From the NCBI GenBank assembly GCA_021819125.1, contig JAKARW010000009.1, forward strand, positions 1 through 44,263: a DNA stretch of 44,263 bases, read 5' to 3'. The position numbers and the translations under genes were made by a program. Every line of letters begins with the position of its first letter. The stretch's first letter is position 1. The stretch is from Pseudomonadota bacterium. Lineage in GTDB: Bacteria; Pseudomonadota; Gammaproteobacteria; Acidiferrobacterales; Acidiferrobacteraceae. The notes under the pieces were generated by a model. It did no database searches. It was not told the origin of the DNA and worked only from the letters and a program-made list of their open reading frames with translations. Shown piece after piece: positions 1 to 44,263 of this stretch.

Positions 1-77
1 GGGTCTCGCGGTCATGAATCGGAACGTAAGCCCGCCCTCATAAACGCGAACTGCTTGATTCGTATGGTGGTTTTATC

Positions 78-530
78 CTACCGGTAGCGGTCCCGCAGGT
101 ACGGGAGCGCCCACGGGCGCAACCGCTCGCGGACCGCAGGATCGAGATGGCGAAAGGACCGCACGAGGCCGCGGCAGGAAGCCGTCCCGCAGGCGCACGG
201 GAATCCCGGAAAATCCGCCTCGTCTATGGCGCAGGAATAGTCCCACGTGATCTCCTCGTGGGCCGCGATGTCCCGCAACGCCATGAGCACAAGACCATCT
301 GCAAAGCCGGCGTTGGGCGCGCACGAGTGGTTTACAAAATCATCCGCCTCGCCCGAAGGCCCCAGATAGAGATCGTCCGCCACCTGGAGATGATAGTCCC
401 CGAAATCGACCTGCGCGCGCGGCAGGAGCGGCCCACGAAATCGGATCAGCGTCGTACCGGCCACGATGTGATCGCAAGCGAACACCCCGCGCCCGTGCTG
501 CGGGCTCTCGCGAATATAGATCACGGCCAC
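78..530 (-). CDS. Small SET-domain protein (putative lysine methyltransferase)
   Basis: A 150-residue protein that is essentially one SET domain. Seen: the SET signature NHSCAPN at about residues 67-73, WDYS at 96-99 (place of the catalytic tyrosine), and a post-SET-like zinc cluster [10 protein letters not shown] at 112-121. SET proteins transfer a methyl group from S-adenosylmethionine to lysine side chains; bacterial stand-alone members have few known substrates, so the target is unknown. The ATG is well supported by a strong GGAGGAGGT ribosome site 7 bases upstream. It is divergent from thyA with only 31 bp between start codons, so its promoter must overlap the start of thyA. The family call is firm; the activity is inferred. 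Confidence 0.85.
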
Positions 531-561
531 GACCTCCTCCCCCTCATGTTACACTATCCCC

Positions 562-1356
562 ATGCGTGCCTACCTGGAGCTTATGCGTCATATCCTTGAC
601 CACGGAGCCGCCAAGGGTGACCGGACTGGAACCGGGACCTTAAGCGTATTCGGGTACCAGATGCGCTTTGCGCTCGACGAGGGCTTCCCGCTCGTCACGA
701 CCAAACGCCTGCATCTGCGCTCCATCATCCACGAGCTCCTCTGGTTCCTCAAGGGGGACACCAATACGCGTTATTTGCATGAACAAGGAGTTCACATCTG
801 GGATGAATGGGCGGACGCTGACGGCGACCTGGGACCTATCTACGGCGCCCAATGGCGCTCGTGGCCGACAACGGGCGGCGAGACCATCGATCAGATCCGT
901 GAGGTCGTCGAGACGATCCGGCGCGATCCCAACTCCCGCCGCTTGGTCGTATCGGCGTGGAACGTGGCGGCCCTGCCGCAGATGCGCCTTGCCCCCTGCC
1001 ATGCCCTCTTCCAGTTCTATGTCGCCGAGGGACGGCTTTCCTGTCAGCTCTACCAGCGCAGTGCCGATGTGTTCCTCGGTGTGCCCTTCAACATCGCCTC
1101 CTATGCGCTCCTTACCCATATGGTGGCCCAGGTCACGGGTCTTCGGGTCGGCGATTTCATTCACACGCTAGGGGACGCGCATCTCTATCGCAACCATATC
1201 GATCAGGCACGTGAACAGCTGACGCGCGAGCCGCGCCCGCTCCCCCGGCTGGTATTGAACCCCCATGTCACCGATCTCTTTGCCTTTCGTTTCGAGGATA
1301 TCGACATACGCAACTACGACCCCCACCCGGCCATCAAGGCCCCGGTGGCGGTGTGA
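562..1356 (+). CDS. thyA: Thymidylate synthase
   Basis: Converts dUMP and methylene-tetrahydrofolate to dTMP and dihydrofolate in the cytoplasm. At 264 residues it has exactly the length of the E. coli enzyme. Seen: the N-terminal DRTGTGTLS motif at residues 20-28, the catalytic cysteine at 146 in [11 protein letters not shown], and the C-terminal tail ending APVAV. The start aligns with E. coli ThyA, but there is no Shine-Dalgarno sequence, and a TACACTAT element lies a few bases upstream, so the message may have a very short or no leader. folA follows with a GTGA overlap, which couples production and recycling of dihydrofolate. Confidence 0.97.
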
Positions 1357-1862
1357 AGCTCGCGCTGCTCGCCGCGGTCGCGCGCAACGGCGCCATCGGT
1401 CGTGACAACGGGCTCCCCTGGCACCTCCCGGACGACTTGCGCCGGTTCCGGGCCCTTACGCTTGGCAAGACGGTCATCATGGGCCGCAAGACTTACGAAT
1501 CACTACCGGGCGCCCTGCCCGGCCGGCATAGCATCGTCGTGTCACGAGACAGGAGATACCGCGCGGTGCGCAAGGATGCGCAGGTCGCAGGTTCCCTGGA
1601 TGAGGCCTTGGCACAGGCGCGCTCCACGGAGGTATTCATCATCGGTGGGGCAAGCCTCTATCAGCAGACCTTAGCCCGCGCCGACCGCCTCTACTTGACA
1701 GAGATCGATGCCGATGTGGCAGGCGATGCCTTTTTCCCTCGGTACGATCCTGCCGACTGGGAGACGATCGCCGACGAGGCGCATCGTGCCGATGACCGCC
1801 ACCCCCACGCCTTCCGCTTTCTGACCCTTGAGCGGCGTACCCGCCCCCCGGAAAACCGTTAG
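1353..1862 (+). CDS. folA: Dihydrofolate reductase
   Basis: Reduces dihydrofolate to tetrahydrofolate with NADPH, recycling the product of the thymidylate synthase encoded just upstream. 169 residues. Seen: the N-terminal [12 protein letters not shown] strand and Met20-like loop, LPWHLPDDL with the catalytic aspartate at 27 or 28, [11 protein letters not shown] for NADPH binding, and IIGGASLY near residues 97-104. It begins with GTG inside the thyA stop (GTGA), so translation is probably coupled. Its last 4 bases overlap the end of the convergent fimV gene, leaving no room for a terminator between them. Confidence 0.96.
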
Positions 1863-4408
1863 GAAATCGTCCCCATCAACTGTTCGGCGAGCGCCCGTTG
1901 CGTGGCGCTGCCTTCCGCCTGCACCTCTTCGAGTATCCCGCGCGCGCCGTCCTTGTCACCCATGTCGATGTACGCCCGCGCAAGATCGATCTTGGTATCA
2001 ACGGCCTCGCTGTCGGTTCCCCGGTCGGCCTCGAGCACCAGCTCGCCATCCTCCGCCCCACCCTCCGCCAACTCAAACGGCGAACCCTTTGCGAAATGCG
2101 GATCGCGGGCCGGTCTGCCGGCTGCGGCATTCCCGAGATCCACGTCGCCGGTCGTCAGGCTCGGGGTCCCGTCCTCATCGAATTGGATCGCGAATTCATC
2201 CACTTCGCCCTCCGCCTTGGCCGGGGTATCCAGGGAATGATCCCACTGAAAGTCGACGGACTGCGCCTGCGCATCCTCGGCCACAGAGGCATCCGGGAGG
2301 CGCTTTCCGGCGTCCTCCGCGAGGTCCGAGGTGCGGCTCAGATCCAGCGAAAAGTCCAAGGCGCCCGCGTCATCGAGGCGCGGTTCGCTCGTCTTCCCAC
2401 TATCAACGGCCGGCTTGGCTCGCCCGAAATCGCCGGGCTTTGCGGCCACGACCTCATCATCCGGGGACCAGTCCAGGCCCGCCCCCACGTCACCGAGCTT
2501 GGGTGCCACCGCCTGCGGCGTGGACACCTCCGCAAGCTCGCGGGCTACGGCTGCGAAATCAATACGATCGGAAAGCCCCGGAGCGGCGGCCGGTTCCTCA
2601 TCGCTTGTCCCTGGGCCCTTGTCTGGCGGCGTGCCCCGCGTATTGCCCTTGAAGAGCGGATTCGACGGATCGAGCTTACGCCCCATCTCTTCGACCTTTT
2701 GCCACGCCGGCCCGCGACCTTCGGAGGCCGCATAAACCTCCTCGGCGACGATCTCGAACGCCTTCTTGTCGTTGCGCTGGAGATAGATCTCGAGCAGCTT
2801 CAACTTGAGCTCAAGGCGCGCCGGCTCCTTGATCGCAGCCTCCCGCAGGATCTCCTCGGCCTGTTCGTCACGCCCATAGGCGAGATAGACATCGGCCTCT
2901 GCCAGGGGATCGACCTCGTCAGTATGTAAGGCGCCGCCGGCATTACCCTGACTGAACTCGCTCAGAAACGACACATCCGGGGTCTTTGGCAATCCCGCCG
3001 TATCGGGCATGCTCCCTTCCGAGCCCATGCCACCCCCCGATAGAATGCTCTCCTCGAACTCCGCCATGGTCTGCCGCCGCCTGCGAATCACAAGCAGCCC
3101 CCCGCCGAGGACGATCACCAACAAGGCCCCCAGAATGGGGGTGCGTTCGGACGACAACAGGGTCGAGAGGAACGACGGCGCGGGCGCCGGTGGCGGCAGC
3201 GTGACGGGCGCTACCACGCGACGCACCGGCCGGATCGGATGAGGCTTGACCGGCGTGGCACGCCCCACAACCTTCCCGGTGCGCATCGCGGGCTTCGCAA
3301 CGACCTTGGGGATGACGCCGGTCGCGGCCACCGGGACATGCGTCGCGCGGGCCGCGGCCTGCCGCTCCAGCAACGCCAGTTCCTGATTTTCGAGGGTCAT
3401 GAGTCGCCGGGTCTTTCGGAGCTCCTTTCGTAGGCGCCGCACGCGCCCCGCAAAGGATTGCGAACCGGTCGCCTTGCCACCGCCGACCCCCCCACCGGTG
3501 GTGGTGAGCCGCGCGGCCTCGATATGCAGCGGCCGCTCTTCGGCGGGCAAGAGGCGGGCCCGCGTCAACGCCCCGGCCACCCCCGTGCTCGTACGGGTCG
3601 CCGTTACCGGAATCTGCGCGAGCCGTGTCTTGTAGCGGTTCCAGGCACGGTTTTGGGAGGCGAGCCAGAGCGTGGCATGGTGTGCGCCGAGCGCGCGAAT
3701 CTCCTGCGCAGTCGGGATCCTAAGCACCGATCCCGCACGTAAGTCATTGACATTATGGTTGAAAAACGCGGCCGGATTGGTCTTTAGAAAAGCCTCCAGG
3801 GCCTGCGGCATGGTCCCGGCGTGCGGCGCTGTACGCGCGGCCACGCCCCATAGCGTCTCTCCGGGGCGCACGACCGTTGTATGGGACTGCGTAGGGGACT
3901 CCAAGACCCGTCGAGCCCGGATCGGCGGAGGCGCCGACAGCGCCGTCGCCATCGGCCGAACCTGCGCCACCGGTCCGCCCTGCGGCAGCATGTTGATACC
4001 GCTTGAGGGATTCAAAAGCGCCGTATACATATGCAGCAGCGAGCCGCCCGGCCAACGCACATTCAGCAGAAAATGCAGGAACGGTTCGTCGATCGGTCGG
4101 CGGGTGCGCAAGATGACCTCGTAGCCGCCGCCGACACGCTGGACGCTACAGTGAATCGCGCGCAACATCCGCGATTTGCGTAAACCGGCCGCGGCGAAGT
4201 CGGCGCCGGATGCGATCGCCACATGCACGGAGTGACGCTCGCTGGGGCGCAAGGACAAAAGCGGGATCTCGGCGCGCAGCGGTTGCCCCAGGTTTGAAGT
4301 GACGGCAAGCGGCCCGAGGCCCAGGGCCTGCGCGAGCGGTGCATAGAATAGCGCGGTCGCCCAGAGAACGGGCGCCATTCTCGACCGGTATTTGCGATTC
4401 TTCGCCAT
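1859..4408 (-). CDS. fimV: FimV-like polar hub protein
   Basis: An inner-membrane protein with periplasmic and cytoplasmic parts; in pseudomonads FimV supports type IV pilus assembly and twitching. Seen in the 849 residues: a signal peptide (about 1-29, cleavage near AQA-LG), a FimV N-terminal region (30-135), a LysM peptidoglycan-binding domain (178-233), a short charged coiled coil (319-354), one membrane segment (424-441) followed by RRRR, a TPR-like stretch near 500-560, a long acidic linker, and the conserved C-terminal FimV domain (last 50 residues, KIDLARAYIDMGD onward). The start is supported by AGGAG about 8 bases upstream. It lies downstream of asd on the same strand, the usual gammaproteobacterial order. 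Shorter than P. aeruginosa FimV because the linker is short. Confidence 0.9.
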   Translation of the reverse strand: MAKNRKYRSRMAPVLWATALFYAPLAQALGLGPLAVTSNLGQPLRAEIPLLSLRPSERHSVHVAIASGADFAAAGLRKSRMLRAIHCSVQRVGGGYEVILRTRRPIDEPFLHFLLNVRWPGGSLLHMYTALLNPSSGINMLPQGGPVAQVRPMATALSAPPPIRARRVLESPTQSHTTVVRPGETLWGVAARTAPHAGTMPQALEAFLKTNPAAFFNHNVNDLRAGSVLRIPTAQEIRALGAHHATLWLASQNRAWNRYKTRLAQIPVTATRTSTGVAGALTRARLLPAEERPLHIEAARLTTTGGGVGGGKATGSQSFAGRVRRLRKELRKTRRLMTLENQELALLERQAAARATHVPVAATGVIPKVVAKPAMRTGKVVGRATPVKPHPIRPVRRVVAPVTLPPPAPAPSFLSTLLSSERTPILGALLVIVLGGGLLVIRRRRQTMAEFEESILSGGGMGSEGSMPDTAGLPKTPDVSFLSEFSQGNAGGALHTDEVDPLAEADVYLAYGRDEQAEEILREAAIKEPARLELKLKLLEIYLQRNDKKAFEIVAEEVYAASEGRGPAWQKVEEMGRKLDPSNPLFKGNTRGTPPDKGPGTSDEEPAAAPGLSDRIDFAAVARELAEVSTPQAVAPKLGDVGAGLDWSPDDEVVAAKPGDFGRAKPAVDSGKTSEPRLDDAGALDFSLDLSRTSDLAEDAGKRLPDASVAEDAQAQSVDFQWDHSLDTPAKAEGEVDEFAIQFDEDGTPSLTTGDVDLGNAAAGRPARDPHFAKGSPFELAEGGAEDGELVLEADRGTDSEAVDTKIDLARAYIDMGDKDGARGILEEVQAEGSATQRALAEQLMGTIS

Positions 4409-4505
4409 TACGCCTGCTCCTGAGAACGTCTTTTCGTTCCCGAGATTTCATGAGTTACGAGGGCTTTCTTGAGAAAACCCTCGAAGTCGTCCTTCCGACT
4501 ATAGA
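4409..4505 (-). other. asd-fimV spacer packed with inverted repeats
   Basis: The 97-bp spacer between the asd stop and the fimV start holds several short hairpins in a row: GAACG/CGTTC (4424-4428 with 4435-4439), a long one with arms 4458-4469 and 4472-4483 carrying one C-A mismatch, AGTCG/CGACT (4485-4489 with 4496-4500), and TATAG-A-CTATA overlapping the asd stop. None is followed by a clear U-run on the minus strand, so a simple terminator is not supported. It may stabilise or partly terminate the asd message, or fold over the fimV leader. Confidence 0.5.
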
Positions 4506-5528
4506 CTATAAAAACGCCGCCACCAAACGCTCGGCGATCTGAATGCTGTTTAAGGCCGCGCCCTTGCGCAGATTATCCGATACCACCCATAGGTCCAGCC
4601 CGCGCGGATGCGACAGGTCCTCGCGGATGCGGCCCACGAACACCGGATCGCGTCCCGCCGATTCGGTCACCGCGGTCGGATAACCGCCTGGCCGGCGCTC
4701 GTCCAGGACCACCACTCCAGGGGCCTTTTCAAGCAACGCGCGCGCCGCCGCGGCCGTCAGCTTCTCGCGGGTCTCGATGTGCAAGGCCTCGGAATGGCCG
4801 TACAGGACCGGCACCCGCGCGGTCGTAGGATTCACGCGAATCGACGGGTCGCCCATGATCTTGTTCGTCTCCCACACCATCTTCATCTCTTCCTTGGTAT
4901 AGCCATTCTCAAGAAAGACATCAATGTGCGGCAACACATTGAATGCGATAGGCTTGGGGTAAACCTTGCTGGTCACGGGTTCGCCTGCGAGCACCGCCCG
5001 CGACTGCGCCGCCAGCTCCTCTATGGCCTCTTTGCCGGTGCCCGAGACGGATTGATAGGTGCAGACGTTGATGCGCTCGATGCCGACCGCGTCATAAAGC
5101 GGTTTCAAGGCCACGACCATCTGGATGGTCGAGCAATTGGGGTTGGCGATTATCCCGCGCGCCTTGTAGCGCGCGATATCCTGCGGGTTGACCTCGGGCA
5201 CCACGAGCGGAATATCGTCCTCGTAGCGGAAATGGGCGGTGTTGTCGATGACGACGCACCCGGCGGCCGCGGCCTTCGGGGCATAGACCGCCGAGATCTC
5301 CCCGCCTGCCGAAAAAAGACCGATCTGCACCTTGCGGAAGTCAAAGGTCGCAAGATCAAGCACCGTAAGCTCTTTATCGCCCGACCGAACCTTGGCCCCC
5401 GCTGAGCGTTGCGAGGCCAGCGCATAGAGATGGCGTACCGGGAACTTGCGCTCCGCGAGCATCGCCAGCATGACCTCACCGACCGCTCCGGTCGCCCCCA
5501 CCACCGCGATATCGAAAGTTTGCGTCAT
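4506..5528 (-). CDS. asd: Aspartate-semialdehyde dehydrogenase
   Basis: Reduces aspartyl phosphate to aspartate semialdehyde with NADPH, the branch point to lysine, diaminopimelate, threonine and methionine. 340 residues. Seen: the nucleotide-binding loop VVGATGAVG (9-17), the active-site cysteine 132 in NPNCSTIQ, the SVSGTGKEA turn, and the probable catalytic histidine 245 in YGHSEALH. I chose the ATG giving MTQTFDIAVVG, which has GGAG upstream and fits the family; an in-frame start 24 bases earlier adds eight residues with no support. It is the last gene of the leuC-leuD-leuB-asd run and leads into fimV. Confidence 0.96.
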   Translation of the reverse strand: MTQTFDIAVVGATGAVGEVMLAMLAERKFPVRHLYALASQRSAGAKVRSGDKELTVLDLATFDFRKVQIGLFSAGGEISAVYAPKAAAAGCVVIDNTAHFRYEDDIPLVVPEVNPQDIARYKARGIIANPNCSTIQMVVALKPLYDAVGIERINVCTYQSVSGTGKEAIEELAAQSRAVLAGEPVTSKVYPKPIAFNVLPHIDVFLENGYTKEEMKMVWETNKIMGDPSIRVNPTTARVPVLYGHSEALHIETREKLTAAAARALLEKAPGVVVLDERRPGGYPTAVTESAGRDPVFVGRIREDLSHPRGLDLWVVSDNLRKGAALNSIQIAERLVAAFL

Positions 5529-5569
5529 ACCTTTTAAAACTCCGGGCCTCAAGGCCCCTTCAACAAAGA

Positions 5570-6655
5570 TCAGGAAAGCGCGGACCGTAGCGCCTCTACC
5601 ACCGCGTCACCCATGGCCCGGGTCGTGACCGCGGCCGCCCCATCCTCGCGGATGTCGGCCGTGCGTAGCCCGTTATCGAGCACCCTCGATACCGCCGCCT
5701 CGACGCGCGCGGCGAGCGACGGCTCATGAAGGCTGTAGCGCAACATCATCGCCACGGACAAAATGGTCGCCAAGGGATTGGCGATGCCCCGGCCGGCAAT
5801 ATCGGGCGCCGAGCCATGGATCGGCTCATAGAACCCGCGGTCGGTCTCATTCAATGATGCCGAAGGCAGCATCCCGATCGAGCCGGTGAGCATGGCCGCC
5901 TCGTCCGACAGGATATCGCCAAACATATTGGTCGTGACCAGCACGTCGAACTGCTTGGGGGCGCGCACCAGCTGCATGGCGGCGTTATCGACATACATAT
6001 GGGTGACCGCGATATCCGGGTAGCGGGAGGCGACGCGCGTCACGACTTCGCGCCAAAGCTCGGTCGCCTCGAGCACGTTGGCCTTATCCACCGAACAGAC
6101 ACGGTGAGCACGGGTGCGGGCGATCTCGAAGGCGCGCACCGCCACCCGCTCGATCTCGGATTCGGAATAGACGAGCGTATTGAAGCCCTGACGTTCGCCG
6201 CCATCGAGCGTGCGTAGGCCGCGCGGCTCCCCGAAATAGATGCCGCCTGTCAGCTCGCGCACGATCATAAGATCAAGTCCGGCGACCACATCGGGACGCA
6301 GCGTGGAGGCACCCGCAAGCTGTGGGTACAGGATCGCCGGTCGCAGATTGGCAAAGACCCCCAAGGCCGCGCGCAGGCCAAGCAAGGCCTTCTCGGGCCG
6401 CAGGGCAATCGGCAAGGCCTCCCATTGACGCCCACCGACTGCCCCCAGCAAAATGGCGTCGGCCTCGCGCGCAAGCTTGAGCGTTTCCTCCGGCAACGGC
6501 TGCCCATGAACGTCGTAGGCCGCGCCCCCCACGAGACCGTATTCGATCTCTACCGCCAGACCACTCTCGTCGCGCAGGCACTCCAGTACCCGCACTGCCT
6601 CCGCTACCACCTCGGGCCCGATTCCATCACCCGGTAATACTGCTACTTTTTTCAT
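5570..6655 (-). CDS. leuB: 3-isopropylmalate dehydrogenase
   Basis: Third step of leucine biosynthesis: oxidative decarboxylation of 3-isopropylmalate with NAD. 361 residues, normal for the family. Seen: N-terminal [14 protein letters not shown], the substrate-binding arginine region around [23 protein letters not shown], the metal-binding stretch [15 protein letters not shown], and the NAD site motif [18 protein letters not shown]. The reading frame is open far upstream, but the ATG at 6655 matches LeuB proteins and overlaps the leuD stop as ATGA, so the two are translationally coupled. Confidence 0.97.
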
Positions 6656-7305
6656 GAATGCCCCTTCGCCTGCGCAAAAAGCCAAGGCGCCTCGTGGCGT
6701 CTGCGCGCCTCGTAGTCGCGGATCTCGGCCTCCCGGGCCTGCGTCCAGCCGATGTCGTCGAGCCCCTCGAGCAGGCACTCCCTGCGGAAGGCATCGATCG
6801 CGAACGCGCCGATCTCTTCGTCTTTGGCAAACACCCGCTGGGAGCGCAGATCGATCGTCAACGAATAACCCACCGTCGCCTCCACCGCCTGAAACAGCCG
6901 GTCGATCACAGCCTCCGGCAACACCACGGGCAGCAGACCGTTTTTCAGGCTGTTGTTGTAAAAGATATCCGCAAAGCTCGGCGCGACGATGGCGCGGATA
7001 CCGTATTCGAGCAAGGCCCACGGGGCATGCTCGCGCGACGACCCGCAACCGAAGTTGGCGCGCGCAAGTAGTATGGACGCGCCCTGGTAGCGGGGTTTAT
7101 TCAAGACAAAATCGGGATTGGGCGTACGCGCCGTCTCCTGTCCCGGCTCGCCGTGATCGAGATAGCGCCAGTTGTCGAACAGATTGATCCCGAAACCGCT
7201 GCGCGCCACCGCCTTCAAGAATTGCTTGGGGATGATCGCGTCGGTATCGACATTCAAACGGTCGAGCGGGACGACGAGCCCCGTTTCCCTCTCAAAACGT
7301 TGCAA
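6652..7305 (-). CDS. leuD: 3-isopropylmalate dehydratase, small subunit
   Basis: Small subunit of isopropylmalate isomerase, which pairs with LeuC to isomerise 2- to 3-isopropylmalate. 217 residues. Seen: [15 protein letters not shown] near residues 18-32, and the conserved loop [14 protein letters not shown]. The start is TTG, preceded by a strong GGGAGGGG ribosome site 3-5 bases away; the next residues ([15 protein letters not shown]) fit LeuD. It begins 15 bp after the leuC stop and overlaps leuB by 4 bp. Confidence 0.96.
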
Positions 7306-7320
7306 ATACCCCTCCCTGCC

Positions 7321-8724
7321 TTAAAGATCGTGGCGGATATCGACGAAGTGCCCGGCGATCGCGGCCGCCGCCGCCATCCGCGGACTCACAAGATGCGTGC
7401 GGCCACCAGCGCCTTGGCGCCCCTCGAAATTGCGGTTCGAGGTCGACGCGCAGCGCTCGCCGCTTTCCAGGCGATCGGCGTTCATGGCCAAACACATGGA
7501 GCACCCGGGATCGCGCCACTCAAAACCCGCCTCGGTGAATACCCGGTCGAGCCCTTCGGCCTCGGCGGCGCGCTTGACAAGCCCGGATCCCGGGACCACG
7601 AGCGCGCGCCGGACTCCGGGGGCGAGTCGGCGGCCGGCGATCATGGCGGCGGCATCGCGCAGATCCTCGAGCCGCGCATTGGTGCAGGATCCGATGAATA
7701 CCACATCGACTGCGATATCGGTGATCGCAGTCCCCGGACGCAGATCCATATAGGCCAAAGCCGCCGCCAGGGCCTCGCGCCGCGCCGGGTCGCGCTCGGC
7801 CGCCGGATCCGGTACACGGCCCTCGACCGGGACTACCATCTCCGGCGAGGTCCCATAGGTGACTTGCGGCGCCAGCGCACCGACATCGATCTCCCATTCA
7901 TGATCGAATTGCGCGTCGCCATCGCTCACAAGGCCACGCCACGCGGCCACAGCCCGCTCCCAGAGCGCGCCGCTTGGCGCAAACGGGCGCCCCGCAAGAT
8001 ATGTGATGGTGGTCTCGTCCACGGCCACAAGCCCCGCCCGCGCCCCGGCCTCGATGGCCATGTTGCACAACGTCATGCGCCCCTCCATGGACAAGGCGCG
8101 CACCGCGGAGCCGGCAAATTCGATGGCGCAGCCGGTGCCGCCGGCGGTCCCGAGCTTGCCGATGACCGCAAGCGCCATATCCTTGGCGCCGACCCCCTTC
8201 GGAAGTGTCCCCTCGAGACGCACGCGCATGGTCCGCGAACGCTTCTGCAAGAGACATTGCGTCGCCAGCACCTGCTCGACCTCGGAGGTGCCGACGCCAT
8301 AGGCGAGCGCCCCGAAGGCCCCGTGGGTGGAGGTGTGAGAATCGCCGCAGACTATGGTCATCCCCGGGAGCGTCGCACCCTGCTCCGGCCCCACAACATG
8401 CACGATACCTTGGCGGATGTCGTCCATGGCAAATAACGGGACATGAAAATCCCGGCAGTTCCTTTCCAGGGCCTCGATCTGCCGGCGCGACGTGGCATCG
8501 GTAATGCCAAGCGCCCGGTCGCGGGTCGGTACGTTATGGTCGGCGACCGCCAGATTGGCCTCCGGCCGCCACAATCCCCGGGCCCGCGCCCGCAGGCCCG
8601 CGAAGGCCTGCGGGCTTGTCACCTCATGGACCAATTGACGGTCGATATAAAGGAGGCACGTTCCATCGGCCAATTCCCGGACGACGTGACTGTCCCACAA
8701 TTTGTCATAAAGCGTCTTTGCCAT
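7321..8724 (-). CDS. leuC: 3-isopropylmalate dehydratase, large subunit
   Basis: Large, iron-sulfur subunit of isopropylmalate isomerase in leucine biosynthesis, aconitase family. 467 residues against 466 in E. coli. Seen: N-terminal [33 protein letters not shown], and the cysteine ligands of the 4Fe-4S cluster in [13 protein letters not shown] and [11 protein letters not shown]. An upstream in-frame start would add 43 residues unlike the family, so ATG 8724 is preferred; its ribosome site is weak (AGG about 10 bases away). First gene of the leu run; leuA is not in the window. Confidence 0.97.
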
Positions 8725-8849
8725 CGAAATCAGCCTGATAAAGTGCGCCCATGGTACGCAAAGGGGCCGCCAATGCCAATATTGCCAGGCGGCGCGCTGC
8801 GATCGTACGCTTCGCGTCTCACGCCTCGACAGAACCGCGCCGGTAGCCG

Positions 8850-8866
8850 ACAATAACGACCATTGT
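8850..8866. promoter_or_regulatory. Inverted repeat between leuC and a divergent gene
   Basis: ACAAT (8850-8854) and ATTGT (8862-8866) separated by 7 bases, in the 189-bp gap between the leuC start and the divergent gene at 8914. LysR-type regulators of leucine genes bind short AT-rich dyads of this sort, but this is one small palindrome and its use as an operator is inference only. Confidence 0.25.
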
Positions 8867-8913
8867 TAATCGCCGAAGCCCGCGCGCGTCTTGTCCCGAT
8901 CCAGGATCCCGTC

Positions 8914-9315
8914 ATGACCTTCCTGCAACTCCTCCAAGCCCTGGAAGAACGCCTCGGCCGTGTGCATCTTCCGGTACGGCCGCAGGCCGCGCGCCTCCCG
9001 GACGTCTTCGAGGGCTGCGGCCTCCATCATGAACTCGCCGTCAGGTTGGTGCGCGCCATCTACACCGAGAACCGCTGCCGGCATGTCCGCGACCGGGTAT
9101 CGGCCGACGCGAGCCTGCGGGCCATCACCCCGATCCACACCGCCGTCGCGCACGCCGATCATACCGACATCGACACCTATCGATTCTCGGCCGGGTTCCT
9201 CGCCACCGTGCAGGCCGTATTCGAACAGGAACCCCGGCCGCGGCCGCCCAAAGCCCAGGAACCACGCGGGCAGGTGCTGTTGTTCCGGCTGATGCGTCGC
9301 CGCGCGCACCGTTAG
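8914..9315 (+). CDS. Unrecognised 133-residue protein
   Basis: I do not recognise this protein. The reading frame has strong GC preference at third codon positions over its full length, and the ATG has AGGA about 9 bases upstream, so it looks real. Seen: an N-terminal leucine-rich amphipathic stretch (LLQALEERLGRV), a central part with several His, Cys and Arg residues (FEGCGLHHELAVRLVRAIY), and a basic C-terminus rich in Pro and Arg (LFRLMRRRAHR). No signal peptide or membrane segment. It is divergent from leuC and its stop overlaps the end of the convergent MFS gene by 4 bp. An overlapping antisense frame exists but looks like a shadow. An earlier TTG at 8863 is less likely. Confidence 0.7.
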   Translation: MTFLQLLQALEERLGRVHLPVRPQAARLPDVFEGCGLHHELAVRLVRAIYTENRCRHVRDRVSADASLRAITPIHTAVAHADHTDIDTYRFSAGFLATVQAVFEQEPRPRPPKAQEPRGQVLLFRLMRRRAHR

Positions 9316-10448
9316 ACGGCGGGCTCGCCGGCCACGATCTGGTGGCGCGCTATGATAACAAACCCGACCGCCGCGACCGCCGCCGCCGCCAGGAACATGC
9401 CCTCGCGGCCGAGCGCCACCCACAGGTATCCACTCAGGGCCGCCCCCACCGCGGCCCCGGCACCGGCGGCACTGCCATAAATGGCCTGGGCGCGCGCCTT
9501 GGCGCCTGGACTTGCGTAACGGCTTACGATCCGTACGGCGACGGCGTGATAAAGCCCGAAGGTAAAGGCGTGAAAGGTCTGCGCGAGCGCAAGCAGCGGC
9601 CATGACCGCGCAAAGAGCGCGATCATGATCCAGCGCACGACCGCAAGCGCGAGCGTAAAGGCCAGGAGTCGTGATTCGCGAAAATGCGCGAAGAACCGGC
9701 CGGCCTGCCAAAACACCAGTATCTCGCAGATCACGCCCAGGGCCCACAGCGCACCGATGGCGGCATTGCTGTATCCATAGTGGGCAAGATAGAGAGAATA
9801 GAACGTGTAATAAGGGCCGTAACTTACCTGCATCAGAAAGCATGCCACAAGAAACGGCAGCAGACCCCGTTGGATCGGTCGCCGTACGCTGGTCGCCGCA
9901 GGTGGCGCAAGCGGCGCAAGACCTAAGGTGGCAAGCCACAGGCCAAAAAGCAGCACGGCGATGACCGGCACGACCGCCGCCGCCCCGAAGCGGTCCAGGA
10001 CCGGTCCAAGGCCGAGGACTACGACGATAAAGCCGATCGACCCCCACAGGCGGATGCGTCCATAACGGTCGCCGTGAAAGGCCAGGGTGCTGGCCTCCAC
10101 CGGGGGCAGCGTCGCATACCAAAAGAAGCTGAACGTCATCATCGCCGCCGCCACGGTCATGAAGCCGTGCGCGTACGGGATGGTCAGAAAGCACACAAGT
10201 GCCAGCAAAGCCCCGCCACGTACCACCGTCAATCGGTGCCCGAGGCGATCACTCAAGGCACCGCCCACATAGGGGGCGACGACCCGCGACAACGCCAGCA
10301 GGGCCATCAGATCGCCCAACGCCCGCGGTCCGAAGCCACGCAGACGCAGATACAGCGGCCAATACGGCAAAAGGGCCCCGAGCGCGCTGAAATAAAACCA
10401 GTAGAACGCCGATCGCGGCCAGTCGCTGCGTGGGGTAAGGCGGCTCAA
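9312..10448 (-). CDS. MFS transporter (LacY/HcaT-like)
   Basis: An inner-membrane transporter of the major facilitator superfamily with about 12 hydrophobic segments in 378 residues. Seen: the first segment AFYWFYFSALGALLPYWPLYL, and the loop 2-3 signature in GGALSDRLGHRL (a G-x-L-x-D-R-x-G-x-R variant). The overall look is of the LacY/3-phenylpropionate transporter (MFS_1-like) branch; the substrate cannot be read. I prefer the TTG at 10448, which has a perfect AAGGAG six bases upstream; a GTG at 10502 would add 18 residues without a ribosome site. Same strand as aroC, 132 bp downstream of its stop. Confidence 0.85.
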   Translation of the reverse strand: MSRLTPRSDWPRSAFYWFYFSALGALLPYWPLYLRLRGFGPRALGDLMALLALSRVVAPYVGGALSDRLGHRLTVVRGGALLALVCFLTIPYAHGFMTVAAAMMTFSFFWYATLPPVEASTLAFHGDRYGRIRLWGSIGFIVVVLGLGPVLDRFGAAAVVPVIAVLLFGLWLATLGLAPLAPPAATSVRRPIQRGLLPFLVACFLMQVSYGPYYTFYSLYLAHYGYSNAAIGALWALGVICEILVFWQAGRFFAHFRESRLLAFTLALAVVRWIMIALFARSWPLLALAQTFHAFTFGLYHAVAVRIVSRYASPGAKARAQAIYGSAAGAGAAVGAALSGYLWVALGREGMFLAAAAVAAVGFVIIARHQIVAGEPAV

Positions 10449-10580
10449 AAACGTCTCCTTACCGCCGGCGCGCGCGCCGGACGCCGGCTGCAACAGGCGC
10501 ACACATCGGGTATGAGGGGGCTGGCGGACACAGGGACGGCATATTACCCGGGTTTGGACCGGTTGTCCCGGATCCCGCCG

Positions 10581-11681
10581 CTAGTCAGGGCGGGCGGGTA
10601 TGCGCGGGGTCGCGCTGGTCACTTCGGCATTCTGTCCCCGGTGGCGCAATACATGATCCATCAACACCAGGCACAGCATGGCCTCGGCGATAGGGGTGGC
10701 GCGGATGCCCACACAGGGGTCGTGACGACCGGTGGTCACGACCTCGGCTGCCATCCCTTGGCGATCAACCGTGCGCCCGGGGATACGGATGCTGGGTGTG
10801 GGTTTCAAGGCCAGCCGCACGATGATGTCCTGTCCGGAGGAGATGCCCCCCAGGATGCCACCTGCATGATTGGCGAGAAACCCCTCGGGCGTGATCTCAT
10901 CGCGGTTCTCGGAGCCGCGCGCGGTCACCACCGCAAAGCCGTCCCCGATCTCCACGCCCTTTACGGCGTTGATGCTCATCATGGCATGCGCGATATCGGC
11001 GTCGAGCCGGTCGAACACCGGTTCCCCGAGCCCCGGCGGGACATTCTCGGCCACCACGGTAATGAGTGCGCCCACCGAATCGCCGGACCGGCGCAGCGCA
11101 TCCATATAGGCCTCGAGCTCCGAAACGAGTGCCCGGTCCGGGCAGAAAAACGCATTTTCCGAGACCGCGTCCCAGTCGACGGTCGCCGCCTTGTATGGTC
11201 CGAGCTGCGCCAGATAGCCGCGCACGACGATACCTAAGCGCGAACGCAGGTAGGCGCGCGCGACGGCGCCGGCCGCCACCCGGGTCGCGGTCTCGCGCGC
11301 CGACGACCGCCCGCCCCCCCGGTAATCACGCCGGCCGTATTTCTGTTGATAGGTGTAATCGGCATGGCCTGGCCGGAAGACCTCGGCAATCTTCTTGTAG
11401 TCCTGGGAGCGGGCATCGGTGTTTTCGATCAAAAGTCCGATCGGCGCCCCGGTGGTGAAACCCTCGAATACCCCCGAGAGGATGCGCACATGATCCTCTT
11501 CACGCCGTTGCGTCGTGTGGCGCGAGGTCCCAGGACGTCGGCGATCGAGATCGGGCTGAATATCGGCCTCCGAGAGGGCCAGTCCCGGCGGACAACCGTC
11601 GATCACACAACCGATTGCCGGGCCATGGCTCTCGCCAAAGCTCGTCACACAAAAAAGCCGGCCGTAGGTATTGCCGCTCAC
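10581..11681 (-). CDS. aroC: Chorismate synthase
   Basis: Last step of the shikimate pathway: makes chorismate from 5-enolpyruvylshikimate 3-phosphate with reduced FMN. 366 residues. Seen: the family signatures [18 protein letters not shown] (about 16-33), [19 protein letters not shown] (47-65), and [22 protein letters not shown] (about 122-143). It starts with GTG inside the stop of the upstream small gene (GTGA), so its expression is likely coupled to that gene. Confidence 0.97.
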
Positions 11682-11983
11682 GGAAATCCACTCTTTTGGA
11701 CGGCGTTCAACATCTCAAGGACGTCGGCAAATGGGATGCGCGACCGAAACCGCACCAGGAGATCGGCGTAGGCAAGCGACGAACCACCAAACGTGTGCCG
11801 GCCGGCGCAGATCTCGGCGTGCAGCTCCACGAGCATCCTCTCTAGGACCTCGAAGACGCCGGCGTTCTCCCCAAGCTCGCCATCTTCGCCCTCGCTCTCG
11901 ATCATGCTCAACATATCGCGCGTCTCGAAAATGGCCTGGTCTAGCAGATCGAGGAACTCCTCCTGATTGATGGGCGTATGCAT
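11678..11983 (-). CDS. Small acidic protein coupled to aroC, function unknown
   Basis: A 101-residue soluble protein. Seen: a strongly acidic N-terminal half ([18 protein letters not shown], then [12 protein letters not shown]) that should form helices, and a C-terminal part with a basic patch [18 protein letters not shown]. No signal, membrane segment or known catalytic motif. Codon use matches neighbouring genes. Its stop overlaps the aroC GTG start by GTGA. I recall small proteins of this kind beside aroC in other gammaproteobacteria, but no function that I can name; a role in the aromatic pathway is only positional inference. Confidence 0.75.
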
Positions 11984-12013
11984 GGTCTCTGGGCTTCCGT
12001 GAGATGGTCACGA

Positions 12014-12019
12014 TATAAT
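12014..12019 (+). promoter_or_regulatory. Perfect -10 element upstream of the thioesterase gene
   Basis: TATAAT 38 bases before the thioesterase ATG. No convincing -35 element lies 16-18 bases upstream. The same AT-rich spot read on the other strand gives TATTAT, so it may serve both the thioesterase gene and the divergent small gene upstream of aroC. Confidence 0.4.
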
Positions 12020-12056
12020 ATCAATCTTATAGCCAAAGCTTACTGGGAATCGCCTC

Positions 12057-12473
12057 ATGACGCCAGAAGATCCCGTTGTCGATCCAGGCCTTGGGCGCCT
12101 GCCCGTCCTGCGTGTGGTCCCCATGCCCGCCGACACCAATGTCGCCGGCGACATCTTTGGCGGCTGGATCCTATCCCAGATCGATATCGCCGGAAGCGTA
12201 GTCGCCCATCGCCGCGCACAAGGCCGTGTCATCACCGTCGCGGTCAATGCCGTCCAGTTCCATAAACCCGTGTTCGTCGGCGATCTCGTGAGCTTTTATG
12301 CCGATGTCGTCCGCGTCGGTACGACCTCGCTTACCGTCGATGTCATCGTCTACGCCGAGCGCTTTCGCGACGGCACCCACGCCGAATGCGTGCGCGTCAC
12401 CGAGGCCACCCTCACCTATGTGGCCATAGGGCCCGACCGCAGGCCCCGGCCGGTCCCTCCGAACGATGCCTGA
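12057..12473 (+). CDS. YciA-like acyl-CoA thioesterase
   Basis: A hotdog-fold thioesterase that hydrolyses acyl-CoA to free acid and CoA. 138 residues. Seen: the family signature around residues 22-43, PADTNVAGDIFGGWILSQID, with the catalytic aspartate in GDIFGG, then the strands VNAVQFHKPVFVGDLVSFYA and TLTYVAIGPDRRPRPVP. It matches the YciA branch in length and motif spacing; the preferred chain length is not readable. It converges on clpB with only 9 bp between the stops. Confidence 0.9.
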   Translation: MTPEDPVVDPGLGRLPVLRVVPMPADTNVAGDIFGGWILSQIDIAGSVVAHRRAQGRVITVAVNAVQFHKPVFVGDLVSFYADVVRVGTTSLTVDVIVYAERFRDGTHAECVRVTEATLTYVAIGPDRRPRPVPPNDA

Positions 12474-12482
12474 CCCCGCCCC

Positions 12483-15086
12483 TTAGGCCCTCCTGGCCCC
12501 GTTCGGGGCGGACGCCGCGCGCGTTGCGTCGAACACGAAATCCTCGCCCCGGACCCCCACCTCAATCACGTCTCCTGGAAGGAATCGCCCTTTCAGGATC
12601 TCCTGGGCCAGCGGGTTTTCAAGATACTGCTGCACGGCCCGCTTCAAGGGCCGTGCCCCATAGACGGGGTCGAATCCCGCTTCGGCCAGTTTATCCATGG
12701 CCTGTTCGCTTAGCTGCAGGCCGAGGTCGCGGGTACGCAGGCGCTCCACCAGATAACCCAACTGGATGGCGGTGATACGCCTGAGATCCTCACGCCCGAG
12801 CGGATGGAAGACCACGATATCGTCCACGCGGTTTATGAATTCCGGGCGAAAGTGCTGGCCTACGATCTCCATCACCGCATCTTTCATCCGTTGGTAGTTG
12901 TCTTCGCCGGCAAGCTCCTGAATCACCTGCGATCCGAGGTTGGACGTCATTACAATGATGGTGTTCCGGAAATCCACGGTGCGGCCCTGGCCATCGGTCA
13001 ACCGCCCATCATCGAGTACCTGCAAAAGGACATTGAACACATCCGGATGGGCCTTTTCGATCTCGTCTAGCAATATCACCGAGTACGGCCTCCGGCGCAC
13101 CGCCTCCGTGAGATAACCACCCTGCTCATAGCCGACGTAACCGGGCGGGGCCCCTATGAGACGCGCCACCGAGTGCTTTTCCATAAATTCCGACATATCG
13201 ATACGCACCATGGCGTCGTCGGCGTCAAAGAGAAATGACGCCAGCGTCCGGCACAGCTCGGTCTTACCGACACCGGTCGGTCCTAAAAACAGAAACGAAC
13301 CATTCGGCCGGTTGGGGTCGGAAAGCCCCGCGCGCGAGCGGCGTATCGCATTGGCCACCGCCTGCACGGCCTCGCGCTGACCCACGACCCGTTTACGCAG
13401 CTCGTCTTCCATGCGCAAGAGCTTTTCCCGCTCCCCTTCCATCATGCGCGACACCGGAATCCCGGTGGCACGCGCCACAACCTCGGCGATCTCCTCCTCG
13501 CCTACCTCCTTTCGCAGAAGCTTCGCGGGCACGGGCTTCGCGCGCGCCGCCAATTGCTTCTCAAGTTCCGGTATCCGTCCGTATTGGAGCTCCGACATGC
13601 GCGCGAGATCGCCTGCGCGACGCGCGCTCTCGATCTCGACGCGCGCCCGGTCCAATTCCTCCTTGATATGCTGCTCGCCCTGCAGGTCGGCCTTTTCCGA
13701 CCGCCAGATCTCCTCGAGGTCGGCGTACTCGCGCTCGAGCCGCTCGATCTCGTCTTCGAGGGCCGCAAGACGCTTGCGCGAGGCCTCGTCGGGCTCCTTT
13801 TGCAACGCCACCCGTTCGATCTTCAATTGAATGAGGCGCCGATCCAGCCGATCCATGGCCTCCGGCCGCGAGTCGATCTCCATGCGAATACGGGCCGCCG
13901 CCTCGTCGATGAGATCTATCGCCTTATCCGGCAGCTGACGGTCGGTGATATAGCGCTGCGACAAGGTCGCGGCGGCGACGATCGCCGGGTCCGAGATATC
14001 GACGCCGTGGTGGACCTCGTATTTTTCCTTTAGGCCGCGTAAAATTGCGATCGTATCTTCCACGGTCGGCTCATTCACCAAGACCTTCTGAAAACGCCGC
14101 TCAAGCGCCGCATCCTTTTCGATGTATTGCCGATACTCGTTCAATGTCGTGGCGCCTATCGCGTGAAGATCGCCGCGGGCAAGCGCCGGCTTTAACATAT
14201 TGCCAGCGTCCATGGCGCCCTCGGCCTTGCCGGCCCCGACCATGGTATGAATCTCGTCGATAAACAAAATGACGCGCCCTTCCTGCTTGGCAAGATCCGA
14301 CAGCACGGCTTTCAGCCGTTCTTCAAACTCACCCCGGAACTTGGCTCCGGCTATGAGCGCGCCGAGGTCGAGGGCAAGCAGCCGCCGTCCGCGCAACCCT
14401 TCGGGCACCTCGCCATTTACGATGCGCTGGGCAAGCCCCTCGACGATGGCGGTCTTGCCGACCCCGGGCTCGCCGATCAAAACCGGATTATTCTTGGTGC
14501 GCCGCTGCAGGACCTGAATGGCGCGGCGGATCTCGTCATCGCGTCCGATCACAGGATCGAGCTTGCCTTGCGCGGCGCGCTCGGTCAGATCCACCGTGTA
14601 ACGGTCAAGCGCACCGCGTTGTTGCTCGGCATTCTGGTCGTCGACCTTGTTCCCGCCGCGCCATTCATCGATCGCCGTCTCCAGGGGCTTGCGAGCCGCG
14701 CCACTTTCGCGCAAGACCCGGCCAATGTCGCCCTTGTCATCGAGCGCCGCCAGCAAAAAGAGCTCGCTTGCTATATATTGGTCGCCACGCTTCTGCGCGT
14801 ACTTGTCGGTGATATTCAAAAGCCGCGACAGATCGTTGCCGATAAGGACCTCGCCGCCCGAGCCTTCGACCGTCGGCAGCCGGTCTAAAATCTCGTCTAG
14901 GCGCGTGCGCAGGGCATCCACGGCAACGCCGGCCTTGGCAAGCAGCGGCCGCACGCCCGCGTCTTGGTCGAGCAAGGCGGCGAGCAGATGGGCGGGCTCT
15001 ATGAACTGGTGGTCACGGCCGACTGCAAGCGACTGGGCATCGGCCAGCGCCTGCTGGAATCGATTGGTAAGTTTGTCCATCCTCAT
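12483..15086 (-). CDS. clpB: ClpB disaggregase
   Basis: Hexameric AAA+ chaperone that pulls proteins out of aggregates together with DnaK. 867 residues, full length. Seen: the N domain (1-145), NBD1 with Walker A GEPGVGKT at about 205-212 and Walker [15 protein letters not shown], the ClpB-specific coiled-coil middle domain (about 400-520, rich in Glu, Arg and Leu), and NBD2 with Walker A GPTGVGKT and Walker [16 protein letters not shown]. The middle domain and the lack of a ClpP-binding loop separate it from ClpA. The first of two nearby ATG codons is favoured by GAGGG upstream. A sigma-32 promoter lies directly upstream. Confidence 0.97.
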
Positions 15087-15117
15087 GGGGCAACCCTCTG
15101 TCTGCGCTCAGGCTTGC

Positions 15118-15146
15118 AGATGGGGGGGCGGAACACCACTTTCAAG
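15118..15146 (-). promoter_or_regulatory. Sigma-32 heat-shock promoter of clpB
   Basis: On the minus strand the sequence reads CTTGAAA (15146-15140), 14 bases, then CCCCATCT (15125-15118). This matches the sigma-32 consensus CTTGAAA-N(11-16)-CCCCATNT in every fixed position. It lies 32 bases upstream of the clpB ATG, giving a leader of roughly 20-25 bases. Known biology: clpB is a core sigma-32 target in Proteobacteria. Confidence 0.88.
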
Positions 15147-15184
15147 CGCTGGCGCACAGCCGCTGCCCCCGGTAAGTTTTATGA

Positions 15185-15805
15185 TCAACGGCCAAGACCG
15201 GGCAGCAAGGCGGTGAGACCGATGGCCATGAACTGCACGGCCATGGCCGCCAGGATCAGGCCCATGACCCGAGTCGTAATATTGAGACCCGCCGTCCCCA
15301 GGCGCACACCGATGGGTTCGGCCAGGCGCAACACCAGCCACACGAGCGCGCCCACGACAACTATGCCGGCGCTTAGCGCCAATTCCGCGCCTACGCCGCT
15401 TGCCTTTTGGGCGTCGACGATGACAAGACTGATAGACCCGGGACCCGCCAGCAGCGGGATCGCCAAGGGGACCACGGCGATATCCTCCTTCGATTCCGCT
15501 TCCGCATCCTCTTCGCGGGTGTGCCGGGCGGGCGTCGACTTGGCGTGAAACATGGCGATGGCGATCAGCAGCACAAGCAGGCCACCGGCAAAACGAAACG
15601 CCGGCACCCCGATCCCAAAGAGCTGCAGAAGACGCTGTCCCAGCCACGTCGCAACCAACAAAATGGTCACCACGGCGAACGCCGTCTTAGCGGCGATGCG
15701 CCGCATCTCGGCATGCGAGCGGCTGCCGGTCAACGAAAGAAACAACGGGATCGCCCCGATCGGATTCAGGATCGCGAATACCCCAATAAGGTCCCTGATC
15801 TCCAT
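15185..15805 (-). CDS. MarC-family membrane protein
   Basis: An integral inner-membrane protein of about 206 residues with six predicted hydrophobic segments. Seen: the family's N-terminal motif FAILNPIGAIPLFLSLT, the second repeat motif VPLAIPLLAGPGSIS, and a charged loop between them (REEDAEAESKED). Members of this family were once linked to antibiotic resistance, but their true function is unsettled. The second of two adjacent ATG codons has the better spacing to GGGAGG. It is on the same strand as clpB, 98 bp upstream of it, and the clpB heat-shock promoter lies in that gap. Confidence 0.88.
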   Translation of the reverse strand: MEIRDLIGVFAILNPIGAIPLFLSLTGSRSHAEMRRIAAKTAFAVVTILLVATWLGQRLLQLFGIGVPAFRFAGGLLVLLIAIAMFHAKSTPARHTREEDAEAESKEDIAVVPLAIPLLAGPGSISLVIVDAQKASGVGAELALSAGIVVVGALVWLVLRLAEPIGVRLGTAGLNITTRVMGLILAAMAVQFMAIGLTALLPGLGR

Positions 15806-16504
15806 CATCCCCTCCCGCCGTAAGATCGATCATCGAGGCATGCGTCTGCGTCCCGATTCGCTATACGCACGAGTTCGGCCGCCCCCATACTCCCGTTGCG
15901 ATCGCATGGACTTGAAACCGTTCCCTTGGAAACCATATTCCCGGCATCGAGTTTACATTTGCAGGAAGTGTCGCAGGCGCCTCATTTTGAGGCCGTGCAA
16001 CAGTGTAGGCAAGGCCAGGGGACCAAGGAGAATCGGCGCCAAAATCCGGCACCCCGCTTAGGGGTCCCCCCGGCCTTCGGCCCAGAACAAGCACGCCGGC
16101 CTCTGGTGCGCGCATATGAGACATCCAATGCGGGCCGTATGACCCCCCGTTCTCACAGTGAAGCGACGAGATGCGTGCTCCCGCCCTGCGGGCGAGCCGT
16201 GCGCTCATGACCGGCTGTGAACCACTCCCTCTGATAGCGCGTCGCCGGTTTCCGGCACGAGGCCCGTCCATACTGACTGGACGGGCCGCGCGACCGGTAA
16301 TACGACGTGCCGACATAGCCGGCCGTATGGCTTTAAGTCCTTGCCGATGACCTGTCCCCACAGTGGGCGATCATAACACGACCACCGGCGCGGACATTCC
16401 CCTGGGCGCAAAACGAGACCCGCCGCAAACTCCGCGCCGTTGCTTCGCTTCCCAGTGTATGGCGCGCAGCGAAGGGGCGTATGCTCCATACCATCCCAAG
16501 GGCC
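15806..16504. other. Gene-free stretch holding repeat copy A
   Basis: About 700 bp without a gene I can support. Open frames here (for example minus-strand 15861-16361) are low-complexity Arg/Gly/Pro translations with no family features. The first 250 bp show nothing clear. The rest, from about 16056, is copy A of a diverged direct repeat whose second copy lies near 18.2-18.6 kb. Confidence 0.7.
16056..16480 (+). repeat. Diverged direct repeat, copy A
   Basis: Aligns by eye to 18177-18590 in the same orientation. Best-matching core: 16195-16319 against 18320-18448, both starting GCCGTGCGCTCAT and ending CGACATAGC, with about two-thirds identity and small gaps. Weaker matches extend on both sides, such as GGCC-CGGT-GCGCG near 16098 and 18199, and CTTCGCTTCC/CCTCGCTTCC downstream. 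The core holds a perfect 10-bp hairpin (16261-16270 with 16278-16287). Short minus-strand translations of both copies resemble each other (PETG, GVVH) but in broken frames, so I treat it as a non-coding or decayed repeat. No transposase is visible. End points are approximate. Confidence 0.65.
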
Positions 16505-17104
16505 TTATTGGCCCTCTTTCCCGGCGGTCAACAACGCCTGCGTGAACGCCCGATCCTCGAACAGGGTTTTGATGCCGGCGTGTAGCGCCCGATCCATGGC
16601 AATCCCGGCATTAGATCCTGACGCGATCATGGCGCTTGTTTTCCCGGTGCTCATGATGTCCTTGGAAAAGATCTCCCTCCCGCCTTTGTTCGTGACGGCA
16701 ACGACCATGTTCAACTTTGCCACTGCCTCGCCCTCAAACATCCCGACATGGAAAGTACTGTGGAACTCCTTGACGACTGCGTTCACGATGACAGGAGCGT
16801 CGCTCGCCGTACGAAATCCGCGAGCGACAAGCTCCCTTTGTAGGGCGATTTTTATCGTCTTGGAGATCGGCTCCTTAGCGTAAATGGACGCCATTGACAT
16901 GCCAAATCCATTCTTTTTGCTTCCAATCCTCTTATGCTTCTTTTTGTTTTTCACCTCGACATGCACCACCACGTTTCTCGCACCCGGCACGAGCGCCATA
17001 TTTTTCATCGGCTGATAGGTAATCGGCGTGGTAGCGGTCATCATAGCGCATCCGGAAAGGACCGGGACGATGATCAGCATGGCTATAAGTGATTTACGTA
17101 GCAT
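16505..17104 (-). CDS. YajG-like lipoprotein
   Basis: A 199-residue lipoprotein. Seen: a signal peptide with lipobox LSGC and the lipidated cysteine at residue 19, MLRKSLIAMLIIVPVLSGC; a basic stretch VEVKNKKKHKRIGSKKNGFG (about 50-70); and a C-terminal half with alternating strands and helices (IVNAVVKEFHSTFHVGMFEG, AVAKLNMVVAV). Length and layout fit the YajG family of uncharacterised lipoproteins. The start has GAGGAGG upstream and a good promoter. The gene is visibly richer in A and T than its surroundings, and it sits between the two repeat copies, divergent from a broken outer-membrane protein gene; acquisition by transfer is possible. Confidence 0.8.
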   Translation of the reverse strand: MLRKSLIAMLIIVPVLSGCAMMTATTPITYQPMKNMALVPGARNVVVHVEVKNKKKHKRIGSKKNGFGMSMASIYAKEPISKTIKIALQRELVARGFRTASDAPVIVNAVVKEFHSTFHVGMFEGEAVAKLNMVVAVTNKGGREIFSKDIMSTGKTSAMIASGSNAGIAMDRALHAGIKTLFEDRAFTQALLTAGKEGQ

Positions 17105-17140
17105 ATGTTATCGCCTCCTCTTTTAGTCTTCTGTAAAATG

Positions 17141-17169
17141 TGTATAGCTATTTAGTGCCATTCTCGCAA
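17141..17169 (-). promoter_or_regulatory. Sigma-70-type promoter of the YajG-like gene
   Basis: On the minus strand: TTGCGA (17169-17164), exactly 17 bases, TATACA (17146-17141). Both boxes match the consensus at four of six positions. It lies 37 bases upstream of the ATG at 17104, in an AT-rich divergent spacer. Confidence 0.5.
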
Positions 17170-17286
17170 CCATCGTGCGCTCACTACCCTGATGAATACT
17201 TTGTTCCTGTTAGCCATTCTTACGCAAATACAGACTTCTGAACATGTGCACGTGCCGGACTGTTGCGGCATAAGGCAGACCGTGTT

Positions 17287-17300
17287 TTGACAATAGTCAA
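17287..17300. promoter_or_regulatory. Palindrome TTGAC-N4-GTCAA upstream of the beta-barrel gene
   Basis: A perfect 5-bp dyad with a 4-base centre, about 90 bases before the GTG of the broken outer-membrane protein gene, in the 283-bp divergent spacer. It could be an operator; the left arm plus the next base also reads TTGACA. No -10 sits at the right distance. Function is inference. Confidence 0.25.
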
Positions 17301-17387
17301 TATTTGATCCCCAGTGTATTTACCGTGTCTTAGATTCAACGGTTTTACACAAACTTCAAAAATCATCACCAGCGGGAGGGAAGTGGC

Positions 17388-17936
17388 GTGCATAAAACCC
17401 ATGGAACGATTCTGGCCGGCGTCGTCTTGGCCGCATCTCTTGCCATCGCGCTGCCCGCGACGGCTGCCGCACCGCGCTGGTATGGTGGAGCAACCCTCGA
17501 TCAAAACTCGGCATCCGACTTTGGGGGAACGACCGGATTTAGCATTTTTTGGGGGATATCGCCCGCCTATTCACCTTCCGGCCGGAAGACTTGCTGTGGA
17601 GGCCGGTTACGACCACTTCGGATCGTTTAGCGTAAACGGCCTGCCCGCCGGCTTTACAGAGTCGGTATCCGCTTACGACATCGAAGGATCGGCGTCTACT
17701 CATACCCGTTCATGAAGACGTTTGCGGTTTACGGACGCGCCGGATTGGCGGCGGAAAATGCATCGGCTACCGGCACATACCCGGGATATACATACTCGGC
17801 GGCTGGGTCGACCATAAATCTTCTGCTAGGCGTCGGCGTTTCCTGGCGGGTTGTGCGGCATATTGCGGTTCGTGCGGAATATCGTGGCGAGGGGGATATT
17901 CGGTCGTTCGAGATCGGTGCGACGTACGGGTTTTGA
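17388..17936 (+). pseudogene. Outer-membrane beta-barrel protein, broken by two frameshifts
   Basis: Joined, three frames give one continuous OmpA-like small beta-barrel of about 180 residues. Frame 1 (17388 on, GTG, with GGGAGGG upstream) gives a signal peptide ending ATAAAP and WYGGATLDQNSASDFGG. An extra base in the run ATTTTTTGGGGG (about 17543-17553) moves reading to frame 2, with RLAVEAGYDHFGSFSVNGLP. A missing base near 17690-17696 restores frame 1: VYSYPFMKTFAVYGRAGLA, then VGVSWRVVRHIAVRAEYRG and the typical last strand ending in Phe. As written, frame 1 stops at 17630. The indels have opposite sign. Either a real pseudogene or two homopolymer-type sequencing errors. Confidence 0.8.
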
Positions 17937-18982
17937 GTTACATCAGGTGGGAAAGCCCACCGAAAAATAATGATCGGGGCGCGGCGCGGGCTTCCGATAT
18001 CCCTATGACGCACCGGCAAAACACAGTCCCGATACTTAAAATCGCGATATTGCATGGTCTCCGGCATCGAACGCCGAGGGCACCCGCGCGCTCGCAAGGA
18101 GGCTGCTTATCGAGTCATACACACCCCGTTTAGTGTACAGTTGGCCGGGGAGGGCAAACTAAAGGGCCATCAGAGATCTTGGGGTCCGATTGTGCGCGGG
18201 CCCCGGTATGCGCGACGAGAAGTCCAAATCGCCCCCGCGCCTTCGGCATGGCCGATCTTAAAAGTACGCTCTTTGTGCCTGTGCTCTCACTTCGGCACGG
18301 TCACGGCCGTCCTCAGGCGGGCCGTGCGCTCATAGCCGGCGTGTGGACAACTCCCTTGGGTGGGGTATAGCCGGTCTCCGGCGCAAGACGCTCGCCCCCC
18401 ATGACCGGGATGGGCCGTGCGGCCCACCATGCGGCGTATCGACATAGCAGGCGGCGTGGCGGGTGTCCTGGCAGGTGGCCTCCCATCGCCCGGACCTTAT
18501 GCCCATTGCCGGCCGAACGGCTGGTCCCGCGGGCTCCTGACCCTCGCTTCCTTATGGCTCGGTCGGACGAAGGATACCCGGACGCCACGCCGATCGCCTC
18601 GGAACCTCTGGCGGAGGGGATGTATTGGCAAGCCGTGCCCGAGCATCATATCCTCACAGTCGACGGCGATAAACCCGCCCCACTCGCATCCCTATAGGCC
18701 TATGGACGCTGCCCTTTCTGCCAATCTCCAAGACATCCGCGACACGGCGCGGGTGCTTTTGCGTCTTGCGCCACCCGGCGAGCGCCGCCGCACGCGCCAC
18801 AAGGACATGGGTCTGCTCCTTGGAGACCCTCGCCATCTTTGGTCTAGGGAACCACAAAGGGCCGGGGGTAGCCTCCCGGCTCAAGACATGGCCCTACGCA
18901 CGGGCCTATTTTGGCCGCAGCGTCCCTTGTTTTGGGATTTTGCTTTTGTCGACAAACGCCACATCGCAGCCGGGATACACCC
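17937..18982. other. Gene-free stretch of about 1 kb holding repeat copy B
   Basis: No gene I can support. It opens with a hairpin GGTGGG-AAAG-CCCACC (17946-17961) just after the beta-barrel stop; no U-run follows, so termination is doubtful. Copy B of the repeat occupies about 18177-18590. From 18590 to nadC I see nothing clear: an ATG frame at 18702 (MDAALSANLQDIRDTARVLL) starts well but turns into low-complexity sequence and has no ribosome site. Confidence 0.6.
18177..18590 (+). repeat. Diverged direct repeat, copy B
   Basis: Partner of the repeat at 16056-16480, same orientation, about 2.1 kb away. The core 18320-18448 matches 16195-16319. At the position of copy A's perfect hairpin this copy has CCCAT (18398-18402) and ATGGG (18410-18414), also with a 7-base loop but a different stem sequence. 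Ends are approximate because identity fades gradually. Confidence 0.65.
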
Positions 18983-19822
18983 ATGCCTTCCACCGTACCT
19001 CACGCATTGATCGCCGCCCAAGTCCAGGCCGCCCTGGAAGAAGACGTGGGGACGGGGGACCTGACCGCGTTGCTGGTGCCCGAACGCCCGGCGCACGCCG
19101 TACTATCCACGCGCGAAGATGGGGTACTGTGCGGGCGCGCCTGGTTCGATGAGGTCTTTACACAACTCGACCCGAACGCGCACATCACCTGGCGGGCGCA
19201 GGATGGCGACCGGATCGCGGCCGGCATGGTGCTATGCGAACTTGAGGGCCCGGCGCGGGCCTTACTGACCGGGGAGCGTACCGCGATCAATTTCCTGCAA
19301 ACCCTGTCGGGGACCGCGACCCTCGCGCGACGTTACGCCGACGCGGTGGCGCACACCAAGGCACAGGTCCTCGATACCCGCAAGACCCTGCCGGGACTGC
19401 GGCTCGCTCAGAAATACGCGGTCCGTTGCGGGGGCTGCACGAACCATCGTATCGGCCTCTACGACGGGGTCCTTATCAAGGAAAACCATATCGCTGCCGC
19501 CGGCTCCATTGCCAATGCCATCGCCCGCGCAAGCGAGGTCGCCGCCGGCCGCATGGTGGAGATCGAGGTCGAGACTTTAGCCGAACTCGAGGAGGCGCTG
19601 GCCGCTGGCGCCTCCCGCGTCCTGCTTGACAACTTTGCGCCCGAGGATCTCGGCGCGGCCGTGCGATACAACGCGGGGCGCGCCTTGCTCGAGGCCTCGG
19701 GCGGCATTACGTTAGCCAACGTCGGGCGCTATGCCGAGACCGGGGTCGACTTCCTATCGGTCGGCGAACTCACCAAGTCATTGCATGCGCTCGACTTGTC
19801 GCTGCGCTTCTCCCTGATCTAA
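18983..19822 (+). CDS. nadC: Quinolinate phosphoribosyltransferase (nicotinate-nucleotide pyrophosphorylase)
   Basis: Makes nicotinate mononucleotide from quinolinate and PRPP in de novo NAD synthesis. 279 residues. Seen: [11 protein letters not shown] near residues 15-25, the core [36 protein letters not shown] with the substrate-binding basic residues, [13 protein letters not shown], and the C-terminal [19 protein letters not shown]. The frame is open upstream, but ATG 18983 ([10 protein letters not shown]) fits the family; upstream residues look non-coding. The other NAD gene here, nadE, is at 22.7-24.3 kb on the other strand and is not in the same operon. Confidence 0.95.
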
Positions 19823-20249
19823 CCGCCGACAGGCTTTTCTTAAGGCGGGCGGCGGCGCATCGCCCATCGTACGCCGCCCGCTCATCGCTTGAGGGCCGCC
19901 GGCATTCTTGAGATCCGTCGCCACGCGCCGCAGATTCGTAACCCGGTGGGCTCCTAAATTCGACCGTTACGGCGCAGGCCGCGCGCCAAAGCCGGCTGCT
20001 CGGGCATGACGGCCTTGCGCCCCACAAATCGTTTGGGTGGGCGTTTTCGATCGCTTTTTAGCCAAGATCTCCATTAAGAAATACGCCGCCAAAACGAGCA
20101 CCCCGGATCTTCTGGCCGCACCCTTCCGGAGAGAGATCCGCCCGCGTGGCGCTTTTTGAGAAATGTCTGCGGCCCCATAACCCCGCGCATCGTCACGCGC
20201 CCTACACACGCTGGATCTTGCGATCTCCGCCATCATCGGGGGTTGGGTG
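19823..20249. other. Gene-free 427-bp stretch between nadC and pgeF
   Basis: Both flanking genes end here (convergent). It contains one strong inverted repeat close to the nadC stop, described separately. The frame 19967-20365 on the minus strand runs into pgeF antisense-like sequence and has no family features. I see no RNA gene or repeat shared with the 16-18.6 kb region. Confidence 0.6.
19845..19881 (+). terminator. Strong inverted repeat after nadC, possible terminator
   Basis: GCGGGCGGCG (19845-19854) pairs perfectly with CGCCGCCCGC (19872-19881); the loop is 17 bases. It begins 23 bases after the nadC stop codon. No U-run follows (TCATCGCTT), so it is not a classical intrinsic terminator; it may block 3'-5' decay or act with Rho. 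Confidence 0.35.
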
Positions 20250-20969
20250 TCAGGCGATCCAGGCGACGGTGGCCATCCGTCCGCAGACCGGGGTTTGACG
20301 ATAAGAGTAGAGATCCGGGTCGCGAAAGGTATTGAACCCCCCGCCATAGACCGCCGTAACCCCAAGCGCCTTGAGTCGCAGGCGCGCGAGCGCGTAGAGG
20401 TCGGCGCGATAGCGGCCCTCGCTCGTGGCTATGAACGCCGCGTGCGCCGAGTCTCCAAAGGCGCGCCGGACCTCGTCTCCCACCTCGTAGTCGCCGGCCC
20501 CTATGGCAGGTCCGAGCCAGGCCACGAGTTCAGTCGGCGGCACCGGCAACGCCGCCACACCGCTTTCAAGGATGCCACCTGCCAATCCCCGCCATCCGGC
20601 GTGCAGCACCGCAACGGCGCGCGCGTCCTTCGCGGCCAGTACGACCGGCAGACAGTCGGCGGTGAGCACCGCGCAGATCACCTTGCGGCGCGTGCTAAAG
20701 CTGCCATCAGCCTCCGGCGGGGCCGTCCACGACAGCCCGGCATCGACTACCACCTGCCCATGGACCTGCTGCAGCCATAAGGGCTGTCTGTCGAACCCGC
20801 ACGCGCGCGCCATGATCTCGCGATTGGTCGTCACATCGGATGGGTCATCGCCCACATGCAGGGCCAGATTCAAGGATGCGAACGCCCCGCGGCTTACGCC
20901 GCCCGCGCGACAGGTGGTGAAGGCGCGCACGCCGCGCACGGGCCAAGTGGCGGTCAGGACGCGGATCAC
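20250..20969 (-). CDS. pgeF: Peptidoglycan editing factor PgeF (YfiH/laccase-domain family)
   Basis: A cytoplasmic amidase-like enzyme that, in E. coli, removes wrongly incorporated residues from peptidoglycan precursors; relatives have polyphenol oxidase or purine nucleoside activity. 239 residues. Seen: the probable metal-binding trio His70 (QQVHG), Cys106 (LTADCLPV) and His123 (LHAGWRGL), and a C-terminal CGRMATVAW. It starts with GTG overlapping the rluD stop (GTGA), the usual rluD-pgeF order. Confidence 0.92.
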   Translation of the reverse strand: MIRVLTATWPVRGVRAFTTCRAGGVSRGAFASLNLALHVGDDPSDVTTNREIMARACGFDRQPLWLQQVHGQVVVDAGLSWTAPPEADGSFSTRRKVICAVLTADCLPVVLAAKDARAVAVLHAGWRGLAGGILESGVAALPVPPTELVAWLGPAIGAGDYEVGDEVRRAFGDSAHAAFIATSEGRYRADLYALARLRLKALGVTAVYGGGFNTFRDPDLYSYRQTPVCGRMATVAWIA

Positions 20970-21883
20970 GCCCCACCACCATGACGTAAAGCCGTAATGG
21001 CGTGCGCGAAATCATCCGGGCGCGGGACCTCGAGCTGCAACAGCTCGCCTGTGCGCGGATGGCGCACCGAAAGCCTGCGCGCATGCAGGGCCTGACGCCC
21101 CAGGAGATGGCGGGTACGTCCGCCGCCATAGGTCTCGTCACCCACGAGCGGGAACCCGAGGTGCGCCATGTGTACGCGGATCTGGTGTGTGCGACCAGAA
21201 TGAAGCCTTACCTTGAGGAGGCTGTAGGCCCCGAGACGCTCGAGCACCACGAAATCGGAGCGCGCCGGGCGCCCGTCTCGGCGCACACTCATACGCGTCC
21301 TGTGGCGCGGATCGCGTCCTATCGGCGCATCCACCATCCCGGTCGCAGGTGGCGCCCCGATCACAAGTGCCTCATATTCGCGTCCCATCTCGCGGGTCTT
21401 CAGTTGTCCTATGAGCGCAAGCCGCGCGGCCTCGGTGCGCGCCACCACCAGCAGACCCGAGGTATCCTTGTCGAGACGATGCACTATCCCCGAGCGCGCA
21501 AGCGGCGCCAGATCCGGCGCGTGATGCAAAAGCGCGTTTTGCAAGGTGCCGCGCGCGCAGCCGGCCCCGGGATGCACGACGAGACCCGCGGGCTTGTCAA
21601 CCACGATCAGCGTGTCGTCTTCAAAAACAACGCGAATCGGGATGTCTTCGGCCAGGATATCCGCGGGTGCCGGCGGCGGCAGGTCGAAAGTCACGCACTC
21701 GCCTGCGTGCGCCGGCGCCGCCGCGCTCACCGGTCGCGCATCTATGGTGATATACCCGTCCCGCAGCCAGCCCTGCAGCGTGGTACGCGAGAACTGCGGT
21801 AGCCGCCTCGCCAGCGTGCGATCCAGCCGCAAGCCCTCCTCGTCCGGCGCTATCTCCAGACAAAACCTAAGCTCGTCTTTCAT
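20966..21883 (-). CDS. rluD: 23S rRNA pseudouridine synthase RluD
   Basis: Makes pseudouridines 1911, 1915 and 1917 in helix 69 of 23S rRNA. 305 residues from ATG 21883, which has AAGGG five bases upstream; an upstream GTG at 21901 would add six residues. Seen: an S4-like RNA-binding domain (about 18-75, LDRTLARRLPQFSRTTLQGWL), the catalytic aspartate 138 in GIVHRLDKDTSGLLVVA, and the RTHQIRVHMAHLGFPLVGD motif. Divergent from bamD, the typical gammaproteobacterial arrangement. Confidence 0.95.
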   Translation of the reverse strand: MKDELRFCLEIAPDEEGLRLDRTLARRLPQFSRTTLQGWLRDGYITIDARPVSAAAPAHAGECVTFDLPPPAPADILAEDIPIRVVFEDDTLIVVDKPAGLVVHPGAGCARGTLQNALLHHAPDLAPLARSGIVHRLDKDTSGLLVVARTEAARLALIGQLKTREMGREYEALVIGAPPATGMVDAPIGRDPRHRTRMSVRRDGRPARSDFVVLERLGAYSLLKVRLHSGRTHQIRVHMAHLGFPLVGDETYGGGRTRHLLGRQALHARRLSVRHPRTGELLQLEVPRPDDFAHAITALRHGGGA

Positions 21884-21945
21884 CAAACCCTTTTCGCTCA
21901 CGTCAAATCCGGTTAAGCTTGCACGGGCCTATCAGAGAGGTAGTC

Positions 21946-22728
21946 ATGCGTCCCCTGTCCCGCCTTTGTCTTGCTGTCGCCGTTGCGAGCCTTGCCGCAT
22001 GTGGCCGTGATCATCACAAGGTCCGTCATTGGCCGGCCCAAAGATTCTATACCCACGCGGTGAGCGCCCTCAAAGCCGGCAATTACCATCACGCGGTAAC
22101 GCTGCTTGAGGAGCTCGAGGCGAGCTATCCTTATGGCCGCTACGCCTCCCAGGCCGAGATCGTAGTCGCCTACGCCTACTACAAATCCGGTGAATCAGAC
22201 GCCGCCATAACCGCCATCAAACGCTTCATACGCCTCCATCCGACAGATCCGCGCGTGGCCTACGCCTATTATCTCGAAGGGCTCGTCAATTTCAACAAAA
22301 ATAGAAGCATCATAGAACGCACGTTCGGGGTAAACCCCCTCCGCGGCCGTGACAGCACGGCTTTGCGGGCGGCGCTGCGCGCCTTTGAGACAGTGGTCAC
22401 GAAGTATCCGCACAGCATCTATGCCACCGATGCCGCGGAACGCGCCAATTACCTGATCGACATGCTCGCGCGCAACGATATCTCCGTGGCCCGCTACTAT
22501 TATATCCACGGCGCCTATGTCGCGACCGCCAATCGCTGCAAGCGCGTAATCGAGCATTACCCGCGCACACCAGCGGTCGCCGACGCCCTGGGGCTCATGG
22601 CCATGGCCTATGAGCGCATGGGGATGGTCCGCTTAAGCCGCGATACGGCGCATATCCTCGCGCAGAACTTCCCCGCAAGCCGCTATCTCAAGCGTCTGCG
22701 CCATGCTCACATCCTCGGCGGTTCGTAG
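21946..22728 (+). CDS. bamD: Outer-membrane assembly lipoprotein BamD
   Basis: Essential lipoprotein of the BAM complex that inserts beta-barrels into the outer membrane. 260 residues. Seen: a signal peptide with lipobox LAAC and lipidated Cys19, followed by five TPR-like repeats (for example YTHAVSALKAGNYHHAVTLL and YAYYKSGESDAAITAI). The ATG at 21946 has AGAGAGG five bases upstream; the longer frame from 21919 would spoil the signal peptide. Its last 22 bases overlap the end of convergent nadE. Confidence 0.93.
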   Translation: MRPLSRLCLAVAVASLAACGRDHHKVRHWPAQRFYTHAVSALKAGNYHHAVTLLEELEASYPYGRYASQAEIVVAYAYYKSGESDAAITAIKRFIRLHPTDPRVAYAYYLEGLVNFNKNRSIIERTFGVNPLRGRDSTALRAALRAFETVVTKYPHSIYATDAAERANYLIDMLARNDISVARYYYIHGAYVATANRCKRVIEHYPRTPAVADALGLMAMAYERMGMVRLSRDTAHILAQNFPASRYLKRLRHAHILGGS

Positions 22729-24323
22729 GACGCCGTCACCGGATAACGCCAGTCGCGGCCGAAGGCGCGTGCCGTCACACGCGTGCCTATCGGCGCCTGC
22801 TTGCGCTTATGTTCAGCGCCCCGCACAAGCCGCAGGATCTCGGCGATGAGCGATGCATCGAATCCTGCCGCGATCAAGGCATCCGCGTCCCAGTCCTGCT
22901 CGATATAGCGCGCTAATACGGCATCCAGGACGTCGTAAGGCGGCAGGCTGTCGCTATCCTTCTGGTCGAGGCGCAACTCGGCGCTCGGGGCACGCGTAAG
23001 CACCCGTTGCGGGATGATCGCGCCCAGACCGTTACGGTACCGGGCGAGTGCGTAGACATCGGTCTTGAACACATCCTTGAGCGGCGCATAGCCGCCGGCC
23101 ATGTCGCCATAAAGTGTGGTATACCCGACTGCAAGCTCGCTCTTATTGGAGGTCACGACCACCAGTCCGCGATGGGCATTGGCGATCGTCATGAGTAAGG
23201 TCCCGCGGATCCGCGCCTGCAGGTTCTCGGCCGCAAGCCCCCTCCCCGGCCCGTCCCACAGACCATCGAGCGTGGCGGCGAGGACCTCATAGGCGGGATC
23301 GATCGGCACCACCGCAAGCGCAAGACCAAGTGCCGCAGCCTCGCTGCGGGCATCCTCGATGCTCATCGCCTGGGTATACTCAGACGGCATCATCACCGCG
23401 CGCAGCGCCACATGCGGCAGGGCATCGCGACATAATGCGAGCGTCACCGCCGAATCTATGCCCCCGGACAGACCCAACACCACGGTCTTAAACCCGTTGC
23501 GTTCGACGTAATCGGCCAACCCGAGCTTCAGCGCCTCGTACAGCGCCTGCTCGCCCGTAGGCCATGTCGCTTTGGGTCCCGCGAGCACCGCGCCGGCGCC
23601 ATCAAAACGCACGATGGCAAGCTCCTCATCGAACGCCGCGGCGCGCGCCACCACCTCACCCAGGCGATCTATCACAAACGACATGCCATCGAACACGAGC
23701 TCATCTTGCCCGCCCACCATATTGACGTAGGCGAGCGTCACGCCATCCTGCGCGACGCGCGCGCCCGCCACCTGCAGACGCAGGCGATCCTTGTCGCGAT
23801 GGTAGGGCGAGGCATTGACGTTGATCACGATCCCGGCCCCGGCCGCCACCGCGTGCGCCACCGGGCCCGGCTCCCACAAGTCCTCGCAGATGGTGACGCC
23901 GATGGCGTTCCCGCCCACTACGCGCACGAGCGGTGCATCACCGGTCGCGAAGTACCGCCGTTCATCGAACACCCCATAGTTGGGCAGGATCTGCTTGCGG
24001 TAGAGATCGGCAATCATTCCGGCGTGGACCCAGGCCACGGCGTTATACAATCGGCCGTCCTCGGCCCATGGCAGACCCACCAGCATATCGATATCCGGAC
24101 ACTGGGCGGCGAGCCCCTCGACCGCCGCGCGCGCCCGACGCACAAAGTCGGCGCGTAATAACAGGTCCTCGGGCGGATATCCGGTGATGGCAAGCTCCGG
24201 AAAGGCGATGAGATCGGCGCCATGGCGGTTGCGGGCGGTCCGGGCGAACGCCGCCATGCGCCGGGCGTTGCCGGCGATATCCCCGACTGCGCAACGCATC
24301 TGACAAAGCGCTACGGTCACCAT
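22707..24323 (-). CDS. nadE: NAD synthetase, glutamine-dependent
   Basis: Last step of NAD synthesis: amidates nicotinate adenine dinucleotide using glutamine and ATP. 538 residues, two domains. Seen: an N-terminal nitrilase-type glutaminase with the triad Glu43 (FPELAITGYPP), Lys110 (LYRKQILPNYG) and Cys146 (VTICEDLWEP), and a C-terminal synthetase with the PP-loop LGLSGGIDSAVT (about 287-298) and SNKSELAVGYTTLYGDMAGG. It starts at an ATG overlapping the sucD stop (TGATG), so it is the third gene of a sucC-sucD-nadE unit. The 3' end overlaps bamD. Confidence 0.96.
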   Translation of the reverse strand: MVTVALCQMRCAVGDIAGNARRMAAFARTARNRHGADLIAFPELAITGYPPEDLLLRADFVRRARAAVEGLAAQCPDIDMLVGLPWAEDGRLYNAVAWVHAGMIADLYRKQILPNYGVFDERRYFATGDAPLVRVVGGNAIGVTICEDLWEPGPVAHAVAAGAGIVINVNASPYHRDKDRLRLQVAGARVAQDGVTLAYVNMVGGQDELVFDGMSFVIDRLGEVVARAAAFDEELAIVRFDGAGAVLAGPKATWPTGEQALYEALKLGLADYVERNGFKTVVLGLSGGIDSAVTLALCRDALPHVALRAVMMPSEYTQAMSIEDARSEAAALGLALAVVPIDPAYEVLAATLDGLWDGPGRGLAAENLQARIRGTLLMTIANAHRGLVVVTSNKSELAVGYTTLYGDMAGGYAPLKDVFKTDVYALARYRNGLGAIIPQRVLTRAPSAELRLDQKDSDSLPPYDVLDAVLARYIEQDWDADALIAAGFDASLIAEILRLVRGAEHKRKQAPIGTRVTARAFGRDWRYPVTASYEPPRM

Positions 24324-25192
24324 CAGCGCGCCATTCGTTCCGCCACGGCGCGCCCCATGCGCGCCGGGGAGTCGACCACCACGACCCCGGCCTGCGCCAG
24401 GGCGGTCTTCTTGCCGGCCGCCGTACCGAGACCGCCGGCTATGACCGCGCCGGCGTGCCCCATGCGCCGCCCAGGTGGCGCGGTGGTGCCGGCGATATAC
24501 GCCACCACCGGTTTTTTCCCATGCGCGCGGATATAGTCCGCCGCGAGCTCCTCTTCCACGCCGCCGATCTCGCCTACGAGCAGGATCGCCTCGGTAGCCG
24601 GGTCGGCCTCGAAGAGTTGCAGGCTATCGATAAACCCCAGACCGTGCACGGGATCGCCCCCGATGCCTATGCAGGTGGTCTGACCGAGACCTTCGGCGGT
24701 CGTCTGTGCCACGGCCTCGTAGGTGAGCGTGCCGGAGCGCGACACGATACCGACGACGCCGCGGCGATGAATGGCGCCTGGCATGATGCCGATCTTGCAT
24801 TCATCGGGGGTGATGATCCCCGGGCAATTGGGCCCTATGAGACGGGTCGTTGCCGGCAACAGTGCCTTTACGCGCAACATATCGGCCACCGGAATCCCTT
24901 CAGTGATGCACACCACAAGCCCGATACCGGCGGCGGCGGCCTCGAGAATCGCATCGGCGGCCATCGGGGCCGGCACGTAGATCACCGAGGCGTCCGGCCG
25001 AACCGCGGCCATGGCCTCAGCGACCGTGTCGAATACCGGCCGGTCGAGATGGCGCGTACCGCCCTTGCCGGGGGTCACGCCGCCGACGATATCGGTCCCG
25101 TACTCGAGCGCCTGCTCACAATGAAAGGTCCCCTGCTTGCCCGTGAATCCCTGACAGAGCACGCGCGTGCCCTTATGTATGAGGACACTCAT
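24323..25192 (-). CDS. sucD: Succinyl-CoA ligase, alpha subunit
   Basis: Alpha subunit of the TCA-cycle enzyme that converts succinyl-CoA to succinate with nucleotide triphosphate formation. 289 residues. Seen: the CoA-binding N-terminal domain ([22 protein letters not shown]), [11 protein letters not shown], and the phosphorylated histidine 246 in [13 protein letters not shown], the same number as in E. coli. The ATG overlaps the sucC stop as ATGA and its stop overlaps the nadE start. Confidence 0.96.
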
Positions 25193-26337
25193 GACGATTG
25201 CGCCCGCCGTACCGCAAGCGTCGCCGCCTGCTCCAGGCTTTGCGTCACATCGCCCAGCAATCCCCCGTCGGCCAACGCCTGCCGGCCCTCGGCCTCGCGG
25301 GTGCCGACAAGACGCACCACGATCGGCAAGGGCCGGCCGAAATCAGCGGCCGCGAGCAACAACCCTTCGGCTATGAGATCACAACGCACGATACCTCCAA
25401 AGATATTCACCAGCACGACCTTCACGCGCTGATCGCGCGCGAGCAGACTCAAGGCCTCGGCCACCTTGCGCGCGGTGGTGCCGCCACCCACGTCCAGAAA
25501 ATTCGCCGGGCGGCCGCCGGCCTGGGCAATCAGGTCCATGGTCGCCATCGCAAGCCCCGCGCCATTGACAAGGCAACCGATGTCGCCATCGAGGGCAATA
25601 TACTGAAGGCCGCGCGCGCGCGCCTCTTCATCCCTGGCGTCGCCCTGGCGCGCATCGCGCAATGTCTCCAGGGCCGGTTGCCGGAACAGGGCGTTGTCAT
25701 CGATCTCGATCTTGGCGTCACCGGCCACGAAGCGGCCGTCGTCAAGCCTCATGAGCGGGTTGATCTCGACTAGCACGGCGTCCAGGGTCTCGGCGAGCCG
25801 CACGAGCGCCGCCGCGATATCGCCGAACGCCGCCACCGCGCGCCCCGACAATCCTATGGCCTTGGCAAGTGCGCGACCCTGATAGGGTAAAAAGCCCCGT
25901 ATCGTGTCGATGACGTGTGATTCCGGCTTGGCGCCCTCCTCGATCCCCATCCCACCCTGGTTGCCGGCAAGCAGCACGCGCGCGCCGGCGGCGCGATCGA
26001 GCGCGCACGCCAGATAGAGCTCAGAGACAGCCGCCACCGGGGCCTCGAGCAGCACGCTGTCGACCGGCAGACCATCGGCCGCGGTCTGGGGCGTAACAAG
26101 TCGCGTGCCAAGAAGCGCCCGCACATGGGACGCCACCTCGTCGGCCGCCACCACGCGGACACCGCCGGCCTTGCCACGCGCCCCGGCGTGGATCTGGGCC
26201 TTGACGACACAATGCGCTACCGCAAGTTTGCGCACGGCCGCGTCGACCTCTCCTTCTTGCGTCACCACTACCCCCGGGGGGATCGCGATACCATGGGCCG
26301 CCAACAAGGCCTTAGCCTGATATTCATGCAGACGCAC
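25189..26337 (-). CDS. sucC: Succinyl-CoA ligase, beta subunit
   Basis: Beta subunit with the ATP-grasp fold that binds the nucleotide; works with SucD. 382 residues. Seen: N-terminal [16 protein letters not shown], the grasp-domain lysine region [42 protein letters not shown] with metal ligands, and the C-terminal [15 protein letters not shown] chose the GTG at 26337, because GGAGG lies five bases before it and the following residues match the usual N-terminus; the open frame extends 18 codons further. No sucAB is in the window. Divergent from the adaptor lipoprotein gene at 26452. Confidence 0.95.
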
Positions 26338-26451
26338 CACACCCTCCAAGACCACGAGTTTAAGGCGGTCATTATGCCACAGAGCCGTCACGCATCTTGC
26401 GATCCCTCACGCCGGCCGTTACCATGGTCCCACCCCCCACGAGGATGTCTT

Positions 26452-27327
26452 GTGTCCGCCTTTCGAAGCCGCGCCGCCCTGATCGCTTTCGGCGCGTTGC
26501 TCGCGGCTTGCGCACGGCATCCGACCCCGGCGTCCGGTTCTCCCGCGCAAGTCGTGGTCGGGCGGGCATTTATGATGCGCGTCCTTACGATTCATAGCGC
26601 GGTCGGAGACGTCGAACCAGGCGCGAGCCCCGTGATCACCGCCCCTACGAATGGCCGCATTGCGGACATCACGGTCACGTCCGGGTCCGCAGTGACCGCA
26701 GGCCAGATCCTCGCGCAGCTGCGCCCCGCCGGCGCCACCGCCGCCCCACGCCAGTCTCTGATCATTCGCGCCCCCGTGAACGCCACCGTGACGCGGGTGT
26801 TCGCGCAAGACGGCCAGCGCCTACAAAATGGGCAGCGCCTGTTTGGTCTCGCCGGGGCGGCGATCCGCCAGGGGCGCGCGCCGTTTCCCACGGCCCTGCG
26901 CCCACCGCTTATGGTAGGGCAACGCGTCCTGCTGCATAGTCCGCTCGCGCCCCGGTCCCCGCTTACCGGGATCATCGCCCGACTGACGCCGGCAAAGCGC
27001 ACGCGTCATGCCATCTATGCCTGGATCACACTGCCGCCGCGCCCCGGATTTACCGTCGGCAGCCCGCTGCGCGTCGACGTCCGCGCCGGCATGATGGACC
27101 GGCTGTTGGTCCCCCCGGGCGCGGTATTCCTGCGTCGCGCCGGGACCGTGGTCTTCGTCGTGCGCCGCCACCATGTTCATGAACAGCGCGTGCGCGCCAC
27201 ACGGGTCTTGCCCCAGGGTGTGGTCATACGTTCGGGTCTGCGGCCGGGGGTCTCGGTCGTGACGTACGCGCACACCCCCCTGACCCGCGGGATGCGCGTA
27301 CGGATCGTGGCTCGCGCCCATCAATGA
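26452..27327 (+). CDS. Lipoprotein of the membrane-fusion (RND adaptor) family lacking the helical hairpin
   Basis: A 291-residue predicted periplasmic lipoprotein. Seen: signal peptide with lipobox LAAC and lipidated Cys20; a first half-lipoyl motif at about 61-90 (GRIADITVTSGSAVTAGQIL); a second at about 103-134 (IRAPVNATVTRVFAQDGQRL); then beta-barrel and membrane-proximal strands. Only about 12 residues separate the two half-motifs, where normal adaptors carry a coiled-coil hairpin of 60 or more residues that meets TolC. GTG start with GAGGA six bases upstream. A TolC-like gene follows 109 bp later, but no permease is nearby. Family call is good; its partner is unknown. Confidence 0.82.
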   Translation: MSAFRSRAALIAFGALLAACARHPTPASGSPAQVVVGRAFMMRVLTIHSAVGDVEPGASPVITAPTNGRIADITVTSGSAVTAGQILAQLRPAGATAAPRQSLIIRAPVNATVTRVFAQDGQRLQNGQRLFGLAGAAIRQGRAPFPTALRPPLMVGQRVLLHSPLAPRSPLTGIIARLTPAKRTRHAIYAWITLPPRPGFTVGSPLRVDVRAGMMDRLLVPPGAVFLRRAGTVVFVVRRHHVHEQRVRATRVLPQGVVIRSGLRPGVSVVTYAHTPLTRGMRVRIVARAHQ

Positions 27328-27385
27328 AGAGCCAAGACGTCATCCAGCGGCCGTGCATGGAAACGGGAAAGTGCTATCCTTAAAC

Positions 27386-27410
27386 ACCCTTTGCGGCCAG
27401 GGTTATTTTT
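27386..27410 (+). terminator. Weak terminator-like hairpin between the adaptor and TolC-like genes
   Basis: ACCCT (27386-27390), an 8-base loop, AGGGT (27399-27403), then TATTTTT. The 5-bp stem is short, but the U-rich tail is in the right place. It would partly separate the adaptor transcript from the channel gene at 27437. Confidence 0.3.
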
Positions 27411-27436
27411 AAGTCACGGGAGGATTCCAAGGCACA

Positions 27437-28843
27437 ATGTTGATGAAGCGTCTATCCCTCGCGCTCGTTCCTGCTGTACTCGTATGCGCCGCCGCCCCAG
27501 CTCTGGCCGCCAATCTCAAGGACATCTTTCGTGCGGCGCGTCTCCATGACATGGGTTACCGGCAGGCTGGGGCCTCGTACCGCGAGGCGCGCACCCTGGG
27601 CCCCGAGGCCCGCTCGGCCTTCCTGCCGCACATCTCGGCGCAAGCGAATACCACCTATAACGACCTGACGAGCAGTATCCTGGGTGGCGAGGCCGGCTTT
27701 ATCTTTCCAAGCGGCCACTTCACCTTCAATGCCAACGGCTATGGCATCTCGGTGACCGAGACCCTGCTCGACATCCGCGCGCTCTATGCATGGCGTGCGG
27801 TAGGCGCCACCATACATGCCGCCCATCAGCGCTATGCGCTTGCCCAAAGCAACCTGGTCTTGACGGTATCCGCCCAATACTTCGCCTTTCTGCTGGCACG
27901 CGATGATCTGCGTCTGCGTCGCGCCGAGGAGCGCGCGCTACGCGCCGAATATCAAAGCGCGCTGCGTAGCTTCCATCTGGGGCGCGCGCCCATCACCGAT
28001 GCCAACGAGGCCCGCGCCCGCTATGAGGCCGTGCGGGCCGCCACGCTCGCTGCGCGCAACGCCGTGCGCCTGGCGCGCGCGCGGATCGAGCGCATGACCG
28101 GCCGGCCGGCCGACCACCTATGGCCGCTCAACCTTCACCACCCACTTTTGCGTCCGCACGCCGGCACTTTGGTCACAGATGAAGCCCGGGCACTGCGCGA
28201 CAATCTGGTCTTGCGGTCGGCCCGTTTTGAGGCGCGTGCCGCGGCGCAAAGCGCGCATGCGGCCTTTGCCGCCCACTACCCGACGATTTCCGCCCAGGCC
28301 GGCTACAGCTACAACCGCGCCGATAATGGTGAGTTCGGGTTTGGGACGGTCCTGCGCGACAAGACCATCGGACTCTACCTGACCCTCCCCATCTACCAAG
28401 GCGGCGAACTCTCGGCGAAGAGCGCGCACGCCAGTGCCGCCGCCTTCCAGGCGCATGTGGCCGCCTTGCGCGTCGAACGCCGTGTCCAATTCGACGTCCG
28501 CCAGGCGTTCTTCAATGTGCGTAATGATTACCGCGAGATCGCGGCGCTGGCGGCAGCCAAGAAAGCCGCGCGCGTGGCGCTTGCCTCCGAGCGTCTCGGC
28601 ATGCGCGTCGGCGTGCGCAACAATGTCGACGTGCTGCGCGCCGAACAGGCCTACTACCGTTCGCGGCGCGATTTTGCGCGCGCCACTTACGATTACCTTC
28701 TCAGCCGACTGGAGTTGAAGGCCGCGGTCAGCCATCTGACGGCAGGTGACATAGCAGAGCTCAATGCCCTTCTTCAGCCGCCAGGCGCGCCTTACGCGCC
28801 GAGTCACGGGCATCGCCCGCCGAGGCGCATGCTGCGGCCATGA
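27437..28843 (+). CDS. TolC-family outer-membrane channel protein
   Basis: 468 residues with a cleavable signal peptide (about 1-24, ending ALA-AN) and no lipobox. Seen: two repeated halves of long helical coiled coil and barrel strands; LVLTVSAQYFAFLLARDDLRL in the first half and YLTLPIYQGGELSAKSAHAS, the LxLPIYxGG signature of TolC, at about residues 312-331 in the second. Such trimers form the exit duct of efflux pumps or type I secretion. GGAGG lies about 12 bases before the start. Its stop overlaps the next gene as ATGA. The expected inner-membrane partner is not here. Confidence 0.92.
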   Translation: MLMKRLSLALVPAVLVCAAAPALAANLKDIFRAARLHDMGYRQAGASYREARTLGPEARSAFLPHISAQANTTYNDLTSSILGGEAGFIFPSGHFTFNANGYGISVTETLLDIRALYAWRAVGATIHAAHQRYALAQSNLVLTVSAQYFAFLLARDDLRLRRAEERALRAEYQSALRSFHLGRAPITDANEARARYEAVRAATLAARNAVRLARARIERMTGRPADHLWPLNLHHPLLRPHAGTLVTDEARALRDNLVLRSARFEARAAAQSAHAAFAAHYPTISAQAGYSYNRADNGEFGFGTVLRDKTIGLYLTLPIYQGGELSAKSAHASAAAFQAHVAALRVERRVQFDVRQAFFNVRNDYREIAALAAAKKAARVALASERLGMRVGVRNNVDVLRAEQAYYRSRRDFARATYDYLLSRLELKAAVSHLTAGDIAELNALLQPPGAPYAPSHGHRPPRRMLRP

Positions 28844-29988
28844 TAGACTTTGCGGCCATCAGCTGCCGATTTCTGTGCAGCGTGGCGGAGGTGCCGCAAG
28901 ACATGTGGAACGCTTTAGCCGGACCCCAGCCGTTTTTGCGCCACGAATTTCTGCAAGCCCTGGAGGAAAGCGGTTCGGTGGGCGGGCATTGCGGCTGGCA
29001 GGCTGAACCTTTGGCGGTCTATCGCGGCGCCGAGCTTGCCGCACTCGTGCCCGTCTACCGCAAGACCCATTCCTATGGCGAATACGTCTTCGACTGGTCG
29101 TGGGCGCAGGCCTACGAGGCCGCCGGGCTCCACTACTACCCAAAGCTTGTCGTCGCAGTCCCCTACACGCCGGTCAGCGGTCCGCGCGTGCTCTGCGGGC
29201 CTAAGCACTGCCCCACGGATATCATGCATGCCGCGGCCCACGCCTTGCGCACGCGCGCGGCCGCCACGGGGGCCTCGTCCGTCCACTGGCTGTTCACGGA
29301 TGCCGCGTGCAGCGAGACGTTGGCGGGCGCCGGATTTTCGCGGCGCACGGGTTTCCAGTTCCACTGGCACAACGACCGTTGGACGTCCTTTGACGATTAT
29401 CTGGCGGCATTGTCCGCGCCCAAACGCAAGAACATCCGCCGCGAACGCCGCCAAGTAGCGGATGCCGGCGTCCGCTACGTCGTCTATGAAGGACTTGCGT
29501 TGCGCGAGTCCTTATGGGACGCCTTTTACGATCTCTACCGCGCCACCATCGCCAAATATGGCGCGATTGCCTATCTCACGCGGGATTTCTTCTCGCGCAT
29601 CGGCGCGTCGGTTCCGGGCGTGGTGCTGATACTCGGCTACACCGCCGCCACACCCGTGGCCGGCGCGCTTTTTTTTCGTGACGAGAAGACCCTGTACGGC
29701 CGTTATTGGGGGGGACTTGCGCCCCTATCAGGCCTCCATTTCGAGACCTGTTACTACCAGGCGATCGATTATTGCCTGGCGCACGGCATCGAACGCTTCG
29801 AGGCCGGGGCCCAAGGGGCCCACAAATTGAGCCGGGGCTTTCTGCCGACCCCCACCTATTCGATGCACTGGCTCGATCATCCGCAATTCCAGCGCGCCGT
29901 CGACGATTTCCTGGCACAAGAGAACGCAGGCCTTGAGATTGTCTTAAACGAATTAAATGAGCACACACCTTTTCGCAAACCGTCATGA
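28840..29988 (+). CDS. FemAB-like/GNAT-fold acyltransferase family protein
   Basis: 382 residues of the family annotated as peptidogalycan biosynthesis/recognition (DUF482, FemAB-like). Seen: the N-terminal [39 protein letters not shown], a central [19 protein letters not shown], and a C-terminal GNAT-like part with [18 protein letters not shown] and [17 protein letters not shown]. No signal peptide. The biochemical activity of this group is not established; relatives transfer amino acids or acyl groups. Its ATG overlaps the TolC-like stop (ATGA), and aat begins 28 bp after its stop. Confidence 0.88.
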
Positions 29989-30016
29989 CCCTATCGAGTT
30001 CACGGGTGGGGCCGCG

Positions 30017-30709
30017 ATGATCGCCTGGCTTGCATCCGATTCCCTGGCCTTTCCGGCCGCCGACGAGGCGCCACCGGACGCGCCGCTTGCCGCCGGTGGC
30101 GACCTGTCGACCGCGCGCCTGTTGCGCGCTTACGCAGCCGGAATCTTCCCATGGTACAACGAGCCGCCCATATTGTGGTGGTCGCCGGACCCGCGTATGG
30201 TGCTTGCGCCAGACGAGCTACGCATCAACCGCAGCCTCGCCAAGGCCATGCGCAGGCTCAACTACACCATCCGCTTCGACACGGCGTTTTCCGCAGTCAT
30301 CCATGCGTGCGCATCGCCGCGTGCCGGGCACCCCGGGACCTGGATTCATGCCGAGATGATCACCGCCTATGAAGAACTGTTTTGCCGCGGCCATGCCCAT
30401 AGCGTGGAGACCTGGCAGGATGGGGTATTGGTCGGCGGGCTCTATGGTGTAGCGCTCGGCGGCGCGTTTTTTGGGGAATCCATGTTCAGTGCCGCAAGCT
30501 ATGCCTCGAAGATCGCATTTGTAGGACTTGTCGCGCGTCTGCGCGCCGTCGGGTTTACCCTGATAGACTGTCAGGTTCCGTCCGACCATATGGCATCGCT
30601 CGGGGCGCGGCTCATGCCGCGCCGCGACTTTCTTCACCATCTGCGCCAAGCCATCGGGCTTGGGATTGCCGCCGGCCGCTGGGCGGCCGCCCCGGAGACC
30701 TCGTCGTGA
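30017..30709 (+). CDS. aat: Leucyl/phenylalanyl-tRNA-protein transferase
   Basis: Adds Leu or Phe from charged tRNA to proteins with N-terminal Lys or Arg, marking them for ClpS-ClpAP. 230 residues against 234 in E. coli. Seen: [60 protein letters not shown], and [19 protein letters not shown] 30017 is preferred; the frame opens 60 bases earlier inside the previous gene. Its stop overlaps bpt as GTGA. Confidence 0.95.
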
Positions 30710-31440
30710 CGGCCATCAAGCGGGCGCCGCACCTCTTTTTGTCGACCACCCACGCCTGCAGCTATCTGCCCCATCAGACGGCCAGCACGCTATTCATCGA
30801 TCCGCGCTTTCCGGTTACTCCCGCACTGCTCGGGGATTTCAATCGTCGCGGGTTTCGCCGCAGCGGGGATCTTATCTACCGTCCCCACTGTCCGGGCTGT
30901 CAGGCCTGCATTCCGGTACGTATCCCGGTCGAGACCTTTGTCCCTAGTCGGGCCCAGAGACGCACCATGGCGTATAACGGTGATCTCGTGGTGAGCGCGC
31001 ACCCCGCGGGTTTCGATGCCGAACACTTCACGCTCTTTCTGCGTTACCAGGATATTCGCCACACAGGCGGCACCATGGCCAATCCCGACCCGGCGACCTA
31101 TCTGCGCTTTCTCGTAGGCCGCCACAGCGCCACGACCTTTCACGAATTTCGCCATGAGGGAGCGCTTGCCGGTGTTGCCGTGGTAGATGAGTTGCCAGAT
31201 GGCCTGTCAGCGGTCTACACGTTCTATGATCCCTCCTTGATCCGACGCGGGCTTGGCACCTACGCCATCCTCTGGCAGATCGCCGAGGCCCGGCGGCGCG
31301 GCCTGCCGTTCCTCTATCTCGGATATTGGGTCAAAGACAGCGACAAGATGGCCTACAAGGCCCGGTTTCGGCCGCTCGAGGCCTACCGCAACGGTCGCTG
31401 GTCGCCGCTTGATGGCCACTTGCACCCCGTCGTCGCGTGA
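30706..31440 (+). CDS. bpt: Aspartate/glutamate leucyltransferase (arginyltransferase family)
   Basis: Adds Leu to proteins with N-terminal Asp or Glu, the second input arm of the bacterial N-degron pathway. 244 residues. Seen: the N-terminal cysteine cluster [18 protein letters not shown] (about 64-81), [34 protein letters not shown], and [22 protein letters not shown]. Eukaryotic relatives (ATE1) add Arg; bacterial ones with this layout add Leu. Starts with GTG overlapping the aat stop, so both transferases are made together. Confidence 0.94.
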
Positions 31441-31498
31441 CGCCCCGTCGCGGATATCGGCAAACGGCGAAGCGCCACGGGTCGCGGCCGAAAATGTC

Positions 31499-31527
31499 TT
31501 TACGCGATCCCGGGCTTCGGGCATCAT
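31499..31527 (+). promoter_or_regulatory. Candidate sigma-70 promoter of infA
   Basis: TTTACG (31499-31504), exactly 17 bases, CATCAT (31522-31527); each matches the consensus at four of six positions. It lies in the 114-bp gap between bpt and infA and would give a leader of about 20 bases. Confidence 0.38.
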
Positions 31528-31554
31528 AGGCGCCTTCTTCGGGAGCGTGAGAGA

Positions 31555-31773
31555 GTGTCTAAGGAAGAACATATCGAAATGGAGGGCACTATCGTCGACA
31601 CCCTCCCCAATACCTTATTTCGCGTCAAGCTCGACAACGGTCACGTCGTGACGGCGCATATCTCCGGCAAGATGCGCAAGAACTACATTCGTATCCTCAC
31701 CGGTGACAAGGTAACGGTCCAGCTCACCCCCTACGACCTCACCAAGGGTCGCATCGTCTTTCGCGCCCGCTAA
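31555..31773 (+). CDS. infA: Translation initiation factor IF-1
   Basis: Binds the ribosomal A site and works with IF-2 and IF-3 in initiation. 72 residues, the exact family length. Seen: [43 protein letters not shown], and the end [11 protein letters not shown], an OB-fold throughout. It starts with GTG. Presence between the N-degron transferases and clpA is the common gammaproteobacterial order. Converges on the small gene at 31791 with 17 bp between stops. Confidence 0.97.
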
Positions 31774-31790
31774 CCGGCGTCCTTGCAGGC

Positions 31791-32177
31791 TCACGAGGTC
31801 TTGGGGCCGACCAGCATCGCCTCTGGCACATGAAACTTCATGCAGCACGCGATATCGAGGATGACCCCGGGGCGCGCGCGCACGCTGACCCACAGCAGAT
31901 TGAGCCGCAGGTTCATGTCGGCAAACACCACCTCGGGAAAGGCCTTGAGCACGCGGTCGACCCGACTGATGATCAGGCGGCACTCGGCCCCCGGACGCTC
32001 CTTAAGTCCCGGGATCAACATCATAAAGTCGCCCAGCAAATGGCCCGCCTCATCGCGCGTCGGCACCCGTTCGTAAAGCGGGCAGCCCGGCTCCAGGCCC
32101 TGCGCGGCTGACCGCGGCGTCTGCGGCCGTCCGTGGACGACGAGCCTACTCCTGTACGCCCACGGGCTTTTCGGCAT
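31791..32177 (-). CDS. Conserved small protein downstream of clpA, function unknown
   Basis: About 128 residues; I do not recognise a function. The second half has clear coding character: CPLYERVPTRDEAGHLLGDF, LKERPGAECRLIISRVDRVL, FADMNLRLNLLWVSVRARPG. It reads as a soluble alpha/beta protein without signal or membrane segment. I recall similar short proteins beside clpA or bpt in other gammaproteobacteria, from memory only. The start is uncertain: in-frame ATG codons at 32198 and 32177 both lie inside the end of clpA, and a late GTG near 32054 would give a much shorter protein. Overlap of about 30 bp with clpA suggests coupling. Confidence 0.68.
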   Translation of the reverse strand: MPKSPWAYRSRLVVHGRPQTPRSAAQGLEPGCPLYERVPTRDEAGHLLGDFMMLIPGLKERPGAECRLIISRVDRVLKAFPEVVFADMNLRLNLLWVSVRARPGVILDIACCMKFHVPEAMLVGPKTS

Positions 32178-34413
32178 AATCGAACACGAGGCCGTCATTT
32201 TCCTCCCGCACGCTCACGGCACCGCCGTGGGCGAGCCGCCCAAACAGCAGTTCGTTGGCAAGCGGCTTTTTGATCTGCTCCTGGATGATCCGCGCCATCG
32301 GCCGCGCCCCCATCGCCACGTCGTAGCCATGGCGCGCAAGCCAGCCGCGCGCCGAAGGCTCGACGTCGATAGTCACGCCCTTCTCCTCGAGTTGCCCCTC
32401 GAGCTCGACTACGAATTTGTCGACGACATGGGCAATGGTCTCGGGCGACAGCGCCCCGAAGCTTATGATGGCATCGAGCCGGTTGCGGAATTCCGGGGTA
32501 AAGGTCTGCTTGATCGCGGCAAACTCCTCGCCCGCCTTCTCCGACGGCACAAAGCCCATGCCGGAACGGCCCATCTGCTCGGCACCAGCGTTGGTGGTCA
32601 TGACGATGATCACGTGCCGGAAATCAGCCTTACGCCCGTTATTATCGGTCAGTGTGCCATGATCCATGACCTGCAGCAGCAGGTTGAATACCCCCGAATG
32701 GGCCTTTTCGATCTCATCTAGCAACAGCACGCAATGCGGGTGTTTGTTGATGGCATCGGTCAAAAGCCCGCCTTGGTCGAAGCCGACATAACCGGGTGGC
32801 GCACCGATGAGGCGCGACACGGTGTGCCGCTCCATATATTCCGACATATCGAAACGCACAAGCTGCAGCCCCAGAACATAGGCAAGCTGACGCGTGACCT
32901 CGGTCTTGCCGACACCGGTGGGGCCCGAGAATAAATAAGACCCGATCGGCTTATCCCCCTCGCGTAATCCCGAGCGCGCCATTTTGATGGACGCCGCCAG
33001 CGCTTCGACGGCCGCGTCCTGGCCGAACACCACGAGCTTCAGGTCGCGCTCGAGGTTGCGCAGCGCCTCGCGGTCTGATGTCGAGACATGCTTTTGCGGA
33101 ATGCGCGCGATCCGTGCCACGATCTCCTCGATCTCGGGCACGCCTATGGTCTTCTTGCGTTTGCTGGGCGCCACCAGATGGACGCTCGCCCCGGCCTCGT
33201 CGATCACGTCGATCGCCTTGTCCGGCAGATGCCGGTCGCCTATGTAACGGCTCGACAGCTCGACTGCCGTGCGCAGCGCCTGCTGCGTATAACGCACGCC
33301 ATGATGCTGTTCGAAGCGGCCCTTGAGCCCGCGCAGGATCTGCACCGCCTCCTCCACGGAGGGCTCCGGCACGTCGATCTTCTGGAACCGGCGCGCGAGC
33401 GCGCGATCCTTTTCGAAGATACCGCGATACTCCTGATAGGTGGTCGAGCCTATGCACTTGAGTTCTCCGGAGGCGAGCGCGGGCTTTAACAGATTGGACG
33501 CATCCATCGCCCCTCCCGAAGCCGCACCCGCCCCGATGATGGTGTGGATCTCATCGATGAAGAGAATGGCGTTATCCTGCTTCTTCAGGTGGGTTATGAC
33601 GGCCTTCAGGCGTTTCTCGAAATCCCCCCGGTACTTGGTGCCCGCCAGTAAAGCGCCCATGTCGAGCGCGTAGATGGTGCTGTGCGCAAGCACCGCCGGC
33701 ACATCGCCCTCGACGATCTTCTTGGCAAGCCCCTCGGCGATCGCGGTCTTGCCGACCCCGGCCTCGCCCACATACAGCGGGTTGTTCTTGCGGCGCCGGC
33801 AGAGGATCTGCACCGTGCGGCTCATCTCCTGATCGCGTCCGATCAAAGGGTCGATCTTGCCGAGCCGGGCCTGCTCATTCAGATTGACGGCAAAGATGTC
33901 GAGCGCCCCGCGCTCGGCGGCGGCGGCGGTGGCCCCCTCCTCCTGCTCCTCGGACGCCGACAGTTCATGGCCTTCGCCCGGCACTTTGGAGATGCCATGC
34001 GAGATGTAGTTCACGACATCAAAGCGCGTGATGTTCTGCTTTTGCAGGAAGTAGACGGCATGCGACTCCTTCTCGCTAAAGATCGCCACCAGCACGTTTG
34101 CGCCCGTGACCTCCTTTTTGCCGACCCCTTGGACGTGCAGCACGGCGCGCTGAATGACGCGCTGAAAACCCAGAGTGGGCTGGGTCTCGACTTGGCTGCC
34201 TGGCGCCAGCATCGGAATGTTGTCGCGCAAAAAGGCGGTCAGACTGCGTCGCAATTCCTCGATGTTTCCCCCACAGGCGCGCAATACACGCGCCGCGCTC
34301 GGGTTGTCGAGGAGCGCGGCCAGGAGGTGTTCTACGGTTATGAATTCATGGCGCTTCTCACGAGCCTCCTGGAAGGCCATGTTCAGGGAAAATTCGAGTT
34401 CCTGGGATAGCAT
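32146..34413 (-). CDS. clpA: ClpA, ATPase subunit of the ClpAP protease
   Basis: AAA+ unfoldase that feeds substrates to ClpP; binds ClpS through its N domain. 755 residues against 758 in E. coli. Seen: the N domain (1-145), NBD1 Walker A GEAGVGKT and Walker [16 protein letters not shown], no middle coiled coil, NBD2 Walker A GPTGVGKT and Walker [16 protein letters not shown], and the ClpP-docking loop region [10 protein letters not shown], where the tripeptide is MGF rather than the common IGF or IGL. ATG with GGAGGTG upstream. Directly downstream of clpS on the same strand. No clpP in the window. Confidence 0.96.
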
Positions 34414-34449
34414 AAAAGGAACACCTCCAAATCACATAAGGACCGACTT

Positions 34450-34767
34450 TCACTCGGGCTCTAGCGTGCATTGCAAGGGATGCTGATTCTCGCCGGAGAA
34501 ATTGGTCACTTGTCTTACTTTAGTCTCGGCGACTTCCCTTGTATATACGCCACATACTCCTACGCCGCGCTGATGCACGTGCAGCATGATGCGCGTCGCC
34601 TCCTCGCGATTCTTGTTAAAGAACCGCTCGAGCACCAGGACCACGAAGTCCATGGGAGTATAGTCGTCATTCAAAATAATCACTTTGTAAAGAGGCGGTA
34701 ATGCGACCCGAGGCTTGGCCTCCTCAACGTCCAGATCCGCATGATCACCAAGCCGCCTATCCGCCAT
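34450..34767 (-). CDS. clpS: ClpS, N-degron adaptor of ClpAP
   Basis: Recognises N-terminal Leu, Phe, Tyr or Trp and delivers such proteins to ClpA. 105 residues. Seen: a flexible acidic N-terminus (1-20), the ligand-pocket motif [17 protein letters not shown] (27-43), and [21 protein letters not shown] (about 63-83), with the pocket residues Asn-Asp-Asp and the His-x-x-Gly region intact. Start ATG with AGGA about 11 bases upstream. clpA follows after 36 bp. Confidence 0.96.
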
Positions 34768-35014
34768 GACCGGTCCATCCTACCTGCACGCAGGGTTCCC
34801 TTTTATACACGCTGCCATACGGCGATTTTCTGCCGATCGCGCGTACGCGTCCAGGGCCCGCCCCGCACTTCTTTGCCCATCTTGACTTGACAAAAGAAAT
34901 AAGCATGAATAGGGCCGAGCCCGATTCATGGCTCTTTATTAGCATTACCTAAAATATGACCCGTTTTCAAGCACGGCATTGCGGGCGAGACGCTATCAGT
35001 AGGGGGACCATGGT
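34768..35014. promoter_or_regulatory. Divergent clpS/cold-shock gene spacer with candidate promoters
   Basis: 247 bp, AT-rich in its second half. On the plus strand a perfect -35 TTGACA (34887-34892) is followed after 17 bases by a poor -10 (TAGGGC), and a better -10-like TAAAAT stands at 34950-34955 without a -35; the leader to the cold-shock gene would be 60-95 bases. On the minus strand TTGAAA, 17 bases, TAATGC lies near 34943-34972 for clpS. A 62-codon minus-strand frame here (34757-34945) is not convincing. Confidence 0.35.
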
Positions 35015-35218
35015 ATGGCAACAGGTATTGTGAAGTGGTTTAACGCAAGTAAGGGATACGGCTTCATCTCACCTGCCGCAGGAGGTGACGACGTCTTTGC
35101 CCACTTCTCGGCAATTCAAATGGACGGCTACAAGACCCTCAAAGAGGGCCAGGAAGTCGAATTCGAGGTACAACACGGCCCCAAAGGACCGCAAGCCTCC
35201 AACATCCGCGCGGTCTGA
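35015..35218 (+). CDS. Cold-shock protein, CspA family
   Basis: A 67-residue single-stranded nucleic-acid-binding OB-fold. Seen: RNP1 KGYGFISP (about 13-20) and RNP2 VFAHFSAI (about 27-34), with the start [13 protein letters not shown] and the end [10 protein letters not shown]. Acts as an RNA chaperone; whether it is cold-induced or constitutive cannot be read, though the long AT-rich leader would suit post-transcriptional control. AGGGGG about 8 bases before the ATG. A single-gene unit closed by a strong terminator. Confidence 0.95.
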
Positions 35219-35246
35219 TTACCCACCACCAAAATCATAACACATT

Positions 35247-35272
35247 AAAACCCGGCCCGGCCGGGTTTTTTT
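35247..35272. terminator. Strong intrinsic terminator, probably bidirectional
   Basis: AAAACCCGGC (35247-35256), three-base loop, GCCGGGTTTT (35260-35269), then further T residues. A 10-bp GC-rich stem with A-run before and T-run after works on both strands: it ends the cold-shock gene on plus and the RND permease transcript on minus, whose stop codon lies within the T-run. Confidence 0.9.
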
Positions 35273-38200
35273 AGGATTCTGACGAACGGCGGCGCCCCAT
35301 GCCCCACGACAAAAATAGCGGCAGCGCCACAAGCGTGAGCGGCAACTGCACCAGCAGTCCCGATATGATCGCGATCGCAAGCGGTTGCTGCATGGCCGAG
35401 CCCTGTCCCCAGCCCGAAGCGAGCGGCAAAAGTGCCAGGATCGCGGCGAGCGTGGTCATCGCGATCGGCCGCAGCCGGTTCTTGCCGGCCGCGATCAGGC
35501 GCTCCACGACATCCCCCTCACCCACGTCCTGGTACTCGGAGTAGTAAAAGATCGCGACCTCGGTGACGATACCCACCACCATGGTCATGCCCATCATCGA
35601 CGAGATGTTCAGTTCCGTCCCGGTCACCCACAGACCGATGAATACCGCCGATAACGCAAGCAAGGTCGTGGCCATCAGCGCAAACGTCACAAAAAAACGC
35701 TCGTACAAAAAGAGCAGCAGCAAAAATACGAGCGCCACGGCCGCCGCAAATACCGCCATGAGGCCTGCGAACGCGATCTGCTGCTGCACATACACGCCAC
35801 CCAGCGTGGCATAGACCCCACGCGGCAGAAAACCGCGGCGGGCCATAAGCCTTTTGACGTCACGCATCACCCCGCCGAGGCTGCGTCCGGCGATGCGCGC
35901 GGTGATGGGGATCATGCGCTTTAGGTTGTCACGCACGATCTCCGGCTGACCGTTTAGTCGCCGCGCTACGGCCACCGCGCGCAGCGGAAACAGGCGGCCG
36001 TTGGCGGCGCGCAGTTGGAGATTGCGGATGGCGTGCAAGGAGCGGCGCATCGCCCGCGGCACCCATACCCGCACGCCGATCATGCGTACACCGCGCTGCA
36101 CATCGGTCGCTATGGTGCCGTTTAGGTAAGCGGCGAGCTGGCGTGTGACGCTGTGCGGGTTCACGCCCTCCAGGGCCGCTTTGGCACGGTTGACGCGGAT
36201 CTCCACCGCGTCACCGGCGTAAACGATACCGTCGCGCACATTCACGATCCCGCGAATATGCCGGAGCTCGGCGGCGATCGCCGGGCCCAGTCGCCGCAAA
36301 AGCGGTCCGTTACCGGAAAACACCTTGATCTCGACCGGTTGCGGGGCACCGGTCAGATCACCGATCAAATCTTGCATGGGCTGATCCATGCTGATCTTCA
36401 ACCCTGGCACGCGTTCATGAATCTCACGGCGCACGCGCGCCATGATGCGCCACACGGAAGGCCGCGGGTAGGTTTTAAGCAGCACAAAGAAGTCCCCTTC
36501 ATTGGTGCCGGTGATGCCCCCGCCGAGCTGCAGGCCGGTGCGCAACGAATACGTCTGCACATAATGATCGGCACGCAGGATTCTTTGAACCTTGTCAAGC
36601 AGGCGCGCGGTCTCGGTAAGCGAGGTGCCAGGTGATGCGCGGTAATTCAGCACGAAACCGCCCTCATCCATCGACGGCATGAATCCGGAGCCGGTCAACG
36701 CATAACCCGTGACCCCAAACCCCACGAGCACGGCTATGACCTGCAATAGCCGCCGCGGATTGCGAAACACCGCGCGCATGAGCCGTTCATAGAGGCGGTG
36801 CGCCCGTTGCATCCACGGTCCTTCTCCTTCCGCCTTTAAATCACTTGTCCTCAGGAAATGGTCGGCAAGGATCGGCACGGCAAGCCACGCGACAAAAAAC
36901 GAAATGATGAGGCTTGCCGCCATGGTCAGCGACAGCGCCCGGAAAAACGCCCCGGTCACACCCGACAGAAAGGCAAGCGGCGTGAAGATGATGATAGTCG
37001 AGGCCGACGAACCGACAAGCGGACGCGTAAATTGGTGCGCCGCGGTCATGACCCGCTCGTGACGCGGTCCGGCGTGGCGCTCTTTCAGTCTGCGCATGAT
37101 GTGCTCGAGCATCACGATGGTATCGTCGATGATAAGGCCCACCGACGCCGCCATGCCCCCCAGGGTCATGATGTTAAAGCTCATATGGAGCACAAACATG
37201 AGAAGCATGGTGGCCGCGAGCACGCTCGGGACTGTGATCAGGGCGATAAAAGTGATACGTATGTTACGCAGAAACAAAAGCAGCACGAGCGCGGCCAAGA
37301 GCGCGCCGATCAACACCGCGTCGCGGACGCTGTGGGCGGCGGCCTGGATCAAAGCCCCCTGGTCATACCACTTTCGCACATGCACGCCACGGGGAAGACC
37401 TTTCTCGAAACGCCGCAGGACCTTCTTCACCGTGCGCGTGATGGCCACGGTATTACCGCCCGGCTGCTGGTAGATCTGAACGCTCACCGCAGGCTCGCCA
37501 TCGGCCACCACTTGCGTCCATTGGGGCTTCAGGGCGCGCGCCACGGTCGCCACCTCATCCAAGCGTACGATGCCGTTGCCGCCCGAGCGCAACACCGTAC
37601 GGCGGATGTCTTGCAGGCTGTGGAGCCTGGTGTCGGAGATCACAAGATAAAAGCGATAGTTTTCCTGCAGGTGGCCTACGGTCCGCAGGACATTGCTATG
37701 CGCCAAAGCGCGCACTACATCGCCGATGGTGAGCCCGTATTCGGCAAGCCGCGCGGGATTGACCGTGACGCGATACTCCTCGGTGCGCCCACCCAGGACG
37801 CCCACGCGCGCCACCCCCGGGATTGCAGACAAAAGCGGACGCAGCTGATAACGGGCGATGTCGCGTAATGTCACCTGCGACACGCGACGCGAGGTGAAGG
37901 TGTAGGCGAGCATGCGAAAGATCGTCGGGCGCATGCGCCGCACCTGAAAGGTGGTGTCGGCAGGCAGGCGGCGATTGATCCCATCAAGCGCCGCCTGAAC
38001 TTCCAGGGTGGCGGTCGTCATGTTCTCGCCCCAGTGGAAGTTTATATAAAAATCGGCGCTGCCGCGGCTTGTGGTCGAGCGCACCCCGACCACGCCCGGG
38101 ATCCCGCGCACCGCCTCTTCCACCGGGTAAGTGACCTGGATGAGCATGCGCTTGGCCGGCCTATCGCCGGCATGGGCATAGATCTCCACGCGCGGAAAGG

Positions 38201-38321
38201 CGACATGCGGAAACAGCGCCACCGGCAGCCGCGTGCCCGCGTACACCCCGCCTAAAACGAGCAGCGCCATGAGAAACAGCAACGAGCGCCGGTGGCGCTG
38301 AATCCAGCCGCCCAGGCTCAT
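35271..38321 (-). CDS. RND efflux pump, inner-membrane permease
   Basis: Proton-driven transporter of the RND superfamily, 1016 residues with the duplicated 12-segment layout. Seen: the first membrane segment (about 11-28), two large periplasmic loops, the segment-4 motif GGMAASVGLIIDDTIVMLEHI with an Asp-Asp pair as in AcrB-type proton relays, and the C-terminal SMMGMTMVVGIVTEVAIFYY. The Asp pair argues for the drug-type (HAE1-like) branch rather than metal pumps; the substrate is unknown. Its ATG overlaps the adaptor stop (ATGA). Last gene of a three-gene efflux unit. Confidence 0.94.
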   Translation of the reverse strand: MSLGGWIQRHRRSLLFLMALLVLGGVYAGTRLPVALFPHVAFPRVEIYAHAGDRPAKRMLIQVTYPVEEAVRGIPGVVGVRSTTSRGSADFYINFHWGENMTTATLEVQAALDGINRRLPADTTFQVRRMRPTIFRMLAYTFTSRRVSQVTLRDIARYQLRPLLSAIPGVARVGVLGGRTEEYRVTVNPARLAEYGLTIGDVVRALAHSNVLRTVGHLQENYRFYLVISDTRLHSLQDIRRTVLRSGGNGIVRLDEVATVARALKPQWTQVVADGEPAVSVQIYQQPGGNTVAITRTVKKVLRRFEKGLPRGVHVRKWYDQGALIQAAAHSVRDAVLIGALLAALVLLLFLRNIRITFIALITVPSVLAATMLLMFVLHMSFNIMTLGGMAASVGLIIDDTIVMLEHIMRRLKERHAGPRHERVMTAAHQFTRPLVGSSASTIIIFTPLAFLSGVTGAFFRALSLTMAASLIISFFVAWLAVPILADHFLRTSDLKAEGEGPWMQRAHRLYERLMRAVFRNPRRLLQVIAVLVGFGVTGYALTGSGFMPSMDEGGFVLNYRASPGTSLTETARLLDKVQRILRADHYVQTYSLRTGLQLGGGITGTNEGDFFVLLKTYPRPSVWRIMARVRREIHERVPGLKISMDQPMQDLIGDLTGAPQPVEIKVFSGNGPLLRRLGPAIAAELRHIRGIVNVRDGIVYAGDAVEIRVNRAKAALEGVNPHSVTRQLAAYLNGTIATDVQRGVRMIGVRVWVPRAMRRSLHAIRNLQLRAANGRLFPLRAVAVARRLNGQPEIVRDNLKRMIPITARIAGRSLGGVMRDVKRLMARRGFLPRGVYATLGGVYVQQQIAFAGLMAVFAAAVALVFLLLLFLYERFFVTFALMATTLLALSAVFIGLWVTGTELNISSMMGMTMVVGIVTEVAIFYYSEYQDVGEGDVVERLIAAGKNRLRPIAMTTLAAILALLPLASGWGQGSAMQQPLAIAIISGLLVQLPLTLVALPLFLSWGMGRRRSSES

Positions 38322-39397
38322 TTGCGGATGCGCACCGGCATCCCCGGCGTGAGTTCATAGTTCCCGAGTACCACCACCGGCATACCGACCGCAAGGTGCG
38401 CGGCCACGACCTGGGCCACGCGCCCATTGTGCGGCCCGAGCGCGACGCGATGCCTCACGGCATGGCCCGCGGCCACCGTGTAGAGCACGAAGTGATGCCC
38501 GGACGGCAGCACCGCCGAACGCGGCACCAAAAGCCCCGAGGCCGAAACCGCCGTGAATCGACCCTCGACATACTCACCCAGAAGGTAGGAGTTCGCGCGC
38601 GGCAGGGTCACAAACACGTTGATCATATGGGTCGCGGGGTCCATGACCCGCGAGATCACCGACACCAGGCCATGGATATGCCGGGATCCGGTTCCTTCGA
38701 AGGAGGACAGGCGCACGCGCTCGCCGACACGTATGCTCGGTACATCTTCGGGCTCGACCCCCAGACGCACCTCCAACCGATTACCCGCAATCAGATTTAT
38801 GAGCGACTGCCCAGGATTCATCGTCGAGCCTTCCTGAACCGCGATAGCGCTCACCACGCCTGCCACCGGGGCCCGCACGGTCATGCGCGCGCGCAGACCC
38901 TCGGCATGAAACACGCGCAGCGACAGCCGCGCGGCATCGAAGGCCCTCTCGGCGCGCAAAAGGCCGCTTTGGGTGGCGAGCTTTAAGCGCAGGCGTGTAC
39001 GTTCCTCGTGCCACGCAAGCCGCGCCAGACGAAAATTGTTTTGGGCGCGCAAGAGTGCAAGTCGCGCACTGGGGCCCGGGGTCACGGCCAGCAAGGTCGC
39101 ACCCTTACCCACGCTCTGACCGCGGTTGACGAACACCCGCGTGACCGACACTTCAAAGGGCTCCACGAGTGTATGCACCGCCCACGGCGCGGGCACGACG
39201 CGGCCGTAGGCCACGAGCCGTGTGATGACCGGACCACGGCGTATGGGGGCGACATGCACGGTTGCAGTCGGCGGCCGCACACCAGGCCGCGGGCGCGCCG
39301 AAGGCCGGACCAAAACCCACGCGACCGCCGCTGCCACCACCGCGATCACAAGCCCCAGCACCCGCTTCAGGGGCGCAAGACGCACGCCTTTGGCCAT
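38318..39397 (-). CDS. RND efflux adaptor (membrane-fusion protein)
   Basis: Periplasmic adaptor linking the permease to the outer channel. 359 residues. Seen: an N-terminal membrane anchor (about 10-30), a first half-lipoyl motif (FVNRGQSVGKGATLLAV, 89-105), a helical hairpin rich in Leu, Arg and Ala (about 108-170), the second half-lipoyl motif (VRAPVAGVVSAIAVQEGS, 174-191), then barrel and membrane-proximal domains. It has the hairpin that the adaptor at 26.5 kb lacks. GGGAGG upstream of the ATG; overlaps the channel gene by 31 bp and the permease by 4 bp. Confidence 0.92.
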   Translation of the reverse strand: MAKGVRLAPLKRVLGLVIAVVAAAVAWVLVRPSARPRPGVRPPTATVHVAPIRRGPVITRLVAYGRVVPAPWAVHTLVEPFEVSVTRVFVNRGQSVGKGATLLAVTPGPSARLALLRAQNNFRLARLAWHEERTRLRLKLATQSGLLRAERAFDAARLSLRVFHAEGLRARMTVRAPVAGVVSAIAVQEGSTMNPGQSLINLIAGNRLEVRLGVEPEDVPSIRVGERVRLSSFEGTGSRHIHGLVSVISRVMDPATHMINVFVTLPRANSYLLGEYVEGRFTAVSASGLLVPRSAVLPSGHHFVLYTVAAGHAVRHRVALGPHNGRVAQVVAAHLAVGMPVVVLGNYELTPGMPVRIRK

Positions 39398-40794
39398 TCA
39401 AACCTCCCGCTCGCCGCCTCGACGGCCACCGCCAACTGATCGCGCAACGCCCGGTCCCGCAACAATACCAGGCGCTGCCTTACGAGCTGTTCGAGGAGCT
39501 GATAATAGGTGAGCGCGGCGATCCTGTGCTTGACGAGCGCCGCATGGTACAGCGCCTCGAGATGAGCAAGGGCGTGAACCGCCGACTGCGTGCGGCGCAT
39601 CTCGCGCCGCAGGTAGCGCAGGCGCGTGATCAGCCGGTGGATGCCGACACGCGCCGCGAATAGATGCGCCGTATAGTCACGAAACAGCGCCCTGCGCGTG
39701 GCCCGCGCCTCGGCGATGGCCCCCTGGTTGTGATTGAAGATCGGCAACGTCACCGCGATGCCGGCCCCAAGAGTATTGATGTCGCTCGTATCGCGGGCGC
39801 GGTCGACACCTACGGTGATGGCCGGAAACTGCCCGGCGATGGCCGCGCGCAGCGCCGCGTCCTGGCTGGCATAGCCCTCGCGCAAGGCCCGCAAGTCGAG
39901 CCGGCGGCGCGTCAGACCCTGCAACCACGGCGCGCTATGCAGGCAACCCCGCCCGGGTGCGGCATGCGCCATGTGGCGCGCCAGTCGCAACGGCGCGCGC
40001 GCCCGGACCCCAAGCAGCGCGCGCAGTTGCAGCCCGAGGCTTGCCAGGCGTTGTCGCACCTTGAGGGACACGACCTCGGTCTGGCGCAGCGCCAGGCGCG
40101 CGGCCCCGGCCACACCCAAAGTGACATAGCCTGCGACCTCGCCGTCGGCGAGGATCGCCACACTCTGGCGCAGCGCCCGGATCTCACGCGAAAGCAGCCG
40201 CCGCTCGGCGCGGCCCATGATCAAGGCATAAGTGAGCGCCTTGGCGCGCGCCGCGACCTGCCATTCCTGCCAGGCGATGGCGAGATTCACGGCGCGGGCA
40301 TGCCGGAGCGCGGCCTTTACGCGCGGCGCGCGCGTCACCCATGATTCGATGGGAAGACCCAGGCCTACACGAAACGCCCGCGTAAGGTCGGTGCCGGAAA
40401 ATGGCACACCCACACCGTAAGAGAACACCGGGTTTGGCAAAAGCCCGGCGGCAAGGACCTGGGCGCGCGCCACCGCCTCCTGGGCCCGCAGGGCGCGCAG
40501 CGCCGGGTCGCCGACCACCGCCACTACCGCCGCCAGGTCGGGGGTCAGGCGCTCTCCCTTATGCACCACAAGCGGCGGCAGGGATGGTAGCAACAGATGC
40601 GCGCGCCGCACCCATAATGTGGTCATGGGGTGGACCGCGAGCGCGGCGTTCACAGCCTCAGGCGTCAGCGGCCGCGCGTGATAGTGCGCGCATCCGGCGA
40701 GCACAAGCCACATACACGTCGCGCACCACGCCATCGCGCGCGCCGCGCCGGCCCCAGGATTTCGCCATCCGCGCTGTCCGTCTACCCCTGCCAC
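39367..40794 (-). CDS. TolC-family outer-membrane lipoprotein of the RND pump
   Basis: Outer-membrane channel of the efflux unit, about 475 residues. Seen: lipobox LAGC with the lipidated cysteine at 35 (CATCMWLVLAGCAHYH), the two-fold coiled-coil repeat, LPNPVFSYGVGVPF in the first half and AVTLPIFNHNQGAIAEARA in the second, the usual LPIFNxxQG signature. I chose the GTG at 40794, which has GAGG upstream and supplies the positive residues a signal peptide needs; GTG 40839, just after icd, and ATG 40734 are alternatives. It starts 45 bp after icd with no promoter visible between. Confidence 0.87.
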   Translation of the reverse strand: MAGVDGQRGWRNPGAGAARAMAWCATCMWLVLAGCAHYHARPLTPEAVNAALAVHPMTTLWVRRAHLLLPSLPPLVVHKGERLTPDLAAVVAVVGDPALRALRAQEAVARAQVLAAGLLPNPVFSYGVGVPFSGTDLTRAFRVGLGLPIESWVTRAPRVKAALRHARAVNLAIAWQEWQVAARAKALTYALIMGRAERRLLSREIRALRQSVAILADGEVAGYVTLGVAGAARLALRQTEVVSLKVRQRLASLGLQLRALLGVRARAPLRLARHMAHAAPGRGCLHSAPWLQGLTRRRLDLRALREGYASQDAALRAAIAGQFPAITVGVDRARDTSDINTLGAGIAVTLPIFNHNQGAIAEARATRRALFRDYTAHLFAARVGIHRLITRLRYLRREMRRTQSAVHALAHLEALYHAALVKHRIAALTYYQLLEQLVRQRLVLLRDRALRDQLAVAVEAASGRFEWPKACVLRP

Positions 40795-40839
40795 CCGTCC
40801 CTCATCGCAAACCGCACTCTCTGTACCGCAGTACGACAC

Positions 40840-42075
40840 CTAATCCATAAACGATATGACGGCTTCCCCGAAACCCGAACAGCTGACCTCGGTCGCCCCG
40901 GGCCGCAGTCGCGCCAAATCGTAGGTCACGCGACCCGCCGCCAGCGCCCCGCCGACGCCGCGCACGATAAGATCGGCGGCCTCGACCCAGCCGATATGGC
41001 GCAACATCATCTCCGCCGAGAGGATGAGCGATGACGGATTCACCTTGTCTTGCCCGGCATAACGAGGCGCGGTCCCATGCGTCGCCTCGAACATCGCCAC
41101 GCCATCTGAAAGGTTGGCGCCGGGGGCCATGCCTATGCCCCCGACCTGCGCTGCCAGGGCATCGGATATGTAATCCCCGTTCAGATTCATGGTGGCAATC
41201 ACGCTATACTCTTCCGGGCGCAGCAGGATCTGCTGCAAAAAGGCATCGGCGATCACGTCTTTGATCACCACCGAACCGCCATCCGGGCGCGGTATCGCAA
41301 GCCGGCCGTCGTGCTCGACCGCCCCGAACTCGCGGCGCGCAAGATCCATGCCCCATTGCCGGAACGCGCCCTCGGTATACTTCATGATGTTGCCTTTGTG
41401 CACAAACGTGACCGACGGACGACGGTGACTGACGGCATACGCCAAAGCCTTGCGCACGAGGCGCTCGGTCCCTTGTTGCGACACGGGCTTCACACCGATC
41501 CCCGAGGTCTCCGGAAAACGGATCGAGCGCACGCCCAAGGTGTCGGTCAGAAACGTGATCAGCTGACGGGCCTGCGGTGACTGCGCCGGCCATTCGATGC
41601 CGGCGTAGATATCCTCGGAGTTTTCCCGAAAGATCACCATGTCGGTCTTCTCTGGCTCCTTGAGCGGACTTGGGACGCCGGCAAAGTAGCGTACCGGACG
41701 CAAGCACACATAGAGATCGAGTTCCTGGCGCAGCGTCACGTTCAGGGATCGTAACCCGCCACCCACCGGTGTCGTGAGCGGGCCCTTGATCGAGACCACA
41801 TATTCGGCGATCGCCGCCAAAGTCTCCCTCGGGAGGTAATGGCCGGTGCGCGCATGGGCCTTCTCGCCGGCATAGATCTCGCGCCACACGATCGCGCGGG
41901 CCGGCCCGTAGCTTTTGGCGACCGCGGCATCGACCACCCGACGCATCACCGGCGTGATATCCACCCCGATGCCATCGCCCTCGATAAACGGTATGATCGG
42001 ATGATCCGGGACCTCAAGACGAAAATCCGCCGTCACCGTGATCTTGGCCCCGGATTGTGCCTTGTCGTTTGTCAT
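40840..42075 (-). CDS. icd: Isocitrate dehydrogenase, NADP-dependent
   Basis: TCA-cycle step from isocitrate to 2-oxoglutarate. 411 residues. Seen: [14 protein letters not shown], the substrate loop with Ser110 in [14 protein letters not shown] (the serine phosphorylated by AceK in E. coli), [14 protein letters not shown], and the cofactor loop [15 protein letters not shown] with Tyr and Val as in NADP enzymes; Arg stands in place of the usual Lys but keeps the positive charge, and VTYDLARL keeps the Tyr and Arg that bind the 2'-phosphate. ATG 42075 has GAGGAG upstream; the open frame before it has no family similarity. Confidence 0.96.
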
Positions 42076-42110
42076 ACTCTCCTCAAGTTTAGACGCGGCC
42101 TGTCGCGCGC

Positions 42111-42116
42111 TATAAT
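42111..42116 (+). promoter_or_regulatory. Perfect -10 element upstream of rluE-nudJ-mnmA
   Basis: TATAAT 47 bases before the rluE ATG, in the 88-bp spacer divergent from icd. The -35 region (around TTTAGA) is weak and 15-17 bases away. It is the best promoter candidate for the three-gene operon. Confidence 0.45.
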
Positions 42117-42163
42117 GGATATTTGCGGCGATTGTAGCGGACCTTGAGTCGACAGGACAGGTT

Positions 42164-42718
42164 ATGGCGCATCTCATTTTGTTCAACAAACCCTACGGCG
42201 TACTGACGCGCTTCACCGATCCTCACGGGCGGCGCACCCTCAAGGACTATATACCGGTGCCGCACGTCTATCCCGCCGGTCGCCTTGATCTCGATTCGGA
42301 AGGACTCATGCTGCTCACCGATTCCCCGGCACTTGCCACGCGCATCACGCGTCCCGGGCGCGGCTGGCCCAAGACCTACTGGGCCCAAGTCGAGGGCGTG
42401 CCCGACGAGCGCGCGCTTGCGACGCTTGCCGCGGGCGTGGTGCTCGATGGCGTGCGCACTCGCGCAGCGCGCGTCTCGCTGCTTGCCGAGCCCACGTTGT
42501 GGCCGCGTACCCCGCCGATCCGCGTGCGCCTGTCCATACCCACGAGTTGGATCGCCCTTACCTTGCGCGAGGGCCGCAACCGTCAGGTGCGTCGCATGAC
42601 GGCATCAGTCGGCCATCCGACCCTGCGGCTTGTGCGCTACGCCATCGGCCACTACACCCTGGATGGTCTTGCCGCCGGGGCCTGGCGCGCACTGGAGGAT
42701 TACCGGGATGCCTCATGA
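42164..42718 (+). CDS. rluE: 23S rRNA pseudouridine synthase RluE
   Basis: Makes pseudouridine 2457 in 23S rRNA. 184 residues; no S4 domain, as expected for RluE. Seen: the start [19 protein letters not shown], the catalytic aspartate 42 in [16 protein letters not shown], and [24 protein letters not shown]. First gene of rluE-nudJ-mnmA; nudJ begins 11 bp before its end. Confidence 0.94.
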
Positions 42719-43151
42719 TATCCACGTGACGGTGGCAGCGATCGTGCAACGTGACCTGCGCTACCTGCTGGTCGAGGAGAACGTGGGGGGACAGTTGGTC
42801 TTGAATCAGCCGGCCGGCCACCTTGAGGCGCACGAATCGCTGGTGCAGGCAGTGGTGCGCGAGGCCCTGGAAGAGACTGCGTGGGAGTTCATACCACGCG
42901 CGCTCCTTGGGGTCTATCACTACGAGGGACCCGTCGGCATCACCTACGTCCGTTTCGCATTCATCGGCGATGTCGGCCACCATCACCCGCAACGGGCCCT
43001 CGACACCGGCATACACCAGGCGCTGTGGCTTACCCGCGCCGAGCTCATGGCACGTGTTGCCGATCATCGCGGTCCGCAGGTACGTCGCGCGGTGGATGAT
43101 TATGAGAGCGGACGCCGCTACCCGCTCGATGCCCTCGTGTCGCCGGCATGA
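42708..43151 (+). CDS. nudJ: NudJ-like Nudix hydrolase
   Basis: 147 residues. NudJ hydrolyses thiamine pyrophosphates and nucleoside di- and triphosphates in E. coli. Seen: the Nudix box at 37-59, G-x5-E-x7-REALEE, with the metal-binding REALEE intact but Ala58 where the consensus has Gly (EETAW). The ATG has GGAGG nine bases upstream and lies inside the end of rluE; the stop overlaps mnmA as ATGA. The rluE-nudJ-mnmA order is common in gammaproteobacteria and supports the name. Confidence 0.88.
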
Positions 43152-44263
43152 AGCCGCATGTCGTGGTGGCGCTCTCGGGCGGGGTCGACTCGGCGGTGGC
43201 CGCCGCCTTGCTGCAGGAGCGGGGCTATCGGGTCACGGGGCTTTTCATGAAAAACTGGGAGGACGACGACCGCGACGGGTTGTGTCCCTCGGCGGAGGAT
43301 TACCAGTCGGCGCGCGCCGTCGCCCTGCATCTGGAGATCCCCTTGCATGCCGCCAACTTCAGCCGGCCTTATCGCGATCGCGTCTTTACCCGGTTTCTCG
43401 CCGACTGCAAGGCCGGGCTTACGCCCAACCCGGATATCCTGTGTAATCGCGAGATCAAGTTCGACGTGTTTTGGCGTCATGCCCAAGGTCTGGGCGCCGA
43501 TCTCATGGCCACCGGGCACTATGCGCGCGTGGCGCGGCGCGACGGTCAGCTGCGGCTGCTCGCGGGGCGCGACCCGGACAAGGACCAGAGCTACTTTCTG
43601 CATACCATAGACCCCGCCATCCTGCCGTTCGTGCACTTCCCCATCGGTGACTTCACCAAGACCGAGGTCCGCGTCCGCGCCCGCGCGCTGGGGCTTGTCA
43701 ACGCGGAACGGAGCAGCAGCAGCGGGATCTGCTTTATCGGCGAGCGGCGCTTCGCCCCGTTTCTCAGGCGCTACCTCAAGGGCGTGCCCGGGCCTATCTA
43801 CACCGTGGATGGCGAACCCAAGGGCCATCACGAGGGCCTCATGTTCTATACCATAGGTCAGCGCCAGGGGCTTGGTGTGGGCGGCCCGGGGGCGGCTTGG
43901 TATGTCGCGGACAAGCGACCGGCGGACAACGCGCTCATCATCGCCCAGGGCGAGGACCACCCGCGCCTCTATAGATCATCGTGCCACACCGGGCCTGCCC
44001 AGTGGCTGGGCCCACCCCCGGCCCTCCCCTGGAATGGCCTCACCAAGATCCGTTACCGCCAGCCGCTTCAGGAGGTACACGTCGATACCGACATACAGGC
44101 CCCGGGGGGGCTCGTGTTGACGTTCGCCAGGCCGCAACGCGCCGTCACCCCCGGACAATCGGCCGTGTTCTATGATACCGAGGGCGTATGCCTAGGGGGG
44201 GCCGTGATCACCCCGGCTTGCGGACCGCAGGACCTCCCGCACCCGCTGCCTGAGTGCGGGTAG
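43148..44263 (+). CDS. mnmA: tRNA 2-thiouridylase MnmA
   Basis: Thiolates U34 of tRNAs for Lys, Glu and Gln using sulfur relayed from IscS/TusE. 371 residues. Seen: the ATP PP-loop ALSGGVDSAVAA (8-19), catalytic Cys99 in NPDILCNREIKF, Cys195 in SSGICFIGERRF, KDQSYFL, and the tRNA-binding FYTIGQRQGLGVGG. The gene is complete: its TAG is the last codon of the window. The ATG overlaps the nudJ stop. Confidence 0.96.
   Translation: MKPHVVVALSGGVDSAVAAALLQERGYRVTGLFMKNWEDDDRDGLCPSAEDYQSARAVALHLEIPLHAANFSRPYRDRVFTRFLADCKAGLTPNPDILCNREIKFDVFWRHAQGLGADLMATGHYARVARRDGQLRLLAGRDPDKDQSYFLHTIDPAILPFVHFPIGDFTKTEVRVRARALGLVNAERSSSSGICFIGERRFAPFLRRYLKGVPGPIYTVDGEPKGHHEGLMFYTIGQRQGLGVGGPGAAWYVADKRPADNALIIAQGEDHPRLYRSSCHTGPAQWLGPPPALPWNGLTKIRYRQPLQEVHVDTDIQAPGGLVLTFARPQRAVTPGQSAVFYDTEGVCLGGAVITPACGPQDLPHPLPECG

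What the first reader, a model, noticed from the sequence alone, without database searches (positions are those of the whole stretch)
16056..18590. Two diverged direct copies of a ~420-bp non-coding repeat around an envelope-gene pair
Seen: 16056-16480 and 18177-18590 align in the same orientation, with a core (16195-16319 and 18320-18448) about two-thirds identical. They enclose a YajG-like lipoprotein gene and a broken outer-membrane barrel gene, and this is the only large gene-poor part of the window. Inference: the copies may be a dispersed family in this genome (a decayed mobile element, or a structured RNA or DNA element), and could allow loss or gain of the enclosed pair by recombination.
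Basis: partly seen in the sequence, partly recalled or inferred. Interest (0 to 1): 0.62.

Follow-up and report, generated by a model that had tools for sequence, protein, structure and literature searches.

The report
Dead copies of an unnamed jumping element
The two repeats are worn-out copies of a small gene-less jumping DNA element that folds on itself, has spread through acid-mine bacteria, nearly always lands just before a site with a G four bases in, without duplicating its target, and moves by unknown machinery.

Summary
The repeat is real. The two copies (W1 16088-16471, W2 18187-18565) are 71% identical over a 151-nt core, far above shuffles. They are degraded members of a dispersed, ORF-less family, 256-344 nt in the more intact copies, found in 25 of 60 related genomes and unknown to Rfam. 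Relatives show it is mobile: joined flanks restore interrupted genes, and three sites have empty counterparts elsewhere with nothing duplicated or lost. There is no target-site duplication. The left flank is random, but the right flank has G at +4 in 67 of 70 distinct sites; W1 and W2 also obey. More intact copies fold strongly and their hairpins covary. No copy carries its own transposase; ORFs found inside copies belong to IS110/IS1111 insertions. I read it as non-autonomous, moved in trans, probably as a folded single strand by IS200/IS605-like or ISC-like machinery; that step is inferred. W2 ends exactly at a relic of egtC: relatives keep an egtD-egtC-egtB cluster after marC that this genome lost. 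The enclosed lipoprotein gene occurs in none of 40 relatives.

The parts
16088..16471 (+). W1: decayed copy of the element; strand as in the consensus, 5' CAAGC..., 3' ...GGCGCGCAGCG
   Evidence: Termini match the family ends; core 71% identical to W2; covariance model hit 16144-16287
16472..16476 (+). Right flank AAGGG of W1, with the G at +4
   Evidence: rule from 67 of 70 distinct sites
18187..18565 (+). W2: decayed copy of the element, 5' CGATTGTGCGC..., 3' ...GGCTCGGTCG (alternate 3' end subfamily)
   Evidence: covariance model hit 18270-18414
18566..18570 (+). Right flank GACGA of W2, with the G at +4; first bases of the egtC relic
   Evidence: alignment to nine relatives
18566..18697 (+). 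3' end of a lost egtC gene, intact in relatives
   Evidence: Nucleotide matches to eight relatives begin exactly at 18566; a ninth runs 38 nt further left although its egtC is intact and has no element. Gene name assigned from knowledge of the egt cluster, not by a family search
18703..18916 (+). 5' end of a lost egtB-like gene, decayed
   Evidence: Similar to relatives up to between 18805 and 18916; translation
16505..17104 (-). YajG-like lipoprotein gene enclosed by the copies
   Evidence: PF03923, E 3.2e-18; absent from 40 relatives
17388..17936 (+). Broken outer-membrane barrel gene enclosed by the copies
   Evidence: Two ORFs; OMP_b-brl E 2.3e-5 in the second part, below Pfam's cut-off
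16314..16334 (+). Weak match (4 substitutions) to a 20-nt palindrome found in many mobile elements of these genomes; inside W1
   Evidence: shuffled windows give 0-2 such matches, so not significant on its own
18504..18524 (+). Match (2 substitutions) to the same palindrome; inside W2

Best explanation
W1 and W2 are relics of two independent insertions of an ORF-less mobile element, 256-344 nt in the more intact copies, here unnamed. SHOWN: it is dispersed in the genus and order; it inserts precisely with no duplication or loss of target bases; it sits directly 5' of a degenerate motif R-A-K-G-W in which only the G at +4 is nearly invariant, while the other flank is random; its hairpins are kept by compensatory change; it encodes no transposase, and the only ORFs found inside copies are IS110/IS1111 insertions. 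INFERRED: it is non-autonomous and is moved in trans, most likely as a folded single strand recognised through its hairpins by an IS200/IS605-like (HUH) or ISC-like system already in these genomes, the one-sided motif being the cleavage or target-adjacent signal. In this genome the copies have lost their fold and are probably dead. W2 landed in egtC, and a later deletion or rearrangement, starting at its left end, removed the rest of the egt cluster on that side.
For: Family in 25/60 relatives, many copies each. Seven places in one genome (G034) with identical ends, six of them read whole and 288 nt long, so recent movement. Empty sites: G026:C16 221 nt for a 221-nt stretch of joined query, G003:C19 185/185, G005:C129 220/220, G000:C98 221/222. 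Joined flanks give continuous EAL, MetB/MetZ-like and IS5-type transposase frames. No TSD at any offset tested. +4 G in 67/70 distinct right flanks, binomial P 2e-31 at p=0.3. Hairpin arms 7.05/8 complementary against 5.16 +/- 0.26 when re-dealt, 0 of 2000. Fold z on the minus strand -2.2 to -8.4 in 14 copies from relatives, but -1.7 and -0.8 in W1 and W2. TnpB-bearing and element-bearing genomes overlap: 19 both, 5 and 6 one only, 30 neither. W2/egtC junction.
Against: No autonomous copy or partner was found; half copies hold no transposase except IS110-type insertions. G021 and G026 carry many copies but no detectable Y1 transposase, and G034's only one has two stops. The ends do not resemble TnpB or Y1 loci. 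A motif with one nearly fixed base is looser than the fixed tetranucleotide typical of IS200/IS605. The TnpB overlap is confounded by phylogeny. The W2 deletion route is inferred: its left flank is not egtC.
Confidence: 0.6

Rival explanations
1. IS200/IS605-type single-strand MITE (PATE- or REPIN-like): a TnpA/RAYT-type Y1 transposase excises and inserts the folded strand; the RNA-like covariation only reflects DNA hairpins. This is one specific form of the best explanation.
For: No TSD, hairpins near both ends. On the consensus computed without G-U pairs, G.T and A.C mismatches are about equal (70 against 93), as DNA hairpins would give. Y1 transposases in 41/60 genomes; IS200/IS605 is the most numerous IS family in Acidiferrobacter thiooxydans ZJ, 27 of 46 copies (PMC8889020).
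Against: Y1 not detected in G021, G026, G014, G010 and G039, which carry the element. The fixed flank base is 3 nt away from the junction and the motif is degenerate. A genus HEARO control also shows little G-U excess under the same settings, so the mismatch argument is weak.
Confidence: 0.33
2. Guide-RNA-type element: the element encodes an omegaRNA-like RNA whose guide is the random flank, and RAKGW is the target-adjacent motif read by a protein acting in trans.
For: Random left flank plus a fixed motif on the right flank is the layout of IscB/HEARO elements, which in the same genus are followed by ATGA wherever the right end could be read. The minus strand folds 29 kcal/mol better as an alignment and carries 263 against 93 G-U-type cells in the structure fitted to it. 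Most single copies favour the minus strand beyond composition.
Against: Not HEARO in Rfam, and no convincing similarity to the genus HEARO RNAs. IscB in only 5/60 genomes. The favoured RNA strand would put the guide 3', as in TnpB, yet TnpB elements here have other ends. No transcript data.
Confidence: 0.17
3. Miniature derivative of an IS110/IS1111 element carrying its bridge/seekRNA region.
For: IS110/IS1111 elements abut or interrupt several copies, and this family makes no TSD.
Against: The IS sits inside otherwise ordinary copies at three or more different points, so the element is its target, as REP is for IS621 and ISPa11 (PMC11187229). IS110 targets are fixed on both flanks; here the left flank is random.
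Confidence: 0.05
4. Ordinary DDE-transposase MITE with inverted ends.
For: Small, non-coding, dispersed; ends share a weak GCGTGCGCC / GCTGCGCGCC resemblance (read by eye).
Against: No TSD at any offset tested and exact empty sites.
Confidence: 0.02
5. Retrotransposed structured RNA (target-primed reverse transcription).
For: Structured minus strand; many copies keep only one end.
Against: Truncations occur at both ends and as internal deletions, not as one-sided 5' truncation; no reverse transcriptase seen beside a copy, though none was sought systematically.
Confidence: 0.05
6. Two copies of a resident regulatory or housekeeping RNA, not a mobile element.
For: Covarying structure.
Against: Empty and filled alleles in relatives and insertions inside genes; W1 and W2 have lost the fold.
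Confidence: 0.02

Closest known systems
HEARO RNA / IscB (ISC) elements, Rfam RF02033
   Same: No TSD, one random flank and one fixed motif on the right flank, structured RNA at the element start; present in the same genus
   Different: Different RNA, no IscB, motif offset by one base and looser (N-A-K-G-W rather than ATGA), 256-344 nt in total and ORF-less; best-folding strand is the opposite one
IS200/IS605 miniature elements (PATEs) and TnpB elements
   Same: Hairpins, no TSD, non-autonomous; TnpB-bearing and element-bearing genomes overlap
   Different: No sequence relation found at the ends; target is not a fixed tetranucleotide touching the element
REP/REPIN with RAYT (TnpA-REP)
   Same: Palindromic, non-coding, dispersed, attacked by IS110/IS1111 elements
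   Different: About ten times longer than a 20-40 bp REP; GTAG/CGTC tag not sought; RAYT link not tested
ERIC-type and other DDE MITEs
   Same: Small, non-coding, dispersed
   Different: No target duplication
IS110/IS1111 bridge/seekRNA elements
   Same: No TSD; structured non-coding part
   Different: Those elements are found inserted INTO this one; the transposase is not part of it

Membership tests
HEARO / IscB element | Matches the RF02033 covariance model | tested here: not met
   No match at E <= 5 in the window stretch and at E <= 1 in 12 copies, while genus HEAROs score up to 149 bits
HEARO / IscB element | Linked iscB gene | tested here: not met
   Copies are ORF-less; IscB in 5/60 genomes and the family in 25/60
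HEARO / IscB element | ATGA directly at the 3' junction, no TSD | tested here: not met
   No TSD met; the motif is relaxed and shifted by one base
IS200/IS605 non-autonomous element | Ends shared with a resident TnpA or TnpB element | tested here: inconclusive
   Only a few weak, marginal matches among 60 Y1/TnpB loci; not every resident IS could be read
IS200/IS605 non-autonomous element | Insertion next to a fixed tetra- or pentanucleotide, no TSD | tested here: not met
   No TSD, but only +4 is nearly fixed
IS200/IS605 non-autonomous element | Y1 transposase present in host genome | tested here: inconclusive
   41/60 genomes have one; several element-rich genomes show none, but most are drafts
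REP/REPIN | 20-40 bp palindrome with a conserved GTAG or CGTC tag | tested here: not met
   256-344 nt with several hairpins; the tag itself was not searched for
DDE MITE | Terminal inverted repeats and target duplication | tested here: not met
   No duplication
IS110/IS1111 derivative | DEDD transposase or seekRNA between the same ends; fixed target on both flanks | tested here: not met
   Random left flank; the IS is an insertion within copies
Group II intron | Matches the catalytic-intron model RF00029 | tested here: not met
   No match in 12 copies
Any Rfam RNA family | Score above gathering threshold | tested here: not met

The most novel reading that the evidence does not exclude
A family of free-standing guide-RNA-like mobile elements: an RNA of about 280 nt, with no protein gene of its own, that picks up a guide from the DNA beside it and is moved or maintained by a nuclease/transposase acting in trans, reading an R-A-K-G-W motif.
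Probability: 0.13. Interest if true: 0.82.

Novelty: new variant of a known kind. Interest (0 to 1): 0.5.

Why it matters
It is an apparently uncatalogued mobile element, abundant in acid-mine bacteria, with a measurable and unusually clean insertion rule (one G four bases beyond one end, the other flank free, no target duplication) and no identified mover. A rule that looks like a target-adjacent motif without a known nuclease gives a direct handle for finding the machinery. In this genome the element marks the point where a cluster resembling that for ergothioneine synthesis was lost. The family is also a repeated landing site for IS110/IS1111 elements, which use RNA to choose targets.

Tried and rejected
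Rfam on the window, on copies and on neighbours: no match for the element. Hypothesis that it is a HEARO/omegaRNA of the genus IscB: rejected by sequence and Rfam. Hypothesis that it is a TnpB or Y1 element end: only weak marginal matches. Search for an autonomous version by fetching half copies in several genomes: only IS110-type insertions and truncated copies. DNA-versus-RNA test by G-U against A-C counts: first read as DNA, then shown by a HEARO control to be too weak to decide. Consensus structure from the aligned core (A2) missed one hairpin, so the arms of the main hairpin were tested directly instead. Idea that G012 shares the W2 insertion: rejected, its egtC is intact. Plasmid and phage collections: no match. 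Literature: an Acidiferrobacter mobile-element paper mentions no MITE; two other literature searches gave nothing to the point.

Full report
OBSERVATION. The two stretches align as claimed: score 74 against 21.3 +/- 2.4 for shuffled sequence, and 21 for the reverse complement. blastn gives 71% identity over about 151 nt. Termini of better-preserved relatives fix the copies at 16088-16471 (W1) and 18187-18565 (W2). A covariance model built without the window sequences finds W1, W2 and a third copy on contig 5. The own genome also has fragments on contigs 29 and 81.

FAMILY. Searching 60 related genomes found the element in 25, in three families of one order, with up to 14 listed matches each, plus one weak hit outside the order, counted among the 25. 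The per-genome scoring limit makes these lower bounds; a four-genome search scored more candidates and found more. A 25-nt exact pattern over 84,980 species matched one record named Acidiferrobacter sp. and otherwise unnamed Proteobacteria assemblies, plus one assembly labelled Acidobacteria. That these assemblies come from acid mine drainage is my reading of their names, not a tool result. No plasmid or phage record matched. Rfam has no match. Seven places in G034 are identical over both ends and sit at different sites, six of them read whole, so the family has moved recently there.

MOBILITY. Joining the flanks restores open frames that read through, including an EAL domain, a MetB/MetZ-like enzyme and an IS5-type transposase (gene identities are my reading of the translations). 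Empty sites exist in other genomes for three insertions (the EAL site, the MetB/MetZ-like site and an IS-type orfA site), with exact or near-exact lengths: 221/221, 185/185, 220/220 and 221/222 nt. No tested offset shows a target duplication. The left flank is random. The right flank is R (52/70), A (31/70), K (49/70), G (67/70), W (54/70), over 70 distinct flanks and both 3' end subfamilies. W2 (GACGA) and W1 (AAGGG; entered one base off, corrected) obey the rule.

STRUCTURE. The consensus has a 5' terminal stem enclosing smaller hairpins, a multibranched middle and a 3' hairpin. In the main hairpin, 22 distinct arm pairs are complementary at 7.05 of 8 positions against 5.16 +/- 0.26 when arms are re-dealt among sequences; relatedness is not controlled in this test. 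Fourteen copies from relatives have minus-strand fold z of -2.2 to -8.4, but W1 and W2 only -1.7 and -0.8: the window copies have lost the fold and are probably dead. RNA or DNA is undecided. The minus strand folds better as an alignment and in most single copies, but on a consensus computed without G-U pairs the mismatch types are nearly balanced, and a HEARO control shows that this second test has little power.

MECHANISM. No copy has a transposase of its own. Half copies and interrupted copies contain only IS110/IS1111 elements, inserted at three or more different positions inside the element. These IS are known to target structured repeats such as REP and attC (PMC11187229). Precise, duplication-free insertion argues against ordinary DDE transposition. 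What remains most likely is a single-strand (HUH) or RNA-guided type of machinery in trans. Genomes with TnpB and genomes with the element overlap strongly (19 both, 30 neither, of 60), but this follows phylogeny too. IscB occurs in five genomes; nine of the loci carry HEARO RNA, and those whose right end could be read are followed by ATGA on the same side of the insertion. The element's N-A-K-G-W motif is a relaxed, one-base-shifted analogue, but its RNA is unrelated in sequence.

THE LOCUS. In the genus, marC is followed by genes I read as egtD, egtC and egtB (names from knowledge of the ergothioneine cluster). Here only the egtC 3' end (18566-18697) and the egtB start (18703-18916) remain. 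W2's last base abuts the egtC relic, with the insertion rule satisfied. W2's left flank is not egtC, so a deletion or rearrangement followed the insertion; this is inferred. The enclosed lipoprotein gene has no homologue in 40 relatives at E 1e-5, and the barrel gene beside it is broken. The two copies look like separate insertions, not a duplication of one, so the recombination idea has no positive evidence.

VERDICT. Mobile, ORF-less, structured and dispersed are well supported; the mover is unknown. The overall confidence of 0.6 blends a near-certain description (about 0.9) with an uncertain mechanism (about 0.4-0.5). I rate it a new variant of a known kind (non-autonomous structured mobile element), interest 0.5, with a less likely and more novel reading as a free-standing guide-RNA-like element.

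Noticed in passing
L131, L136, L137, L253, L044, L053, L193 and others; window 18504-18524: A 20-nt palindrome CATTGNNGGCCGNATGGCCNN, with outer arms that change together (CC/GG, TG/CA, CA/TG, TA/TA), sits in three unrelated kinds of element: IscB loci, the 3' end of TnpB elements, and the family described here. 77 matches in 1.2 Mb of fetched loci; 57 against 0 in shuffled versions of a subset (fetched loci overlap and are enriched for elements). It looks like a tiny nested mobile palindrome.
   Followed up: partly
L006 (own genome C5), L048, L057, L117, L183, L191, L358: IS110/IS1111-type elements, or what look like their ends, abut or interrupt the element at three or more distinct positions in several genomes, as if it were their preferred target.
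   Followed up: partly
window 15809-18983: Loss of an egtD-egtC-egtB cluster in this genome, with relics of egtC and egtB left between W2 and nadC.
   Followed up: partly
L293, L297: Exact 25-nt element pattern in a metagenome-assembled genome labelled Acidobacteria (JAJYFA01): misbinning or transfer between phyla.
   Followed up: no
L120, L046, L047, L173: A further small insert (CCCCCACAAA..GGGGGTT..CCACGG) in some copies, suggesting modular hairpin inserts.
   Followed up: no
L049, L051, L052, L053, L122 against L040, L055: The loop of one hairpin appears in inverted orientation between copies while the stem is kept.
   Followed up: no
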